Shown here: positions 1 through 64,000 of the stretch, piece by piece
Layout: each line of letters starts with the position of its first letter
How positions within the stretch are numbered: the stretch's first letter is position 1
Source of the DNA: Mesorhizobium silamurunense
GTDB lineage: Bacteria > Pseudomonadota > Alphaproteobacteria > Rhizobiales > Rhizobiaceae
Assembly: GCF_014843825.1 (NCBI RefSeq)
Contig: NZ_JHQR01000348.1
Span: 1-64,000 of the forward strand
Reading direction: 5' to 3'
Length of the DNA: 64,000 nucleotides
Position numbers and translations under genes: made by a program
Notes under the pieces: model-generated
Seen by the model: only the letters and a program-made list of their open reading frames with translations
What the model was told of the DNA's origin: nothing
Databases searched by the model: none

Positions 1-132
1 CAGCGTCTTCGCGGCGGAGCGGGCGAGGCGCGGCGAAAGCTCGAGCGCAAGGACGTAAATCGCGGCGGCGGCGATTGAGAACAGAAGCGTCGCATTCGGG
101 TTGGCCTCGATGCCGCCCGGAAACGGCATCAT
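1..132 (-). CDS. Partial membrane protein, C-terminal part outside the window
   Basis: An open frame of 44 codons runs off the left edge. It begins with tandem ATG codons that overlap the TGA stop of the exporter gene upstream, so the two genes are probably translated together. After about 13 polar residues comes a hydrophobic stretch (TLLFSIAAAAIYVLALEL) that looks like a membrane segment or signal anchor. Too little is visible to name a family. A membrane partner or accessory of the exporter is possible but only inferred from the overlap. Confidence 0.55.
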   Translation of the reverse strand, partial: MMPFPGGIEANPNATLLFSIAAAAIYVLALELSPRLARSAAKTL

Positions 133-1016
133 GCGCTTGCTCCGCCGGTCGCCGGCTTGCGCAGCAGGAGCGACTTCGCGGCGAGCGCCGCCCCGCCGGT
201 GATGAGCACGCAGGCCAAAAGGATGCGGAGCGACGGCTCGGCTACGCCGGCCGCGATCAGCACCAGCGTCGACAAAAGCGGCGCGGCATAGCTTGCCGCC
301 CCCAGCACCTGGATGTTGCCGCGCTTGACGCCGATATCCCAGGCATAGAAGGCGGCCCCCACCGGCATCAGGCCGAGCCCGACGACCGCCAGCCATTGGC
401 CCGGGCCGTCGGGCAGCACGGTTTTTTCGAGCAGCAGGTGGCAGGCGAGCGAAAGCACCGATGTCGCGGCACAGAACCAGGTGACGATGGAGGTCGGCAC
501 CGACGGGAAGCGTCGCGACAAGAGCGAATAGGACGACCACAGCAGCGCGCAGACGCCCGCCACCGCATGGCCGAAGGCGTAGCGCGCGTCGAAGGCGAGC
601 CCGCCGCCCTTGGTGACGATGAGGAAAGTGCCGGCAAGGCCGAGCAGCGCGCCGACGACATGGTTCCAGGCGAGCCGCTCGCCCGGCATCAGCGCCGAGC
701 CGAGCACGATGAGCAGCGGCCACAGATAGGCGATCAGGCTCGCCTCGACCGCCGGCGCGTTGCGCAGCGCCGTGAAGTAGAAAAAGTGGTAGCCGAACAG
801 ACCGGCAATCCCGATCAGCCACACCTGCGGCGGAATCTTCTGGCTCTTGTCCGGAGCCGGCATCATCAGCCTGGCGGCAAGCCCGACGCAGGTGCCGATG
901 GCGAAGGTGATGGCCGACAGCAGGAACGGCGGCACCTGCCCGGAGGCGTCGGTGAGCAGTGCAAGCAGCGCCCACATGGCGACCGCCGAGAAACCGATCA
1001 GTGTTGCGCGCCCCAT
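129..1016 (-). CDS. EamA/DMT-family exporter, YddG-like
   Basis: The 295-residue product is almost entirely hydrophobic, with about ten predicted membrane segments arranged as two EamA halves, the usual size for the drug/metabolite transporter superfamily. The block GYHFFYFTALRNAPAVEASL followed by a segment with LIAYLWPLL is typical of the YddG branch, whose studied members export aromatic amino acids and methyl viologen in the inner membrane. The substrate here is not shown by the sequence. The start ATG at 1016 precedes the first membrane segment directly. The stop overlaps the start of the next gene on the same strand. Confidence 0.85.
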   Translation of the reverse strand: MGRATLIGFSAVAMWALLALLTDASGQVPPFLLSAITFAIGTCVGLAARLMMPAPDKSQKIPPQVWLIGIAGLFGYHFFYFTALRNAPAVEASLIAYLWPLLIVLGSALMPGERLAWNHVVGALLGLAGTFLIVTKGGGLAFDARYAFGHAVAGVCALLWSSYSLLSRRFPSVPTSIVTWFCAATSVLSLACHLLLEKTVLPDGPGQWLAVVGLGLMPVGAAFYAWDIGVKRGNIQVLGAASYAAPLLSTLVLIAAGVAEPSLRILLACVLITGGAALAAKSLLLRKPATGGASA

Positions 1017-1049
1017 ACTTGTCCCCGGCGGCGCGCCGCGGCGCCCTTA

Positions 1050-1088
1050 GCAATTCCAGGTGCCTGGCGGTTTTCCGTCCAGAATTGC
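1050..1088. repeat. Rhizobial interspersed palindrome, GCAATTC type
   Basis: Arms GCAATTC and GAATTGC flank a centre containing GGCGGTTTTCC. The same arms and a similar centre recur at 5966-6007. It lies between two minus-strand genes and may also act on transcript ends or stability. Confidence 0.6.
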
Positions 1089-1099
1089 GTAAAAACAAA

Positions 1100-1891
1100 C
1101 TAGTTCACTGCTTCAAACCGTCTCGCGCTTATGGTCAGCGGACCGATCTGGGTCCCGACCGTGGCGCGGATCGGCGCATATACGCCGGATTGGCCGAGCG
1201 GTGCAAATGTCACCATCATGCGGCTCTTGTTCTTGAGGAACTCAAGCGCCTTGCGGCCCTTGCGATAGCCCGCCACCGGCTCGAAGCCCATCTTGCAGGT
1301 AACGGTGTCGCCCTTGTAGCCGGGCACCGAGATCGAGCCTTTCGAGGCATAGGTCAGCGACAGGTTGGCGCGCATCTCGCCATCGTAGAATTTGACGGTC
1401 CGGCCGCAGACCTTGTCCAGGCTGTCGGCATGGATGACGGTGGCCGCCATCGGATCGAGCACCGATTTCAGGTCGCCGGCGCCGACCGGCACCCAGCTCT
1501 TGGGATCGCGCTTGCCCGGCCCTGGAAGGACCTTCGTCGAGGAGACGTCGCCACCGGCGAAGCGTATGTCGACCACCGATGCCTTCTTGCCGGAGGTGTA
1601 GTCTGCCCGGAAGGCCTGCGGCCGCATCTGCTGGCCCGAAATCGTGCCTTTCGACGAGATCGTGCCCTTGGTGTCGTCGAACAGCTTGGCAATGCCCGCG
1701 GCGGAGACCGTGCCGTTGATGGCGTAGTTGTCGCCGTCGTAACGGCTGGAAAAAGTCGCCCTGGCGACCGAAAGGCCAAGGAAAGACACCGTATATTCGC
1801 CCTTGAAGGACTGCGGCGAGGCTGCGGCAAAACCCGACGTCGGCACGGTGACGGCAAGCAGGGCGGCAAAGGCTTGGGATGATCGAAGCAT
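1100..1891 (-). CDS. DUF3108 periplasmic protein
   Basis: I place the start at the ATG at 1891, because the following residues (MLRSSQAFAALLAVTVPTSG, then FAAA) form a good Sec signal peptide; an in-frame extension to 2044 would bury it. The mature part of about 240 residues begins GEYTVSFLGLSVARATF and resembles DUF3108 proteins, predicted beta-rich periplasmic proteins of unknown function that are common in alphaproteobacteria. It stands alone between a palindromic repeat and the divergently transcribed rpmB. No catalytic motif is recognised. Confidence 0.75.
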   Translation of the reverse strand: MLRSSQAFAALLAVTVPTSGFAAASPQSFKGEYTVSFLGLSVARATFSSRYDGDNYAINGTVSAAGIAKLFDDTKGTISSKGTISGQQMRPQAFRADYTSGKKASVVDIRFAGGDVSSTKVLPGPGKRDPKSWVPVGAGDLKSVLDPMAATVIHADSLDKVCGRTVKFYDGEMRANLSLTYASKGSISVPGYKGDTVTCKMGFEPVAGYRKGRKALEFLKNKSRMMVTFAPLGQSGVYAPIRATVGTQIGPLTISARRFEAVN

Positions 1892-2144
1892 GGCGGGCAG
1901 TAAGTCCTTGATACGGCCGGAAACGCAAAGGTTCCAGCTTGGCAATCCCTTCGCGAAGGGCTTATAGGGCGAAATCCGGCCTTTATATGGAGCGCGCTTC
2001 GCCATCCCGCACTTGCCGGAGCTTGACGCCGTGGCGAAATGCAACTATGGAACGCCAACTTTTCCAAAGGCCGCCTGACCGAGACCGCGCGCCGCCTGGC
2101 GCGGGCAGAATGGTTTGGCAGGTTAGAACTGAAGGTTAGACAAG

Positions 2145-2441
2145 ATGTCCCGCACCTGCGAGCTCACTGCCAAGGCAGTCCAGACCGGCAACAATGTGAG
2201 CCATGCCAACAACAAGACCAAGCGTCGCTTCCTGCCGAACCTGGTCAATGTGACGCTGATTTCCGAAGTGCTGAACCAGAACGTTCGCCTGCGCATTTCG
2301 GCCAACGCGCTGCGTTCGGTCGAGCATCGCGGCGGCCTCGACGCGTTTCTGGCCAAGGCCGACGCCAAGGAGTTGTCGCAGCGCGCCCGCCTGCTCAAGA
2401 AGCAGATCGCCAAGAAGCTCGCCGAGCAGTCGGCCGCCTGA
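2145..2441 (+). CDS. rpmB: 50S ribosomal protein L28
   Basis: The 98-residue basic protein begins [20 protein letters not shown] and contains [15 protein letters not shown], the conserved start of bacterial L28, which binds 23S rRNA in the large subunit. The length fits the longer alphaproteobacterial form, which carries a C-terminal extension with many Ala and Lys residues. A GAAGG ribosome-binding site precedes the ATG. It is monocistronic here, followed by a hairpin at 2473-2497 and then the regulated transporter gene. Confidence 0.97.
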
Positions 2442-2472
2442 AGCGCCCTTTTCAGGCGGGGACGACCGCCTC

Positions 2473-2497
2473 GAGCACCGGCCCCAAACTGGTGCTC
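2473..2497 (+). terminator. Hairpin downstream of rpmB
   Basis: Perfect 7-bp arms GAGCACC and GGTGCTC enclose an 11-base loop, 31 bases after the rpmB stop. There is no run of T after it, so it may be a weak terminator or an mRNA-stabilising end rather than a canonical intrinsic terminator. Confidence 0.45.
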
Positions 2498-2525
2498 TAA
2501 TGAGCGAGCGTCGACATGACGCTCA

Positions 2526-2555
2526 GCTGGTTCCATTACCCAGGATAAAAAAATG
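2526..2555 (+). promoter_or_regulatory. Probable preQ1-I riboswitch overlapping the start codon of yhhQ
   Basis: The layout matches the compact class I preQ1 aptamer. A P1 stem CTGG (2527-2530) pairs with CCAG (2540-2543). The loop TTCCATTAC starts with the typical TTC and ends with AC just before the CC of P1. An A-rich tail ATAAAAAAA follows. The pseudoknot P2 can form between CAT(T) at 2534-2537 and (A)ATG at 2552-2555, so the transporter's own start codon is the 3' strand of P2. The AGGA ribosome-binding sequence also lies in P1/tail. Ligand binding would then block translation. A separate 7-bp hairpin (GAGCGTC/GACGCTC, 2506-2524) sits just upstream. This is a pattern match by eye, supported by the function of the downstream gene. 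Confidence 0.65.
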
Positions 2556-3239
2556 ACCTTCCTTTCACGATACCTGCCCTTCGTGGCCGCCATGGCGCTC
2601 GTTGTCGTGGCGTCGAATATTCTTGTCCAGTTCCCGATGCAGGGCCAGATCGGCGGCCTGTCGCTGGCCGACCTGCTGACCTGGGGCGCCTTCACCTATC
2701 CTTTCTCCTTCCTGGTCACCGACCTCACCAATCGCCGCTATGGCCCTGCCGTGGCGCGCAAGGTGGTGTTCGTCGGCTTCATGACAGCGGTGGTCTGCTC
2801 GATCCTCGTTCCGCCCTTCCTGTTCCGCCACGGCCTGATCGAATTCGAGACCGCCGCCGACCGGCTGGTGCGCATCGCCGCAGCTTCCGGCGCAGCCTTC
2901 CTCTGCGCGCAATTGCTTGACGTGACCGTCTTCAACCGGCTGCGCCGGCAGAGCTGGTGGCGCGCGCCGATCGTCGGCACGCTGGTCGGCTCCGTGTTCG
3001 ATACGGTGATCTTCTTCGGCGTCGCCTTCTCCGCCGCCTTCGCCTTTGTCGGACCCAATGACAGCTTCGCGCTGGAAACGGCGCCGCTGATGGGCGTGCT
3101 GCCTGTCGAGGCCATGCGCTGGGTCTCCTGGGGCCTCGGCGATCTCTCGGTCAAGCTGATCATCGCGGTGGTGGCGCTGATCCCCTACCGGCTACTTGCC
3201 GCCCGCTGGAGCCAGCCAGCAGTCGCGGTCTACCCATGA
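2553..3239 (+). CDS. yhhQ: VUT-family queuosine precursor transporter
   Basis: The 228-residue protein has about six membrane segments and motifs of the VUT/COG1738 family: LTWGAFTYPFSFLVTDLTNR near residue 45 and RWVSWGLGDLSVKLI near the end. E. coli YhhQ takes up preQ0 and preQ1 for making queuosine in tRNA, so the same role in the inner membrane is likely here. The ATG at 2553 is embedded in the probable preQ1 riboswitch, which fits end-product control of uptake. The stop codon lies inside a palindromic repeat. Length agrees with family members. Confidence 0.9.
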   Translation: MTFLSRYLPFVAAMALVVVASNILVQFPMQGQIGGLSLADLLTWGAFTYPFSFLVTDLTNRRYGPAVARKVVFVGFMTAVVCSILVPPFLFRHGLIEFETAADRLVRIAAASGAAFLCAQLLDVTVFNRLRRQSWWRAPIVGTLVGSVFDTVIFFGVAFSAAFAFVGPNDSFALETAPLMGVLPVEAMRWVSWGLGDLSVKLIIAVVALIPYRLLAARWSQPAVAVYP

Positions 3240-3277
3240 TCCCGCAAAGTGAGGCCCGGTTTGCGGAAAAGATCATG
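3235..3277. repeat. Rhizobial interspersed palindrome, ATGATC type
   Basis: Arms CATGATC (3235-3241) and GATCATG (3271-3277) enclose inner arms CCGCAAA and TTTGCGG. The form resembles the abundant ATGATCCC...AAAAGATCAT element of rhizobial and agrobacterial genomes. It overlaps the stop codon of yhhQ and could double as its transcript end. Confidence 0.7.
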
Positions 3278-3297
3278 GCCAGACAAAGCGCGCGCCC

Positions 3298-3963
3298 GTG
3301 ATCCCCTGGGTTCAGCTTGATTCAGCCCGCACGCCCGACGGCGCTCAGGAACTTCGCCTGAAGCGGCGCGGCGCCGAATTCTCGATCATGCTGGGCACCA
3401 ACGAGCTGATGAACAGCCGCCTCAGCGGCTCCGAGGAGGCACTGGCCAGGCTTTCCTGTGAGCGGATCGCCGGCCGCAGGCAGCCAAAAATCCTGATCGG
3501 CGGGCTTGGCATGGGTTTCACGCTGCGCGCCGCTCTTGCCGCGCTTGGCGGCGACGCCGCTGTCACCGTTGCGGAACTGGTCCCAGAGGTCGTCGCCTGG
3601 GCGCGCGGCCCGATGGCCGAGATCTTCGACGGCTGCCTTGACGATCCCCGCGTTACCGTTCGCGTGGCCGATGTCGGGCACGCTATCCGCTGGGACGTGT
3701 GGGACGCCATCCTGCTCGACGTCGATAACGGTCCGGAAGGCATCGTCTACAAGGGCAATGACGCGCTCTACGGCACGGCCGGCCTGGCTGGTGCCCGCGC
3801 GGCACTCAAATCAGGCGGCGTGCTTGCGGTATGGTCGCAGGGACCGGATAGCGGCTTCACGCGGCGGCTGAAGCAGGCGGGCTTCGTGGTCGAGGAGATC
3901 AAGACGCGCGCCCACGGCAAGCGTGGCGCTCGTCACGTCATCTGGATCGCCACCAACGGTTAA
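3298..3963 (+). CDS. Spermidine-synthase-like methyltransferase-fold protein
   Basis: The 221-residue protein carries a Rossmann methyltransferase core: GGLGMGFTLRAAL (about residue 68) as the nucleotide loop, an acidic strand end in VTVAELVPEVVAWAR, and DAILLDVDNGPEG as the active-site strand, as in spermidine synthase and MnmC-type proteins. The polyamine-binding N-terminal domain of true SpeE is missing, so the substrate is unknown. The start is a GTG at 3298; an upstream ATG at 3275 meets a stop after eight codons. No convincing ribosome-binding site is visible. The gene ends in a palindrome at 3960-4010. Confidence 0.75.
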   Translation: MIPWVQLDSARTPDGAQELRLKRRGAEFSIMLGTNELMNSRLSGSEEALARLSCERIAGRRQPKILIGGLGMGFTLRAALAALGGDAAVTVAELVPEVVAWARGPMAEIFDGCLDDPRVTVRVADVGHAIRWDVWDAILLDVDNGPEGIVYKGNDALYGTAGLAGARAALKSGGVLAVWSQGPDSGFTRRLKQAGFVVEEIKTRAHGKRGARHVIWIATNG

Positions 3964-4010
3964 TGCATGTCGCCCAAAAGTGTGCAGCGGTTTTGGGCGA
4001 CATGCATTAA
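3960..4010. repeat. 20-bp perfect inverted repeat, palindromic element / possible terminator
   Basis: Arms TTAATGCATGTCGCCCAAAA and their exact complement enclose GTGTGCAGCGG. The stop codon of the upstream gene is inside the left arm. The centre AAAAGTGTGCAGCGGTTTT is shared in part with the GCAATTC-type elements elsewhere in the window, so it is best seen as one of a dispersed family that can also end transcripts. Confidence 0.7.
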
Positions 4011-4020
4011 AACAAAGACT

Positions 4021-4062
4021 TAAAGCGCGTCGCTCGAATCCGTTTCGACGTGACGCGCTTTA
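4021..4062. repeat. Palindromic element TAAAGCGCGTC
   Basis: Arms TAAAGCGCGTC (4021-4031) and GACGCGCTTTA (4052-4062) face each other ten bases after the previous element. TAAAGCGCGTCG-type palindromes are common between genes in Mesorhizobium. Both elements sit between convergent-free, same-direction genes and do not overlap coding sequence. Confidence 0.65.
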
Positions 4063-4178
4063 GTCACGGGCGACAGCAGGGCGATAAGCCGCCCGACGCA
4101 CGTCATTCCAGCGGCTTTACCCTTTGTTACGGCCGATGATGCAGGATCGCCAAAACGATCCAGGACAGCGCCGCCAGC

Positions 4179-5957
4179 ATGACCACCCAGGGCACCGGTT
4201 GGAAACATGACCTCCTGCTCGCGCTTTGCGCGACGCTGCTCGTGCTGGCGATCAATGCGGTCTCCGGCTTCCCGACGATCGCGGATCTTGGCGCCGACAA
4301 CGACAGCATGCTGCGGTTGGTCGAGGTCCGCGACCTGCTGGCCGGCCAGAGCTGGTTCGATCTTCACCAATACCGGATGGGCCTGGCAGGCGGCTTCTCC
4401 ATGCACTGGTCGCGGCTGGTCGACACGCCGATCGCGCTGATCATCCTCGCCTTCCATGCGCTGGGCGCCAGCACGGCCGCCGCCGAAAGAGCGGCGCAGA
4501 TCATCTGGCCGCTCTCGCTCCACGGGCTCACCATATTCGTCATCCTGCGCGCCTCGCGGCGCTTTGCCGGCGCCGACGTGGCGATGCCGTCGCTGGTGCT
4601 CGCGACCGCGGCGCTGTTCTTTCTCGGCATTTTCAACCCTGGCACGCTCGACCACCACAATGTCCAGCTCCTGCTGACGGCGGCCAGTCTCTGGTTGCTG
4701 ATGGAGGCTCCCTTCTGGCGGCCAGCCGCCCTTCTGTCCGGCCTGTGCGCGGGCCTCACGCTGGCTGTCGGCATGGAGACCGCGCCTTACGTGGCCGCGC
4801 TTGGCGCTTGTGCCGCGGTGCTCTTCATCCTCGACCAACGGGAGCGCCTGATCGCGCGCGGCTTCGGCATCGGATTTGCCGCGACAGGTTCGGTGGTCCT
4901 CGTTGCCACCATACCGCCGGCGGCCTGGGGCGTGGCCCAGTGCGACGCCTTCTCGGCCTTCCAATTCGTCATCGCGGCGCTGTCGGGCTTCGGCCTGGCG
5001 GCGATTGCCGCTCTGTCCGGGCAATCGACGGCCAGGACACGGTTCGTCTCAATGTCCGTCTTGGCCCTGGCGGTCGGGGCCGTTGCGATCGTGCTCTTCC
5101 CGCAATGCCTGGCATCGCCCTATGCCGGCATGGATGAGCGCGTTCGCACCTATTGGCTGAACGACGTCGTCGAGGCGCAGCCCTTCCTCAGTGTGGCCGT
5201 CAATCAGCCGAAGCTGATGGCGGCGCGCTATGTGACGCCCTTCATCGCGATCCTGTTGATCGGCCTTCGGCTGCGCGGCCGCCGCCTGCGCCGCGAGGAA
5301 GCCCTTGCCGCCGTGCTGTTGATCCTTGCCTTCGTCGTCAGCCTCTGGCAGGTGCGCGGCTCGACCTTCTCGGTCGCCTTGGCTGTGCTGCCGCTCTCGA
5401 CCTGGATCGCCGGGATCCGCATGCAGGCAAGCGCCGCGCAGTCATGGCGCGTCTCCACCCGCATCGCGGCGGCATGGCTGGTGTCGCTCAACGCGACCTG
5501 GGCCGGCGTTGCGGTCGCCGCGCAGTCCGTGGTCCAAAAAGGGCCCAGGGAGATCAACTCCGACGCGGACCATGCGCTGACCTGCGGCAAGGCCGCAGAC
5601 TTCAGCGAGCTGGCCGCCATGCCTGCAACCACTGTGCTTGCCTCTTCCAATCTGGGCTCCGCCATAGTGATGTTTACCGGCCACAGGGCGTTGGCCGGCC
5701 CCTACCATCGCAACGTCGGCGGCAATCTCGCCATGCTCGACGCCTTCATGGGAACGCCGGACGCCGCCCGCGCCATCGTCGAGCGCGAACATGTCGGGCT
5801 GGTCGCCATATGCCGCGGCAATTCGGAAGAGCTGTCGCTCGCCGCCGAGGCTCCCACAGGCCTGGCCGCCCGACTGTTGAAGCGGGACGTTCCCGACTGG
5901 CTGGAATTGGTGAGCTCTTCGGCGAACAAGCCGGTCGAGATTTACAAGGTCCGCTGA
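4179..5957 (+). CDS. Large multi-pass membrane protein, GT-C glycosyltransferase-like
   Basis: The 592-residue product has a short cytoplasmic start, about eleven membrane segments up to residue 430, and a soluble C-terminal part of about 150 residues. The first extracytoplasmic loop, with GADNDSMLRLVEVRDLLAG and then MHWSRLVDTPIAL, carries acidic residues where GT-C transferases of the STT3/PMT type have their metal site. DHHNVQLLL near residue 160 recalls the second loop of that fold. This suggests transfer of a sugar from a lipid carrier, but the family is not proven. The gene is flanked by palindromic repeats and seems to be a single transcription unit. Confidence 0.6.
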   Translation: MTTQGTGWKHDLLLALCATLLVLAINAVSGFPTIADLGADNDSMLRLVEVRDLLAGQSWFDLHQYRMGLAGGFSMHWSRLVDTPIALIILAFHALGASTAAAERAAQIIWPLSLHGLTIFVILRASRRFAGADVAMPSLVLATAALFFLGIFNPGTLDHHNVQLLLTAASLWLLMEAPFWRPAALLSGLCAGLTLAVGMETAPYVAALGACAAVLFILDQRERLIARGFGIGFAATGSVVLVATIPPAAWGVAQCDAFSAFQFVIAALSGFGLAAIAALSGQSTARTRFVSMSVLALAVGAVAIVLFPQCLASPYAGMDERVRTYWLNDVVEAQPFLSVAVNQPKLMAARYVTPFIAILLIGLRLRGRRLRREEALAAVLLILAFVVSLWQVRGSTFSVALAVLPLSTWIAGIRMQASAAQSWRVSTRIAAAWLVSLNATWAGVAVAAQSVVQKGPREINSDADHALTCGKAADFSELAAMPATTVLASSNLGSAIVMFTGHRALAGPYHRNVGGNLAMLDAFMGTPDAARAIVEREHVGLVAICRGNSEELSLAAEAPTGLAARLLKRDVPDWLELVSSSANKPVEIYKVR

Positions 5958-5965
5958 GGATCACG

Positions 5966-6007
5966 GCAATTTCAGGAAAAGCGTAGCGGTTTTCCGCCCG
6001 GAATTGC
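5966..6007. repeat. Rhizobial interspersed palindrome, GCAATT type
   Basis: Arms GCAATTTC and GGAATTGC surround AGGAAAA...CGGTTTTCC. It is a second copy of the 1050-1088 element, here between two convergent genes, where it may serve as a shared transcript end. Confidence 0.6.
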
Positions 6008-6025
6008 CCAAAAACCAAGCCTTGC

Positions 6026-7048
6026 TCAGTCCTGATGCAGGATGAATTCCAGGTAGAGGTTTCGCTGCAGGATCGACTGGTTGTCGTCCGACACCAGCGA
6101 CACCATCAGCGCACCGTCGTCGCGGGTCCAGACGTCGAGCCCTTCCATATTGTCGATCTGGTAGCCCATATCGGCTTCCATCAGCACCGGGCCGTCGGCG
6201 ACCGCGCCCTTCTCGACGCTCTCGCCATAGATGCGCCGCAGCCGCATCTTCACCCCGCGCGCCATCGAAAAGCTGCGTTCCAGCAGAAGCAGGTCGCCAT
6301 CGGGCAGGAAGGCGCCATCGGTGATGTCGAAATCGCCGTTGCGCTTGACCGTGAAGACGCCCCTCCTCGGTCCCTCGATGATGGCGGCATAGATGTTGCC
6401 GGCCTTGTCGAGGCTCTTTTCCGAAACCACGACCAGGCCGCCCTCGTGCTGGCCGTGGGGATTGGCATGCGTGACCGTCTCGAAGCCGCGGTTCTGGCGC
6501 AGCTCCCGGGCCGGGACAAGATAGTCGAGCGTCTCGAACGGCGCCTTCATGTCGTCGGGGTCGATCTTGAACTGGACGACGCGCTGTTCGCGCTCGAAGC
6601 CGACGGTGGCGATGCCGTTCTTCACCGCCAGGCCTTCGGCGTCGACCTCCCATTTCTTGTCGATCGGCTGGCCCGAAGCGTCGACCATTTGCTGCATGCG
6701 GAAATTCGACACGCCCGAGGGGCGCTTGTCGGCATCGTGAGTGACGGTGCCGAAGAACCAGAAGCCGGTGTCGGCGACGCCGATGAAGTCGCTGCCGGGC
6801 TTGAGGAAGCGGAAAGCCGACAGCGCGCCGAAATCGCGCGACGGCGAGGTCATCTCCAGCCCGCCGACAAACTCAAGCGGCCCGAACTGTTTCTGGTCGC
6901 GGCCGACGCGGAACTCTGTGATCGGCCGCGCCGAAATCTCGATTGCCTCGACCGGAGCTCGCTGGGTCGCAATCGCCGGCGAAACAACCGCGCAGGTCAG
7001 CACGCTGGCGAAAACCGTCCGCCGGAATCCGCCTCGCGAAAAGGTCAT
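6026..7048 (-). CDS. Esterase-like activity of phytase family protein, secreted
   Basis: The start is the ATG at 7048, which overlaps the cobT stop as ATGA and begins a signal peptide ([20 protein letters not shown], with SPAIA cleavage). The mature part of about 315 residues has the beta-propeller-like pattern of COG4246/PF13449: [31 protein letters not shown], and [20 protein letters not shown] near the end. The family is named for esterase-like activity of phytases; substrates are mostly unknown. Overlap with cobT makes co-transcription likely, yet no link to cobalamin is apparent. The same cobT-neighbour pairing is worth testing in relatives. Confidence 0.85.
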
Positions 7049-8943
7049 CCGGCGCGCCGCAAGCCGCCGCGCCGCGTGTCGCGCGCGCTCTCCTCGCCGA
7101 ACAGCGATGCCAATTGCTCGGTCATGGCGCCCGCGAGTTCCTCGGCATCGACGATGGTGACGGCGCGGCGATAGTAGCGGGTGACGTCGTGGCCGATACC
7201 GATCGCAAGGAGCTCCACCGGCGAGCGCGTCTCGATGAGATCGATCACCGCGCGCAGGTGCCGCTCCAGATAGTTGCCGGGATTGACCGACAAGGTGGAA
7301 TCGTCGACCGGCGCGCCGTCCGAGATCATCATCAGAATCTTGCGCTGTTCCGGCCGGCCGATCAGCCGGTTGTGCGCCCAAAGCAGCGCCTCACCGTCGA
7401 TGTTCTCCTTGAGCAGGCCCTCGCGCATCATCAGGCCGAGATTGCGCCGCGCGCGCCGCCACGGATGGTCGGCGGACTTGTAGATGATGTGGCGCAGATC
7501 GTTGAGCCGACCCGGATTCGGCGGCTTGCCATCCTTCAGCCATTTCTCGCGCGCCTGCCCGCCTTTCCAGGCGCGCGTGGTGAAGCCGAGGATTTCCACC
7601 GAAACGCCGCAGCGCTCCAGCGTGCGCGCCAGAATGTCGGCGCAGGTCGCGGCAACCGTGATCGGCCGCCCGCGCATCGAGCCCGAATTGTCGAGCACCA
7701 GCGACACCACCGTGTCGCGGAACTTGGTGTCGCGCTCCTGCTTGAAGGACAGCGGCTGCATCGGATCGATGACGACGCGCACCAGTCGCGCCGGATCGAG
7801 ATAGCCTTCCTCCAGGTCGAAATCCCAGGAGCGGTTCTGCTGCGCCATCAGGCGACGCTGCAGCCGGTTGGCCAGGCGGCCAACGACGCCGGAGAGATTG
7901 GCGAGCTGCTTGTCGAGGAAGGCGCGCAGCCGGTCGAGCTCCTCTTCCTCGCACAGGTCCTCGGCGCCGACCGTCTCGTCGAAAGCGGTGGTGAAGACCT
8001 TGTAGTCGATTTCCTTCGGCAGGTTGAGGAAGGGATTGTCGTTGCGGCGCGCTTCGCCCGGCGTCTCGGCGTCGGAATCGTCCTCGTCGGAGAGATCGTC
8101 CGATGTGGCGTCGGTCGCCTCCGTCTCGGCAGAGTCTTCCTCGTCGGCAGAGGCTTCGGCATCTTCGGACTGCGACTGCTCCGAGCCGGAATCGTCCTCG
8201 CCGCCTTCCTCGCTCTGCTCCTCGCCCTGCTGCTCGTTTTCCTCGTTGTCCTCGGAGTCTTCCGTCTCCTGGTCGTCGCCGAGTTCCTCGGCCATTTCCA
8301 TGGAGACTAGCATGTTGCGCACGACGCGCGCGAAGGCCTGCTGGTCGTCGAGCTTGGACGACAGGCCGTCGAGGTCGCCGCTGGCCTTCTCCTCGACCCA
8401 GGGGCGCCACAGATCGACCAGCCGCTCGCCACTCTTCGGCACGGCGCGGCCGGTCAGCTTCTCGCGCACCATCAGCGCCACCGCCTCCTCGAGCGGGGCG
8501 TCGGCCTTGTCCTTGACGTCGACCAGGTTTGCCTTGGCGTATTTGTCCTCGAGCATCGAGCCGATATTGTCGGCCACGCCCTGCATGGCGCGGCTGCCGA
8601 TCGCCTCGACGCGCGCCTGCTCGACGGCATCGAAAATAGCTCGCGCGAGCTTGCCTTCCGGCGCCAGCTTGCTGTGGATGCGTTGATCGTGGCAGGCGCG
8701 CTTCAGCGCCATGGAATCGCCGATGCCGCGGGTGATCGCGATGTCGTTGCGGGAAGCCTTCTTGGGCAGTTCCGGCAGGCGGGCGCGGTTGCCGGCCAGC
8801 GCCGGCCTGTCCTTGGCGAAGCCGACCTCGAGGTCCTTGTCGCCGGCGACGGCGCGCATGCAGACGGTGACGGCGCGCTTGAAGCTGTCCGCTTCAGACC
8901 CGTTCTTCGGCTTGTTGCGCGTGTTGTCGCCCGGACCCGCCAT
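7045..8943 (-). CDS. cobT: Cobaltochelatase subunit CobT
   Basis: CobT forms the AAA+/VWA chaperone part of the aerobic CobNST chelatase, which inserts cobalt into hydrogenobyrinate a,c-diamide using ATP. The 632-residue protein has the expected layout: an N-terminal helical region from [14 protein letters not shown], an extremely acidic linker at about residues 225-300 rich in Glu, Asp and Ser, and a C-terminal VWA domain with the metal motif LDNSGSMRG near residue 415 and ISDGAPVDD. It follows cobS on the same strand with a short gap. CobN is not in this window. Confidence 0.96.
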
Positions 8944-8994
8944 CGATCATTCCCTGCGCGTTTTGGCCCGAAAGGCCAAGCCTCCCGGCACGCG

Positions 8995-9981
8995 CTACCC
9001 CAGCACCACGTTGGCGGCGCTCTCCGGCAGGTCTTCGCCAAAGGCGCGCTGATAGAATTCGGCCACCACCGAACGCTCCAGCTCGTCGCACTTGTTGAGG
9101 AAGGTCAGCCGGAACGCCATGCCGATATCGCCGAAGATCTCGGCGTTCTCGGCCCAGGTGATGACGGTGCGCGGGCTCATGACGGTCGAGAGATCGCCAT
9201 TGATGAAGGCCGAGCGCGTCATGTCGGCGACGCGCACCATCTTGTTGACGATCTCCTTGCCCTTGCTGTCGCGATAGTGCTTGGCCTTGGCCAGAACGAT
9301 CGAGACCTCGTTGTCATGCGGCAGGTAGTTGAGCGTGGTGACGATCGACCAGCGATCCATCTGCGCCTGGTTGATCTGCTGCGTGCCGTGATAGAGGCCG
9401 GTGGTGTCGCCGAGGCCGACCGTGTTGGCGGTGGCGAACAGGCGGAAGGCCGGATGCGGACGGATGACGCGGCTCTGGTCGAGCAGCGTCAGCCGGCCCG
9501 AGGATTCCAGCACGCGCTGGATGACGAACATCACATCCGGGCGGCCAGCGTCGTACTCGTCGAAGCAGAGCGCCACATTGTGTTGATAGGCCCAGGGCAG
9601 GATGCCGTCGCGGAACTCGGTGATCTGCAGGCCTTCCTTGACGACGATGGCGTCCTTGCCGACGAGGTCGATGCGGCTGACATGGCTATCGAGGTTGACG
9701 CGCACGCAGGGCCAGTTGAGCCGCGCGGCGACCTGCTCGATATGCGTCGACTTGCCGGTGCCGTGATAGCCCGCCACCATGACGCGGCGGTTGTAGGCGA
9801 AGCCGGCAAGGATCGCCAATGTCGTCGCCTTGTCGAACAGATAGTCCGGGTCGATGTCGGGCACATGCTCGGTCGCTGCCGAATAGGCGGGAACCACCAT
9901 CTTGGAGTCGAAGCCGAATTTCTCCTTCACCGACACGGTCGTATCGGGCAGGTTGGCGATGTCGCGATCGACCTTGTTCAT
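8995..9981 (-). CDS. cobS: Cobaltochelatase subunit CobS
   Basis: CobS is the AAA+ ATPase of the cobalt chelatase and forms rings with CobT. The sequence shows Walker [10 protein letters not shown], Walker [11 protein letters not shown] and the second-region [14 protein letters not shown] typical of MoxR-like ATPases. I choose the ATG at 9981, giving [20 protein letters not shown], the usual start of rhizobial CobS; the open frame further upstream to 10089 runs through a palindromic repeat and is unlikely to be translated. The resulting 328 residues fit the family. It is the first gene of a cobS-cobT-esterase unit. Confidence 0.96.
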
Positions 9982-10056
9982 CACTATCAACGTCTCCACG
10001 GGCGAAACGCCGCGTTTCGCCGGCAATCGATTTTGTTCGGGGGCGGTCTTAGAGCC

Positions 10057-10083
10057 TTTTCCAACCTTATGAAAGTTGGAAAA
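10057..10083. repeat. Short palindrome upstream of cobS
   Basis: Arms TTTTCCAAC and GTTGGAAAA are separated by nine bases. It lies between divergence-free minus-strand genes (J-domain gene and cobS), about 75 bases before the cobS start, and may be the end of the upstream transcript or another dispersed element. Confidence 0.5.
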
Positions 10084-10104
10084 CGACACGGACCGTAGGG
10101 CCGC

Positions 10105-10728
10105 TCAGCACAATCCTGCTTGCTTGAGCACGCGATAGGCCTGCAGCACATCGCGGAACCGGTCTTCCGAACCTCTGTCGCCGCCATTCGCATCGGGATG
10201 GTGGCGTTTAACCAGTTCCTTATAGCGCGCCTTGATATCCTTGCCAGTCGCCTTTGTATCAAGGCCAAGCGTTTCCAGCGCCTTGGCCTCAAGCGGCTTT
10301 GCCTTGCGCTCGCGCACTTCCCGCGTTCCGCCGCCGAACAGGTTGAAGGGGTCGCGCATGCGGTTGTAGTAGCCGGCGCGCCCCGAACGCTGCTGCGCGA
10401 AATCGGGCGCCGAACGCATCCCGCCGCCATTGGCACCCATGCGCCAGGTCGGCCGGTGGCCGGTCAGCGCCTCCTTTTGGAAGCGGGCGATCTCGCTGTC
10501 CGACACGCCCGAGAAATAATTGAAACCCTTGTTGTATTCGCGCACATGCTCGAAGCAGAAGCGGAAATACTCGCCCTCCTTCAGGCGCCCGACCGGCGCG
10601 CGATGCGTGCCGGCCTCGCTGCAACCGTCCCACTGGCAGATCGGGGCGCGCGACTTCAGCTCGGCGTCCTTTTCCGGCCGGATGCGAATTTTCTCGAAAT
10701 ATTTGGGATACGGTTTCATCTCACCCAT
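10105..10728 (-). CDS. J-domain (DnaJ-like) protein
   Basis: The last 70 of 207 residues form a J domain: ALETLGLDTKATGKDIKARYKELVKRHHPDANG, with the HPD signature needed to stimulate a DnaK-type Hsp70. There is no Gly/Phe or zinc-finger region. Instead the N-terminal part has a small Cys/His-rich segment (CQWDGCSEAGTH and FRFCFEHV), perhaps a metal site. This C-terminal J-domain layout is a conserved rhizobial form with unknown client. An alternative start three codons later is possible. The gene is divergent from the BolA gene. Confidence 0.88.
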   Translation of the reverse strand: MGEMKPYPKYFEKIRIRPEKDAELKSRAPICQWDGCSEAGTHRAPVGRLKEGEYFRFCFEHVREYNKGFNYFSGVSDSEIARFQKEALTGHRPTWRMGANGGGMRSAPDFAQQRSGRAGYYNRMRDPFNLFGGGTREVRERKAKPLEAKALETLGLDTKATGKDIKARYKELVKRHHPDANGGDRGSEDRFRDVLQAYRVLKQAGLC

Positions 10729-10864
10729 TTATGGGCTGTTCGCTGGTGCGAAACAAGAATTGACATTTCGCCGATGATCGCTCTAACCGCTGAATCACGG
10801 CTTAAAAGCGGTCGAAAGTGCAGATTTTGCGGCGGTGCCGCAGATGTGGTGAAGGAAAGCTCCG

Positions 10865-11167
10865 ATGTCCATACAGTCGACGATGGAAAACAAGCTGAAG
10901 GCGGCATTTTCGCCGGAAAGGCTCACCGTCATCAACGAAAGCCATCTTCACGCCGGCCATCACCACGTCGAGCACGGCCACGAGGCCGTCTTCGACGGCA
11001 CCGGCGAGACGCATTTCCGTGTCCGCATCGTCTCGCCGGATTTTGCCGGCATGAGCCGCATCGAACGCCACCGCGCCGTCAACCGGCTGCTTGCCGACGA
11101 ACTCAAAGCCGGCGTGCACGCGCTGGCGATCGAGCCGGCCGCGCCTGGCGAAAAGACGCGCTGGTAA
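10865..11167 (+). CDS. BolA-family protein
   Basis: The 100-residue protein has the BolA fold signature: I-x-x-KL near the start, VINESHLHAGH, then THFRVRIVSPDFAGMSRIERHRAVNRLLADEL. The histidine-rich loop (HLHAGHHHVEHGH) supplies ligands that in related proteins share an iron-sulphur cluster with monothiol glutaredoxins. A role in iron or Fe-S regulation or cell-shape stress response is therefore plausible. It is divergent from the J-domain gene, an arrangement that is common in rhizobia, and ends one base before the convergent hydrolase gene. Confidence 0.92.
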   Translation: MSIQSTMENKLKAAFSPERLTVINESHLHAGHHHVEHGHEAVFDGTGETHFRVRIVSPDFAGMSRIERHRAVNRLLADELKAGVHALAIEPAAPGEKTRW

Positions 11168-11980
11168 CTACACGACCGTCGCCTTCAGGAAAGCCATGAC
11201 CGCGGCGGTCAGCGCGTCGCCGTCCTCGCCGAAGCGGCGGTTGATCGCCATATGCGAATAGGCGCTGCCGTCGAACAGGGTGACCTTGGTGCCCCCTGCC
11301 CGTAGCCGGTCCGTTAGATCGCGGGCCGCGGCCGCGCGGATCGGCGCGTTCGAATAGGCGACGAACACGGGCGGATGGTTGGCCGTCCCGATATAGGTCG
11401 CGGGCGACAGCGCCCGCCACTGGCCTGGATCCGAAAACGCCTGCGCATAGACCGGACGCAGCTTGCCGCCCTGCGCCTTGGCCAGGGCCTCGATGTCATA
11501 GGCCTCGGTATCATCGAGCACCAGCGCGGCAACGCCGGGCAAGCCGCCGCGAAACCCCGTCAGCGCCGCGAGATGGCAACCGGCCGAGTGCCCCATGACC
11601 GCGACACGGTCGGGATCGCCGCCATATTTGGCGATATTGGCCCGCACATAGCAGTATGCCTTCTCGACGTCGCTCGCCTGGGTGGCGACATCGGCCGTGG
11701 GCAGCATGCGGTAGTCGATCGAGACGAACAGGAAGCCGTTGGCGAGCAGGAAGCCCGGCTTGGCATTGACGTTGTTGCGGTTGCCGAGCCGCCAGGCGCC
11801 GCCATGGATGAAGAAGACGACCGGATCGCCCTTGGCGCCCTCGCGCGCGTAGATGTCGAGCTTGGCCGGGCCATAATCGAGCGTCCGCGGCGCCGGCTGG
11901 CGCGGGCGCCAGGCCGAGGACGCAGCTGTCGGCAACAGCGCAGCAATGGACGCAAGGACAAAATGCCGCCGATCGATCAT
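11168..11980 (-). CDS. Alpha/beta-hydrolase (carboxylesterase type), exported
   Basis: The fold is shown by the oxyanion motif FFIHGGAWRLG (about residue 57), the nucleophile elbow VMGHSAGCHLAAL and a late His in SAYSHMAINRR, as in HSL/kynurenine-formamidase-like esterases. The N-terminus (RRHFVLASIAALLPTAASSA) is a signal peptide, with a twin-arginine-like RR. AGGAG sits six bases before the ATG at 11980, so I prefer that start to the ATG at 11986, which falls within the ribosome-binding site. Substrate unknown. It converges on the BolA gene with no gap. Confidence 0.85.
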   Translation of the reverse strand: MIDRRHFVLASIAALLPTAASSAWRPRQPAPRTLDYGPAKLDIYAREGAKGDPVVFFIHGGAWRLGNRNNVNAKPGFLLANGFLFVSIDYRMLPTADVATQASDVEKAYCYVRANIAKYGGDPDRVAVMGHSAGCHLAALTGFRGGLPGVAALVLDDTEAYDIEALAKAQGGKLRPVYAQAFSDPGQWRALSPATYIGTANHPPVFVAYSNAPIRAAAARDLTDRLRAGGTKVTLFDGSAYSHMAINRRFGEDGDALTAAVMAFLKATVV

Positions 11981-12310
11981 GATCATCTCCTGACCGCCCC
12001 TCTGCCCGACTGCCCTTCCGCAAAGCCGCCCTTCCGCAAAGAGTGCATGCGAGCGCGGCGGGCGTCCAGTTAAGGATTGTTCATCGGCCGCGCGGTTGGC
12101 TCGTCAACGGCGAGCCGGCAACCGCTTTCACGCCGTCAAATGCGCCGGCGCGCAACGCAGCCGCGTCAGCAGGACCATGGAACATTTCCCTGGTCTGGCA
12201 GTTTGATTGAGGCCCCGGCCCTGGAGGAAGCCCTCATCCATGCCGGGCGGATTATTAGTCGGACCGGAGAGCCGACGCCCTCGGCCGGCGCCTCCGAAGG
12301 GTGACCACCA
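11981..12310. other. Intergenic region between divergent genes
   Basis: About 330 bases without a convincing gene. It holds the hydrolase ribosome-binding site on the minus strand and a GGAAC-type promoter (12179-12203) reading toward the small secreted protein. A 75-codon frame at 12077-12304 lacks a ribosome-binding site and any recognisable features. Confidence 0.5.
12179..12203 (+). promoter_or_regulatory. GGAAC-N16-AGTT promoter, EcfG/RpoE2 general-stress type
   Basis: GGAAC at 12179-12183 is followed by 16 bases and AGTT at 12200-12203, matching the GGAAC-N18-19-TT consensus reported for Sinorhizobium RpoE2. It lies about 108 bases before the secreted-protein start. The same spacing and same -10 bases occur before prkA and before the methyltransferase/esterase fusion. 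Confidence 0.55.
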
Positions 12311-12676
12311 ATGACGATGACGTATCGAGCTCCAGCCGTGCGTGCCAACGGATGCTCAGGCCGTTTGCAGCGGCTGCGCCTGTTCCCGGCAATTGCGCTG
12401 GCGGCCTTCCTTTCGGCTCCGGCCGCCGCGCATCAGGCGCCCAAGGGCTGGCAGTATGACAGCTCATGCTGCTCGGGAATGGACTGCTACCAGGCACCTA
12501 CCGCCGACGTGAAGGAAACGAAATATGGATACCAGCTCTCCACCGGAGAGCTAATTCCCTACTCCGACAGTCGGATCAAGCGCTCGCGTGACGAGTTCTT
12601 TCACGAGTGCAAGCCCGGCGGCGACGCGAAGTCTCAGCATTCGTTTTGCCTCTATGTCCCCGACCACGGCATGTAA
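12311..12676 (+). CDS. Small secreted cysteine-rich protein, unknown function
   Basis: Of 121 residues, the first 41 form a long signal peptide ending APAAAHQ. The mature part of about 80 residues has five Cys in SSCCSGMDCY, HECKPGG and SFCLYVPDHGM, which probably form disulphides in the periplasm. The CCSxxDC start is seen in small rhizobial proteins without known role. The gene has its own stress-type promoter, which suggests a periplasmic stress function; that is inference from the promoter only. Confidence 0.75.
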   Translation: MTMTYRAPAVRANGCSGRLQRLRLFPAIALAAFLSAPAAAHQAPKGWQYDSSCCSGMDCYQAPTADVKETKYGYQLSTGELIPYSDSRIKRSRDEFFHECKPGGDAKSQHSFCLYVPDHGM

Positions 12677-12810
12677 GCGGGGGAAAAACTAAGATTCTTC
12701 TTGAAGCTCTCCCGGCTATCACCACCTTAAAGATTATGGGTGAGCATTCCGTCCGCATCGGGTGCTTTGAGACGTCGATGCCCGATTGCAGGCGCTCTCC
12801 TTCATGTGAG

Positions 12811-12835
12811 GGAACCACAATGCTTTCCGGCAGTT
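12811..12835 (+). promoter_or_regulatory. GGAAC-N16-AGTT promoter upstream of prkA, EcfG/RpoE2 type
   Basis: GGAAC at 12811-12815, then 16 bases, then AGTT at 12832-12835. The prkA ATG is 60 bases further on. The E. coli homologues yeaG-yeaH belong to the RpoS stress regulon, so a general-stress sigma factor is the expected regulator in an alphaproteobacterium, where EcfG replaces RpoS. Confidence 0.6.
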
Positions 12836-12895
12836 GAATACGAGACGAGCCGACTGGCCGACTGGAAGCCCGAGCGGCTCTGAGGGCAGAATATC

Positions 12896-14845
12896 ATGCG
12901 AGAGAACCAATCCGACGTCTTCGATCTGTTTTCGGAGATTTACGCCAACGCGGCCCAGGAAGAGATCAGCCTTCAGCAATATCTGCTAGCCTGCCGCGAG
13001 GACAAATCCATGTATGCCTCCGCGCCTGAGCGGATGGTCGAGGCAATAGGCGAGCCGAACCTGGTCGACACCAGCAAGGATGAGCGGCTCGGGCGCATCT
13101 TCTCGAACCGTACCATCAAGGTGTACCCCTCCTTCTCCGATTTCTACGGAATGGAGGATACGATCGAGCGCATTGCCGGATATTTCCGCTATGCCTCGCA
13201 GGGTCTCGAGGAGCGCAAGCAGATCCTCTATTTGCTCGGGCCGGTCGGCGGCGGCAAGTCCTCGCTTGCCGAACGGCTGAAGAAGCTCATGGAACAGCGC
13301 CCGATCTACACGCTGAAGGCCGGCACTCAGATCAGCCCGATTTTCGAATCGCCGCTCGGCCTGTTCCACCCCGATCGGATGGGCGATCTGCTGGAAGACA
13401 AGTACGGGATAGCCCGCCGTCGCCTGAATGGGCTCATCTCGCCCTGGGCGGCCAAACGGCTCGACGAACTGTCCGGCGACATTTCCAAATTCAGCGTGGT
13501 CAAGCTGTCGCCGTCGCGTCTGCGTCAGATCGCCATCGCCAAGACCGAGCCCGGCGACGAGAACAACCAGGACGTCTCGGCCCTGGTCGGCAAGGTCGAC
13601 ATCAGGCAACTGGAAAATTTCAGCCAATCCGATCCGGATGCCTATTCCTACAGCGGCGGCTTGAACCGGACCACGCAGGGCCTGCTCGAATTCGTCGAAA
13701 TGTTCAAGGCGCCCATCAAGGTCCTGCACCCGTTGCTGACGGCAACCCAGGAAGGCAGCTACAACGGCACCGAGAATTTCGGCGCCTTCCCCTATCAGGG
13801 CATCGTCGTTGCCCACTCCAACGAATCGGAATGGCAGCAGTTCAAGAACAACAAGAACAATGAGGCCTTCCTCGACCGCATCCTCGTGGTCAAGGTTCCG
13901 TATTGCCTTCGCATCACTGAAGAAAGGCAAATCTACGAGAAGCTGCTGCGCGAAAGCGATCTGGCAAACAGCCCCTGTGCGCCCGAGGTGCTGGACATTC
14001 TCAGCCGTTTTACGGTCTCGACCCGCCTTGCCGAGCACGAGAATTCGCCGCTCTACACCAAGATGCGCGCCTATGACGGCGAGAACCTCAAGGAAATCGA
14101 CCCGAAGGCGAAATCGGTCCAGGAATATCGCGATGCCGCGGGCGTCGACGAAGGCATGACCGGGGTCAGCACGCGTTTCGCCTTCAAGATCCTGTCGCAG
14201 ACTTTCAACTACGACACCAAAGAGGTCGCCGCCGATCCCGTGCACCTGATGTACATCCTCGAGGAGGCGATCAAGCGCGAGCAATTCCCCAAGGAAACAG
14301 AAGCCGCGTACCTCGAGTTCATCAAATCGGAACTTGCAGCGCGCTACGCCGAGTTCATCGGCCACGAGATCCAGAAGGCCTATCTGGAATCGTATAGCGA
14401 GTACGGCCAGAACCTTTTCGACCGCTATATCGCCTACGCCGATGCCTGGATCGAGGACCAGGATTACAAGGATCCCGATACTGGCCAGATCCTCAATCGC
14501 GAGGTTCTGGACAAGGAATTGTCGCAGGTCGAAAAGCCGGCCGGCATCGCCAATCCCAAGGATTTCCGCAACGAAGTGGTCAAGTTCACGTTGCGCGCCC
14601 GCGCCCGCAATCATGGCCGCAACCCGTCCTGGACGAGCTATGAAAAGCTCCGCGAGGTGATCGAGAAGCGCATGTTCGGCCAGGTCGAGGATCTGTTGCC
14701 GGTGATCAGCTTCGGCTCCAAGCAGGACAGCGTCACGGAGAAGCGGCACAACGAATTCGTGCAGCGGATGGCGGAGCGCGGCTATACCCAGCGCCAGGTG
14801 CGCCGGCTGGTCGACTGGTATATGCGCGTGAACAAGGCTGGCTGA
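12896..14845 (+). CDS. prkA: PrkA family serine protein kinase
   Basis: The 649-residue protein matches PrkA/YeaG in length and order: an AAA+-like N-terminal domain with Walker A LLGPVGGGKSSLAERL (about residue 115) and NRTTQGLLEFVEMFKAPIKV, then a C-terminal PrkA kinase domain with PSWTSYEKLREVIEKRMFGQ. E. coli YeaG is a kinase needed for survival in nitrogen starvation and stationary phase; AAA+-associated protease activity has been proposed for Bacillus PrkA. It heads a three-gene operon with yeaH (19-base gap) and spoVR, the universal companion set. A GGAAC-type stress promoter precedes it. Confidence 0.96.
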   Translation: MRENQSDVFDLFSEIYANAAQEEISLQQYLLACREDKSMYASAPERMVEAIGEPNLVDTSKDERLGRIFSNRTIKVYPSFSDFYGMEDTIERIAGYFRYASQGLEERKQILYLLGPVGGGKSSLAERLKKLMEQRPIYTLKAGTQISPIFESPLGLFHPDRMGDLLEDKYGIARRRLNGLISPWAAKRLDELSGDISKFSVVKLSPSRLRQIAIAKTEPGDENNQDVSALVGKVDIRQLENFSQSDPDAYSYSGGLNRTTQGLLEFVEMFKAPIKVLHPLLTATQEGSYNGTENFGAFPYQGIVVAHSNESEWQQFKNNKNNEAFLDRILVVKVPYCLRITEERQIYEKLLRESDLANSPCAPEVLDILSRFTVSTRLAEHENSPLYTKMRAYDGENLKEIDPKAKSVQEYRDAAGVDEGMTGVSTRFAFKILSQTFNYDTKEVAADPVHLMYILEEAIKREQFPKETEAAYLEFIKSELAARYAEFIGHEIQKAYLESYSEYGQNLFDRYIAYADAWIEDQDYKDPDTGQILNREVLDKELSQVEKPAGIANPKDFRNEVVKFTLRARARNHGRNPSWTSYEKLREVIEKRMFGQVEDLLPVISFGSKQDSVTEKRHNEFVQRMAERGYTQRQVRRLVDWYMRVNKAG

Positions 14846-14864
14846 GCAAAGCCCGAACGGTTCC

Positions 14865-16175
14865 ATGCCGATCTTCATCGACCGCCGCCTGAATCCGAAG
14901 GACAAGAGCCTGAGCAATCGTCAGCGCTTCCTCCGGCGCGCCCGGGAAGAGCTCAAGCGCAGCATTCGCGACCATGTCCGGACAGGCCGCATCGCCGAGG
15001 TCGACCGCGAGCATGCCGTGCCGATGCCCCGGAAAGGCACCAGCGAACCGACCTTCGGCGACGCCAAGGACAGCGGCCAGCGCCAGCACATCTTGCCCGG
15101 CAACAAATCGTTCAGTCCCGGCGATCTGATCCCCAAGCCTGGCGGCGGCGGCGCGGGCTCTTCGGCGCCGGGAACCACGGAATCCGAAGACGATTTTCGC
15201 TTTGTGCTGTCGCGCGAGGAAGTGCTCGACCTCTTCTTCGAAGATCTCGAACTGCCCGATCTGGTCAAGCTCAATCTCAAGCAGATACTGAGCTTCAAGC
15301 CAAGACGGGCAGGCTTCACGGCAAGCGGGGCGCCGACCAACATCAATGTCGGACGCACGATGCGAAACAGTCACGGGCGCCGCATCGCGCTCAGGCGTCC
15401 CAAGCAGGCGGAACTGGACGCGATCGCCAAGCTGATTGCCGAGCTGGAATCGAAGCCGGCAAGCCCGGCAATACGCGAACGCGCCGCGGCTCTACGCAAG
15501 GAGCTTGACCTGCTTGAGCGCCGGCGCAAGCGAATTGCCTTTGTCGACCCGGTCGACATCCGTTTCAATCGCTTCGACCCCCAGCCAGTGCCGAATGCGA
15601 GCGCGGTCATGTTCTGCCTGATGGACGTCTCTGGGTCGATGGGGGAGCGCGAGAAGGATCTGGCCAAACGCTTCTTCGTGCTGCTGCATCTATTCCTGAC
15701 GCGACGTTATGAACGCACCGAGATCGTCTTCATTCGCCACACCCACGAGGCCAAGGAGGTGGACGAGCATACGTTCTTCTACCATACCCAAAGCGGCGGC
15801 ACCGTCGTCTCCACGGCGCTCGAGGAAATGCATCGCATCATCGAGCAGCGCTATCCGGTCGCCGAATGGAATATCTATGCCGCCCAGGCTTCCGACGGCG
15901 ACAATTTCGCCACCGATTCCGAGCGCTGCATAGAACTCCTCGACCGCAAGCTCATGCGCCTTTGCCAGTATTTCGCCTATGTGGAAATCATCGACGAGCG
16001 CGAAAGCCACATTTTCGGCTCGACCGAGAACGGAACGTCGCTCTGGCGCGCCTACAACGCCGTCGACGGGAAATGGCCGAATTTCCAGATGAGGCGCATC
16101 GCCGCTCCGGCCGATATCTATCCGGTCTTTCGCGAGCTCTTCGCCAGGCAGCCTGCGCTGCGCAAGAGTGCGTGA
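14865..16175 (+). CDS. yeaH: YeaH/YhbH family protein (UPF0229, DUF444)
   Basis: The 436-residue protein begins MPIFIDRRLNPKDKSLSNRQ, the standard DUF444 start, and has a C-terminal VWA-like domain with FCLMDVSGSMGEREKDLAKR, which preserves the D-x-S-x-S metal motif. A Gly-rich linker (PGGGGAGSSAPG) lies near residue 90. Its partner PrkA is thought to act on or with it; the biochemical role is not settled. The gene sits between prkA and spoVR with short gaps, as in many proteobacteria, so it is surely co-transcribed. Confidence 0.95.
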   Translation: MPIFIDRRLNPKDKSLSNRQRFLRRAREELKRSIRDHVRTGRIAEVDREHAVPMPRKGTSEPTFGDAKDSGQRQHILPGNKSFSPGDLIPKPGGGGAGSSAPGTTESEDDFRFVLSREEVLDLFFEDLELPDLVKLNLKQILSFKPRRAGFTASGAPTNINVGRTMRNSHGRRIALRRPKQAELDAIAKLIAELESKPASPAIRERAAALRKELDLLERRRKRIAFVDPVDIRFNRFDPQPVPNASAVMFCLMDVSGSMGEREKDLAKRFFVLLHLFLTRRYERTEIVFIRHTHEAKEVDEHTFFYHTQSGGTVVSTALEEMHRIIEQRYPVAEWNIYAAQASDGDNFATDSERCIELLDRKLMRLCQYFAYVEIIDERESHIFGSTENGTSLWRAYNAVDGKWPNFQMRRIAAPADIYPVFRELFARQPALRKSA

Positions 16176-16203
16176 GGACACTGGGTCGATGGGATAGGAG
16201 CCG

Positions 16204-17748
16204 ATGGTCAGTCAAGCGCGCAAATCCGAACTGCTGTTTTCCGGGTCGGACTGGGATTTTGCGAAACTGTCGCGCGTCTACGAAGAGATCGAGGCGATAG
16301 GGGTCGAAGAGCTTCGCCTCGACATCTATCCGGTGCAGATGGAGGTCATTTCCTCCGAGCAGATGCTCGACGCCTATTCCTCGGTCGGCATGCCGCTGAT
16401 GTATCGGCATTGGTCGTTCGGCAAGCATTTCCTTTACAACGAGTTTCTCTACCGCAAGGGCGCGCGCGGTTTGGCCTATGAACTGGTCATCAACTCCAAC
16501 CCCTGCATCGTCTACCTGATGGAAGAGAACACCATGGCCTTGCAGGCCCTGGTGACGGCCCATGCCGCGCTTGGCCACAACCATTTCTTCAAGAACAATC
16601 ATCTCTTCCGGCAATGGACGGACGCGGGAGGCATCCTGAGCTATCTGGACTTTGCCAAAAGCTACATCGCCCGATGCGAGGAACGGCACGGCCTGGCGGC
16701 CGTGGAGGCGGTGCTCGATTCCGCCCACGCGCTGATGGAGCAAGGCGTCTTCCGCTACCATCGTCCGCCGAAGCTGTCGTCGGAGCAGCAGCGCGAAGGG
16801 CTTCGCGAGCGCCTCGAATATGAGGAGCGCTCCTATAATGATTTGTGGCGCACGCTGCCGCCGTCGCAGGGAAGGAACAAGCCAGAGGCAGCGGACGAAA
16901 GCCTTGCCGAGCGGAAGAAATCGCTCAATCTGCCCGAGGAGAACCTGCTCTACTTCCTGGAGAAGAACAGCCTGGTGCTCGAGCCCTGGCAGCGCGAGAT
17001 CATCCGGATCGTGCGTGTGATTGCGCAATATTTTTACCCGCAGCGGCAGACCCAGGTGATGAACGAGGGCTGCGCCACCTTCGTGCACTACACGCTCATG
17101 TACATGCTTTTCGATCGTGGCCGCATCAGCGAAGGCGCCATGCTCGAGATCCTGCGCAATCATTCGAACGTGGTTTTCCAGCCTGCCTTCGACGATCCGC
17201 GTTTTTCCGGCATCAATCCCTATGCGCTGGGTCTCGGCATGATGCAGGACATCCAGCGCATCTCGACCGAGCCGACCGCGGAGGACCGCGACTGGTTTCC
17301 GGACATCGCCGGCCGCGGCGACTGGCGCGACACCTTGCTCGATGCCTGGGCCAACCACCGTGACGAATCCTTCGTCCGCCAGTATCTGAGCCCCGCCCTG
17401 ATCCGGAAATGGCGGCTCTTCGTGCTGGCCGACGGCGCGGACGAGCCGCACTACGAAGTCGCCTCGATCCACAACGAGCGCGGCTACAGCAAGATACGGT
17501 CCGCGTTGGCCCAGAGCTACGACGTGGGTGCGAGCCGGCCCGATATCCAGGTGGTTGACGTCGACCTTCTGGGAGACCGGCATCTGCGGCTGCGGCACAA
17601 TGTCAAGGACGGCATCCTGCTCGAGGACGAAAGCCGCGACGCGACCCTGCGCCATATCCGACGCCTATGGGGCTACGACGTCAGCCTGGCGGCAATGGAT
17701 GCTGAAACCGGCGCGACGCTCAGCGAGCGCTCGACAAAGGAACTTTGA
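16204..17748 (+). CDS. SpoVR family protein (YcgB-like)
   Basis: The 514-residue product has the SpoVR family features: the N-terminal WDFAKLSRVYEEIEAIGVEEL, then PLMYRHWSFGKHFLYNE and AFVHY-like MNEGCATFVHYTLMYMLFDRG with conserved Glu and His that resemble a metalloprotein site. The family was named from Bacillus spore cortex formation, but here it is part of the non-sporulating prkA-yeaH-spoVR stress unit. Molecular function is unknown. It is the last gene of the operon; 160 bases separate it from a convergent gene. Confidence 0.95.
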   Translation: MVSQARKSELLFSGSDWDFAKLSRVYEEIEAIGVEELRLDIYPVQMEVISSEQMLDAYSSVGMPLMYRHWSFGKHFLYNEFLYRKGARGLAYELVINSNPCIVYLMEENTMALQALVTAHAALGHNHFFKNNHLFRQWTDAGGILSYLDFAKSYIARCEERHGLAAVEAVLDSAHALMEQGVFRYHRPPKLSSEQQREGLRERLEYEERSYNDLWRTLPPSQGRNKPEAADESLAERKKSLNLPEENLLYFLEKNSLVLEPWQREIIRIVRVIAQYFYPQRQTQVMNEGCATFVHYTLMYMLFDRGRISEGAMLEILRNHSNVVFQPAFDDPRFSGINPYALGLGMMQDIQRISTEPTAEDRDWFPDIAGRGDWRDTLLDAWANHRDESFVRQYLSPALIRKWRLFVLADGADEPHYEVASIHNERGYSKIRSALAQSYDVGASRPDIQVVDVDLLGDRHLRLRHNVKDGILLEDESRDATLRHIRRLWGYDVSLAAMDAETGATLSERSTKEL

Positions 17749-17911
17749 GATGGTTCCCGGTTGCACCAAGGCGCCCGGCAAGTTGCGTCTCAAGGAGCCA
17801 CCTACAAATTCGTGCAGGCGATCTGCTATCCCGGCTTGACGATTGGCGGATTTGCCGGGATCGGCGGCGTCGTCGCGCTCGCGGTCCTGCTCTACGTGAC
17901 GCCGCAACCCT

Positions 17912-19906
17912 CTAAAGGCCGAACGGATAGGTATCGGGAACGCCCGCCACTGCATGCTCCGGTCCAAGCGGCGTTACCGCTTCTGTTTCGTCGAACCAGA
18001 CGAAGGCATCGAACTGCTGTGCAAGCGACACATCCGCATAATGGCTGCGCAATTCGGTTTCCGACCGATAGATCACGCCAATAAAGCGCTCCAGCCGGCG
18101 CTCGAGAAGCCGGCTCCGCAAGGGTTCATCGCGCCTCAGGTCGAGCAGGAAGCGCGCGACGCCGCAATCGTGGCAGAGCCGCTCGTAGCTGTCGCCATGC
18201 GAAGGCCGCACTGCTTTCACTTCCATTTCGCCGTCCCAGTCCGAGGCTGCGGCAACGGTCCCGGAATGGGTGCCAAAGCCGATCAGGGCCACCTCGTTGC
18301 CGAATTGTTGCCGGCAGAGCTGGCCGATGTTCACCTCGTCCCGGACGATCCCCATTTCGGTGTAGCGGGCATCGCCGATGTGGGAATTGTGTGCCCATAC
18401 CACCGCCCTGGCATCCGGGCCACGCGCCGCCAGCAGATGCTCCAGCGTCTCGAACATATGCGTATCGCGCAGATTCCACGATTGCGGGCCGCCATAGTAC
18501 ATGATGCGATAGTAACGCTCGGCCGAAGCGATGAGCCGGGCGTTTTGCGTAGCGTCGAACAGATCGGCGCCATCGCGCTCGGCGTGTTCGAGCTGCCTTG
18601 CCAGCAGGTCGCGGCACTGTTGCAGCACGGCCTCTTCGCATTTCTGATAGCCTTCGGTCAGCGCGGCGCGGCCATAAGTGGAAGGTTCACTCTGCCACGG
18701 CGTCAGGCAGCCATAGCGTTCACGGGCGACGCCTGCCGCTTGCGGATCGACGCGATCGAGGTATTTCAGGACCGCTGCGATGGATCCGCTCATGTTGTAG
18801 ATATCGAGGCCATAGAAGCCTGCCTGACGGGACGATAGCCTGACGCGGCCGTTGTATTCTCGCTGCCACGCGACAAAGGCCGCGACATCCGTGTTGCGCC
18901 ACATCCAGGTGGGAAATCTCTGGAATGGCGTATCTGGGCTGGCTGAAGCGGCGCGGTGGCGGACGTAACGGTCGATCGCCGCGGCATCGGGCCAGTCGGC
19001 CTCTACGGCCACAACAGTGAAGCCGTGCTTTTCGATGAGTCTGCGGGTAATCGCGGCGCGGGCCCGGTAGAACTCGGACGTACCGTGGCTGGCCTCGCCC
19101 AGCAGGACAACGCGCCGATCGGCAAACCGGTCGAACAACGCGCCGAATGCCGGATCATCGAATTCCGGGAGCGGCTCGGCCGCCGCGGCGATCATCTCCG
19201 GCAGGCTTCGGGCGCGGGCACGGCCGACAAGATGGCCGGTCGTGGCGAAGTTGCTGCCTTCAGGCCAGCCCTGCTCGCCGATCAGGGGAACAAATCTTAC
19301 GCCGCCGAAATCCTCTTCGCTGTAAGTCGCGGCTCCTGTTCGCACGACCTTCAGAAGCCGCTGCTCATCCGGCTCGTCGCCGATTGGAATGACCAGCCTG
19401 CCGCCGACGTCGAGCTGTTCCTGCAGCGCAAGCGGTGCGCCTGGTCCGCCCGCCGCGACCAGGATGGCATCGAAAGGAGCTGCTTCGGGCCAGCCCTTGG
19501 TGCCGTCGCCGGTCCGCACCTCGATATTGCCGTAACCCAGCTTTTTGAACCGTTGCCTAGCCGTTTCAGCCAAGCCGGGGTGACGCTCGATCGTATAGAC
19601 ATGGTCGACGATGCGGCTCATCACGGCGGCCGCATAGCCGGAGCCCGTACCGACCTCAAGGACATGGTCCCCCGGCTCGAGCCCGGCCATGTCGATCATG
19701 AAGGCGACAATATAAGGCTGCGATATCGTCTGGCCGTCGGCGATCGGCAATGGCCCGTCTTCATAGGCGAATTCTTCAAAGCCAGGCTCGACGAACGCTT
19801 CACGCGGAACCTCGCGCATCGCGTGCAGAATCTCCCGATCGTGGATGCCACGGCGGCTGATGTGGACGTCGACCATTCGATTGCGTTCACGAGAAAGATC
19901 GAGCAT
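17912..19906 (-). CDS. Fusion of isoaspartyl O-methyltransferase and erythromycin-esterase-like domain
   Basis: Residues 1-200 are a PCMT domain: MVDVHISRRGIHDREILHAM, the motif DGQTISQPYIVAFM, and SAM loop VLEVGTGSGYAAAVMSRI. It repairs isoaspartate in aged proteins. Residues 225-660 are an erythromycin-esterase-like domain with VVLLGEASHGTSEFYRAR, WAHNSHIGDARYTEMG and the Glu/His set of the EreA/EreB fold, whose wider family is not limited to antibiotics. I choose the ATG at 19906 because AGGAGG lies nine bases before it. The protein is likely cytosolic. A GGAAC stress promoter at 20002-20026 points to it. The fused form is known from other proteobacteria, function untested. Confidence 0.92.
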   Translation of the reverse strand: MLDLSRERNRMVDVHISRRGIHDREILHAMREVPREAFVEPGFEEFAYEDGPLPIADGQTISQPYIVAFMIDMAGLEPGDHVLEVGTGSGYAAAVMSRIVDHVYTIERHPGLAETARQRFKKLGYGNIEVRTGDGTKGWPEAAPFDAILVAAGGPGAPLALQEQLDVGGRLVIPIGDEPDEQRLLKVVRTGAATYSEEDFGGVRFVPLIGEQGWPEGSNFATTGHLVGRARARSLPEMIAAAAEPLPEFDDPAFGALFDRFADRRVVLLGEASHGTSEFYRARAAITRRLIEKHGFTVVAVEADWPDAAAIDRYVRHRAASASPDTPFQRFPTWMWRNTDVAAFVAWQREYNGRVRLSSRQAGFYGLDIYNMSGSIAAVLKYLDRVDPQAAGVARERYGCLTPWQSEPSTYGRAALTEGYQKCEEAVLQQCRDLLARQLEHAERDGADLFDATQNARLIASAERYYRIMYYGGPQSWNLRDTHMFETLEHLLAARGPDARAVVWAHNSHIGDARYTEMGIVRDEVNIGQLCRQQFGNEVALIGFGTHSGTVAAASDWDGEMEVKAVRPSHGDSYERLCHDCGVARFLLDLRRDEPLRSRLLERRLERFIGVIYRSETELRSHYADVSLAQQFDAFVWFDETEAVTPLGPEHAVAGVPDTYPFGL

Positions 19907-20214
19907 TTTTTGCCTCCTTGGGGAACGCCGAGGCACTTGACCGCTATGTTTCCCGGGCTTGCGGCGGCGTCTTGAACGCGCTTCTCACGGATTGCCTCTC
20001 CAACTCATGCGAGGCCTCATGGTTCCGCGGCGGAGCCAGCGCTTGCCGCGCACCAAATCCGTTGTCGGCTCAATCCGGGGGGCTCAGTTGGACCGGATGA
20101 TCCTAGCCGGTCGTCAATGAGCTCGTTGCCCTTCGGCAGGCTTTGCGGAAAATGGCGTAACGCAAGGCGAAGATCGCCATTTGCAGGCCGGTATCACCTG
20201 AGTATCAACGCGCC
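19907..20214. other. Intergenic region upstream of the fusion gene
   Basis: About 308 bases with no gene. It contains a strong AGGAGG ribosome-binding site and a minus-strand GGAAC-type promoter for the fusion gene. The rest, next to the CBS-protein stop at 20215, shows nothing recognisable. Confidence 0.5.
20002..20026 (-). promoter_or_regulatory. GGAAC-N16-AGTT promoter for the methyltransferase/esterase fusion
   Basis: Read on the minus strand, GGAAC (20026-20022) is followed by 16 bases and AGTT (20005-20002). Spacing and -10 bases are identical to those at 12179-12203 and 12811-12835. The start codon is about 96 bases downstream. Protein-repair genes are expected members of a general-stress regulon. 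Confidence 0.55.
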
Positions 20215-21105
20215 TTAACCCTCGCCGGCGGGACGGATCCTCAACCTCGCAATGCGGTTCTTGTCGCGCTTCATCACGACGAAACGCTTGCCGTGGAAGG
20301 TGAAGGCCTGCTTTTCCTCGGGGATCGTCTGCGTCTCGTGGATGACGAGGCCGGCGATCGTCGTCGCCTCCTCGTCCGGCAGATCCCAATCGAGCGCCCG
20401 GTTGAGGTCGCGGATCGGCACCGTGCCGTCGACGACGACCGAGCCGTCGGCCTCCTGCTTGACGCCTTGCATGTCGACATCGTGCTCGTCGGCAATCTCG
20501 CCGACGATCTCCTCGATGATGTCTTCCAGCGTCACCAGCCCTTCCATCTCACCATATTCGTCGACGACGATGGCGAAATGCGCCTTGCGGCGCAGGAAGG
20601 CGTTGAGCTGATCCTGCAAGGTGGTGGTGTCGGGCACAAACCATGGCTTCGACGCGATTTTTGTCACGTCGATCTTGGAAAAGTCGTTGCCGACCTCGTT
20701 GAGCGCCCTGAGCAGATCCTTGGCGTGCAGCACGCCGACGATGTTGTCGAGCGTGCCTTTCCAGAGTGGCATGCGGGTGTGCGGGCTCTGCAGGATCTCG
20801 CGCACCACCATTTCCGGCGGATCGTCGGCGTTGACCGAGCGCATGTTGGTGCGATGGACCATCACGTCCGAAACCTCGAGCTCCTCGAGATCGAACAGCG
20901 CGCCCAGCCGGTTGCGGTCCTCGCGCGCCTGCCCGTTGCGGCGGGTGTCGTCGCCGTTCTCGTCCGGCTCATCGTCCTCGGGCGCCGTCGGCTCGATCGG
21001 CTGCAGACTGTAGCCGAGCGCCGCGAACAGAGGGGTGCGCAAGAGAAGCGCCAGCACGATGATGGCGGCAAGGACGGCTGCGGCGATCCAGCCGGCGTCG
21101 ATCAT
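20215..21105 (-). CDS. HlyC/CorC-type CBS-pair protein lacking the DUF21 membrane domain
   Basis: Of 296 residues, only the first 22 are hydrophobic ([20 protein letters not shown]). After an acidic linker come two CBS domains ([20 protein letters not shown]... and [20 protein letters not shown]...[20 protein letters not shown]) and a CorC_HlyC domain ([34 protein letters not shown]). Full rhizobial members are about 430 residues, with a four-helix DUF21 domain after the same type of start. Here that domain is absent, as if removed in frame. The ATG overlaps the aroB stop. Ion-transport function is therefore doubtful; a regulatory role is possible. Confidence 0.85.
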
Positions 21106-22223
21106 CCGGGATGGCTCGCCTTGAGGAAGGACAGCACTTCCGAGGGCGGCACGTCCTTGGCAATGAAGGCCTGGCCGACGCCGCGCGTCAGGATGAAGGT
21201 GAGCGCGCCGCGCGAGACCTTCTTGTCCTGGGTGATGAAGCCAAGCAGCGCCTCGGCATCCGGCAATTCGCCGGATATGTCGGCCATCCGCCAGGGCAGG
21301 CCGACGGCGCGAAGATGCGCTTCCACGCGCTCGGCATCGTCAGGGCTAGCCAGATTGAGGCGCGCCGAGAAGCGGTGCGCCAGCGCCATGCCGATGGCGA
21401 CGCCCTCGCCATGGACGAGACGGGCGCCGTCGTAATTCGTGGCGGCTTCGAGCGCATGGCCGAAAGTGTGGCCGAGATTGAGCAGCGCGCGGTCGCCGGT
21501 CTCGAACTCGTCGCGGGCGACCACATCGGCCTTGGCCCGGCAGGCCTCGGCGATGGCTTCGGTCCGCTCCTGGCCGCCGGCGAACACTTTTTGCCAGTTC
21601 TCCTCCAGCCAGGCGAAGAAGCCGGGCCGGTCGATCAGCCCGTATTTGGCAAGCTCGGCATAGCCGGCGCGGAACTCGCGGATCGGCAGCGTGTCGAGCA
21701 CGCCGGTGTCGGCCAACACCAGCTTGGGCTGGTTGAAGACCCCGACCAGGTTCTTGCCGCGTACGCTGTTGATGCCGGTCTTGCCGCCGACCGAAGAATC
21801 GACCTGCGCCAGCAGCGAGGTCGGCACCTGCACGAAATTCATCCCGCGCCGCACGATGCCGGCGGCGAAACCGGCAAGATCGCCGATGACGCCGCCGCCG
21901 AGTGCTATCACCACGTCGCGCCGTTCGAGCCTGGCGGCGAGCACGCCGTCGACGACCTCTTCGAGGTGGGCGAAGCTCTTGGTCTTTTCGCCGGCCGGCA
22001 ACGTGATGACGGCGGCCTGGATGCCGCCTTTTTCCAGGCCGGCCCTCAGCGTTTCGAGATGCGCTGCGGCGACATTCTCGTCGGTGACGATGGCCGCCCG
22101 TGTGCCGGGAAGGCGGCCCGCGATTTCGGTTCCGGCGCCGGAAAGCAGGCCGGGCCCGATCAGTATGTCATAAGCACGGTCGCCGAGCCCGACCTCGACC
22201 TTCACCGGTTCGGCGTGGCTCAC
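21102..22223 (-). CDS. aroB: 3-dehydroquinate synthase
   Basis: AroB converts DAHP to 3-dehydroquinate, the second step of the shikimate pathway, using NAD and a divalent metal. The 373-residue protein shows the NAD region [20 protein letters not shown], substrate motif [19 protein letters not shown] and the metal-site [17 protein letters not shown] choose the GTG at 22223, which overlaps the aroK stop as GTGA and gives the normal N-terminus [20 protein letters not shown]; the frame upstream lies within aroK. It is the second gene of aroK-aroB-CBS, a standard alphaproteobacterial order. Confidence 0.97.
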
Positions 22224-22834
22224 GGCTCTACCTCGTCGTCGCTGGTGGCGATTGCCGCGATCCCGAGATAGGCGCAAAGCGCGCACACCACCTCGCCGGC
22301 GATGACTTCCTTGCGGTCGTCGCGGGTCGAAACGGTGATGTCGGCCGTGGCATAGACCGGATAGCGCTCGCCCATCAGCTTCTCCAGCACGCCGCGCGGA
22401 TCGGGATTCTTCAACAGCGGCCGGTTCTGCTTCTTCGAAACCCGCTCCATCAGGAGATCGAGATCGGCCTTCAGCCAGACCGAGACACCATGGCCGGCGA
22501 CCGCCTCGCGCGTCTGCGCGTTCATGAAGGCACCGCCGCCGGTCGACAGCACCTGCGGACCGTTCTCGAGCAGCCGCAGGATCACCCGCTGCTCCAGCGC
22601 CCGGAACTCAGGCTCGCCATAGCGCTCGAACAGCTCCGGCACGGTCATGCGCGATACGCTCTCGATCTCCTGGTCGCTGTCGATGAAGGGCAGCGAAAGC
22701 ATCGCCGCCACCTTGCGGCCGATCGCCGTCTTGCCGGCGCCCATCAGGCCGACAAAGACGATGGAGCGGCTGCCGAGGCACTCGAGCAGCGCGACACGGC
22801 CTTCGTCCGGCGGATTTGCTGGTAGCGCGTTCAT
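22220..22834 (-). CDS. aroK: Shikimate kinase
   Basis: This enzyme phosphorylates shikimate at O3 with ATP. The 204-residue protein has Walker [20 protein letters not shown], the shikimate-binding DSDQEIE and GGGAFM motifs, and the lid region [15 protein letters not shown]. It heads the aroK-aroB-CBS unit, overlapping aroB by four bases. Upstream, about 200 bases separate it from a divergent small membrane protein and xerD, the expected arrangement in rhizobia. Confidence 0.96.
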
Positions 22835-23041
22835 GCGGAACCCTCTTTGCGCCGTATCGACATCAAAAGCCTGTTTGCGTCAAGCAGGGCCCCGCAGGCG
22901 GGCCTGATCGTGCGGCTTTCCTTCGAGAACCTTCGCCGACAAATCCTTTGCCCAAATCCTTCGTCCTTGAATTGGCCGGATTGGCGTCCCATAAGGGCAC
23001 AGGGTTTGGAATCGCAGAACAAGAAGACGGGCGAAGATTGA

Positions 23042-23194
23042 ATGCCGACATTGTTTCGGTTTGTCGTGACGCTGGCGGTTCTTGCAGGCGTCACCTATGG
23101 CGCGATGTTCGCGCTGGCGATGTTCGTGGAGCCGAAGAAGGCGGAAATGAGCGTGCGCATTCCCGCCGAAAAGCTCAATCCGAAGAAGAACTGA
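23042..23194 (+). CDS. Small single-pass membrane protein, conserved before xerD
   Basis: This 50-codon gene begins [20 protein letters not shown], continues with a hydrophobic helix to about residue 29 and ends in a basic tail ([20 protein letters not shown]). It lies ten bases before xerD on the same strand, so the two are likely co-transcribed. Similar small proteins with FVEP and VRIP...LNP occur at this position in related rhizobia, from memory. Function unknown. Confidence 0.65.
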
Positions 23195-23204
23195 CCCAGG
23201 CCAG

Positions 23205-24119
23205 ATGAACAGCGCGGCCCGCATCGAAGCCTTTCTGGAGATGATGAGCGCCGAGCGGGGTGCGGCCGAGAATACGCTGTCCTCCTACCGCCGCGACCTG
23301 GAAGACGCCTCCGAAGCCATCGGCGGCGGACTGGCGGGAGCGGGAGCGGAGAATATCCGCGCCTATCTCGACGACATCGCCGCGCGCGGCTTCGCCCCGA
23401 CCTCGCAGGCGCGCAAATTGTCGGCAATCCGCCAGTTCTTCAAGTTCCTTTACGCCGAAGGCCTGCGCGGCGACGACCCGACCGGCACGCTGGACAGTCC
23501 GAGGAAGGGCCGGCCGCTGCCGAAGACCATGACCGAAGCCGAGACCGGTCGCATGCTCGACCGTGCGGCGGAGGAGGCGGGCGGCGGCGCGCCGGACGAT
23601 GATCGGCTGGCGGCGCTACGCCTGCACGCGCTGGTCGAGGTGCTCTATGCCACGGGCCTGCGCGTTTCCGAATTGGTCGGCCTGCCGGTGACGGTCGCGC
23701 TGCGCGACGACCGTTTCTTCATGGTGCGCGGCAAGGGCGACAAGGAGCGCATGGTGCCGCTGTCGGCCAAGGCGCGCGCCGCGATGCGGGCATGGCTTTC
23801 GGAGCGGGCAACCAGGCCGGCCTTTGCCGACAGCCCCTACCTATTTCCCGCCTCATCTGATAGCGGCCATCTTTCCCGGCAGGTTTTCGCGCGCGATCTC
23901 AAAGGTTTGGCGGCGCGGGCCGGCATCGCCTCGGCCAAGATCTCGCCGCATGTTCTGCGCCATGCCTTTGCCAGCCATCTCCTGCAGAACGGCGCCGATC
24001 TTAGAGCCGTGCAGCAACTGCTTGGCCATGCCGATATCTCCACCACGCAGATCTACACCCATGTGCTGGAGGAGCGGCTGGTGCGGCTGGTCAACGATCA
24101 TCATCCGCTTGCCGACTAG
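23205..24119 (+). CDS. xerD: Tyrosine recombinase XerD
   Basis: XerD resolves chromosome dimers at dif together with XerC. The 304-residue protein has the SAM-like N-terminal domain ([20 protein letters not shown]) and all catalytic residues: Arg in [14 protein letters not shown], Lys in [13 protein letters not shown], His-x-x-Arg in [15 protein letters not shown], His in [13 protein letters not shown] and Tyr in that same segment. Location between aroK and accA is typical for the chromosomal xerD of rhizobia rather than a mobile-element integrase. Confidence 0.95.
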
Positions 24120-24218
24120 GCCTCATATCGCTATGTGAGGGCGACGTTCCACCGCCCGGAGCCAGCATTTCCATGGTTCCGCCAGCCATTGCCTTCCGAC
24201 GGATCGGTCCGCCCAAGC

Positions 24219-25169
24219 ATGTACAATTACCTCGATTTCGAAAAGCCGGTGCAGGATCTGGAGCTCAAGATCCTTGAGCTGAAGAAGCTCGCGGAGAACG
24301 GCGAGGCGGTCGATGTCGCCGACGAGATCAGCAGGCTGGAAAAGCGTTCGCGCGATGCGCTGCGCGACCTCTATAAGGCGCTCACCCCGTGGCAGAAGGT
24401 GCAGGTGGCCCGCCATCCGGACCGGCCGCACTGCCTCGACTACATCAAGGGCCTGTTCAGCGATTTCACGCCTTTGGCCGGCGACCGCAATTTCGGCGAC
24501 GACCAGGCGATCGTCGGCGGCTTCGCGCGCTTCCGCGGCGAGCCGGTGGCGGTGATCGGCCAGGAGAAGGGTTCCGACACGGCAAGCCGCATAAAGCACA
24601 ATTTCGGCTCGGTGCGGCCTGAAGGCTACCGCAAGGCGGTGCGATTGATGGAGCTTGCCGATCGCTTCAGCATCCCGCTCTTGACGCTGGTGGACACCGC
24701 CGGCGCCTATCCCGGCGTCGGCGCCGAGGAGCGCGGCCAGGCCGAGGCCATCGCGCGCTCGACCTCGGCCTGCCTGGCGCTGAAGGTGCCGTCGATCTCC
24801 GTCGTCATCGGCGAAGGCGGCTCCGGCGGCGCCATCGCGATCGCCACCGCCAACCGCGTCTACATGCTGGAGCACGCCATCTATTCGGTGATCTCGCCCG
24901 AGGGCGCGGCCTCGATCCTTTGGCGCGACACCACCCGTTCCAAGGACGCGGCGACCAACATGAAGATCACCGCCCAGGATCTTCTCGAAATGAAGATCAT
25001 CGACGCCATCGTTCCCGAGCCGATGGGCGGCGCCCAGCGTGCGCCGGAAACGGTGATTGCCGCCACCGGCGACCTGATCGCCAAGACGATGAGGGACTTT
25101 GCCGGCGCCAACGTCGACTTCCGCGAGCAGCGCCGCGAGAAATATCTGGCGATGGGCCGCAGCCTTTAA
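24219..25169 (+). CDS. accA: Acetyl-CoA carboxylase carboxyltransferase subunit alpha
   Basis: AccA with AccD transfers the carboxyl group from biotin to acetyl-CoA, making malonyl-CoA for fatty-acid synthesis. I use the ATG at 24219, giving the family start [18 protein letters not shown]; codons upstream belong to the intergenic region. The 316 residues include [20 protein letters not shown] and [20 protein letters not shown], which form the oxyanion holes of the crotonase fold. It follows xerD with about 100 bases between. Confidence 0.97.
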
Positions 25170-25381
25170 TCGGGCCGCTCGCGGTAAACTGTGGCGGCAA
25201 CGAACAATTTCGCCACAAAAATGCCGCCGCATTCGGCTCAATGAAAATATCCGTGAGGGGTTGGCCGATGCTTGCGGTAAGGAATTTTCAAGGTTAACGG
25301 GCTTACGGTTCATTGGTGTTCAGCCTGCGGGCCAGGCCATGCCGAAGCCGTTGGCCCGAGAGAAAAGACGTAGCCGTATCG

Positions 25382-26677
25382 ATGTTTGCCAAGCTTGCCC
25401 GCACCGGAGTCCTGATCGCCGCGATAGGCGTCGCCGGCTGCAATGATTCGTCGATGAAGGATTTTGCGCCGGAGGCCAACAAGCCGCTGCCGGACAAGAT
25501 CCTTGCCGACATGAGGGCGAAGGGCATGGTGCGCACTTCGTCGGTGATGGCACGCATCTTCAAGGAAGAAGGCAAGCTGGAGATCTGGAAGGCCAAGACC
25601 AACGGCCGCTACGATCTCGTCGCCAGCTACGACATCTGCAAATGGTCGGGCAAGCTCGGTCCCAAATACACCGAGGGCGACCGCCAGGCGCCAGAAGGCT
25701 TCTACACGGTGCGTCCCTCGCAGATGAATCCGCGCTCGAACTACCACCTGTCCTTCAACATCGGCTTCCCCAACGCCTATGATCGCGCCAACGGCCGCAC
25801 CGGCGCCAACCTGATGGTGCACGGCGCCTGTTCGTCCTCCGGTTGCTATTCGATGACCGATGCGCAGATCGAGCAGATCTATGCCTTCGGCCGTGATGCT
25901 TTCCAGGGCGGCCAGACCGAGTTCCAGATCCAGGCCTTTCCGTTCCGCATGACCGCCGCCAACATGGCGCGCTACCGCAACGACCCGAACTACGAGTTCT
26001 GGAAGATGCTGAAGGTCGGCTACGACAATTTCGAGATTACCAAGGTGCCGCCGAAGGTTGACGTCTGCGAGAAACGTTACGTCTTCAACCAGGTCGCGCC
26101 CGAAGGCACGACCTTCAACCCGACCGGCCCCTGCCCTGAAACGACGCAGCCCGACTCGCTGAAGACGGCGTATGCCAACTATGAGAAGAGCTACGACGCG
26201 GCCTTCAACTCGGCTGTGAAGTCGAGCACCCCGGCACCCAAGCCGACCATTGCCGGTATCAAGGAAGCCAGCATCGTTTCCGATTGGTCGAAGCGCCGCG
26301 CCCGCGGCGAGCGCGTGCCGATCGACCCGCCGTCGATGAATTCCGACGGCTCGGTGACGGAGACGACGCGCATGGGCCGCATCGATTCCCCGCTTGGCCG
26401 GAAGATGGCGGCGATCGACGCGGAGAAGGAAGCCAAGCGCAAGGCCGAGGAGCAGCGGCTGGCCGCGATCGAGGCGGCCAAGGCCGCCAAGGAAGCTGCC
26501 AAGGCGCAGGCTCTGGCCGAAAAGGAAGCCGCCAAGCAGGCGGCTCAGCAGCCGGTGGTCACCGCGGGCGTCGAGGTCGCGCCGGGCCAGCCGGCGGCTG
26601 AGACCCAGGCGGCGAGCGCCGACGAAGGCACAGTCTCGAAGCTGAAGAAGAAGCTACTCGGCATGTTCGGCGGCTAG
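25382..26677 (+). CDS. Lipoprotein L,D-transpeptidase (YkuD), with Ala/Lys-rich tail
   Basis: A lipobox IGVAGC places the lipidated Cys at residue 20. The YkuD domain spans about residues 50-215 and ends in the catalytic motif LMVHGACSSSGCYSM, where the last Cys is the nucleophile for meso-DAP cross-links or attachment of outer-membrane proteins to peptidoglycan. The C-terminal third is charged and Ala/Lys/Glu-rich (KEAKRKAEEQRLAAIEAAKA), a likely helical spacer. I choose the ATG at 25382, because the frame upstream lacks a signal peptide. It is a separate unit between accA and the TusA-like gene. Confidence 0.9.
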   Translation: MFAKLARTGVLIAAIGVAGCNDSSMKDFAPEANKPLPDKILADMRAKGMVRTSSVMARIFKEEGKLEIWKAKTNGRYDLVASYDICKWSGKLGPKYTEGDRQAPEGFYTVRPSQMNPRSNYHLSFNIGFPNAYDRANGRTGANLMVHGACSSSGCYSMTDAQIEQIYAFGRDAFQGGQTEFQIQAFPFRMTAANMARYRNDPNYEFWKMLKVGYDNFEITKVPPKVDVCEKRYVFNQVAPEGTTFNPTGPCPETTQPDSLKTAYANYEKSYDAAFNSAVKSSTPAPKPTIAGIKEASIVSDWSKRRARGERVPIDPPSMNSDGSVTETTRMGRIDSPLGRKMAAIDAEKEAKRKAEEQRLAAIEAAKAAKEAAKAQALAEKEAAKQAAQQPVVTAGVEVAPGQPAAETQAASADEGTVSKLKKKLLGMFGG

Positions 26678-26688
26678 ATTTTTCGATC

Positions 26689-26928
26689 TTGGCCAGATCA
26701 ACCGCTATCTACGATTTGAAGGGGCTGAACTGCCCGTTGCCGGTGCTCAAGGCGCGCAAACGCCTGGCCGCGATGCGGCCCGGCAGCCGTCTGTGGCTGG
26801 AAACCACCGACCCGCTGGCCGTGATCGACATTCCGGCCTTCTGCGCCGATGCCGGTCACCAACTGATCGAGACGGCCACGATTGCCGGCGGCCATCGTTT
26901 CCTGGTCGAACGCGGCACGGCGGCCTGA
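26689..26928 (+). CDS. TusA/SirA-like sulfurtransferase-fold protein
   Basis: The 79-residue protein shows the family motif DLKGLNCPLPVLKARKRL, with the CPxP that includes the active Cys of TusA, a persulphide carrier in tRNA thiolation and other sulphur transfer. The start appears to be a TTG at 26689, eleven bases after the transpeptidase stop. Which sulphur pathway it serves is not shown; CobW follows convergently and gives no clue. Confidence 0.85.
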   Translation: MARSTAIYDLKGLNCPLPVLKARKRLAAMRPGSRLWLETTDPLAVIDIPAFCADAGHQLIETATIAGGHRFLVERGTAA

Positions 26929-26943
26929 ACCAGGTCTTTCGTC

Positions 26944-28068
26944 TTACAGTCCGGCAATCGCCAGCGGATTGGCCTCCAGCGCCGCCCGGTCGGGCGTGTC
27001 GATCGACGGCTTGTTGGTGAAGGCGGCGAACAGCCGCTGGATATAGTCTTGCGGCATATCAAGCGTGATCAGCACCAGCCGGGTGCCGCGCTGCCCGTCC
27101 GGCCAGGCCGGCAGCCTTGCCGGCGGATGCAGGACCTTCTGCACGCCGTGGATGACCAGCGGCAGTGACGGATCTTCCATCAGCTCGATGACGCCCTTCA
27201 TGCGCAGCAGTTTCTCGCCATGCGTCGAGCGCAACAAATCGAGGAACATCTCGATCGCCGAGAACGGCACTGGTCCATTGTGGACGAGCGAGTGGGAATG
27301 TACGCGGCTGTCGTGGCGATGGTCGTGATGATGGTGGCTGTGATCGTGGCCATCGTCGTGGTGATTATGATCGTGATCATGCGCTGCCTCTTCGCCGAGC
27401 CAGCGCCGCACATCGGCGCTCTTGGTTTCGGGATTGTAGAGGCCGCAATTGAACAACGATGCCGCGTCGGCAGCGGTATCATTGACGTCGAGCAGGACGG
27501 CGCTCGGGTTTATCTGATGAAGTCGCGCCCGCAGGGCCTCGACACCGCTTGCCTCCGTGAGATCGGTCTTGGTCAGCACGATGCGATCGGCGACCGCCGC
27601 CTGCTTCACCGCTTCCACATGCGCATCGAGCGTGGCCTCGCCGTTGACGGCATCGACCAGCGTGATGACGCCGTCGAGCCGGAAAGCCTGCAGCAGCGCC
27701 GGATGCGCCATGATCGACTGCAGCACCGGCGCAGGGTCGGCAAGCCCCGTGGTTTCTACGACGACGCGCGCCAGCTTGGCGATGCGGCCGGTCTGCAGCC
27801 GGTCGACGAGATCGGCCAGCGTGTCGACAAGGTCGCCGCGCACCGTGCAGCAGAGGCAGCCGTCGGAAAGCTGGATGATGCCGTCCGAAGCCTGCTCGAC
27901 CAGAAGATGGTCGATCGCCACCTCGCCGAACTCGTTGATGATGACGGCCGTGTCGGCAAGCGCCGGATCCTTGAGCAGCCGGTTGAGCAGCGTCGTCTTG
28001 CCGGCGCCGAGAAAGCCGGTGAGCACCGAGACGGGAATGGGAAAGCCGCCGCGCCTCTGCCCTGTCAT
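26944..28068 (-). CDS. CobW-family (COG0523) metal-handling GTPase
   Basis: The 374-residue G3E GTPase has Walker A LTGFLGAGKTTLLNRLL, the metal-binding motif GCLCCTVRGDL, and NKxD-like VLTKTDL. Between residues 232 and 262 is a stretch of more than fifteen His alternating with Asp. The C-terminal CobW_C domain follows. Family members insert or deliver zinc, cobalt or other metals; the His run suggests metal storage or sensing. It is downstream of the D,D-carboxypeptidase gene with a two-base gap, so probably co-transcribed. A link to cobalamin cannot be assumed from the name. Confidence 0.93.
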   Translation of the reverse strand: MTGQRRGGFPIPVSVLTGFLGAGKTTLLNRLLKDPALADTAVIINEFGEVAIDHLLVEQASDGIIQLSDGCLCCTVRGDLVDTLADLVDRLQTGRIAKLARVVVETTGLADPAPVLQSIMAHPALLQAFRLDGVITLVDAVNGEATLDAHVEAVKQAAVADRIVLTKTDLTEASGVEALRARLHQINPSAVLLDVNDTAADAASLFNCGLYNPETKSADVRRWLGEEAAHDHDHNHHDDGHDHSHHHHDHRHDSRVHSHSLVHNGPVPFSAIEMFLDLLRSTHGEKLLRMKGVIELMEDPSLPLVIHGVQKVLHPPARLPAWPDGQRGTRLVLITLDMPQDYIQRLFAAFTNKPSIDTPDRAALEANPLAIAGL

Positions 28069-28070
28069 CG

Positions 28071-29237
28071 CTAGTTCGCCGCCTTGGTCGATTGATCTCC
28101 CTGCGCCGCGGCGGAAGCGGTGGCGGCGGGTGCGGCGCCGGCCGGCAGCGGCATGTCGGGCCGCCAGGTCGGCAGCGGCACATCGGCATAGTTCTGATCG
28201 GCCTGGTCGACGAAGGCCTTGGGCGCCGGTCCGGTCGCACCGCCGAGGCCGACCGCGATCAGCGTCGGATGGTCGAGCTTCACCTGATAGGGCGATTTCG
28301 GCTTGTCCTTGGCGGCGACGGTCGGCGCTGCCTCGGATTGCTCTTCCTTCGGCTTCTTCTTGCAGATCTCGTCATGCAAATCGTTGGGCGACAGCGTGTC
28401 GCCATAGGGCTTGAGCGCCGCGAGCGTCGTCGCGCCGGCTGCCGGCGCATCAAAACCCTGGTCGAGCAGTTTCGCCGCCGTTTCGGCGCGGCTGATCGCT
28501 GATTTTTCGCCGAGCACGACGGCGACCAGCGTGCGGCCATTGCGGGTCGCCGAGCCGATCATGTTGAAGCCCGACGAGCAGACGAAGCCGGTTTTCATGC
28601 CGTCGGCGCCCGGATAGCGGCCGATCAGGAGATTGTAGTTGGGAAGCGCCTTCTTGCCGACCGCAAGCCCCTCGATGGAGAACCACGGCGCATATTGCGG
28701 AAAATCGTTGCGGAGCGCCGTCACCAGGACGGCAAGGTCGCGCGCGGTCGTGTATTGGTCCGGCGAATAGAGCCCGTTCGGATTGACGAAATGCGTTCCG
28801 ACCATGCCGAGCCTGGCGGCCTCGGCATTCATGCGGTCGGCGAAGGCCGCCTGCGATCCGCCGATGTTCTCGCCCACCGCCATGGCGATGTCGTTGGCCG
28901 ACTTGACCAGCATCATCTTCAGCGCATTGTCGAGCCGCATCACCGAGCCCGGCTTGAAGCCCATCTTGCTCGGCGGCTCGCCGGCGGAATGTTTCGTCAC
29001 CTTGATCGGCGAATCGAGCGCAACTTCGCCGGCTGCGATCGCCCGGAACGTGACATAGGCCGTCATCAGCTTGCTCAGCGAGGCCGGGTACCAGCGCTTG
29101 AAGGCGTCCTGGTGCTCCAGAACCTTGCCGCTCTTCAGGTCGAACAGCACCACCGGATTGGCGCGCGCGGCGCCGGAAAGCACCGGCAGTGCCAGCGCCG
29201 CCGCAAGCAATAGGTTGAAGAAATGCCTTTGCCGCAT
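28071..29237 (-). CDS. D-alanyl-D-alanine carboxypeptidase (serine-type, PBP5-like)
   Basis: This S11 peptidase trims the terminal D-Ala of peptidoglycan pentapeptides in the periplasm. The start at 29237 begins a signal peptide (MRQRHFFNLLLAAALALPVL, cleavage after ARA). Catalytic motifs are SLSKLM (S-x-x-K), SAN (S-x-N) and KTG in DGMKTGFVCSSGF. The last 120 residues are Pro/Ala-rich rather than a clear PBP5 C-terminal domain, and there is no clear membrane-anchoring helix. 388 residues is within family range. Probably forms an operon with the CobW gene downstream. Confidence 0.93.
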   Translation of the reverse strand: MRQRHFFNLLLAAALALPVLSGAARANPVVLFDLKSGKVLEHQDAFKRWYPASLSKLMTAYVTFRAIAAGEVALDSPIKVTKHSAGEPPSKMGFKPGSVMRLDNALKMMLVKSANDIAMAVGENIGGSQAAFADRMNAEAARLGMVGTHFVNPNGLYSPDQYTTARDLAVLVTALRNDFPQYAPWFSIEGLAVGKKALPNYNLLIGRYPGADGMKTGFVCSSGFNMIGSATRNGRTLVAVVLGEKSAISRAETAAKLLDQGFDAPAAGATTLAALKPYGDTLSPNDLHDEICKKKPKEEQSEAAPTVAAKDKPKSPYQVKLDHPTLIAVGLGGATGPAPKAFVDQADQNYADVPLPTWRPDMPLPAGAAPAATASAAAQGDQSTKAAN

Positions 29238-29452
29238 AATCAAATCCGAAATCGCCTCTTGCCGTAATCGCCGCTGGCTCCGTAAGATTTCGTTACGCGA
29301 TAGCCAGCATGGTGCGGACCGACCCTCGACCCCGGACCGCATTATGCGGTGCTATTTACCCTATGTGACGCCAAAATGGCAAAGCGCCAGGCAATCACAA
29401 TTGCCGGGCAGCGGCCCTGAGCCGCCTGCCCCAACAAAGAGATGGACCGATT

Positions 29453-30616
29453 ATGCCAATTCTCAACCGTGCCGCGGAAATGCAGGAAGAAGTCGCCGGC
29501 TGGCGGCGCCATCTGCACCAGACGCCGGAACTGAACTTCGACGTCTTCCAGACCGCCGCCTTCGTCACCGACAAGCTGCAGGCCTTCGACTGCGACGAGG
29601 TTGTGACGGGGCTCGGCAAGACCGGCGTCGTCGGCATCATCCGCGGCCGCAAGGGCGAGGGTCCGACCATCGGCCTGCGCGCCGACATGGACGCGCTGCC
29701 GATCGCCGAGATCACCGGCAAGCCCTATGCGTCGACCGCCCCGGGCAAGATGCACGCCTGCGGCCATGACGGCCACACCGCCATGCTGCTCGGCGCCGCC
29801 AAATATCTTGCCGAGACGCGAAATTTTGCCGGCTCGGTGGCGGTGATCTTCCAGCCGGCCGAGGAAGGCGGCGGCGGCGGCAACGAGATGGTCAAGGACG
29901 GCATGATGGAGCGCTTCGGCATCTCGAAGGTGTTCGGCATGCACAACATGCCCGGCCTTCCCGTCGGCGAGTTCGCCATCAAGCCCGGCCCGATCATGGC
30001 GGCGACCGCCGAATTCACCATCACCGTCAAGGGGCGCGGCGGCCACGCGGCCATGCCGCACGGCACGATCGACCCGATCGTCATCACCAGCCAGTTGGTC
30101 GGCGCGCTGCAGACCATTGCTTCCCGCAGCACCGATCCGGTCGAGGCCGTCGTCGTGTCGGTGACCAAGTTTCACGCCGGCGATGCCTACAACGTCATTC
30201 CCGAGAAGGCCGAGATCGCCGGCACGGTGCGCACGTTGAAGAAGGAAGTGGCCAGGAAAGCGGAAGAGCGCATCCGCGCCATCTGCGCCGGCCTGGCGTC
30301 GGCCTTCGGCGCGACGATCGAGGTCGACTACGACGCCAACTATCCCGTCACCTTCAACCATGCGGAAGAGACGGTCTTCGCCAGCGACATCGCCGCCGAC
30401 GTCGCCGGCGACGCCCATGTCCACCGCGCCATCCAGCCGGTGATGGGCGGCGAGGATTTTTCCTACATGCTGGAAGCGCGCCCCGGCGCCTTCATCTTCA
30501 TCGGTAACGGCGACTCAGCCGGCCTCCACCATCCGGCCTACGACTTCAACGACGAAGTCATCCCGCACGGCATGAGCTACTGGGTGCGGCTGGCCGAGAC
30601 GGCGCTCGCCGCCTGA
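29453..30616 (+). CDS. M20-family metallo-amidohydrolase (hippurate-hydrolase-like)
   Basis: The 387-residue protein has WRRHLHQTPELNFDVFQTA at the start, metal ligands in GLRADMDALPI, HACGHDGHTAMLLGAA, FQPAEEGGGGG and HNMPGLPVG, and GGEDFSYML near the end. These are typical of the two-metal M20D amidohydrolases that cleave N-acyl amino acids (hippurate, N-acetyl-ornithine-like or indole-acetyl conjugates). In plant-associated bacteria auxin conjugates are a possible substrate, but sequence alone does not say. It is a single gene, followed by a hairpin and the tRNA gene. Confidence 0.93.
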   Translation: MPILNRAAEMQEEVAGWRRHLHQTPELNFDVFQTAAFVTDKLQAFDCDEVVTGLGKTGVVGIIRGRKGEGPTIGLRADMDALPIAEITGKPYASTAPGKMHACGHDGHTAMLLGAAKYLAETRNFAGSVAVIFQPAEEGGGGGNEMVKDGMMERFGISKVFGMHNMPGLPVGEFAIKPGPIMAATAEFTITVKGRGGHAAMPHGTIDPIVITSQLVGALQTIASRSTDPVEAVVVSVTKFHAGDAYNVIPEKAEIAGTVRTLKKEVARKAEERIRAICAGLASAFGATIEVDYDANYPVTFNHAEETVFASDIAADVAGDAHVHRAIQPVMGGEDFSYMLEARPGAFIFIGNGDSAGLHHPAYDFNDEVIPHGMSYWVRLAETALAA

Positions 30617-30631
30617 GCGCCTCCGCGGCGC

Positions 30632-30655
30632 GGCGGCGAGATTTGCCTCGCCGCC
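30632..30655 (+). terminator. Strong GC hairpin after the M20 gene
   Basis: Perfect 9-bp arms GGCGGCGAG and CTCGCCGCC with a 6-base loop ATTTGC, sixteen bases after the stop codon. There is no T run, so it may be a Rho-assisted or mRNA-end structure. Confidence 0.5.
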
Positions 30656-30748
30656 CACTCGCCCGGCGCCACGGAGCAAAGTGCCGCTCGGCACGCCAGC
30701 AACGCCTCTTGGCGAACGGGCCCGAAGCGTTTATGTGTCGGGCCGCGT

Positions 30749-30825
30749 GGTCCCGTAGCTCAGTAGGATAGAGCGGCAGATTCCTAATCTGTAGGTCACA
30801 GGTTCGATTCCTGTCGGGATCACCA
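30749..30825 (+). tRNA. tRNA-Arg, anticodon CCT
   Basis: A full 77-base tRNA with CCA encoded. The acceptor GGTCCCG pairs with CGGGATC (one G-T pair), followed by A and CCA. The anticodon stem GCAGA/TCTGT closes the loop TTCCTAA, so the anticodon is CCT (codon AGG). The T arm contains GGTTCGATTCC. The 3' half from 30779 is duplicated at 50407-50454, showing that it served as the integration target of the island. Confidence 0.95.
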
Positions 30826-30826
30826 A
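30779..30826 (+). repeat. Left attachment site (attL) within tRNA-Arg
   Basis: This 48-base segment runs from the anticodon loop to one base past the CCA end and is repeated exactly at 50407-50454. Position, length and the integrase near the other copy identify the pair as the direct repeats left by site-specific integration. Confidence 0.92.
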
Positions 30827-30876
30827 TAAAATCAATAGCTTAGGCGGCCATTACTAGGAGATTGGCGGCGCCGAGC

Positions 30877-30893
30877 TACTAAGCAGATACTAA
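30877..30893. promoter_or_regulatory. Tandem TACTAA motifs, possible integrase/Xis arm sites (left)
   Basis: Two TACTAA hexamers start 11 bases apart (30877 and 30888), one helical turn, about 50 bases inside attL. The same hexamer occurs in inverted pair inside attR (50271-50290). Function as recombinase arm or excisionase sites is inferred from position only. Confidence 0.4.
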
Positions 30894-31014
30894 CGGGACG
30901 ATCCAGAGGTGGCGCGATGCCCGATTTTGATCAGAATCGGGCTGACGGGGCCGCCAGAGCCCTGCCCCAAATTCACTCCCAATAATCCCGTCGACCTGAG
31001 ATTGAGCCGACCAA

Positions 31015-31311
31015 ATGCTCCTAAAAGATGCCCTTATTGTTTGGACGCCAAACCGCGCTCCCTTCGAGAATCTGCCGACGGCTGGGAAGATTGCTGTAAC
31101 TACCCTTCCGGAGCCGGACGCTCTAAAAGCTCATCCATCGTCTTATGGGGCGAGTGATATTGAGTGGACCCAGGCTTCCAATGCACAGCGTCATAAGCTG
31201 TTGTCCGAAAAGCTAGAGAATATCGCGAAAGATGATCAGCTTGACCCGAGTGATATTCTGGATAGCTTGGGCGGTATAGACGATATAGATACTTTGGTTT
31301 TCAAATTTTAA
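31015..31311 (+). CDS. Hypothetical protein, 98 residues
   Basis: The frame encodes a soluble acidic protein beginning MLLKDALIVWTPNRAPFENL and ending in an Asp-rich segment (DILDSLGGIDDIDTLVFKF). Composition looks protein-like, but no family is recognised and no ribosome-binding site is clear. An overlapping 82-codon frame at 30909-31157 is Arg/Pro/Cys-rich and less credible. It is the first possible gene of the island next to the tRNA. Confidence 0.4.
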   Translation: MLLKDALIVWTPNRAPFENLPTAGKIAVTTLPEPDALKAHPSSYGASDIEWTQASNAQRHKLLSEKLENIAKDDQLDPSDILDSLGGIDDIDTLVFKF

Positions 31312-31325
31312 GGGAATTATCCCTT

Positions 31326-31430
31326 GAGATACGTTTCAAAGAGGCCGCTCGGGAACTTGACGGGGACCAAACTGGCGACGCGTTCGAGAAGGCGATGCGC
31401 AGAAGCGCGCCTATCAAGGAGCGAAAATAG
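31326..31430 (+). pseudogene. Possible gene remnant, C-terminal fragment
   Basis: A 35-codon stretch reads EIRFKEAARELDGDQTGDAF and ends with a basic tail (IKERK). This resembles, from memory, the C-terminal pattern (FKEAARELGCDE..AAF) of short uncharacterised rhizobial proteins. No start codon or upstream domain fits, so it looks like the end of a decayed gene. Confidence is low. Confidence 0.25.
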
Positions 31431-31515
31431 GCTCTGTTAAAAGGGCTTAGATTGCGATCGATTTCGGCAGTGTTCTCAGGTAGAATCTGGTCTGATAAGA
31501 ATCGGATTCGCCAGT

Positions 31516-32562
31516 ATGACCACTAAATCTCTCGACATTGCAGCCGTGGATTTGTTCTGTGGTGCGGCCGGATTATCGCTTGGCCTGAGGGAAAGTGGTA
31601 TCGCGATCGCTGGTGGCGTCGACCTGGATCCCGCCTGTCGCTATCCGTTCGAGGCAAACATAGGTGCGAAGTTCCTAGAGGGCGACGTGTGCGACCTATC
31701 TGCGCAAACTGTGGCCGAAATGTACGGCACTGCCCGTATCCGAGTTCTAGCCGGGTGCGCTCCATGCCAGCCCTTTTCCGGCTACACTACTAAGCGACGC
31801 GGGATTGATCCCCGGTGGCAATTGCTGCTGGAATTTCTTCGTATTGTCCAGCAGGCGAAACCGGAAATTGTCACCCTAGAAAATGTCCCACGCCTTGTTC
31901 ACCTTCCATTGTGGAGTGAATTCGTACTTGGCTTGGAAGAGGTCGGATATTCGGTTTCATGGGACGTGCTTGACGTTTCGAAGTTCGGCGTTCCGCAGCA
32001 ACGAAGAAGGCTCGTCCTGTTAGCGTCGAGATTAGGGGCGATTCACCTTCCATCGCCTTCGGAAGGCAAGGCTCCGACTGTCAAAAGTGCGATAGGAAAA
32101 CTGCCGGAAATCAAGGCTGGTTTGAGGAACGCGATTGACCCGCTGCATACCTCTCGCGCTCTCACTCCTAAGAACCTCGATCGGATCAAGGCGTCGAAAC
32201 CAGCAGGGACTTGGCGCGAGTGGCCGGAAGAAATGCGCGCCGATTGTCACAAAGCAAAATCTGGCAAGACATATCCATCGGTCTACGGCCGCATGTCGTG
32301 GGATAAGCCGTCGCCGACTATCACCACCCAATTCTATGGATTCGGCAACGGTCGGTTTGGTCATCCTGAGCAGGATCGAGCCATTACCCTTCGAGAGGGC
32401 GCGGTATTGCAGTCGTTCCCGATCGACTTCAAATTTGCGCCATCAGACAGCAAACTGAATTTCAGAGCGATAGGACGGCTCATAGGCAATGCCGTTCCCC
32501 CGTCGCTTGCTAAGGCGATCGGCACTACCATTGTCGAGCATGCGCGCGCTTACGCCGCGTAG
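31516..32562 (+). CDS. DNA (cytosine-5) methyltransferase, first of two in the island
   Basis: The 348-residue enzyme has motif I VDLFCGAAGLSLGLRESG, motif IV GCAPCQPFSGY with the catalytic Cys, motif VI ENVPRL, motif VIII QQRRRLVLLAS, and motifs IX-X (RAIGRLIGNAVPPSLAKAI). The target-recognition region is short and contains TWREWPEEMR. The recognised sequence cannot be read from this. No restriction enzyme lies directly beside it; it converges on the HEPN/DUF262 pair with a 13-base overlap. It may protect host DNA from that pair or be a solitary methylase. Confidence 0.93.
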   Translation: MTTKSLDIAAVDLFCGAAGLSLGLRESGIAIAGGVDLDPACRYPFEANIGAKFLEGDVCDLSAQTVAEMYGTARIRVLAGCAPCQPFSGYTTKRRGIDPRWQLLLEFLRIVQQAKPEIVTLENVPRLVHLPLWSEFVLGLEEVGYSVSWDVLDVSKFGVPQQRRRLVLLASRLGAIHLPSPSEGKAPTVKSAIGKLPEIKAGLRNAIDPLHTSRALTPKNLDRIKASKPAGTWREWPEEMRADCHKAKSGKTYPSVYGRMSWDKPSPTITTQFYGFGNGRFGHPEQDRAITLREGAVLQSFPIDFKFAPSDSKLNFRAIGRLIGNAVPPSLAKAIGTTIVEHARAYAA

Positions 32563-33196
32563 GCCTCATTATCTAAGAACGCCTCAATGTTGGTCAAAAT
32601 TTCGAACATGAAACGTGTCGATCTTCGACTGATTTCGACAAGCTCGTTTGCGGTGTAATTTCGGCCAACCTCCTCGAAGGTCTTAAGGCCGTGAGCGAGA
32701 TCGTTGCGGTTGCTCTTTATCGTCAATAGATCAGCGCCGCCGGCGGTCCTGGAATGATCGGTGTGACACGAGAAGCCATACGTCTTGCCAAGGGCGCGAA
32801 TGCTCTTGGCATCGACGCTACCCGACATCTTACGTCGTAACTCAACGCAAGAGCAACGAACTCAGCAGGGACATTTTTAAGAGCATAGGCTTGGGGATCA
32901 GCCTTGCTTTTGAAAAGCCTCACGAGTTCAAGACGGAGCTCGCCCGACAGCCTGTCGAACGGCGTCGAGGCTTGCGCAATCTCGCCGTGGATGGTCTCGA
33001 CAGCGCCCCTCAAGGTAGCTTCGATCAGATTATATAGAAGTAGGAAGGTGCCGCCCCGCAATGTCATTAACCGCCTAGATTGGGCCCGCGTTGCGGACCC
33101 TATTGGCGCGTTTTTCTCGACAGTCATCACGACCGACAAGTAGTGGCGCACCTGCCGCTTACGCTCCGCAAAGTCAGTCAGGAACTCTTTTGTCAT
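32550..33196 (-). pseudogene. HEPN ribonuclease (MAE_28990/MAE_18760-like), frameshifted
   Basis: Two overlapping frames read as one protein. The first (33196 down to about 32840) starts MTKEFLTDFAERKRQVRHYL and has LYNLIEATLRGAVETIHGEI. The second (to 32550) continues ELRRKMSGSVDAKSIRALG and contains TIKSNRNDLAHGLKTF, the R-x4-H motif (RNDLAH) of HEPN nucleases. A one-base shift near 32840-32855 separates them, so the translated product would lose the catalytic half and end in an unrelated tail at 32723. The start overlaps the DUF262 stop as ATGA, so the two form a coupled pair. Mutational inactivation, sequencing error or programmed slippage are all possible. Confidence 0.75.
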
Positions 33197-34359
33197 TCGG
33201 CGAGCAGCCGATCTCGGACGAATGTTACGCGCCCGACCAAATTCGCCCTATTGTTAGCAGCATCGCTGGTGGTCCAGTCTTTGAACTCATCGCTATCGAG
33301 CCAAGAACTTACGTTTGCCGCCGTCAAATCGGGGTTCTGTTCAAGGGCAAGTGCAGTTCCAACGGCGATCGCTTCGAATCGGACGCGTGGCACTTTCCGG
33401 CCAGGACCAGACTTCTTGAAGCCGTTTGGATAGTTTGCCTGAACAAACTCAAGCGTTTTCGTCCAGATCGCTTTCATGCTGGCAGCCACGTCAGTGCCGC
33501 CGGGCTGTTCGGCGAGTTCTATGTTTTTGTCTTTGACGTATGAAAGCAGGAAGTCCCTGACGACCTTACCTTCCTCACCCAATCCATAGACCTCGAAGCG
33601 ATCCTTAAATGCGAAAAATCGGGTAACCAACTCCTCATACTCATACCGTTTTGCAAGCGCCTCGGAGACCGGCGCGAGTAAGTGGAGGAGTGGGTCCCCA
33701 GCAAGGGCAGTGCAAAGGTCCAAAAACGGACCCTGCTGCATGCCCCGGCGCACTTCTACGGCCTCCAGTGTCACCGAACCGGTGTTTATCCTGTCAAACA
33801 TTTCGCGGCGGACGTCTTCAGTCACCGCTTCTGTCAATTCGATCAGCCGAAGAGTCGAGCGCTTGAACCGGCGCTGTCTCGACGTGGGTAGGTCCGAGAA
33901 CTTGAAGCCGTTCAATGCATCGAGTCGACTCAGCCCTGACAGCGTGAGGTCATCGGTCAAAAAGCGGGCGAGGGTACGGATGCGCTGAACGCCATCGACT
34001 ATCTCAAGCCGGCCCGAACTATCGGGGTCATCATCCTTGCTCACGTCGGCAACAAAGATAAATGGCACAGGGAGCCCGATCAAAAGGGACTCGATAAATC
34101 TAGATTGCTTTTTCTCCTGCCAAACCAAATCTCTTTGATAATCTGGTACATATATTTCGTTCTTGTCTTCGCCGCGCCCTTTTAAATATTGTTTCGCGAC
34201 AACTTCAGCGGGATACTCCCTAACTATGTATCGAACGTCTTTGATGTTTTTGACGATTTGTTCTTCAGCAAGCGCAACCTCGTCTGAAGAGCGCGTCGGC
34301 TTTGAGCCTGCTACAGGGAAAGTGTCGTCAACCAACTCAGGATCGTCGTCTGCAATCAT
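33193..34359 (-). CDS. DUF262 (GmrS/ParB-like nuclease-fold) protein
   Basis: The 388-residue protein has the DUF262 core: IYVPDYQRDLVWQEKKQSRF, IESLLIGLPVPFIFV, LEIVDGVQRIRTLARFL with the D-G-x-Q-R signature, and MFDRINTGSVTLEAVEVRR. This fold hydrolyses NTPs or DNA in type IV restriction enzymes such as GmrSD. It is encoded just upstream of, and overlapping, a HEPN gene, a pairing known from defence and toxin loci, where DUF262 may sense and HEPN may cut RNA. Here the partner is frameshifted. Confidence 0.88.
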   Translation of the reverse strand: MIADDDPELVDDTFPVAGSKPTRSSDEVALAEEQIVKNIKDVRYIVREYPAEVVAKQYLKGRGEDKNEIYVPDYQRDLVWQEKKQSRFIESLLIGLPVPFIFVADVSKDDDPDSSGRLEIVDGVQRIRTLARFLTDDLTLSGLSRLDALNGFKFSDLPTSRQRRFKRSTLRLIELTEAVTEDVRREMFDRINTGSVTLEAVEVRRGMQQGPFLDLCTALAGDPLLHLLAPVSEALAKRYEYEELVTRFFAFKDRFEVYGLGEEGKVVRDFLLSYVKDKNIELAEQPGGTDVAASMKAIWTKTLEFVQANYPNGFKKSGPGRKVPRVRFEAIAVGTALALEQNPDLTAANVSSWLDSDEFKDWTTSDAANNRANLVGRVTFVRDRLLAE

Positions 34360-34586
34360 ATTACCAGCCCCACCAAATCACAGGACTGACTGTACCACCG
34401 AAATTGGCTGGTCACGACTCCCGGCGATCGATCGCGAAGCTATCTGACCTTAGTGGGGTACGCAAAGTATAATCGCCAACGGAAATGGGCTACCTGCTCG
34501 GTCACCCCTCGCAGCGCTGTGCCAATGGTAATGAACATCCCACGAGACGGCAGCAGCCTTGCTCGAGTGTAGTCGTTCTGGGGGAT

Positions 34587-35552
34587 TCATTCAAACCTTA
34601 TCCGCTCCACCTCGGACAAGACGATGCTGTCGTCTCGACGGTCGTATAACTGGGTAGTCCGCGTCGATGCGTGGTTTGCCATCTTGGCGGCCTTCTCTAG
34701 CGTCCCATTGTTGAGTAGGTAAGCAGTGATGCCCGTTGCGCGAAAAGTGTGATTACAGATGGCCGTTTTGATTCCGGCCTGCTTCGCGCGCCGCTGTACC
34801 ATAGCGTATGCGTTCGAATGGCAAAGACGGTCGTTACCGAGTGCACTAGATTGACGGTTCCAGCTTCTGAATAGCGCCCGGTCAGGCTGACTCCGTAAAT
34901 TCGCGGCCTCGATGTACGTCACGAGCCAGGCTTCAAGTTCGTGATGGCAGGGCATGTCATGGAGTTTGCCGCCCTTCTCATGCAATCGAACCCACAGTCG
35001 ACGGTGTTGAAAATAGACATCGTCGACAACCATGGCGAGAGCCGCACCAATCCGCGCAAACGTATACAGCATCGTTCCAATCAACGCCCGATCCCGGAGT
35101 CCGATGACGTTCGCGGGGCTGATTGATTCGATGAGTTGCCGCGCTTCAGACGGGTCAAGTACCGCTGTCTTACCTTTGCGGATGATGTGTCGAGGGCTCT
35201 TTACAGAGGCAGCGGGGTTCGTTGGTATAACTTGACCCATCACGAGCCAGTCGAACAACATTTTTAGGGCAGCCAGCTGCTGCTTTACCGAAGGAACAGA
35301 ATAGCGAAATCCCAACTCTTCGACCCATGCGGCAACGTGAATTGGGCCGATCGAGGTCAGGTCCGACAATCCCGCCCTGTCGGCCCAATTTAAGAAAGCC
35401 GCGACAGCGCGGTAGTAGGCGATGCGGGTATTGGGATTGCGGATATTGGCAGCAAAGAATTCCAGAAATCGGGCTTCCGCGCCAAGGCCAGACCGGCGAA
35501 CGAGGGAAATTAGTTCTTTTTGCCGGGAGCTGGCGAGCAGCAGTTCAAGCAT
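34587..35552 (-). CDS. Tyrosine recombinase (phage-integrase family), internal to the island
   Basis: The 321-residue protein has a SAM-like N-terminal domain (NPNTRIAYYRAVAAFLNWAD) and a catalytic domain with Arg in YTFARIGAALAMVV, His-x-x-Arg in CNHTFRATGITAYLL, His in MANHASTRTTQLYDRR and Tyr in the same motif. It differs from the island integrase, lacking the DUF4102 N-terminus and AlpA partner. Its start overlaps the stop of the membrane protein upstream by eight bases, so the two are an operon. It may mobilise a nested cassette or be a domesticated resolvase. Confidence 0.9.
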   Translation of the reverse strand: MLELLLASSRQKELISLVRRSGLGAEARFLEFFAANIRNPNTRIAYYRAVAAFLNWADRAGLSDLTSIGPIHVAAWVEELGFRYSVPSVKQQLAALKMLFDWLVMGQVIPTNPAASVKSPRHIIRKGKTAVLDPSEARQLIESISPANVIGLRDRALIGTMLYTFARIGAALAMVVDDVYFQHRRLWVRLHEKGGKLHDMPCHHELEAWLVTYIEAANLRSQPDRALFRSWNRQSSALGNDRLCHSNAYAMVQRRAKQAGIKTAICNHTFRATGITAYLLNNGTLEKAAKMANHASTRTTQLYDRRDDSIVLSEVERIRFE

Positions 35553-36078
35553 CTGGCGCGCGAGCGAAAATTAGAGCGGAAAGATAGGATTGAGGCGTGA
35601 TCATGATGAATTTTTGCAGCCGATCGGCGACCGACGAACCCTGAACCTCGACCCTCTTCCATAGGCGAATATCTTCGGCCAACCCCTCGGCGAGCACTTC
35701 TGGCATTTCCGTCTTGGCTGCAGCCAGTTCGACAAAACAACGCCGCGCTTGAGCAAGAACCACATAGAAGGCTGCGATCTCACAGCTCAATTCTGGGTCG
35801 AACAAACCCATCCGGCGCCTGAATTGACGGAAAATTGGTAACTCGGACGCCTGACAACAGAGGTAAGTGGGGATGGCCATTTTGTTACCGGCCGCCAAGT
35901 GCCCCTGATACCCAAATAGTGACCCGACATGATCGCTAGCAATGACAGTTTCCAGCACCGCATTGATCTCAGCACGGAAGAGCCCAGCCGTGCTCCTGGC
36001 ATCGTTCCAGCGCACCAAGCCGACGAATAAGATAAACACCAGGGTAAAAACGGAGAAAAGCATAAGAGCGGTAAGCAA
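35545..36078 (-). CDS. Membrane-anchored protein of unknown function, coupled to the recombinase
   Basis: A single N-terminal membrane helix (MLFSVFTLVFILFVGLVRW) is followed by about 145 soluble residues with Cys pairs (YLCCQASELP) and alpha-helical character. No family is recognised. The best start is the TTG at 36078, eight bases after GGAGG; the ATG at 36063 or TTG at 36093 are alternatives. It overlaps the recombinase gene by eight bases. The upstream 36094-36130 region is very AT-rich and may be its promoter. Confidence 0.6.
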   Translation of the reverse strand: MLTALMLFSVFTLVFILFVGLVRWNDARSTAGLFRAEINAVLETVIASDHVGSLFGYQGHLAAGNKMAIPTYLCCQASELPIFRQFRRRMGLFDPELSCEIAAFYVVLAQARRCFVELAAAKTEMPEVLAEGLAEDIRLWKRVEVQGSSVADRLQKFIMITPQSYLSALIFARAPDA

Positions 36079-36221
36079 AGCCAAAGCCTCCAATACAATA
36101 TAACGTACTTTATATTATACGGAGTTCGGCAAAATCTATAGGATTATCTTCCTTGTCTGGAGAGAATCGGCCTCCGAAGCTTATCGCGCTTGAGCCGAGG
36201 ACGGCGCTGGCGGACTTCACG

Positions 36222-38276
36222 CTAGAGTATCCCTTCCTGCTGAGCCTTGCCGAGGATTTCAATAAGAACGGCGCTCTGTTTCTCCGTTGGAATCCTCGCG
36301 GGCATCTGTTCCGCAATCTTAAGTACGCCCATCTCCTTTGGCGACAAAAGCCGCCGACTCGAGCCTTCCTTTAGAATGAGCGCCCAATGCGACCGTGGTA
36401 CCTCAAAAACCTGCTTTTGTGCCTCGATCCCGTTGTCAATCTTCTGCGTTTGGCGTGCGGTCTTTGCTTCATGCCGGTTGTCCTCCGTGGAGGCGAGACC
36501 GGCCCAGAACTCGTCGGGCAGAAGCCCGGCGATATCGTCGGCCTGATTGAGAAGCTGCGCCCAGCAGCCCTCCCGCTTGCACCACTCTGAAATGTTGGAG
36601 ATGCCCTGCGGCGGTCGGATGATATCCTCGTTGACCGTCGTCGCGATGATTGCCATGGCCTGTGAAAGCACGCCATCAACCCCCTGCGCGGCCCAGATGC
36701 GTTGATAGTCGACGGCCATCTTCCGGCGCTTGGTGATCTCGCCGAGCATGGAGAGCGTGTAAGCTACGGTGTTGGCACGGTAGCCACCATTGTACCAAGG
36801 CTGCGCCGAAACCAGCTTTTCGGTTGCACGGAACAGGATGCCGCGAGCAATCGCGCGCTTGAAATACAGCTCGTTAAAGCCGTCCGACGACTTCTCCCAT
36901 TCCTTGCCGATCCTGAGAGCATAGCGGGCGAAATTTTTCTGGCTGCCGAGGTTCACCCATCTCGGGTGATCGTCGAATACGTTCTCGAACTTGGCGAGGT
37001 CAGTCTTCGTGAACATCTGCGTCTTCGGATATTCCGCCCTGAAGCGCTTCTGTTCACCCGCCGTTAGCTTCGCCTGTGCGTCTACATACTGGCCGCGCGC
37101 GCGCTCATAGAACCATTTAGTCTCGCGCTGTGCGCCTTGCTGGGCTGGAGCCCATATGCGGCGCGAGAATTCCGCCATGCGGACATGGAAGGGGTGGTTG
37201 GAGAAGAAGTCGGCTGCGTTCACCCGATTCTGCGTGTTGGCATATTCCGAAATGCGGGGAACGACCATCTCGCTCTGTTCGCTATCGATCACCGACAGCT
37301 TCATCTGAACGAAGATGCCGGACAGATCGGCCTTATCGCGTCGCTGGGTGTGGAACAGTGATGCGGTGGTCTGGCCGCCGTTCACGATCTGAAGATCAGT
37401 CATGCGGGCGATCTGGAGCCCTGAGTTGGTCACTCGCGTCTCTACCTCTTGGGCGGTCGCGGTAATGCCGTTGTTGTAGGCGAAGAACATCTGCGGCTCG
37501 TTGAGGATCGTCGCCCGGATGCCTTTGTTCACCTGTGCTCGGGCCTGAAGGAAGGTCCGTACGTTCTGCTCCAGCAGGCGCGCGCTGTATCTGTCGTAGA
37601 GTGCGGCGAGGATCGGCGCCGGCATGACGATCAGATAGGACCGATAGGAGTCCGACCCGAGATTGGCGGGCAGACATGCGATGCCGTCCCCGAACAGCTC
37701 CACAAAATCGATGTCGAGCGGCTCTTTGTGCCCGCGCGAACTGCGCTGGCGTTGGAACCTCGCCATGTCCCAGATATGATAGCTGGCGCGTATACCGCCG
37801 ACCTCGCCATCCGGAAATGCCTGAAAACGGTCGCTGAGCACCCGTTCGGAAGTCAGGTAGAAATTGACTAGGCGCAGCATCGCCCGGCGGTCGGCAATCT
37901 GACGGACGAGACCATACTCAGGCGTAGTCAGGTCGGGCTCGAGCGTACCCTGGAGGCTCGCCTCGAAGAAGTTGACGGCCCGCTTGAAGGCGGCGTCCAC
38001 GTCGGTCCGGGTGAGCGTCTCCAGCTCGCGGCGGCAATCGAAATCGGCCACGAACACATCGAGTGCGCCCTCGTCGTTGAACCAGTAGCCGTCGACACGC
38101 ATACCGCGCGGGGCACGGTAGTGGCAGTGCTCGAAGCCTTCGACGAAACCGGTCTCGATCAGCTCGGTGGAGACGGCCTCCATGAAGGCCTCAAGCTGAT
38201 AAGTGCTGTTAGCTTCTGCTCCAGCCAACATCTCCTGGCGGAAATCGTGAAAAAACTCCTCGACCGTCTGCTCCAT
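36222..38276 (-). CDS. AIPR-family protein (abortive phage infection protein)
   Basis: The 684-residue protein contains the AIPR core: LLEQNVRTFLQARAQVNKGI, MFFAYNNGITATAQEVE, and MTDLQIVNGGQTTASLFHTQ, then ISEYANTQNRVNAADFFSNH. PF10592 members are found in phage-resistance operons, and the core appears enzymatic or nucleic-acid linked, but no activity is established that I can cite. I start at the ATG at 38276, which overlaps the stop of the PD-(D/E)XK gene as ATGA; the frame upstream is inside that gene. It is the last gene of the MORC-Z1 operon. Confidence 0.92.
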   Translation of the reverse strand: MEQTVEEFFHDFRQEMLAGAEANSTYQLEAFMEAVSTELIETGFVEGFEHCHYRAPRGMRVDGYWFNDEGALDVFVADFDCRRELETLTRTDVDAAFKRAVNFFEASLQGTLEPDLTTPEYGLVRQIADRRAMLRLVNFYLTSERVLSDRFQAFPDGEVGGIRASYHIWDMARFQRQRSSRGHKEPLDIDFVELFGDGIACLPANLGSDSYRSYLIVMPAPILAALYDRYSARLLEQNVRTFLQARAQVNKGIRATILNEPQMFFAYNNGITATAQEVETRVTNSGLQIARMTDLQIVNGGQTTASLFHTQRRDKADLSGIFVQMKLSVIDSEQSEMVVPRISEYANTQNRVNAADFFSNHPFHVRMAEFSRRIWAPAQQGAQRETKWFYERARGQYVDAQAKLTAGEQKRFRAEYPKTQMFTKTDLAKFENVFDDHPRWVNLGSQKNFARYALRIGKEWEKSSDGFNELYFKRAIARGILFRATEKLVSAQPWYNGGYRANTVAYTLSMLGEITKRRKMAVDYQRIWAAQGVDGVLSQAMAIIATTVNEDIIRPPQGISNISEWCKREGCWAQLLNQADDIAGLLPDEFWAGLASTEDNRHEAKTARQTQKIDNGIEAQKQVFEVPRSHWALILKEGSSRRLLSPKEMGVLKIAEQMPARIPTEKQSAVLIEILGKAQQEGIL

Positions 38277-39241
38277 CAATTTCTCCCGAAAACGGCCTCG
38301 CCATCGCATTCATATGGCGCGATGGTTTCCAGCCTGATGTCGTAGGCGACCCTATCGATACCGGTTGGCAGTTGCGACCGCATCAGGCGCGGGAATTCGT
38401 CACTGACACGATAGCTGCGTGCGTCACTGACGACGAGGCGCGGTCCGTCATAGTCGGGGAGCGGCGCGTAGCCGTAGGCTACCAGCTTCCGATCGAACGC
38501 CTCGACAGCCTCTGCCTCTCCGAGCCGTCCTTGGATTGTGGCGATAATCTCATTGAGCGAGCGGGCGCCGACCGCATCGGGCAGGCTGCTCAGCCGATAG
38601 ATGCGTAGGAAAAGCGCATCGTTGAGGGACTCAAGCTGGTCCTCCGAGGAGATTCGGACCGTGCTGCGTTCGCTCCCAGAGAGTGATTTGATCTCCACCG
38701 CCGTGTTGCCGAAGATGAAATCCTGATGAGACTTCTCCGGGCCGAGCCAGGCTTCGATGGCAGTGGTGGTTGATGCCTCGCGGTCGATCAGCTCAAGCAG
38801 GAAGGTGAGTTCGGCGAAGAGGCCGCGGACCTCCTCAGCCGACAGGAGCTGGCTGCGGCCGGACAGGAAGGTCTTCCACCGCCGGATATGCGCGAGCGCG
38901 ACCGCGAGCGAGCTCGCGGAGTCGGTAGCTCGCTCCAGCGCGAACGCGAGCGTGCGGCACAATCCCTCGAAAAGGTCACGGTCGACCTGTTTCTCAAGGG
39001 TGAGAACCAAGCGCTGCAGTACCGGGCCGCCGCTGCGAAGATCAACGTCGATGCCGTGCACCGTGACCACATTCTTGCGGTACTGGACCGTGTGGTTGCC
39101 CTGAAGCTCCACGATGAACAAACATGCGCCGGCCGTGTCACGTCCCCAGAAGCAGGGCACAGCGGTTTCGCCCGAAACCTGACGGACATTGAAGTCCGCG
39201 CCCGGGACGGAAATGTCATCCCACGGCGAGGACTCAGCCAT
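38276..39241 (-). CDS. PD-(D/E)XK motif protein (DUF4420-like)
   Basis: In 321 residues, the nuclease-like motif is AWLGPEKSHQDFIFGNTAVE followed directly by IKS: Asp in HQDF and Glu-x-Lys in VEIK, the PD-(D/E)XK signature. The N-terminal half is beta-rich (NHTVQYRKNVVTVHGIDVDL). PF14390-type proteins occur in Z1-containing defence loci and are the probable DNA-cutting subunit. The ATG at 39241 overlaps the Z1 stop by eight bases; the frame beyond lies in the Z1 gene. Downstream it overlaps the AIPR gene. Confidence 0.88.
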   Translation of the reverse strand: MAESSPWDDISVPGADFNVRQVSGETAVPCFWGRDTAGACLFIVELQGNHTVQYRKNVVTVHGIDVDLRSGGPVLQRLVLTLEKQVDRDLFEGLCRTLAFALERATDSASSLAVALAHIRRWKTFLSGRSQLLSAEEVRGLFAELTFLLELIDREASTTTAIEAWLGPEKSHQDFIFGNTAVEIKSLSGSERSTVRISSEDQLESLNDALFLRIYRLSSLPDAVGARSLNEIIATIQGRLGEAEAVEAFDRKLVAYGYAPLPDYDGPRLVVSDARSYRVSDEFPRLMRSQLPTGIDRVAYDIRLETIAPYECDGEAVFGRN

Positions 39242-41894
39242 CGTAGTCCTCTTCCTCGTCCGGGTCGTCAGCATAGCCCTGCATCTGCTGGAGCCAGATC
39301 TTGTTCACGACGACATTGATGGTCGTCGAATAGTCCCCGTAGGGAAAACTGACCCCGAAGGCGGTGATCGGCCCCGCCACGGCCTCACCCCTAGGCTCAA
39401 GGCTGTGGATCATGAGAAGCGGCTTGTTCCGGACCATCCGATAGTGCGTGTCGGACACCGCGCCAGTTCCATCCTCGCTGCCGGCCAGCCTCTCGGCCTC
39501 CAGACGCTGAGAGTCGCTGAGGCCGAGCTTCTCATCGCCGCGGGAGGCTACGCGATCCTTGTTCAAGCGCCACGAGGTTCCGTTCGGCTGACCTTTGCCG
39601 ACAACGCGCACCTGATTGTTCAGGGTGAAGGGTTTCTCGCCGCCCGAAGCGCCCGAGGGTGAGATAAGCAGGACGTCGGTCAGCGGCCGCCGCTCGGCAA
39701 TCCGCTCCAGATAGGCCACCACGTCTGATTTCTGACCGGCAAAGGTCGAGTGAGATTCGAACCTGGTGAGGAAGTCCTCGACCACCGCCACCGGCACGTC
39801 TCCGAAGAAGAAGCCCTTTCCGGTAGGCTCCGCCGAGCGTCCTCCAAAACCGTTCTGCCAGTGTTCGGCGATCAGTTTGAAGTTCCGGGTATTCACGTCA
39901 GGATCTGTCGAGACGATGTAGCTCTCCCGCAGCCGGCCGCTGAAGCTCTGCTCGACCGTGATCTCCTCGCCGGAGCGCATCTTGTTCGCAGCGGTGATCA
40001 GTAGGCTGTCCGGATGGGAGCAGACATAGAGGCCGAAATCCTTCGGGCTCAGGCCGTCCCGTCTCATCCGCTTGACCTGCTGGGTAAGCTCCTCGGCGGC
40101 CTCGGCGATATGGGAGTACCAATTGATGGAATCGCGTGAGAGGTGGACTCGGCAGAGGTCTTCAAAGCCGGGCCGGTAGCCGAACCAGCGGCCCATCTGC
40201 ATGAGCGTGTCGTACATCTTCGTGTTGCGGTACATGTAGCTGACGGTCAGACCCTCGATGGTCAGGCCGCGCGACAGGCTGAGGCCGCCGACCGCGATCG
40301 CGGTGAGCCCGACGCCCTCCTTCTCATATTTCGTATAATCGAGAACCTCGTCGCTCTTGCTGTTGATGACGTAGAGATGGAGGTGATCGAACACACCGTT
40401 CAAGGCAGCCTTGACCTCGGACCAGGTAAAGCCGACCCCGGCATATTCCGCCTCGAAAGCCTGCTTCAGGCTCTGCATATACACGTTGGCGGACGAGACG
40501 GATTCCGGCATGAGGTAATTGGCCCGGACCGCCTCGCTAATCTTTTTCTCGCGGAGGCTGATGAAGTCGCGCACGGCCTTCTGCACTGGAACGAAGCGCG
40601 ACACATTGATCATCATGGAGCAATGCTTGCCGGTCTGACCGCGAAGATTACGGATGGCACGGGCGACAATAAATTCGTCGAGCGCCCGGTAGAGACTCGG
40701 CGGCAGTTCGGGCACCGGGTCGTCGCGCTTGTGCGCGTATGGGATGAAGTCCTCGCAGTCATCGATCGGCTTCACGATCGACTGGCTGGTGTCGTCATTG
40801 AGGAACACCTTCTCAGCGCCGAAATAGGTGGTGGGCGCATCCAGACAATAGATGAAGTCGCGGGGGAACAATTCTTCGCGCACGTCATCGTCATAGGCGT
40901 CGGGATTGATGAAGATATTGGCGAATGGTGTTGCCGTATAGCCAACATAGCAGGATTTCGCGAACAGCCCGAGAATGCGCCGGATCATGGCATTCGTGCG
41001 GGTCGGGTCGAGATCCTCCTTGTTGGTATTGATCGAGGCGTTGTCGGCCTCGTCGTCGATCAATAGCATCGGCACGTCGGAAATTCGGCCATCCCCCTGC
41101 GCGTTAAGCGCCTTCAGCCATTTATGAAGCGCTGCGAGCGTCGTGACGTTTTTCTTGATGACGAGGATAATCGGCTTGCTGAAATCGTTGATCTTCCATC
41201 CGCTTTTGGCCGCCGTATTCTTATTGAAGTCCTCGTTGATGTTGGTGAGCGTCGCAGGGTGCGGATAACCAGAGTCGAGACCAACGCCGATCGATCTGCG
41301 GTCCTCGGGATCGCTCGACCGGCCGATGAAGGCCTCATCGATACGCTGCTGCGTCTGTTTGCGCAGGTTGTTATGAATGCCGGCGATGACGATGATGAAT
41401 TTGTAGCCGGTGTCTGCGGCCCGCGCGATCAGGCCGGTGTAATTAGCGGTCTTGCCAGACTGGACATGGCCGATGACGAGACCTCGGCGATTCCAGGTTG
41501 TACCCTCACTCAGAGGGTCTTGGAGATGTCCTAGGATACGACCGGTTACGTCGCTCAGCGACTGCACCATCCGAGGCGGCCAGCCGTCCTTCAGAAGAAA
41601 TTTCTCGTAGGCGCTGGCGTAGGTCCAAGTGATATCTTCGCGCTTGCGAACCCACTGGTCGTCATGCTTCGCGGTAACATCGACCAGCGAGACGCCGGCT
41701 CCCATGCGAGTGTCGACTGAGATCATCGCTTCGGTGACGATATTGCGGAGATCGCCAGTGTAGCCGAAGATGGCGGCGATCTGTTTCGCCTTTTCCTCCA
41801 CCTGCTCGCGCGTCGGCGCTTCGCTCAGGTTGGCGAGGCCCGAGATGAGCGCGTTGGCGATATTCCGCTCTTCCGTGATGATTGTGGCGCTCAT
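39234..41894 (-). CDS. Z1-domain helicase-like ATPase
   Basis: The 886-residue protein has Walker A GLVIGHVQSGKTANYTGLIA (about residue 139), a DEAD-like Walker B LLIDDEADNAS, motif GYTATPFANI, and the Z1 domain with VGGLSLSRGLTIEGLTVSYM and MQMGRWFGYRPGFEDLCRV, which carries helicase motifs V and VI. Z1 proteins were described as superfamily II helicase-like components of restriction-type systems with MutL/MORC ATPases (Iyer, Abhiman and Aravind, 2008). The gene overlaps the GHKL gene (ATGA) and the nuclease gene, indicating one stoichiometric complex or pathway. Confidence 0.93.
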   Translation of the reverse strand: MSATIITEERNIANALISGLANLSEAPTREQVEEKAKQIAAIFGYTGDLRNIVTEAMISVDTRMGAGVSLVDVTAKHDDQWVRKREDITWTYASAYEKFLLKDGWPPRMVQSLSDVTGRILGHLQDPLSEGTTWNRRGLVIGHVQSGKTANYTGLIARAADTGYKFIIVIAGIHNNLRKQTQQRIDEAFIGRSSDPEDRRSIGVGLDSGYPHPATLTNINEDFNKNTAAKSGWKINDFSKPIILVIKKNVTTLAALHKWLKALNAQGDGRISDVPMLLIDDEADNASINTNKEDLDPTRTNAMIRRILGLFAKSCYVGYTATPFANIFINPDAYDDDVREELFPRDFIYCLDAPTTYFGAEKVFLNDDTSQSIVKPIDDCEDFIPYAHKRDDPVPELPPSLYRALDEFIVARAIRNLRGQTGKHCSMMINVSRFVPVQKAVRDFISLREKKISEAVRANYLMPESVSSANVYMQSLKQAFEAEYAGVGFTWSEVKAALNGVFDHLHLYVINSKSDEVLDYTKYEKEGVGLTAIAVGGLSLSRGLTIEGLTVSYMYRNTKMYDTLMQMGRWFGYRPGFEDLCRVHLSRDSINWYSHIAEAAEELTQQVKRMRRDGLSPKDFGLYVCSHPDSLLITAANKMRSGEEITVEQSFSGRLRESYIVSTDPDVNTRNFKLIAEHWQNGFGGRSAEPTGKGFFFGDVPVAVVEDFLTRFESHSTFAGQKSDVVAYLERIAERRPLTDVLLISPSGASGGEKPFTLNNQVRVVGKGQPNGTSWRLNKDRVASRGDEKLGLSDSQRLEAERLAGSEDGTGAVSDTHYRMVRNKPLLMIHSLEPRGEAVAGPITAFGVSFPYGDYSTTINVVVNKIWLQQMQGYADDPDEEEDYDG

Positions 41895-43369
41895 GCGAAG
41901 GTCTCGCTGATAAATTTCTCGGCCGTCTCGATCTGGCCATCGAAGAGGCGAGTCGAGCGCACGATATGCAGAAAAGCATTAGGATCGCCCGGTCCGTCGC
42001 CGTAGAGAACCTGCTTGAGACTCCTCAGGCGATCCAGTGTCTGGTTCTCGTCAACGGTTGTCTGGCTTACCTCACGCGGATGCGTTGAGTAATCCGAGTA
42101 GATCATCTCGACTGGCAGGGCGGCGGCGATCGAATCGAGAAGCACGCTGAGCGATACCGCATCTTCAGGCGAAAGCTTCGCGATCAGCGATATGATGAGT
42201 GGATGCTGTTCATTGATCGCGAAACGGATGCCGCCGTGATCGGCGTAGCGTTCCCAGAGCGGAGCCTGGTTCTCTTGAAACAGCCTCTGGCCCCGACCAC
42301 GATGCACGGTCACACTGCGGGCCGTGATCTTGGCGATGATCTGGCGCAGGCGCTCCCGCACGACTTGCGGTGGGCGAGCGCGCGATTTCTTGATGTCGAT
42401 GGTCCAAGCTTCGTCCAGGCTGTTGGGGAAATCGATCTGGACCCGGGCGAGCTTCGTGGCCTCGCCTTTGGGAACGAGCCGGAACCAGTCACCCCACGCC
42501 ATTAGACGCCCGTTTCGATAGATGTAGGCGCCTTGATTGGAGATGAAGTCGCTGCGGTCCTGATAATAGTCGTACTCCGATGCGGACAGTCTGCTGTGGT
42601 GCGGCAGTATGTAAGGCTGCATCGAAACAGCCACGTCATCGACCCAGACAGTTTCCTCGGGGAGGACCTGTGTTGCCGCATTCTTCCGGCAGAAAGGATC
42701 GAAGGGTGTGATTGGATGACCGTTGATGCGGATCGTCAGTTTCCGTCGACCCTTCACTTCACCTGCGAGGAAGCGGTGGAATACCAGCGATAGGTGTCGC
42801 TCGACGACGGCCAGCTTCTCGTTGACAATCTCATCCCGCTTCTGCCCAGTCTCATCTTCGAAAAGTCGGTCAAGGTCGCGCCAGATGACCAGCGTGCCAG
42901 TATCACCCAGCGCTTCTAAGAAGGGCTGCGCCGCGATCTCGGCCGGCTCGAGAATGGAGACGAACCAGTCATCGTCCTCCTCGACCTGGGCGAGATTCCA
43001 TTCTGCGCCAGCGCGTTCGCCATTCACAGAGCTCACAACGGTGAGCCGACGGCATTGCGAGAAGGACGCGGTCTTAAGTCCGAGGCCGAAACGTCCGAGA
43101 TCCTTCGGTCCGCGCTTCTTGCGAGGGTCAATCGCGCCGTGGCGCATGGCTGCTATCACCTCGGCTTCCCTCATGCCCCGCCCGTTGTCTGCGATGACGA
43201 GGACGGGCGTGCTGCGGCTCATGTCGCAGAAAAGGTGAATCTCAGTTGCGTCGGCTGAAATGCTGTTGTCGATCAGGTCCGCAACTGCAGTTTCGAGCGA
43301 GTAGCCAAGATCGCGGAGAGATGCCGTCAGGCTGGAGGCGCTCGGCGGCAGATGATGAGGTCGCGCCAT
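41891..43369 (-). CDS. GHKL ATPase of the MutL/MORC type
   Basis: The Bergerat ATP-binding fold is complete: LETAVADLIDNSISADATEI (motif I, N box), LVIADNGRGMREAEVI (D-x-G-x-G), and LGRFGLGLKTASFSQCRR (G loop). About 490 residues include an S5-like transducer region and a C-terminal helical part. Bacterial MORC-like proteins of this kind act in predicted restriction-modification systems, where ATP-driven clamp closure is thought to load or signal on DNA. The ATG at 43369 overlaps the vsr stop and its own stop overlaps the Z1 start. Confidence 0.92.
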   Translation of the reverse strand: MARPHHLPPSASSLTASLRDLGYSLETAVADLIDNSISADATEIHLFCDMSRSTPVLVIADNGRGMREAEVIAAMRHGAIDPRKKRGPKDLGRFGLGLKTASFSQCRRLTVVSSVNGERAGAEWNLAQVEEDDDWFVSILEPAEIAAQPFLEALGDTGTLVIWRDLDRLFEDETGQKRDEIVNEKLAVVERHLSLVFHRFLAGEVKGRRKLTIRINGHPITPFDPFCRKNAATQVLPEETVWVDDVAVSMQPYILPHHSRLSASEYDYYQDRSDFISNQGAYIYRNGRLMAWGDWFRLVPKGEATKLARVQIDFPNSLDEAWTIDIKKSRARPPQVVRERLRQIIAKITARSVTVHRGRGQRLFQENQAPLWERYADHGGIRFAINEQHPLIISLIAKLSPEDAVSLSVLLDSIAAALPVEMIYSDYSTHPREVSQTTVDENQTLDRLRSLKQVLYGDGPGDPNAFLHIVRSTRLFDGQIETAEKFISETFA

Positions 43370-43791
43370 CAGCCGTCCTTCCGCAATTCGCCTGCCAGAC
43401 GGCGGGCGACGCCTTCCGCATCCGCCTTCAGTTCGCATTCCCACACGGTCAGGACGGTCCACCTGGCCGATTCGAGCGCTTCTTGGTTGCGCGCGTCGCG
43501 GCTGACGTTGCTATCGAATTTCTCCTGCCAGAATGCCCATCGCGTCGATGGCGTGGTCGCGTTTCGGCAACCTGGATGCCTATGCCAGAAGCAGCCGTGA
43601 ACGAAAATCACGGTCCGGTATTTTGGCAGGACGACGTCGGGACGGCCGGGAAGCTGCTTCGCATGAAGCCGGAACCGGAACCCTGCGCGGTGCAGCAGCG
43701 AGCGCAACAGTAGTTCAGGGCTGGTGTTCCGGCCTTTGATCCTTGACATGTTCCAGCTTCTGCGCTCGCTGGTCAACGTGTCTGCCATCAT
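43369..43791 (-). CDS. vsr: Very short patch repair (Vsr-type) endonuclease
   Basis: The 140-residue protein has the Vsr core: MSRIKGRNTSPELLLRSLLH, PGRPDVVLPKYRTVIFVHGC followed by FWHRH, and CRNATTPSTR, with the Asp and His of the PD-(D/E)XK-related active site. Vsr nicks T:G mismatches produced by deamination of 5-methylcytosine. It overlaps the cytosine methyltransferase gene, the classic dcm-vsr coupling, but in this operon it may also act as an effector nuclease. Start is one of two tandem ATG codons at 43791/43788. Confidence 0.93.
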   Translation of the reverse strand: MMADTLTSERRSWNMSRIKGRNTSPELLLRSLLHRAGFRFRLHAKQLPGRPDVVLPKYRTVIFVHGCFWHRHPGCRNATTPSTRWAFWQEKFDSNVSRDARNQEALESARWTVLTVWECELKADAEGVARRLAGELRKDG

Positions 43792-45401
43792 CGACCACTC
43801 CGGATGGAGTCAAGCACTTGGGCGATGATTTCCGCGATCTGCTTTGCTAGCTGCGGCGGCACCGCATTGCCGACTTGGTGATATTGTGCAGTTCGTGGCC
43901 CTGCGAAATGATAGTTGTCCGGGAACGTCTGGAGGCGCGCCGCCTCGCGCACGGTAAGGCTTCGACACTGCGCCGGATCGTAGTGGATGAAGTAATGGCC
44001 ATCCTTCGAAATGTGTGACGTGATCGTGGACGACACCTGCTCGGCAAGCTGCACTCGGAATCGGTCAGAGAACATTTTACCGGTACGGCCTTCCTCGACG
44101 TTTTGATGGTCGGGAAGAAGAGCGGCAGGAAAGTCAGCAAGTTTCGGACTGCGCCCGGTTTCCTGCGCAAAGGTCGCAGCATAGAGATAGCGGCGAAGGT
44201 CGGACGCCATGTGACTGCGCGCCTCGTGCAACGTCAGGATCGGCAATCGATCATCAAATAGGCTGCGCAGAACATTATGATTCGGGCGCCGAAGCTTGTA
44301 GCGCGTAGAGGATGTAACACGCGGCGACTGCATCTCGATCAGATTTTCGAACCTGAGGCCGCGTGCGACGGGACCGGCGTATGTGGCGCCGTTCAGCTCA
44401 CGTCGGACATTCATGCTCGAAATCTGGCGGATCTCTCGCAGCCACGCCGTCGGACTGTCCTCCCCCCGCGACAACCCGCTTCGGATCGCAGGAAGTGAAC
44501 CTATTGTGTCACGGACCGTCGGCGCTCCCATCCTCCTAAGCAACGTCGGTCTCGCTTTCAGGTCGCCTCGGATGCCGACGATGAACATACGATGCCGTGC
44601 CTGGGGAATGCCGTGATCCTCAGCTCGAACCAGAAAGAGGCGGGGATCGACTTCGCCCTCAGCTACTTCCTCCTGCGTAAGCGAATAAAGTCTGTAGGAG
44701 AGGTCAGCCGGCGCACCAGGGATTGCGGTACCGGGCCACGCGAGATCCTGGACGATACGGGAAATGGCAGACTTGCCGTCGATCGTCGCTGAAAGCAGGC
44801 CCTTTACATTCTCCATGACGAAGACGGGGGGACGGTGATCCGCTATGATCCTGAGATATTCGAGATAGAGGGTGTGTCGCTCGTCTTGTTCGAACCCCGG
44901 CCGTCCCATCATGCGGGAGCGGCCGGCTAGAGAATATGCCTGGCAGGGCGGGCCTCCAACCAGTGCCCATGGCTCGTTGGCTTCGAGGCGATCTTGGATA
45001 ATGTTGCGCACCTCCGCGTGAGTTTCGCGACCGAGCGAGATTCGCAGTGCGCTGCGCATGGCATGGGCATGGGCGGCAGGGTGCCGAGCAAATAATTCAG
45101 ACTCCGAAATCCGACCTGCTAGAAACTCGTAATAATCCTCCGGAACTTCCCCTTCGCGAAAATGTCGAAAGAAATGACGGAGTAGGAGTGTCTGATGCGA
45201 GAATGCATCCCGTTCAATCGATACGACACTGCGGAACCGACGACGCGACTTATCGTCGAGTGCGGAGGCAAATCCTTCCCCTAGTCCGCCCGGGCCGGCG
45301 AAGACGTCTACGACAGGGTATCCGGCTATTGGCTCGCCCGCGACATTGGTGTCATTCGAAGCCGATCGCGTTTGTGTATTAAGCTTCCGCTGTCCCAGCA
45401 T
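43788..45401 (-). CDS. DNA (cytosine-5) methyltransferase, first gene of the MORC-Z1 operon
   Basis: About 537 residues with motif I VVDVFAGPGGLGEGFASALD, motif IV VGGPPCQAYSLAGRSRM, motif VI VFVMENVKGLL, motif VIII QARHRMFIVGI and motif X YHQVGNAVPPQLAKQI. A long variable region (about residues 290-440) should be the target-recognition domain. I choose the ATG at 45401; a TTG at 45407 is possible. It would mark self DNA for the five downstream genes, with which it forms a chain of four- to eight-base overlaps. The 5' end abuts a decayed antitoxin gene. Confidence 0.93.
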   Translation of the reverse strand: MLGQRKLNTQTRSASNDTNVAGEPIAGYPVVDVFAGPGGLGEGFASALDDKSRRRFRSVVSIERDAFSHQTLLLRHFFRHFREGEVPEDYYEFLAGRISESELFARHPAAHAHAMRSALRISLGRETHAEVRNIIQDRLEANEPWALVGGPPCQAYSLAGRSRMMGRPGFEQDERHTLYLEYLRIIADHRPPVFVMENVKGLLSATIDGKSAISRIVQDLAWPGTAIPGAPADLSYRLYSLTQEEVAEGEVDPRLFLVRAEDHGIPQARHRMFIVGIRGDLKARPTLLRRMGAPTVRDTIGSLPAIRSGLSRGEDSPTAWLREIRQISSMNVRRELNGATYAGPVARGLRFENLIEMQSPRVTSSTRYKLRRPNHNVLRSLFDDRLPILTLHEARSHMASDLRRYLYAATFAQETGRSPKLADFPAALLPDHQNVEEGRTGKMFSDRFRVQLAEQVSSTITSHISKDGHYFIHYDPAQCRSLTVREAARLQTFPDNYHFAGPRTAQYHQVGNAVPPQLAKQIAEIIAQVLDSIRSGR

Positions 45402-45403
45402 TC

Positions 45404-45602
45404 TCAACGACCGACCTTCACCGTTTTCTGCGCCGTGTCATCTGGCCGCTTCGACGGCTCATTCAAACGCTGACAAATACTCCACGCTCATCACAACGAC
45501 GACAGGCCTGCCGTGCTTTTCGACTTGGACCAGCGCAGCATGGGCATAGCCGAGAAGCATCCCGAAACTGTTTTTCGGGTCCTTCGCGGCCATCGTTCTC
45601 AT
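45404..45602 (-). pseudogene. Phd/YefM-type antitoxin gene, frameshifted
   Basis: From the ATG at 45602 the frame gives MRTMAAKDPKNSFGMLLGYA followed by VQVEKHGRPVVVVMSVEYL, a Phd-family DNA-binding antitoxin start, but stops after 48 codons. Shifting one frame continues plausibly (LNEPSKRPDDTAQKTVKVGR) to a stop at 45404. No ParE/Doc-like toxin gene adjoins. It is a decayed module at the head of the defence operon. Confidence 0.6.
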
Positions 45603-45989
45603 CGCGGCACCGCATTTATAAAGTGCTGTTTTAGCTACTCGGGAGAAGGATGCAACACGCAAACGATCTGGTCGGGAGAGCGGCGTGCCAACAGGAGCAA
45701 CATGCGGCCGAAACAAGCACGTGGCGTCAGTGTCGATGAGGATCGCAATCAAGAGTATTGTCTTATTGAGGAGAGTTTTCGAGGGCTACCGCGTAACCAT
45801 AGTTCTCATCTCGTTCCAGCCCGTACCGCGAATCCGCTTCGGCGGCTTATCACGACATTTCATTGAAACGGGCCATTGTCAAAGGCCCTTCATCTCGCAT
45901 TTGGTGTGAGAACGTCACATAAAAACGTTGGTCACGTGATGTTGCGCGGGCGCGATAGATGCAATCGCGGCCAGCGTGATGGAAGCCTC
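45603..45989. other. Intergenic region without a supported gene
   Basis: About 390 bases between the antitoxin remnant and the winged-helix fragment. Open frames here are short and of unlikely composition. It should contain the promoter of the defence operon or the antitoxin, but I see no clear motif. Confidence 0.4.
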
Positions 45990-46286
45990 CTAATAAGAGG
46001 TAGGTTCGGCGTCGCGGTACAGATCGGCAGCATGCCCTAGCGAGCCGCGTGTCGTCACGCCGAGGATAGAGACTTCTTCGTTTGACTGCTCGATTAGACG
46101 CTTCTTCTCAAGTACCTGAAGCAACCCTGTTAATTCGTGGCGGGGGTTTAGACCCGATGCGGCTGCAATCGCTTGAACCTCTTTTTTTGGGAGGCTGATC
46201 TGATTCGTCTGGCCGAGCTTTGTTAGAAGCGTCGCAGCCCTCATCGATAGCGGGAAATTCCGCAGGACCATTTGCGTCCAATACAA
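45990..46286 (-). CDS. Winged-helix-like fragment, unknown
   Basis: The 98-codon frame reads FPLSMRAATLLTKLGQTNQI, KEVQAIAAASGLNPRHELTG and LLQVLEKKRLIEQSNEEVSI, a helix-turn-helix/winged-helix pattern. A different frame just upstream (46335 to about 46250) encodes VRRQGAWVIHRGRKLVLDAN, which also looks protein-like and may be its lost N-terminus. The gene is therefore probably truncated or frameshifted. No family was identified. Confidence 0.4.
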   Translation of the reverse strand: MYWTQMVLRNFPLSMRAATLLTKLGQTNQISLPKKEVQAIAAASGLNPRHELTGLLQVLEKKRLIEQSNEEVSILGVTTRGSLGHAADLYRDAEPTSY

Positions 46287-46437
46287 GCTTTCGACCGCGG
46301 TGAATGACCCACGCCCCCTGGCGGCGAACGCGCATGCAGTGAGCTACCGCTTCTGCTCCGTAAGCGGACCAAAATGCCTCATGGACTGAATGTCCCTTGC
46401 AGGGTCGACATGTCTATGAGAACCAGACGACGGATTG

Positions 46438-47316
46438 TCAAAACGGCTTGTCGGGCTGCCTCAAGTTGTCAGAAACATACGAGCTGACCAACATCATTTC
46501 GGTCTGGCAGGTTTTATGAAAATTTTCGTACGTATCCAGCCCAATTAATGGTGCCAGGTTTGTCATCTTCGCTGCCATCTCGTCCCACTTCTGCTTAACA
46601 ACCTCTGGCGAACCAACACGTAGCTCCACTTTCTTTGCCGCCTTGCCCAACGCCTCTAGCGATTGGGCATCAAAAACGACTCCGTACTTTGCGCATATCG
46701 AGCCCATGTGATAGTGCCAGTAGATATTGGAAAGCTCCGTCACATCTTCCGGCCGAATTCCTGCAGCAGCTAACGATTTGGACTCCTTCTCGGCTTCGAT
46801 CAAATTGTCGATCCAGCCATTTCGCCCCGGGAAGATGATGCCGTGGGCGACCATATAGACAGCATCCTTATTGGATGGGTTGCTCGAAAAGCGCTGAACA
46901 AAACCGATGGAAGTATCCCCATTTTGCTCTTTTTGGAAGTAGACGCGCGAGCAGCCAATATCGAAGAAAAGGTCCATACGGATACCTTCGGTAGATTTGC
47001 TATATGGGCAAATTTCCCAATGCCCCTGAACGAGTTTTTCATCGTCGTCCAAGCTCATATAGTAGTTGCCGTTTGGGTCAAAATACACCTTCGCCGCACT
47101 CCGATAATCGGTCTGCCTAAGAAACACCGACTTGTCGGAAAGGAACTCCCTCAAATTATTGGACTGGGCCGCGTATCCGCCTAACCTCGCGCCCGCCGCA
47201 GTCACCATATACTTCTGAACCTTGGCGTCCGTGGATTGGGCACCTGCGGGGTGAACGGCTGCCGCCAAGGAAAATCCAACAAGGAATAATAGACCCAAAC
47301 CTGCGTGATATCTCAA
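46438..47316 (-). CDS. Secreted protein of unknown function
   Basis: The 292-residue product has a signal peptide (RYHAGLGLLFLVGFSLAAAV, with PAGAQ cleavage). The mature part contains VYFDPNGNYYMSLDDDEKLV, QGHWEICPYSKSTEG and IYWHYHMGSICAKYG, with four Cys that could form disulphides. The first block resembles a small periplasmic beta-domain. No family is recognised. It is divergent from the XRE regulator gene, with about 85 bases between that could carry both promoters. Confidence 0.65.
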   Translation of the reverse strand: MRYHAGLGLLFLVGFSLAAAVHPAGAQSTDAKVQKYMVTAAGARLGGYAAQSNNLREFLSDKSVFLRQTDYRSAAKVYFDPNGNYYMSLDDDEKLVQGHWEICPYSKSTEGIRMDLFFDIGCSRVYFQKEQNGDTSIGFVQRFSSNPSNKDAVYMVAHGIIFPGRNGWIDNLIEAEKESKSLAAAGIRPEDVTELSNIYWHYHMGSICAKYGVVFDAQSLEALGKAAKKVELRVGSPEVVKQKWDEMAAKMTNLAPLIGLDTYENFHKTCQTEMMLVSSYVSDNLRQPDKPF

Positions 47317-47401
47317 AAGTACCCCCTACCTGCGATGGCACAGCCAAATAGGGGTTTTATAATACGTGGTTTCAAAAAAGACTAGGTGATCGCTTCCTCT
47401 C

Positions 47402-47662
47402 ATGGAAGTTAGGTCCCGCGTCGGATGGAATTTGCGCAGATTGCGAGTGGCCCAAGGGATCTCTCAGGATGACCTTGGACTCGCGGCTGGATTGGAACGC
47501 GCATACATTGGCCATCTCGAACGAGGGACCAAGAACCCAACAATTCTGACTCTCCAAAAGCTAGCAACCGCATTGGGTTGCGACGTTTCGGAGTTGCTGA
47601 GACTAGTGCCGAAAGGAAGCGAAGGTTTGGCACCTCTAAGGGCAGGCCGCAGGAAGAGCTAA
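47402..47662 (+). CDS. XRE-family transcriptional regulator
   Basis: The 86-residue protein is nearly all a Cro/C1 helix-turn-helix: WNLRRLRVAQGISQDDLGLA, then AGLERAYIGHLERGTKNPTI and LQKLATALGCDVSELLRLV. It lacks an extra sensor domain. It is flanked by the convergent HUH-initiator gene and the divergent secreted-protein gene, and most likely represses an island promoter in its neighbourhood. Similar short XRE proteins control restriction systems and mobile elements. Confidence 0.9.
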   Translation: MEVRSRVGWNLRRLRVAQGISQDDLGLAAGLERAYIGHLERGTKNPTILTLQKLATALGCDVSELLRLVPKGSEGLAPLRAGRRKS

Positions 47663-47674
47663 GACGCTGCTCGA

Positions 47675-48472
47675 TCAACGAGCTTTGACGGTGTTCCATG
47701 AAACTCGATCGCTAAGCGCTCGATCTCCCCTTGACGTCCTTCGGATCGCCTGCCTCATTCTGTCCAGTATCTTATTTCTCCAAGCATATCTGTGAGAGGC
47801 TTGATACGGTTCGCCTGACTCATTTCGGTTAGGATAGATACGAAATAACTCTCCATTGAGAGGCAGCTTCTCAGACTTAATCCAAGTCTTGGAGACATAA
47901 GTGCCCAGCCTTCCTGCTCTCGCTTTCTCGACGATGTATGGTTCGAATTCGATCGCATCAGCAGGCATCGAGTTGAGGAATTTCAGCCTGAGAAGTGGGC
48001 CATATACGAAGCGCTTGAATCTGGCGATTTCCTTAGGGTGGATTAGCCAGATCGCATGAATATGGACGTTCTTGGGTGAAGCTGGCACCACGGACGCAAA
48101 GCGCGAACCTTCGAAATCTAAGCACACGATGACCTTGGGAAGGCTCTGCGCGAACTTCTCTCTCCTCCAACCCTTCCCAAAGGTGAAGGATGCCAGAGCA
48201 TTGTACAGCATATGGAAACTGTCCAACTCTATCGAGAAATCATGGTTCATAAGCCCGAGCCTGAGCTTTTCTTTGAAGACATCGCCGGCAGCGAACGTCA
48301 TCGTCATGAAGAATGCACATTCTCTCAGATATGCATCTTCTGAATCGTATACGGATCTTCCGGCAGATTCGTAGTAGTTATGAACCAGGTCGGAGAACCA
48401 TTTTTCATAGTAATCGGACTTATTAAATTTCGATCGATCGTTATCAGGTGTAGTAAAATTTTCAGTTATCAT
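47675..48472 (-). CDS. HUH endonuclease, rolling-circle replication initiator-like
   Basis: Three motifs of rolling-circle initiators occur in order: motif 1 FFMTMTFA (about residue 55), motif 2 NVHIHAIWLIHP with His-hydrophobe-His, and motif 3 GTYVSKTWIK with Tyr-x-x-Lys as the probable nicking tyrosine. GAGG seven bases before the ATG at 48472 supports that start; an ATG at 48490 is also in frame. The 265-residue length fits single-domain Reps of plasmids, filamentous phages and integrative elements. Beside the integrase and AlpA genes, it suggests that the excised island replicates or is mobilised as a circle. Overall family not recognised. Confidence 0.7.
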   Translation of the reverse strand: MITENFTTPDNDRSKFNKSDYYEKWFSDLVHNYYESAGRSVYDSEDAYLRECAFFMTMTFAAGDVFKEKLRLGLMNHDFSIELDSFHMLYNALASFTFGKGWRREKFAQSLPKVIVCLDFEGSRFASVVPASPKNVHIHAIWLIHPKEIARFKRFVYGPLLRLKFLNSMPADAIEFEPYIVEKARAGRLGTYVSKTWIKSEKLPLNGELFRIYPNRNESGEPYQASHRYAWRNKILDRMRQAIRRTSRGDRALSDRVSWNTVKAR

Positions 48473-48687
48473 GTTTTGCCTCACTTTCATTTAGATAATA
48501 AAATATTACCTCCAGGCGAAACATTCGCCAGAGTTTCAATTTGCGAATCTTCATGTTTTGCGAAGTCGGTGTTCCGCCCAACGCAACAGTTCATGAAAAA
48601 ATATTTGGATGTTTTTATGGACTGTCAGCTAAATGCCAAAAGCCCATTGGTTTACCATAGCTAAAATTGACTATCAGGTAAAGTATT

Positions 48688-48885
48688 TTAATGATATTCA
48701 GATGTCGATCCGAACGAATGTTTATCTAGATACTCGGTCAAGGTCGATTTTTTGTATAACACGCGTCTGCCGAACTTGTGAAATACGGGGCCATTCCCTT
48801 TTTGCCGCATTGCTTCCAACGTCTTCGTAGAAATCTTCAGGTATTTTGCAACTTCCGCTTGTGTCAATAGTTCTGATTCACCCAT
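48688..48885 (-). CDS. AlpA/MerR-like excisionase-type DNA-binding protein
   Basis: The 65-residue protein has the HTH_17 pattern LTQAEVAKYLKISTKTLEAM, followed by GNGPVFHKFGRRVLYKKSTL. Such proteins (AlpA, Xis) bind the ends of integrated elements or activate the integrase gene. It lies between the HUH gene and the integrase on the same strand, in the usual order of integrative elements. The 300-base gaps on both sides are AT-rich and otherwise without genes. Confidence 0.88.
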   Translation of the reverse strand: MGESELLTQAEVAKYLKISTKTLEAMRQKGNGPVFHKFGRRVLYKKSTLTEYLDKHSFGSTSEYH

Positions 48886-48996
48886 CCCATCGCGCCTCCT
48901 TTTGCCGCCGCCGATGGTTGGTTTTAGCTCGCCTCCGATCGGATTTGAACGATTCGTGAAATTATATCTCGCGCCTTTTTCGGCATCGGGGGATTG

Positions 48997-50241
48997 TTAG
49001 GCTAAAGCCGTTCGGGGCACTGAAGCGCGATCCAACGCATCTCCGACCGATTGGCTTGCCTTCCGAAGGTGATCATCGGTTAAGTGAGCATAGCGCTGGG
49101 TCGTGGCGGAGTTCTTGTGCCCCATCATTTTCCCGATCGTCAGCAGGTCGATACCCTCGGCGGCGGCGATGGATGCGAAGCTGTGACGAAGGTCATGAAT
49201 ACGCACATCGTCCAAACCGACAGCGCTTCTGATTTTCATCCATGGCTTTCGAATGTTCTGGAGATGCTTTCCGTCCTTCCCGCCAATGATGACGTATGGA
49301 TTTCCTGTCACTTTGGGAAGGCCACGCAGGAGTTTCACAGCCTGCTTGGACAGGAGTATGGACTTGCGGTCTGTTTTTGAATCCGGAAGGTTCAACCACC
49401 CGCCATCGATATCGACCATAGACCACTTCAACGTCTGGATCTCGCCACACCGGGCACCCGTCATCATCAGGAGCCGGATCAGGGCGACTGGGAATTGCAT
49501 TCCAAGCTCACCCTCATCCTCCAACTTATCTAGATGGGTGGTAAGCCGATTAATCTCGTCAACGGTAAGAAAGCGCTCTTTAGCGCGCTCCTTGAACTTC
49601 GTTACACCAGAAACCGGATTCGACTTTTTAGGGCGCAACCCCCAGGTCTCGGCCAGGTTGAACATCTTGGACAGAAGTGCCAGGCATCGGTTTGCGACGC
49701 CCGTTCCGCCCTTTACTGGGGAGCCGCCCCGTTGACGTTTCTGAACAGCCTTCGGGTCATCCGGAGCAGTCTTGCCTGATTTGACAGCTAACTTGAACGT
49801 CTCGATGTCCGCGGACGTCACGTCCGATACTGCCATCTTACCGAGAAGCGGCTGGACATGGTTGTTGATATTCGCCTGATCCATGTGCGCACTGCCCGCT
49901 TTTTTCATAACGGATGCATGCTTCTCCATGTACTCGGCGCAGAGGGCCTCAACCGTAACGCCCACGACCTGCTTGACGGTCGCGGGGTCTTCACCTGACT
50001 GCTGTTGTGCCTTGTAAATCAGAGCTTGCTTGCGAGCCTGATCCACCGTCAATGGGCTGCCATGGACTCCAATCGTCAGCATGCGCTGACGGCCCTTGTG
50101 ATAATATTTCAGTTTGTACGACTTCGAATGTGCGTTTGCCACAACCCCGAACCCAGAGATTTCGGAATCCCAGAGCTGGGTGCCGGGAGAGAGAGCATCG
50201 ACCTTCATTTTTGTAATTCGTATTTGGCTGCGTTTCGGCAT
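48997..50241 (-). CDS. Site-specific tyrosine integrase of the island (DUF4102 type)
   Basis: The 414-residue integrase has a P4-type N-terminal DUF4102-like domain (LWDSEISGFGVVANAHSKSY), a SAM-like core-binding domain, and catalytic residues Arg in MMTGARCGEIQTLKW, His-x-x-Arg in VRIHDLRHSFASIAAAEG, His in IGKMMGHKNSATTQRYAH and Tyr in that segment. It ends 165 bases from attR and reads away from it. The tRNA-Arg 3' end at 30779-30826 is its evident target. It should catalyse both integration and excision with the small AlpA-like protein. Confidence 0.95.
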   Translation of the reverse strand: MPKRSQIRITKMKVDALSPGTQLWDSEISGFGVVANAHSKSYKLKYYHKGRQRMLTIGVHGSPLTVDQARKQALIYKAQQQSGEDPATVKQVVGVTVEALCAEYMEKHASVMKKAGSAHMDQANINNHVQPLLGKMAVSDVTSADIETFKLAVKSGKTAPDDPKAVQKRQRGGSPVKGGTGVANRCLALLSKMFNLAETWGLRPKKSNPVSGVTKFKERAKERFLTVDEINRLTTHLDKLEDEGELGMQFPVALIRLLMMTGARCGEIQTLKWSMVDIDGGWLNLPDSKTDRKSILLSKQAVKLLRGLPKVTGNPYVIIGGKDGKHLQNIRKPWMKIRSAVGLDDVRIHDLRHSFASIAAAEGIDLLTIGKMMGHKNSATTQRYAHLTDDHLRKASQSVGDALDRASVPRTALA

Positions 50242-50270
50242 TTGTCCCTCCGAATCGTTTATAGCGGTAT

Positions 50271-50290
50271 TTAGTATTCCGCGCTACTAA
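50271..50290. promoter_or_regulatory. Inverted TTAGTA/TACTAA pair, possible arm sites (right)
   Basis: TTAGTA (50271-50276) and TACTAA (50285-50290) are inverted with eight bases between, just upstream of the integrase start. The hexamer matches the tandem TACTAA pair inside attL. They could be arm sites or an operator for int expression. Confidence 0.4.
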
Positions 50291-50406
50291 CCCAATACGA
50301 TAGGAGGTAGAAAGCCTAGGGGGTCTCTGGTATCAGATGGGGGCTAACCGCTTGAAAAATAGCGAAATATAGGATTTATGAGTGACTGCTGGGGCGTAGG
50401 AACTCG

Positions 50407-50454
50407 GATTCCTAATCTGTAGGTCACAGGTTCGATTCCTGTCGGGATCACCAA
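50407..50454 (+). repeat. Right attachment site (attR), duplicated 3' end of tRNA-Arg
   Basis: Exact 48-base copy of 30779-30826. It preserves the anticodon-loop to CCA part but lacks the 5' half of the tRNA, so it is not a tRNA gene. It marks the distal border of the island. Confidence 0.92.
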
Positions 50455-50881
50455 AGTTTTCAATGACTTAGCGGGTGGTCCGCCGTACTTTTTCTGAAGA
50501 TTAGTACGGCGATTTGGGTGAATGTGAGCATCAGACCTTCTATCGCTGATACAGACGCGGTTGCGGCGCTGTGATTTGGCAGGTCAACCTCTAACGCCCG
50601 AAAGGTTACAACAGGCTCGAAGAGCATGCCAAAACTTGATTTAATTGACTTTTTGCGGGGTCGGAATCGAACCCGAGTCTGAACACTCCTGCGCAGCACC
50701 GCCGGCATTTTCAACAATGCGATCTCAACCGGCACACCTACAACTTCCCTCTTTGAATGCGCGCTCGATCTGATCGATCAAGGGTTTCACGAGATGGACA
50801 GCACGTGCGGTTGCCGGCGTTGGTAAACGCTCGAAAAGTGGAATGATGCGGTTGGGCTGCGATTCATTCGCGTCGCTGAAG

Positions 50882-51790
50882 TCAGAACCAGAAGACCTTG
50901 AAGGCACCCGCATCCGCTTGTGCATCAACGTCGGTGATCAGCATATGCCCTGGCGATACTGTGATCGAGATCGCGAGTTCGGCGCGGGCGAGAGCGTCTT
51001 GCGCGGTTAGGCTGCTGGCCCAGAACACCGGGACTTCCCCGTCCATGATTTCGACGGCATCGCCCCAGTCGGGAGCCATCAGATCTCTTATTCCGATAAT
51101 GGATGGCTCCCCGACATGGATAGGAGAGCCGTGGGCAAGCGGGAAGCGTGCGGTGAGGGCGCGAGCTTTGTCGACATCGCACCGTCTTATGGGACGCATG
51201 GAGACGACCATCTCGCCGCCAAACGGTCCTGCGCCGCATGTCATGATGCTGGTCCGAAACTTGGGGAGGGCCTTGCCGTTGCCGATGCTGCGAAGTTTGA
51301 CCCCCTTTTCGATGAGGGCCGCTTCGACGGTAAGCGAACTGCCGAGCGCGAAAGCGGCAAAATCATCCCGCCACAGGTCGATGATATCTGTCTTCTGACG
51401 GATCACTTCCCCGAAGTAGTAGATGTTGTACTGGGGAGCATCGGTACGGATATCGATATCACCCAGCGCTGGAAGCAATGGGCTGCCGGCACGGCTTACC
51501 CCCACCAATGGACAGGCTTTGGGATTGCGGACGCAAAACCGGTGGAAATCGCCAGCAAAGCGACGGGGCACAATCACAACATTTGCCTGGAGCTTGCCGC
51601 TCGCAAGCCCTCCCGTATGCCCTTCATAAGCGCCCATCCTAACCAGTCTGCGCAGCTTATCCGCACCGACCAGTCGCAAATTGTCATAGAACAATGAAGT
51701 GGTCTGGCGAGGCATGGCTTCCGGGAGTATGCACGTTTCACAGACACGTCGAAAGAGCGCAAGATCATCGGCAGGATAGCCGCTTGTCAA
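50882..51790 (-). CDS. DUF1445 (YcsI, D-glutamate cyclase/putative hydro-lyase family) protein
   Basis: Family features are clear: GHTGGLASGKLQANVVIVPR, FHRFCVRNPKACPLVGVSRA, DIDIRTDAPQYNIYYFGEVI, ALGSSLTVEAALIEKGV and the closing SPGHMLITDVDA. Mammalian and bacterial relatives include D-glutamate cyclase, which makes 5-oxo-D-proline, but most bacterial members are untested. The 302 residues exceed the usual 265-270, so the true start may lie inside the first 50 residues. It follows sctT by 92 bases on the same strand, in the slot where sctU is expected, although a metabolic role in secretion is unlikely. Confidence 0.88.
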   Translation of the reverse strand: MTSGYPADDLALFRRVCETCILPEAMPRQTTSLFYDNLRLVGADKLRRLVRMGAYEGHTGGLASGKLQANVVIVPRRFAGDFHRFCVRNPKACPLVGVSRAGSPLLPALGDIDIRTDAPQYNIYYFGEVIRQKTDIIDLWRDDFAAFALGSSLTVEAALIEKGVKLRSIGNGKALPKFRTSIMTCGAGPFGGEMVVSMRPIRRCDVDKARALTARFPLAHGSPIHVGEPSIIGIRDLMAPDWGDAVEIMDGEVPVFWASSLTAQDALARAELAISITVSPGHMLITDVDAQADAGAFKVFWF

Positions 51791-51882
51791 ATTGTCAGAA
51801 TCTTTCCTCTTCGATAAATTGTATTTATTGGTTAGGCGGCGAACGATCGACTATTAGCATTTTTGCATAGACATACTGACTC

Positions 51883-52698
51883 TCACTGACAACTCAGGCA
51901 GCCGATCGCTTCTATCTGACGGCCTGCCTCCCGTAGGAAACCGAGGTCACGGTTCATGTAGGAGAGCAGGAAAGCCGCGTAGAGGACAAAGACGAGGCTG
52001 AAGACCAGCGTCTTGACGACCAGCGAAAGCGCAAAAACATTGAGGTGCGGCGAGGCGCGCGCCAGGAAGGCCAGCACGATGTCGGACAAGAGCATGCTGA
52101 TGATGAGCGGGAAAACGAGTGTCAGCGCCATCACCAGAATGCGGTTCAGCAGACCGAGAAAGATTCCGGCCGCGTCCTTGCTGAACACCGGCAGAAGTTG
52201 GTCGATCGGCCAAAGGCCATAGCTGTCGTAGAGACCGGTCAGGGAAAGTTGCAGGCCGCCGGCTGCGAGGTAGATCGTGACCATGATCACGGCGAGCAAG
52301 GTGCCTGTGGCCCCCGTCTCATGGGTCATCATCGGATCGATCAGCGTCCCCATCGTGGAACCGCGCTGCAAATCCAGGATATCGCCCGCGGCCTCCGCCG
52401 CCCAGAACGGTATGCCCATCGCCAGCCCGAGTGTTGTCCCGACCACGACCTCCTTGAGCATGTAGAGCACGATCATCGTCGTCTGGAGATCGGTGCTCGT
52501 CAGCTTGTTCACGATCATCGGAAAGACCGGAACCGCCAGCGCCAGCGCCACACCGCTGCGCAGAAGCCCAGACAGCGGCACGCGCGAAAAGAGCGGCATC
52601 AGGAGCATGAACCCGGTCATGCGTGCGAGCGCGAAAGCGCCAGCCAGGAGGTAGAACTGAAGTTCCTTGACCGAGGTGAAGATTGGTTCGACCGGCAT
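51883..52698 (-). CDS. sctT: Type III secretion export apparatus protein SctT (RhcT)
   Basis: The 271-residue protein has about eight membrane segments and family motifs: RMTGFMLLMPLFSRVPLSGL near the start, GIPFWAAEAAGDILDLQRGS and the MGTLIDPM block. SctT forms, with SctR and SctS, the entry pore of the injectisome in the inner membrane. It follows sctS after nine bases. In rhizobial clusters rhcU comes next; here the next gene is unrelated. The C-terminus (EAIGCLSCQ) is normal in length, so sctT itself seems intact. Confidence 0.95.
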   Translation of the reverse strand: MPVEPIFTSVKELQFYLLAGAFALARMTGFMLLMPLFSRVPLSGLLRSGVALALAVPVFPMIVNKLTSTDLQTTMIVLYMLKEVVVGTTLGLAMGIPFWAAEAAGDILDLQRGSTMGTLIDPMMTHETGATGTLLAVIMVTIYLAAGGLQLSLTGLYDSYGLWPIDQLLPVFSKDAAGIFLGLLNRILVMALTLVFPLIISMLLSDIVLAFLARASPHLNVFALSLVVKTLVFSLVFVLYAAFLLSYMNRDLGFLREAGRQIEAIGCLSCQ

Positions 52699-52707
52699 CC
52701 GCGTGCC

Positions 52708-52977
52708 TCAACGCGTGACGACGGGGAACTCGTCCAGCGCCGTCGAGGCCTGTTGCGCGATCTGCTGGCCAAGCAGCGGACCGAAGACGATGATGACCAG
52801 CAGGATCACCACGAGCTTGATGGTCTGCGGCAGCGATTGGTCCTGAATCTGCGTCAGCGCCTGGGCAAGGCCGACGAGGATGCCGACGGCCAGCGCCGCG
52901 ATGATCGCCGGGCTTGAAGCGAGCAGCACCGTCAGAAGCGCGCTCTGGACCTTCGCCAGGATGAAGTCGTTGCTCAT
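52708..52977 (-). CDS. sctS: Type III secretion export apparatus protein SctS (RhcS)
   Basis: An 89-residue protein with two membrane helices and the family pattern SSPAIIAALAVGILVGLAQA followed by TQIQDQSLPQTIKLVVI. It packs with SctR5 and SctT1 in the export gate. It lies 18 bases after sctR and nine before sctT, the usual tight order. Length and charge pattern agree with RhcS of rhizobia. Confidence 0.96.
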   Translation of the reverse strand: MSNDFILAKVQSALLTVLLASSPAIIAALAVGILVGLAQALTQIQDQSLPQTIKLVVILLVIIVFGPLLGQQIAQQASTALDEFPVVTR

Positions 52978-52995
52978 GCAAAACCTCCAGCGGCG

Positions 52996-53649
52996 TTAGC
53001 CGTAGCTCAGGATGAGGCCATGCATCAGCCGCGACCAGCCGTCTATGGCGACGAAAAGAAACAGTTTCAGCGGGATCGAAATGAGGACCGGCGAAACCAT
53101 GATCATGCCGAGCGTCATCAGGACGTTCGCAACGACGATATCGATGATCAGGAAAGGCAGATAAAGCAGAAAGCCGATCTCGAAGGCTCGGGTAAGCTCG
53201 GATGCGACAAAGGCGGGGACAAGGATCGACAGATCGTCGTCTTTGAGATTCTGCCGCGCCTGTTCCGGCCACAGGCGGTTCGTTCCATCGAGAAAGAACT
53301 GCCGCTCTTGCGGCTGGGTGAATTTCATGAGGTGGCGCTGCAATGGTTCCCTGACCAGTTGAGCCGCCCTGGCGAGGTCATCGGTGGTCTGGAACTGGAC
53401 CTGCCCCTCCTGAAGCCGGCCCGACATTTCGCTCAGCAATGGCGTGGTGACATAGACCGTCAACACGAGCGCTATGCCATAGAGCACCAGGTTGGGCGGC
53501 ATTTGCTGGACGCCAAGCGCGTTGCGGATGAGAAACAGCACGACCGAAATCTTCAAGAAGCCCGTCATCGTGACGACGGCAAGCGGCAGCAACCCCACCA
53601 CACCGACGGCGATCAGAATTCCAAGCAGGTTGGGCGAGTTCTCAAGCAT
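52996..53649 (-). CDS. sctR: Type III secretion export apparatus protein SctR (RhcR)
   Basis: The 217-residue protein has the motifs TMTGFLKISVVLFLIRNALG and VQQMPPNLVLYGIALVL, then FLLYLPFLIIDIVVANVLMT and GMIMVSPVLISIPLKLFLFV, which are diagnostic of SctR/FliP. Five copies form the core pore. I choose the ATG at 53649, which overlaps the sctQ stop by eight bases and puts a membrane segment near the start; the upstream extension is inside sctQ. There is a periplasmic loop of about 70 residues between helices, as in the family. Confidence 0.96.
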   Translation of the reverse strand: MLENSPNLLGILIAVGVVGLLPLAVVTMTGFLKISVVLFLIRNALGVQQMPPNLVLYGIALVLTVYVTTPLLSEMSGRLQEGQVQFQTTDDLARAAQLVREPLQRHLMKFTQPQERQFFLDGTNRLWPEQARQNLKDDDLSILVPAFVASELTRAFEIGFLLYLPFLIIDIVVANVLMTLGMIMVSPVLISIPLKLFLFVAIDGWSRLMHGLILSYG

Positions 53650-54757
53650 TGTCGAACATTCGGACGATCCGCACTCCCACGCTTTCTCCGATCCGCACGA
53701 TCTCGCCACGACCGATGCGCCTGCCGTTGGCGAGGATGTCGACACTCGCCCCGGCTACATCTGCGAGTGGAACGATGGCGCCGGGTGCAAGCTGCCTCAC
53801 TTCTCCGAGCGGCATTGCGGCGCGGCCTACCTCGAAGGCAAGCGCTACCGGCAGCTCGTCGATCGTTGACTCTTCCAGGGTTTGCCCGGCTGGCTGCTGC
53901 GCGTTCTGGTTCATGGTCCACTCCCAATTCGATCCAGCGATAGCGGCCGGCGCGGCAAGCAATTGCGGGCCGTCGGCCGTCAGGGTCACCGGCGCATAAA
54001 GGCGCTCGGCAATGACGAGCGCCGCCATGCGCTCCTCAGTCGCATCGCTGAAAAGCACCACATCGTCAGTCTGCAAGCTTTGAAGCTCGCCAAGGGTGAG
54101 CACAAGCGGGCCGCGCCGAAGGTAGACCGGCAGCGGAAATTCGGCCGGGATCGGCGCCTTGGTCTTGCCGAGCTCGTCGAGAACGCGACCGATCCGCACC
54201 GCCAGAGCGGCATCGTTCGCGGTCAAGACGCAGCCTATCGTTTCATCCTTGCCGGTCAGGACAAAAGCGAATGGAGTTTCGCCCGAGATGGCATTCCCTC
54301 GCGCGACCGAGGTGATCGAGATCCCCTCACCCAGCTTGCCCTCGATCCATTCGAGATCGTCTTCGAACGCAGCCTCCAACAGCAGGGCGGCATGACCGGG
54401 CGCCAGTCGTTCCATGTCGATCACCTCGACGGCGCTGGCCAAACCTCGGTCGACAACGGCAAACGGCAGGCGCAAGCTGCCAATCGTGTCTCCGATCGTG
54501 AACGCGATGGTGCATACCAGATCGTCATCAGGCTGCTGCGCCGGCCAGACGGTCGCAATCGCCGTGGCCTTTCCTGCAACCGTGATCTCCGCGGGCGCGC
54601 GCCGGCGGTAGAAAGCGCTCAATGCGTGGACGTCCCCCGGCGCGACGGATTCCAACGGCAGCGGTCCGACGACGCCCGACCGTGTCGCCGGTTTCACCCG
54701 CGCTTTCCTTTTCGCCGACGCGAAGGCTTGTGGCATCACATCCATATTCACGATCAC
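53642..54757 (-). CDS. sctQ: Type III secretion C-ring/sorting-platform protein SctQ (RhcQ)
   Basis: The 371-residue protein ends in a SpoA (SPOA) domain: DELPVALAFEVGRAAMPLGE, LAPGAIVPLADVAGASVDIL, NGRRIGRGEIVRIGESVGVR. A second, weaker SpoA-like segment lies near residues 200-260. SctQ forms the cytosolic sorting platform with SctK and SctL. The start is a GTG at 54757 or the ATG at 54745; neither has a clear ribosome-binding site. The gene overlaps sctR by eight bases. An internal start giving a short SpoA product is possible, as in other systems. Confidence 0.93.
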   Translation of the reverse strand: MIVNMDVMPQAFASAKRKARVKPATRSGVVGPLPLESVAPGDVHALSAFYRRRAPAEITVAGKATAIATVWPAQQPDDDLVCTIAFTIGDTIGSLRLPFAVVDRGLASAVEVIDMERLAPGHAALLLEAAFEDDLEWIEGKLGEGISITSVARGNAISGETPFAFVLTGKDETIGCVLTANDAALAVRIGRVLDELGKTKAPIPAEFPLPVYLRRGPLVLTLGELQSLQTDDVVLFSDATEERMAALVIAERLYAPVTLTADGPQLLAAPAAIAGSNWEWTMNQNAQQPAGQTLEESTIDELPVALAFEVGRAAMPLGEVRQLAPGAIVPLADVAGASVDILANGRRIGRGEIVRIGESVGVRIVRMFDNA

Positions 54758-54765
54758 GGATTGGG

Positions 54766-55254
54766 CTAGCGTTCTGTGGACAGGCGCGGTTGCCCGCGCT
54801 CCTCTTCCTCTGAAAGCTCGGCAAAGGCCTGGCGACGACGAGCGCTGCGTCCGGTCAGTTGCTCCGATAGCCTGTCCAGCTTGGCCACTGCCCTCATACT
54901 CGCCTTGTGGTCATGGCGGGCAGCCGACAATTCCGCTTGCCGTCGCTGCTCGGTGAGCGCTGCCGTCTTCGCGTTCTCCCGCAACTGCTCGGTTTTCCTC
55001 GCGTCGCCCTCGAAGCGTCCCTGGAGCCGGCGAAGGCTGGCCACCTTTACAGTCTGTCCGACAAGCGCATCGAAGGCTGCATTTTCGGCGTTGACGGCGC
55101 GCTCGAGGTGATCCGTCACCGCTGCGGCCGCCTCGCGGCCTTGCCTTGCCGCCCGGTGCGCAGCCGCGTGGCTTCTGATCACGTCTTCCCTTGCGCGTTC
55201 TTCACGGCGGCGCCTGAGGTCGCGCAATCGGTCGATCATGTCACGCTCCTTCAT
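54766..55254 (-). CDS. sctO: Type III secretion stalk protein SctO (YscO/Y4yJ-like)
   Basis: The 162-residue protein is highly charged (Arg, Glu, Ala) and should form a long antiparallel coiled coil from residue 5 to 150 (for example DRLRDLRRRREERAREDVIR). SctO/FliJ proteins are recognised mainly by this property and by position after sctN. They insert as a central stalk in the SctN ring and link it to SctV. The start overlaps the sctN stop by 14 bases. Family assignment relies on context. Confidence 0.82.
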   Translation of the reverse strand: MKERDMIDRLRDLRRRREERAREDVIRSHAAAHRAARQGREAAAAVTDHLERAVNAENAAFDALVGQTVKVASLRRLQGRFEGDARKTEQLRENAKTAALTEQRRQAELSAARHDHKASMRAVAKLDRLSEQLTGRSARRRQAFAELSEEEERGQPRLSTER

Positions 55255-56599
55255 CGACGATCTCCCGCATCAATTGGCGAGTCCTGCCGATGCTCTCGTG
55301 CGTGGCGGACGGCTGACATAGGAAGGCGTTGATGGCGTCGATCTTCGCCACCGCTGCGTCCGCCACGGCGTCGCTGCCCTTTTTGTACTCGCCGACACGC
55401 AAGAGAAGTTCGATGTCGGCGTAGCGAGCGAGCAATTCGCGCAGACGGCTGGCGTCGGCCCGATGCGTAGACGGCATGACGGCATCCATCAGGCGACTCC
55501 TGCTGCGCAGGACGTCGATGGCAGGGAAATGGTTCCGCTGCGCAAGTTCGTTCGACAGGAAGACATGGCCGTCGAGAAGCGCCTGGATTTCCTCGGCAAC
55601 CGGATCCAGCGTGCCGTCGCCTTCCAGAAGGACGCTGTAGAGACTTGTGATGGATCCCACGCGACCGAGCCCGGAGCGCTCGAGCAGGCGCGGCAAGACC
55701 GCAAATAGCGAAGACGGAAAACCGCGCCGCGTCGGGGGCTCGCCCGAGGCCAGGCCAATTTCACGCTGTGCACGGGCAAACCGGGTTATGTTGTCCATCG
55801 CAAGCAGCACATGCTTGCCCTGGTCGCGAAAAAATTCGGCGATGCTGGTCGCCACATAAGCGGCCTTGACGCGCTCGATGGCGGGTCGGTCCGAAGTCGC
55901 GACGACGACGATCGCCCGCTCCCGGCCTTCCGGTCCAAGGTGGTGTTCGAGGAATTCGCGCACCTCACGCCCGCGCTCGCCGACGAGGGCGACCACGGCA
56001 ACATCCGCGTCGGTGCCGCTGACGATGTCGGAAAGCAGGATCGACTTGCCGACACCAGGCTCGCCGAAGATGCCCACGCGCTGCCCGCGCGCGCAGGTGA
56101 GCAGGCCATCAAGAGCGCGGATCCCAAGCTGGATCGGCTCGGAAATCAGGCTCCGCTCCAGCGGGGATGGCGGATAGGCATTGACCGGATAGCTGCCGAC
56201 AATGCCGTCAGGCGAAAGCGGCCTGCCATCCAAGGGCTCGCCGAACGCGCTGATCACCCGGCCCAGAAGGCCGGGTCCGACGGGCACCAGCTGATCCTTT
56301 CCGGTTGCAACGACCTCGGTCAGGTTTGAAAGGCCGGTCAGATCGCCCAGCGGAACAAGGATGGCCATCTCATCCATGAGTCCGACGACTTCCGCCTTGG
56401 TCGTCCTGCCGGTCTTGGGGTCGACCAGCTCGCATATCTCGCCGATGCGGGTTTCTTCGACGGTGGCGTGGATGACAGTCCCGAGCACACGCCGCACGCG
56501 CCCTTTCCGGGGGCGGCTGGCATCGTCGCGCAGGCCGGAGCGAAGATTTGGAACGATGGACGCCAGCCGGCCCTCGATATCGATGACGGGACCTGTCAT
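55241..56599 (-). CDS. sctN: Type III secretion ATPase SctN (RhcN)
   Basis: The 452-residue F1-like ATPase has Walker A GIFGEPGVGKSILLSDI, Walker B HVLLAMDNITRFARAQREIG and EPPTRRGFPSSLFAVLPRLL, which typify SctN/FliI. It unfolds effectors and releases chaperones at the export gate. Its start overlaps the sctL stop (ATGA) and its stop overlaps sctO, as in other rhc clusters. The N-terminal 90 residues form the usual beta-barrel domain. Confidence 0.97.
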   Translation of the reverse strand: MTGPVIDIEGRLASIVPNLRSGLRDDASRPRKGRVRRVLGTVIHATVEETRIGEICELVDPKTGRTTKAEVVGLMDEMAILVPLGDLTGLSNLTEVVATGKDQLVPVGPGLLGRVISAFGEPLDGRPLSPDGIVGSYPVNAYPPSPLERSLISEPIQLGIRALDGLLTCARGQRVGIFGEPGVGKSILLSDIVSGTDADVAVVALVGERGREVREFLEHHLGPEGRERAIVVVATSDRPAIERVKAAYVATSIAEFFRDQGKHVLLAMDNITRFARAQREIGLASGEPPTRRGFPSSLFAVLPRLLERSGLGRVGSITSLYSVLLEGDGTLDPVAEEIQALLDGHVFLSNELAQRNHFPAIDVLRSRSRLMDAVMPSTHRADASRLRELLARYADIELLLRVGEYKKGSDAVADAAVAKIDAINAFLCQPSATHESIGRTRQLMREIVDEGA

Positions 56600-57216
56600 G
56601 CCGGCGCCTCGGCCTTTGACGAGATTGCGGTGGCGATGGCATCGAGCTGAACGTCAATGCTGGCGTCAACGACGGCGACATCGGTCGAAAGGATGCACGC
56701 GGTCGCCGCCAGCGCATCGTCCGTATCGATTTCGACCGTCATGCCCAGATCACTCTTGCGCAGGATCGCGTCCAGCTCTTCGCGAACCCTGTCGACGGAA
56801 GCGGGATGGACGCGGATCTTCAGATATTTGGCTCGGCGAATTTCGGTCACGGCCTGTTTTGCGGCCCTTGCTACAAGCGTGCCGACGTCGAATTCCCCCA
56901 GAATTCGCCTGACGACCTCGAGGGCAAGACTGGTGACTTCGGCTTCCAGCCCACCGAGGTAGCGATCCACCTTGACTGCTGTTTCGCTTATCAGTCGGCT
57001 GGCATCTGCATCGCCTTGCGCCTTGCCGTCCTCATAACCCTGCGCATATTCGGCTGCATAGGCACGCCGGGCGGCGTCGCGCATCTGCTGGGCATCACGC
57101 CTCGCCCCGTCGAGAAAAGCATACCCATCCTGCCAGGCGCGCGCCTCGGCGGCGCGCAAGATGCGGGCGTAAGACCGCCTTGGCATATCGGTGGTCGCAG
57201 TAACCGGTTCGACCAT
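56596..57216 (-). CDS. sctL: Type III secretion stator SctL (NolV-like)
   Basis: The 206-residue protein has an alpha-helical, Ala/Glu-rich N-terminal half (FLDGARRDAQQMRDAARRAY, GYEDGKAQGDADASRL) and a C-terminal half like FliH/SctL (SLALEVVRRILGEFDVGTLV, KYLKIRVHPASVDRVREELD). It links SctN to SctQ. The ATG at 57216 overlaps the sctK stop; the frame upstream is within sctK. It corresponds to nolV in the rhizobial order. Confidence 0.93.
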   Translation of the reverse strand: MVEPVTATTDMPRRSYARILRAAEARAWQDGYAFLDGARRDAQQMRDAARRAYAAEYAQGYEDGKAQGDADASRLISETAVKVDRYLGGLEAEVTSLALEVVRRILGEFDVGTLVARAAKQAVTEIRRAKYLKIRVHPASVDRVREELDAILRKSDLGMTVEIDTDDALAATACILSTDVAVVDASIDVQLDAIATAISSKAEAPA

Positions 57217-57839
57217 CACGCCAACCTCGTCGCGCGCCGGACGATCGCCGGACCGCACTCGACGAACGGCTTGGCCGTCCGGTCGACGAATTCGTGCGGC
57301 ATGAGCTTGAGGCGAACGCGCCTGCCCGTCTCGCCAGGCATCGCCTGACACCACCCGCCAAGGCAGCTGAGGCCATCGGCATAGACACGACGGCGCATAT
57401 CTTCCAGAGCTTCCAACGGCTGCACCGGACCGGCCAGATCGCGGTTGGCGACTGCGAAAGTGCAGAGATCCGCGCCGAGCGCCACCTGCAGCGCATCGGC
57501 CTCGCGTCCATCAATGACAGCGGCAAGGCTGGCGGCCCAGTAGATTGCGCCCGAGCGAAGTGCGAGCTCCTCCAGATCCTCCCTCGACGATAGGGCGATC
57601 GCCCGATCCAATTCGTCGGACGGTTCATCGACCGCGCAAGAGAGCCGGTAGTGCTCGAGCAGAAGCTTCGACAACCGCTCATGCAGGCGTTGCGACTGCA
57701 GCATGCGTTGGCAAGCAGCTTCGCTGATCGCGCCGTCAAAACATTCCGCGAGCCGGGCCGCGTCCGCATAGGATGCGAGGCCGGACACGAATGCCTGCCA
57801 CTGCGGGCTGGCGGCTTGCTCCGAGCGGGCCCGCGTCAT
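57216..57839 (-). CDS. sctK: Type III secretion sorting-platform protein SctK (NolU-like)
   Basis: The 207-residue protein lies between sctJ and sctL, the place of nolU in rhizobial clusters. It contains LLLEHYRLSCAVDEPSDELD and a conserved-looking LSCLGGWCQAMPGETGRRVR. SctK proteins are poorly conserved; they cap the sorting-platform pods. The ATG at 57839 overlaps the sctJ stop. Assignment is mainly by synteny. Confidence 0.8.
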   Translation of the reverse strand: MTRARSEQAASPQWQAFVSGLASYADAARLAECFDGAISEAACQRMLQSQRLHERLSKLLLEHYRLSCAVDEPSDELDRAIALSSREDLEELALRSGAIYWAASLAAVIDGREADALQVALGADLCTFAVANRDLAGPVQPLEALEDMRRRVYADGLSCLGGWCQAMPGETGRRVRLKLMPHEFVDRTAKPFVECGPAIVRRATRLA

Positions 57840-58672
57840 GTCTTCTTCACAGGTATTGCGGAAGCGTCGAGGGCGTAGACACCGGGCCGTCGGTACCACT
57901 GCAGGTACGCCAACCGGGCAGCCAGCGCGAATATCGCCGCCGCCATGCTGAAGAACAGCCACATCGCGGCTGCCACGCTGTCCGGATGCAGCCAGAGACC
58001 AAGGAAGGTTGTGAACCCTGCCTCGGATTCCTGCTCCGGGGCTGTCGCGGCGACCGGAATGAGCGTGACGGAGACGTTGTCATAGGTCAGCCCGGCGATA
58101 CCCTTGGCCACCAGCATCTTGACCTGTGGGATCAACGCATTCATCGGCACGGATGCCCGATGCCGGATGAAGACGGAGGCGGACGACGGCACCAGCTGCT
58201 GTCTCAGCGGATCGTTTTCGGGCAGAACGAGATGAACGCGCGCGGAGAGCACGCCGTCGATGTCCGAGATCGTCTGCGAAAGCTCCTGGCTCAGGCCATA
58301 GATCATCGTCGCCCGCTCTTCCACCGGCGAGGACACAAGCCCACCCCTCTTGAACACTTCGCCGAGCGTCTGGAATTCCTGTTTGGGCAAACCGCTTTCG
58401 TCGAGGATGGCCATGGCTTCGGCAAAACGGCCCTTCTGTACGGAAACCGTCATCTTGCCGTCCTTGCCGGCCTCACGTTGGGCCGGAATCCCATGACGCA
58501 TCAGCGTGGCCACGATCTCGTTGGCCTGTCGCTGATCGAGGTTGGAATACAGCTCCACCGAACAGGCCTGGAGCATAAGCATGCCCACGACAACAAGCGC
58601 GACGCGGCACCCGGCGACGCATCGATTGAACAGCGCTGACCGCCGCGGCAGGACCAATTCGGGCACGAGCAC
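57836..58672 (-). CDS. sctJ: Type III secretion inner-ring lipoprotein SctJ (RhcJ)
   Basis: The 278-residue protein has an N-terminal signal ending in lipobox LMLQACSVELYS, then the ring-building motifs NLDQRQANEIVATLMRHGIP, ERATMIYGLSQELSQTISDI, DGVLSARVHLVLPENDPL, and a C-terminal membrane helix (MWLFFSMAAAIFALAARLAY). It forms the inner-membrane ring of the basal body. The start is a GTG at 58672, nine bases after the sctI stop. Length agrees with RhcJ. Confidence 0.96.
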   Translation of the reverse strand: MLVPELVLPRRSALFNRCVAGCRVALVVVGMLMLQACSVELYSNLDQRQANEIVATLMRHGIPAQREAGKDGKMTVSVQKGRFAEAMAILDESGLPKQEFQTLGEVFKRGGLVSSPVEERATMIYGLSQELSQTISDIDGVLSARVHLVLPENDPLRQQLVPSSASVFIRHRASVPMNALIPQVKMLVAKGIAGLTYDNVSVTLIPVAATAPEQESEAGFTTFLGLWLHPDSVAAAMWLFFSMAAAIFALAARLAYLQWYRRPGVYALDASAIPVKKT

Positions 58673-58681
58673 TCCGCAGCC

Positions 58682-59302
58682 CTATTGTTGCTTGATCAGC
58701 GTGCTGGTGGACGACGTCACGGCCTTCACGCTGCTCGTCACGACTTCGAGATTGGCTGCCGCCCACATCACAGAAATGGACCGCTCGAGCAGTTGCTCGG
58801 CATTCTTTGCCGGCGCATTTTCGGCTTCCTTGCCCGACGGTGCAGCATCCTGCGTGGCGGCCGTTTCAGCGTGCGCCGGCGTGTTCGCGCTGCCGAGCGC
58901 CTTCTGGACCTGCTGCATGGTTCCTTCCAGCGACTGAACAGCGGAACCGAGCAGAGCCGAAGGATCCGTGACCGCTCCCCCTCCAGACTTCTCCACCTCG
59001 GCCAGATAGTCGAAGAGTTTGCGTTCAACGAGCGGCCCGGCCCTTTCCGATTTGGAAGACTGTCCGGCCATTGCCGGATTGGCTCCGGACGATGCCTGCG
59101 CCACCTGCTGGCCTGCGCGTGTGGCAACATCGCCGCGCTCAGGCGCGTTGAGCCGGGCGGCATCGTGCTTTTCCTGCTTGGCGCCTGCCATTCGGTTGCC
59201 CGGCTGCGCTGCCGCGCCGGCGGTGATCTGCTGCTGAGAGCTTATGCTGGTGGTCAAGTTTGCCAGCGTGGCCTCCAGGGCTCCAATCGGCGCGATCTGC
59301 AT
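58682..59302 (-). CDS. sctI: NolB-like protein, probable inner-rod protein SctI
   Basis: The 206-residue protein is Ala/Gln/Ser-rich without a signal peptide. The last 35 residues, SISVMWAAANLEVVTSSVKA then VTSSTSTLIKQQ, fit the C-terminal pattern of inner-rod proteins (helix with a terminal TL-(I/V)-x-x-Q). Position between the secretin fragment and sctJ is that of nolB in rhizobia. Inner-rod proteins are substrates that close the base of the needle. The N-terminal part is low-complexity and longer than in NolB of Sinorhizobium. Confidence 0.75.
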   Translation of the reverse strand: MQIAPIGALEATLANLTTSISSQQQITAGAAAQPGNRMAGAKQEKHDAARLNAPERGDVATRAGQQVAQASSGANPAMAGQSSKSERAGPLVERKLFDYLAEVEKSGGGAVTDPSALLGSAVQSLEGTMQQVQKALGSANTPAHAETAATQDAAPSGKEAENAPAKNAEQLLERSISVMWAAANLEVVTSSVKAVTSSTSTLIKQQ

Positions 59303-59314
59303 GAAGCTGCCCTC

Positions 59315-59971
59315 CTATTCATTGATCGGTTTTCCGGAGGGGACATTTTGCGCCTCCGCCTGCCTTCCGCGAAAAACGCGGACCGAAGCAACCTTGCCCG
59401 CTTCCTGCCTGTTGCCCTGTGCGGCGGGAACTCCGAGCGTCTTCCTGACGAGCTCGATGTAGGACGGCGGACCCGATACCGAGACGACGTCGTCCTGCGT
59501 GGAAACCTTCACCGGAAACTTCGGATCGATGACGCCCAGCCGCGAAAGCCGGTCTTCCGCGTCGGCAGCCGTGTTGGCGTCAAGCGGGATCATTTGCGTC
59601 TGAACCTCCGCTTCGGTGGCGACGTTCATGACGATACCGTCGAAATGCCAGACCAGACCGTATCGATTGCAAATCTCTTCCAGAAACTCGCGCGCCGTTC
59701 CAACCGGCATGCCGGCGCTCAAGCGTCCCTTCACAAGCTTGCTGACGCGCATAGGCACCCGCATGTTGCGGCCGAGCTCGACAAGCGCATCCGTCACCGA
59801 CTGATCTATGGTGATGTATTTGTAGGGACCGGGAGGCCAGCGCGGCTCGGCGGCATCCGCCCTCGAAGCAGCAAGGCCGAACATCAGAATCACCGCAAGG
59901 GCGCCGGCCACGAAGGCAGCGTTGGCTTTCGACAACCGGTGCACATGGCAGGTACCGCGTGCCGTCAACAT
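59315..59971 (-). CDS. sctC1: Secretin N-terminal protein SctC1 (RhcC1), split-secretin form
   Basis: The 218-residue protein starts with a signal peptide (ALAVILMFGLAASRADA) and has secretin N0/N1-type domains: YKYITIDQSVTDALVELGRN, EFLEEICNRYGLVWHFDGIV and VSVSGPPSYIELVRKTLGV. It stops before the secretin pore domain. Rhizobial systems characteristically split the secretin into RhcC1 and RhcC2, so this is expected, but RhcC2 is not in the window. It heads the cluster; the region 59972-60205 should contain its promoter. Confidence 0.92.
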   Translation of the reverse strand: MLTARGTCHVHRLSKANAAFVAGALAVILMFGLAASRADAAEPRWPPGPYKYITIDQSVTDALVELGRNMRVPMRVSKLVKGRLSAGMPVGTAREFLEEICNRYGLVWHFDGIVMNVATEAEVQTQMIPLDANTAADAEDRLSRLGVIDPKFPVKVSTQDDVVSVSGPPSYIELVRKTLGVPAAQGNRQEAGKVASVRVFRGRQAEAQNVPSGKPINE

Positions 59972-60060
59972 TGGGTCCTATCGCAGGGGCGCGGAGCGAT
60001 AGCCCGCGTCGCCCGTGTCATGGTTTACCCGCCGAGTTCATCCTATCGCGCGCGTTGCCA

Positions 60061-60076
60061 AATTGGAAGTCCAATT
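60061..60076. promoter_or_regulatory. 16-bp palindrome between divergent sctC1 and L,D-transpeptidase genes
   Basis: AATTGGA and TCCAATT are separated by AG, about 90 bases from the sctC1 start and 130 from the transpeptidase start. Its central location suggests an operator for both directions. The nearby LysR protein is a candidate binder. No TtsI-type tts box was found here. Confidence 0.4.
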
Positions 60077-60205
60077 GGATTGCATTTGTGTACTTGGTTC
60101 CAAATGTTGCGAACGGTGAGCAAAGCGATATGGTGCGCATGGAATCAGGCAGAAGCGGTTCTTGGTCGCCGGCTCCATGCTCGAATATGAAAGGGATCGG
60201 CCTGG

Positions 60206-60928
60206 GTGGCGGCACAGAAGGACCTTCTCGCGAGCTTAAATGATCCCGCCGGCATCACTGGGCGCTGGACCCTGACCGGTCCGCGTCTCGTGAGTGACTT
60301 GGGTAAATCGGTTCTGGTCGCAGCCACGTTGACTGCCGCCTCGGCGCCGGCGCAGGGTCAATCGAATAGCGGCTATGACCCGCGAAGCTGGAGTTACGAT
60401 CAAGCCCGAAATGTGCTGGTCTCGCCATCCGCCCCCGACCAGGCCCCGGGTGGAGAAATGCGGCCCGCATGGTCGGCAATCCCAAGGGAGATCGTTGATT
60501 TCGGTGAAGCTCAACCGAAGGGATCAATTGTGATCAACACCACGGAGCGGCGCCTTTACTACCTATTGGGGGACGGCAAGGCGCTGCGATACGCGGTCGG
60601 CGTCGGCAGGGAGGGGCTCGAGTGGTCCGGTCGCGACACGATTTCGAGCAAGAGGGACTGGCCGGACTGGCGCCCGCCGGCCGAAATGCGGACCAGGGAA
60701 GCATCAAAGGGCCGCTTCCTGCCCGCGCGCGTCGCGGGAGGGCCGAACAACCCATTGGGCGCGCGCGCGCTCTACATCGGCAACACGCTTTATCGCGTTC
60801 ATGGCACCAATCAGCCATGGACCGTCGGACAGGCCAATTCCTCCGGTTGCATCCGCATGACAAATGAAGACGTTATCGATCTATATGACCGGGTGAAGAT
60901 CGGCGCCCAGATTATTGTTCGGCATTGA
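60206..60928 (+). CDS. L,D-transpeptidase (YkuD), probably periplasmic
   Basis: The YkuD domain spans residues 100-240, with VHGTNQPWTVGQANSSGCIR and the next Met, which hold the catalytic His and Cys. The N-terminal part has a weak signal-like stretch (KSVLVAATLTAASAPAQG) starting near residue 34, so the true start may be downstream of the GTG at 60206. It is divergent from the secretion cluster and three bases before the LysR gene. Wall-modifying enzymes often help an injectisome cross peptidoglycan, but lytic transglycosylases are usual; this role is inferred. Confidence 0.88.
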   Translation: MAAQKDLLASLNDPAGITGRWTLTGPRLVSDLGKSVLVAATLTAASAPAQGQSNSGYDPRSWSYDQARNVLVSPSAPDQAPGGEMRPAWSAIPREIVDFGEAQPKGSIVINTTERRLYYLLGDGKALRYAVGVGREGLEWSGRDTISSKRDWPDWRPPAEMRTREASKGRFLPARVAGGPNNPLGARALYIGNTLYRVHGTNQPWTVGQANSSGCIRMTNEDVIDLYDRVKIGAQIIVRH

Positions 60929-60931
60929 ACC

Positions 60932-61909
60932 GTGATCCCTTTCAACATCAAGCAGCTCGAAACCTTTCTCCTGGTGGCGACTTTCGGAAGCTTTCGAAAG
61001 GCTGCGGAGCGTCTGAACACAACACAGCCGGCGGTGTCGACACGAATTGCCGGTCTGGAAGAAGCGCTCGGCGCGAAGTTGTTCGAGAGGCAGAGCAGCA
61101 CCGTAAGGCTGACCGCAGAGGGACAACGGCTGCTGCCGCCAGCGCAACGGGTGCTGCGCGAGGCCGAACGGCTGCAGTTGACGGCAAACTCTCTTTCGGA
61201 GACCGCGGGAGTGCTCAGGCTCGGGGTTGCCGAAACCATCGTGCACACCTGGCTTCCTGATTTCCTCAAGGAATTGCAGGTGAATTATCCGCTTGTCGAT
61301 ACGGATATCGTCGTCGACACGACGACAACCCTTCGCAACGAACTCATGTCCCACCGACTCGATCTTGCGGTGCTGATGGGCCCCATGCAGGAATACAGCA
61401 TCGAGAATATGGAGCTGCCATCCTTCCCGCTCGTATGGGTCTGCTCGCCCACCTTGAAACTACCCAACCGAGGCAAGCTGACGGTGAGCGACCTGATGCA
61501 ATTCCCAATCATCAGCTATGCGCGCACGACGAGACCCTACAGCGAACTTTACCGCAAGCTGACCGGCGAACTTGAAGCGACGCCGCGTATCTTTCCGGCC
61601 AATTCGCTGGCCGCTTCCATCAAGATGACGCTGAACGGAATCGGTATCGCCTCCCTCCCCAGGGAAGTTGTCCAAGACTACACGGCCAGCGGCACCCTGC
61701 GCATCGTCGACTGCGAGTGGCATCCCTCCGACCTGCGGTTCACCGCTTCGTACTCCTCCGAACCATCGAATCCGATTGCGGAGCGGGCGGCAAAGCTGGC
61801 CGGCTGCATCGCACATGCATATGCCGCGAGAATCGGCAAGACGCAGCCTGCCGACGAACTCGGAGTTGAGCCCGTAGCGTCTCAGCCGACCGACGCAATT
61901 GGCAGGTAG
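60932..61909 (+). CDS. LysR-type transcriptional regulator
   Basis: The 325-residue protein has the LysR N-terminal helix-turn-helix: IKQLETFLLVATFGSFRKAA and ERLNTTQPAVSTRIAGLEEA, then a periplasmic-binding-like effector domain starting VLRLGVAETIVHTWLPDFLK. The start is a GTG at 60932, just after the transpeptidase stop, so the two genes are likely co-transcribed. Targets are unknown; the divergent arrangement with sctC1 and the palindrome at 60061-60076 suggest control of the region. It overlaps the convergent repeat-protein gene by 28 bases. Confidence 0.93.
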   Translation: MIPFNIKQLETFLLVATFGSFRKAAERLNTTQPAVSTRIAGLEEALGAKLFERQSSTVRLTAEGQRLLPPAQRVLREAERLQLTANSLSETAGVLRLGVAETIVHTWLPDFLKELQVNYPLVDTDIVVDTTTTLRNELMSHRLDLAVLMGPMQEYSIENMELPSFPLVWVCSPTLKLPNRGKLTVSDLMQFPIISYARTTRPYSELYRKLTGELEATPRIFPANSLAASIKMTLNGIGIASLPREVVQDYTASGTLRIVDCEWHPSDLRFTASYSSEPSNPIAERAAKLAGCIAHAYAARIGKTQPADELGVEPVASQPTDAIGR

Positions 61910-64000
61910 ATGCGGTCGCCAGAGAAAATCATATCCGGGCTCAGAATATGATCCATGTTGAGCACCACCGTATCCGCCACGTCGGCTGAATGCGCCTTGG
62001 CGATCAGGCGGATGCTGTCGCCGTCCTTGACCTCGACCCATTGATAGCCGTCTTTCTCCAACGTCGGATTCGTGCGGCCCTCCGAATTGCTGCTGCCCTC
62101 GGGATGAACCTCGACATAGTCACCCGAAACCCAGCCGCTATGCTTTTTGCCGTCCGGTCCGAACCCTTCGACGGGTATCCAGGCCTCTCCTGACGGATCG
62201 GTCGAAGGCTTCGCGGTCTGCTCGACGAACGTGCCGGGTTGCAGAACCGTCACCACGGCAGAATCGCCCTCGGGCTGGCTCCGCAAATTCAGGCCGTCAT
62301 CCGCCGACACGACGAGTTGCGGGAAGTCTTCGGGCGGGGTCTTCGGCTTGCCTGGAACATCCAAGTGATCGTCGGGCTGCTGGGACGTCGCACCGCCATC
62401 CGGTTTTTTCGGATCGGGCGGAGCGGTTGTTTTCGGGTCCCAGGGCTGCGCGAGCAGGGAGTCCAGAGAGAAGAGAAGCATTCCGATGCCGAAGGTGATG
62501 CCCAGCGTCCATCGATCCGCTGTGGCCCATCGTTTGTCGGACTTCGCCGCCGCCGCGATATCGGCATCGGTTCGCGGTACCGAACGGCGATTCATCCGGT
62601 CCGTCCTTATGGCCGACGCCCAGAACTCCGCGCAGCCGAACGTGAACATGGTGCCGGCGACTGTGGCGATCGGCGCCGGCCAGGAGTGCAGCGTATAGAC
62701 GGCGCAGCCAAGCACGTAGCCGGGCCCGGCCAGATGCTCGGCCATGTTACGGATCACCGGCCTGCCGGTGAACGACTGCAGCATCGACTTCGTGCCATAG
62801 ACGACGTTGCCGAGCGAGAACGTGCTGTTGACGACAATATCCTTGCCCTGGATCATCCCTGTCGCGGCACCTGGCGCTGCGGCAATGAATGTGGCTCCGC
62901 CGAGCGCATTGAGGAACCGCCCGAACGGCTTGTGATTTGCAGTCGCGTTGGGGAAGATCGCCTGCGTGCCGAAAACGAGGCCTCGCACGCCGAATGCCAC
63001 GGCTCCGGCAGTGGCGGTCCAGGTTGGGGGCAACGAACTCCACAACATGTATGAGGTGCTCGACATGCCGCCAAAGGTGGCGAGCGCCTGAGCGTTTTCG
63101 CGCATCCTGGCATGGCTCAGCGCCAGGTCGACGCTGGCGGCCTGATCCGGCGTCATCGCCTTTTTATGGGTCGCCCGAAAGGTCGTCAGCTGCAGCACGG
63201 AGAGGGCGTCCGTCTGATCCCCGCTCATCCACTCGAACTGCTCAAGCGTGAACTTGCGGAACTGGCCGGGGCTCATTTCCTCGAACTGTTTCGGTGTCAC
63301 CGCTTCGATCCGCGGCTGGGTCAGGGCCTCGATATGGTGGATCGTGAAGGCGCCCCATTGATCGCGGGTCAGCGCCGGGATCTGCTTGCCGGTCAGCCAC
63401 GGCACCTGCTTGGGATCGAATTTCGCCATGTCCATGGAACCGATCATGGGTTCAGGGATCGCCTGAACCTGGCGCTCGACGAGGTTCTTCAGCAATCCAG
63501 CCTCGCCCAGATCCTTGAATTGCTGTGACGTGAACTTCGCGACCTGGCCGGGCTTGAACCACGGCACCTGCCGCGCATCCAACTTCGACACGTCAACGAG
63601 CCCGACTTTGTCTCCTTTTATCGCCTGCAACTGTGGTTTCGTCAGGTGACGGATCAAACCCGATTTGCCGAGATCATGGAACTGCTGGTCGGTCAGATTG
63701 CGGATGTGGCCCTCGGTCAGCCAAGGAATCTGCCTCTCGACGAGGCCCGCTATGTTGACATAGCCTGTCTTTGTCTTCGGGATACCCCGCAATTGGCTCT
63801 TGGTCAGAGAGGGCAGCAAGCCGGCCTGATCCATGTCGCGGAACTGCTGTTCCGTCAGTTCGGCTACCTGCTCGCGCTTCAGCCAGGGAATCTGGTTCGG
63901 CTGGAAATCGCCCATGACGAGATCTGGCACCTGATCAAGCGGGGTAGCTCTGACGCCATCCCGGGTGAGCGGTCCGTTATTCGGAGCCGATTGCCCCTTA
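61882..64000 (-). CDS. Large envelope protein with 54-residue repeats, membrane region, SH3-like and LysM domains (5' end outside window)
   Basis: The frame is open to the window edge, so the start is missing; a GTG at 63930 could be an internal start. At least three copies of a 54-residue repeat with core RQIPWL..(6-7 residues)..LTDQQFHDLG..GL..LTKPQLQAI are followed by shorter LTxxQ units, then several hydrophobic segments (about residues 290-500 from the GTG), a Pro-rich stretch, an SH3-like domain (DDGLNLRSQPEGDSAVVTVL ... HSGWVSGDYVEV) and a C-terminal LysM-like domain (YQWVEVKDGDSIRLIAKAHS ... IFSGDRIYLP). Wall binding is likely. It may be a secreted or surface protein linked to the nearby injectisome; no effector family is recognised. 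Confidence 0.7.
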   Translation of the reverse strand, partial: KGQSAPNNGPLTRDGVRATPLDQVPDLVMGDFQPNQIPWLKREQVAELTEQQFRDMDQAGLLPSLTKSQLRGIPKTKTGYVNIAGLVERQIPWLTEGHIRNLTDQQFHDLGKSGLIRHLTKPQLQAIKGDKVGLVDVSKLDARQVPWFKPGQVAKFTSQQFKDLGEAGLLKNLVERQVQAIPEPMIGSMDMAKFDPKQVPWLTGKQIPALTRDQWGAFTIHHIEALTQPRIEAVTPKQFEEMSPGQFRKFTLEQFEWMSGDQTDALSVLQLTTFRATHKKAMTPDQAASVDLALSHARMRENAQALATFGGMSSTSYMLWSSLPPTWTATAGAVAFGVRGLVFGTQAIFPNATANHKPFGRFLNALGGATFIAAAPGAATGMIQGKDIVVNSTFSLGNVVYGTKSMLQSFTGRPVIRNMAEHLAGPGYVLGCAVYTLHSWPAPIATVAGTMFTFGCAEFWASAIRTDRMNRRSVPRTDADIAAAAKSDKRWATADRWTLGITFGIGMLLFSLDSLLAQPWDPKTTAPPDPKKPDGGATSQQPDDHLDVPGKPKTPPEDFPQLVVSADDGLNLRSQPEGDSAVVTVLQPGTFVEQTAKPSTDPSGEAWIPVEGFGPDGKKHSGWVSGDYVEVHPEGSSNSEGRTNPTLEKDGYQWVEVKDGDSIRLIAKAHSADVADTVVLNMDHILSPDMIFSGDRIYLPIASVG

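Follow-up and report, generated by a model that had tools for sequence, protein, structure and literature searches.

The window analysed here, 64,000 nucleotides of a Mesorhizobium silamurunense contig, carries close to its start the gene yhhQ, downstream of rpmB (Table 1). The ATG at 2553 opens the reading frame of 228 amino acids that passes both TIGR00697 (110.5 bits; cut-off 50.95) and PF02592, and the product scores 124.1 of the 252 bits of a narrower model, NF008406, which is under the cut-off of that model. The match to PF02592 and the name of TIGR00697, 'queuosine precursor transporter', agree with the initial annotation, where the gene had been read as yhhQ, a transporter of queuosine precursors. 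Of 110 yhhQ leaders from the same family, Rhizobiaceae, 29 contain a G+C-rich hairpin, GGCGGGGGACRACCGCC, 66-166 nt before the riboswitch tail, and a form of it one base shorter follows rpmB in the window at about 2454-2471.

The stretch 2526-2555, directly before the coding sequence and including its first codon, reads GCTGGTTCCATTACCCAGGATAAAAAAATG. The initial annotation had begun the element at 2526, one base early; the element proper has the DNA layout CTGG TTCCATTAC CCAG GATAAAAAA ATG, that is, a 4-bp hairpin with a 9-nt loop and an A-rich tail, or as RNA CUGG-UUCCAUUAC-CCAG-GAUAAAAAA-AUG, 29 letters in all. The P1 hairpin, whose loop pairs with the A-rich 3' tail, gives the H-type pseudoknot of the preQ1-I class. 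The sequence and the orthologous leaders bear out the minimal class I preQ1 aptamer that had been proposed, and the CAT of the loop is complementary to the yhhQ start codon, in keeping with the proposed pseudoknot. A feature to be added to that reading is the Shine-Dalgarno-like AGGA on the plus strand; because it lies in and next to the 3' strand of P1, both ribosome signals are part of the fold. The folding energy is ordinary (z -0.15 for a 31-mer and 0.63 for a 51-mer), and a scan of 2380-2640 for promoters and terminators found none. A predicted hairpin at 2503-2528 overlaps the first two bases of P1 and could compete with it; its columns show no conservation among the family leaders.

Table 1. 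Features of the window, nearly all at the yhhQ locus, and clostridial leaders with the aptamer core (the latter in coordinates of their own sequences).
Feature	Position	Strand	Basis or remark
rpmB, upstream of yhhQ	2145-2441		TIGR00009
Complete element: minimal preQ1-I-like H-type pseudoknot with the start codon at its 3' end	2527-2555	+	sequence, model R1, family leaders
P1 5' strand, CUGG	2527-2530	+	pairs with 2540-2543; double changes in L207 and L219
9-nt loop UUCCAUUAC (DNA TTCCATTAC)	2531-2539	+	length equal to the loops of 20 non-alphaproteobacterial yhhQ leaders
P2 5' strand CAU, anti-start-codon	2534-2536	+	complementary to ATG 2553-2555; CCU in non-alphaproteobacterial leaders
P1 3' strand, CCAG	2540-2543	+	pairs with 2527-2530; double changes in L207 and L219
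Shine-Dalgarno-like AGGA, overlapping P1 3' strand, 7 nt before AUG	2542-2545	+	sequence
A-rich L3 tail GAUAAAAAA (DNA GATAAAAAA)	2544-2552	+	final A retained by 108 of 110 leaders in the pattern-free check
AUG, P2 3' strand and yhhQ start codon	2553-2555	+	frame of the yhhQ ORF
yhhQ, queuosine precursor (preQ0/preQ1) transporter, COG1738/QPTR family	2553-3239	+	TIGR00697 and PF02592 above cut-off
tRNA gene	30749-30822		Rfam RF00005, 71.1 bits
Clostridial leader with aptamer core	L257: 5447-5475		
Clostridial leader with aptamer core	L263: 1109-1137		
Clostridial leader with aptamer core	L265: 167-195	-	

A covariance model built from 18 distinct forms in the family (R1) finds a single match in the source genome, with an E-value of 1.3e-10, and therefore the element is not a chance occurrence. 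The same model matches 266 of 297 genomes of the family (E up to 0.001), covering 99 of the 109 sampled genera. There is one match per genome in 265 of the 266, and the exception, G651, with two, has two yhhQ matches as well. The gene was found in 280 of the 297 (E up to 1e-20), and a cross-table made by hand holds 265 genomes with both gene and element, 15 with yhhQ only, one with the element only and 16 with neither (Fisher p 4e-17); in the element-only genome (G635) the match sits at a contig end. When a sub-sample of 18 R1 matches was read, 17 adjoined a YhhQ homologue and the remaining one ended at the end of its contig.

Because two of the 15 yhhQ-only genomes (G491 and G559) carry a form whose tail is 4 nt longer, the family genomes that have yhhQ but no proper element number 13. 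The leaders of all 13 were read, and six of these genomes are smaller than 2 Mb; G500 holds a degenerate copy, ctggttccattaccaagattaagaATG. In the small-genome members, G500 (L228) and three of genus g3 (L225-L227), the element is decayed or absent, and in a larger genome of genus g3 (L203) it is intact. In four genomes of genus g217 (2.8-3.8 Mb; L222, L223, L224 and L231) yhhQ is present, but neither a remnant of the element nor a QueF match was found. Loss of preQ1 synthesis has been published for Bartonella (PMC11570991); the loss of the element in small genomes fits this report and may be linked to it.

Beyond the family, an exact pattern that covers UUC loops only matched 29 of 397 genomes of the order. 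The canonical form is found in nine of these from the same genus and two from the same family; the other 18 matches look like chance, their tails being different. Searching 337 genomes of the class with R1 gave something at E up to 0.1 in 86 of them and, apart from the source genome, nothing above 26.3 bits. These weak matches were taken as chance, none of the 29 other loci that were fetched holding a YhhQ homologue. The element is absent from the 15 best-scoring yhhQ leaders of the order's other families. Since neither the class-wide search nor these leaders yielded a further copy, the element is, within the sampled genomes, a trait of one family. According to the literature, preQ1 riboswitches are for the most part confined to Firmicutes, and one or two lineages of proteobacteria also have them (PMC3766115).

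The yhhQ leaders of 110 family genomes were chosen by rank of protein similarity (30 loci from the yhhQ search and 80 by place) and searched with a pattern in which the loop core, the run of A and the ATG were set. The element is present in 108 of them, L138 and L149 being the two without, and the 5' strand of P1 is CTGG in all 108, though the pattern left P1 free. In the 102 leaders with standard spacing, 23 of the 29 element columns are identical throughout. The flank is unconserved in these 102, the upstream columns carrying at most 0.73 bits and mostly less than 0.4, and the codons after the ATG show little conservation until the conserved part of the protein begins. A pattern-free check was made afterwards, in which the 29-mer of the window was aligned without gaps at its best place in each of the 110 leaders. 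It gave 0-5 mismatches in 104 leaders and 8 or 11 in four that have insertions, and the two element-free ones stand at 12 and 15; the same leaders read backwards always gave at least 12. At these places U5 of the element is kept in 109 of 110, the C, A and U of the loop CAU in 110, 108 and 109, and C13 (the specificity C, C2539, directly before the 3' strand of P1) in 109. The count of 111 out of 111 alphaproteobacterial rows for this C is imposed by the search pattern. Among the same 111 rows, the CUGG/CCAG form of P1 occurs in 109, CCAGG in 102 and an L3 of 9 nt in 106; AAUG stands at P2 in the window and in all 108 element-bearing leaders. Loop positions 2-3 vary within the family (UUC, UGC, UGG), so that UU follows the 5' strand of P1 in the window and 66 rows and UG in the other 45. 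The 3' strand of P1 is preceded by AC in the window (as UAC) and in 91 rows, and by UC in seven.

Two leaders carry compensatory changes in P1. In L207 it reads CTAG...CTAG, a double change at pair 3 from G-C to A-U, and in L219 CCGG...CCGG, a double change at pair 2 from U-A to C-G; both elements precede YhhQ homologues, and both sequences were picked by eye, together with L217, from 18 chosen, weaker R1 matches. Because P1 is almost frozen, covariation within the family rests on these two sequences. The comparison of orthologous leaders that the initial annotation had suggested, for compensatory changes in P1 and conservation of the CAU-AUG pairing, came out positive, with only these two P1 changes inside the family. 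Read in frame from the riboswitch ATG (from 1526), the YhhQ of L219 is about 53 residues longer at its N-terminus.

The leader of E. coli yhhQ is a crystallised type III preQ1-I riboswitch, a type described as almost exclusively gammaproteobacterial, or proteobacterial (PMC10622847). With E. coli YhhQ as query, 21 further leaders were found in a sample of 200 genomes, giving 22 from E. coli and 21 genomes in the phylum outside the class. Twenty of the 22, all but L242 and L243, have the form GGG-UUCCCU(C/A)(A/C)C-CCC followed by an AAAAGG tail, with loops UUCCCUCAC and variants that are 9 nt long like the family loop. P2 is exchanged in step between the groups, being CCU:AGG, on the Shine-Dalgarno sequence, in these 20 leaders and CAU:AUG in the family. 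A scan of named genomes for variants of P1 pair 2 gave 12 matches. Nine of these form at most two P1 pairs and were set aside; the three that form all four pairs are all clostridial (Table 1). L257 and L263 read CAGG-UGCCAUNAC-CCUG-NNUAAAAAAAUGG before QueT genes (PF06177, E 6e-44 and 7.5e-43), and L265 has no recognisable gene within the stretch read. The loop UGCCAUNAC (UGCCAU(A/C)AC) also occurs in some rhizobial rows, and L257 and L263 share with the family an L3 of 9 nt and a CAU:AUG P2. They differ in that their AUG stands at or just before a GGAGG-type Shine-Dalgarno sequence and is not a start codon, that P1 pair 2 is A-U, and that the gene is queT.

Over 24 distinct rows from the alphaproteobacterial, non-alphaproteobacterial and clostridial groups, 166 of the 168 P1 and P2 pairs are standard; 2000 shuffles of the rows averaged 136 and never exceeded 148, in a comparison that does not keep relatedness and in which the row patterns had fixed part of P2. 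Across these groups, both partners of the pair are exchanged at P1 pairs 1-3 and at P2 pair 2. Covariation in P2 is seen only between the groups, because CAU and AUG are invariant in the family and the row patterns fixed both.

In 102 of the 108 leaders YhhQ shares its reading frame with the AUG of P2, and in six it does not. All six have CCAGC in place of CCAGG, and hence no Shine-Dalgarno sequence in P1, together with AUGGA, and in each an ATG that is in frame follows 13 or 16 nt later; L217, with AUGGA and a frame offset, belongs with them. L140 has CCAGC and AUGGA, yet is in frame, and L119 and L141, with CCAGG and AUGGA, are also in frame. In seven of the eight CCAGC leaders the AUG is thus kept as a pairing partner though it is unable to start the protein. 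By these frames and motifs, the family shows what appear to be two expression platforms on one aptamer.

With the E. coli type III riboswitch the element shares the gene family, the 9-nt loop UUC-NNU-NAC, the specificity C, the A-rich L3, a 3-bp P2 at the ribosome site and, as predicted, a translational OFF logic. It differs in its P2, which takes in the start codon (CAU:AUG) where that of E. coli takes in the Shine-Dalgarno sequence (CCU:AGG), in the place of its own Shine-Dalgarno sequence, which is in P1, and in its 4-bp P1 and 9-nt L3. In a 2024 review, type III is characterised by UU after the 5' strand of P1, AC before its 3' strand and AAGG in P2, and type I by UC before the 3' strand (PMC11625349). 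Having AC and not UC, the window element was not assigned to type I. Against the type III consensus, 45 of the 111 alphaproteobacterial rows have UG instead of UU, and P2 covers AAUG in place of the AAGG Shine-Dalgarno sequence; the element is therefore a type III-like variant and not a plain member of type III. The loop of type II preQ1-I riboswitches is longer than that of the family, whose tail presumably resembles the tail of the B. subtilis queC riboswitch. Type II (Tte and B. subtilis queC) is otherwise alike in its H-type pseudoknot, AC motif and A-rich L3, and differs in its transcriptional or partial Shine-Dalgarno platform (PMC11625349). When the loops are aligned with the E. coli aptamer, U2531 would take the position of the ligand-contacting U and C2539 that of the specificity C, A2552 would correspond to the ligand-reading A27 (PMC10622847), and U2536-A2553 to the pocket-ceiling pair.

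Scanning with Rfam, whether at the gathering or at a permissive threshold, turned up no PreQ1 match to the window element, which accordingly stays below the gathering score of RF00522, one of the marks by which preQ1-I membership was judged. The validated E. coli type III riboswitch, used as a control, is likewise without a match, so the Rfam PreQ1 model does not define the class. The view taken in the initial annotation, that absence of a covariance-model match would speak against a riboswitch, is invalid for the same reason. On a clostridial queT leader the model gives 13.6 bits, compared with a gathering score of 39.

It might be argued that the conserved block is simply a strong translation start signal, made of a Shine-Dalgarno sequence, an A-rich spacer and AUG, beside which the hairpin is incidental; AGGA and AUG are well spaced at 7 nt, and the hairpin energy is ordinary. 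This is highly improbable. The 5' strand of P1 and the loop core, which have no known role in initiation, are equally frozen, P1 shows two compensatory double changes, and about one match per genome means that the element is not a general start signal. P1 and CAU:AUG also persist where the Shine-Dalgarno sequence of P1 has been lost and the AUG is out of frame, which argues against a mere initiation signal. Equally improbable is an operator to which a repressor binds, as DNA or as RNA, and in which CTGG-N9-CCAG would be an inverted repeat overlapping the start. Near-frozen P1 letters are indeed more usual in a protein site than in a stem, but the conservation also takes in the loop, the tail and the AUG, which are arranged as in the crystallised riboswitch of the orthologous gene (PMC10622847), and copies of the core precede QueT in another phylum.

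A preQ1-I-like aptamer with a changed ligand preference (preQ0, queuine or another 7-deazaguanine) is unlikely as well, though less so than either of these, and would be most plausible in the branch with UGG loops. E. coli YhhQ itself prefers preQ0 (PMC10622847), and 45 of the 111 alphaproteobacterial rows have a letter other than U at loop position 2. However, this gene in E. coli is under a type III riboswitch whose affinity for preQ0 is about 138-fold lower than for preQ1 (PMC10622847), and in the family the positions of the C that gives specificity, of the U that contacts the ligand and of the A are all kept. Very probably, the element belongs to the preQ1-I class, within which it stands nearest to type III, and acts as a translational OFF riboswitch on the gene of the importer YhhQ; its conserved positions suggest that it binds preQ1. 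On the best reading of the sequence, the start codon would serve as the expression platform, with the Shine-Dalgarno sequence in P1.

In the proposed mechanism of this OFF switch, AUG and AGGA would be open and YhhQ would be made when there is little preQ1. As preQ1 accumulates it would be bound between P1 and P2, where C2539 would read its guanine-like face and U2531 and A2552 its other edges; P2 would then lock, the start codon and Shine-Dalgarno sequence would be withdrawn from the 30S subunit, and import would stop. In the branch without a Shine-Dalgarno sequence in P1, the pseudoknot would form on AUGGA, a Shine-Dalgarno-like site before the predicted downstream start.

Control of a queuosine-precursor transport gene (TIGR00697) is a feature of the preQ1-I class, and an importer shut off by preQ1 would be a plain feedback loop. 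The source genome encodes QueC, QueF and TGT, and therefore it can probably make and use preQ1. In 28 hand-chosen genomes, 15 with the element and 13 without, strong QueF matches occur in 10 of the 15 versus 2 of the 13 (p 0.009); if three weak QueF matches are also counted the figures are 10 of 15 and 5 of 13, and the difference is not clear. The weak matches (22-28 bits, one just above the cut-off) probably represent a paralogue, because genomes with a strong QueF carry them too. Strong QueC matches occur in 8 of 15 versus 2 of 13, a weak match of some kind being present in all 28, as is TGT. Five element-bearing genomes among the 28 have no QueF match and presumably depend on import. Queuosine synthesis has been reported to be necessary for a rhizobial symbiosis, and in S. 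meliloti 1021 the host-cell phenotype of queC and queF mutants was rescued by supplying preQ1 (PMC3568095).

The regulation modes listed in the 2024 review are Shine-Dalgarno occlusion (indirect, partial or full), transcription termination and domain docking; start-codon occlusion is absent from its table (PMC11625349), and the McCown 2014 survey, which defined type III, may contain such sequences. The evidence tilts towards a separate, family-wide alphaproteobacterial subtype of preQ1-I, in which the initiation codon itself would build the ligand pocket and the platform would have been swapped in one branch. In such a subtype the A of AUG would pair with U2536 as the ceiling, so that the metabolite stacks on the start codon, and the Shine-Dalgarno sequence would be held in P1. 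In one branch CAU:AUG would have been handed over to a Shine-Dalgarno sequence, with the predicted start 13-16 nt downstream and the aptamer unchanged. The analysis adds an alphaproteobacterial, preQ1-I-like form; the public RNA model overlooks it, just as it overlooks the proven riboswitch of E. coli. The leaders, with either the start codon or the Shine-Dalgarno sequence in P2, may provide a natural series for asking which part of the ribosome site a switch of 29 nt must cover.
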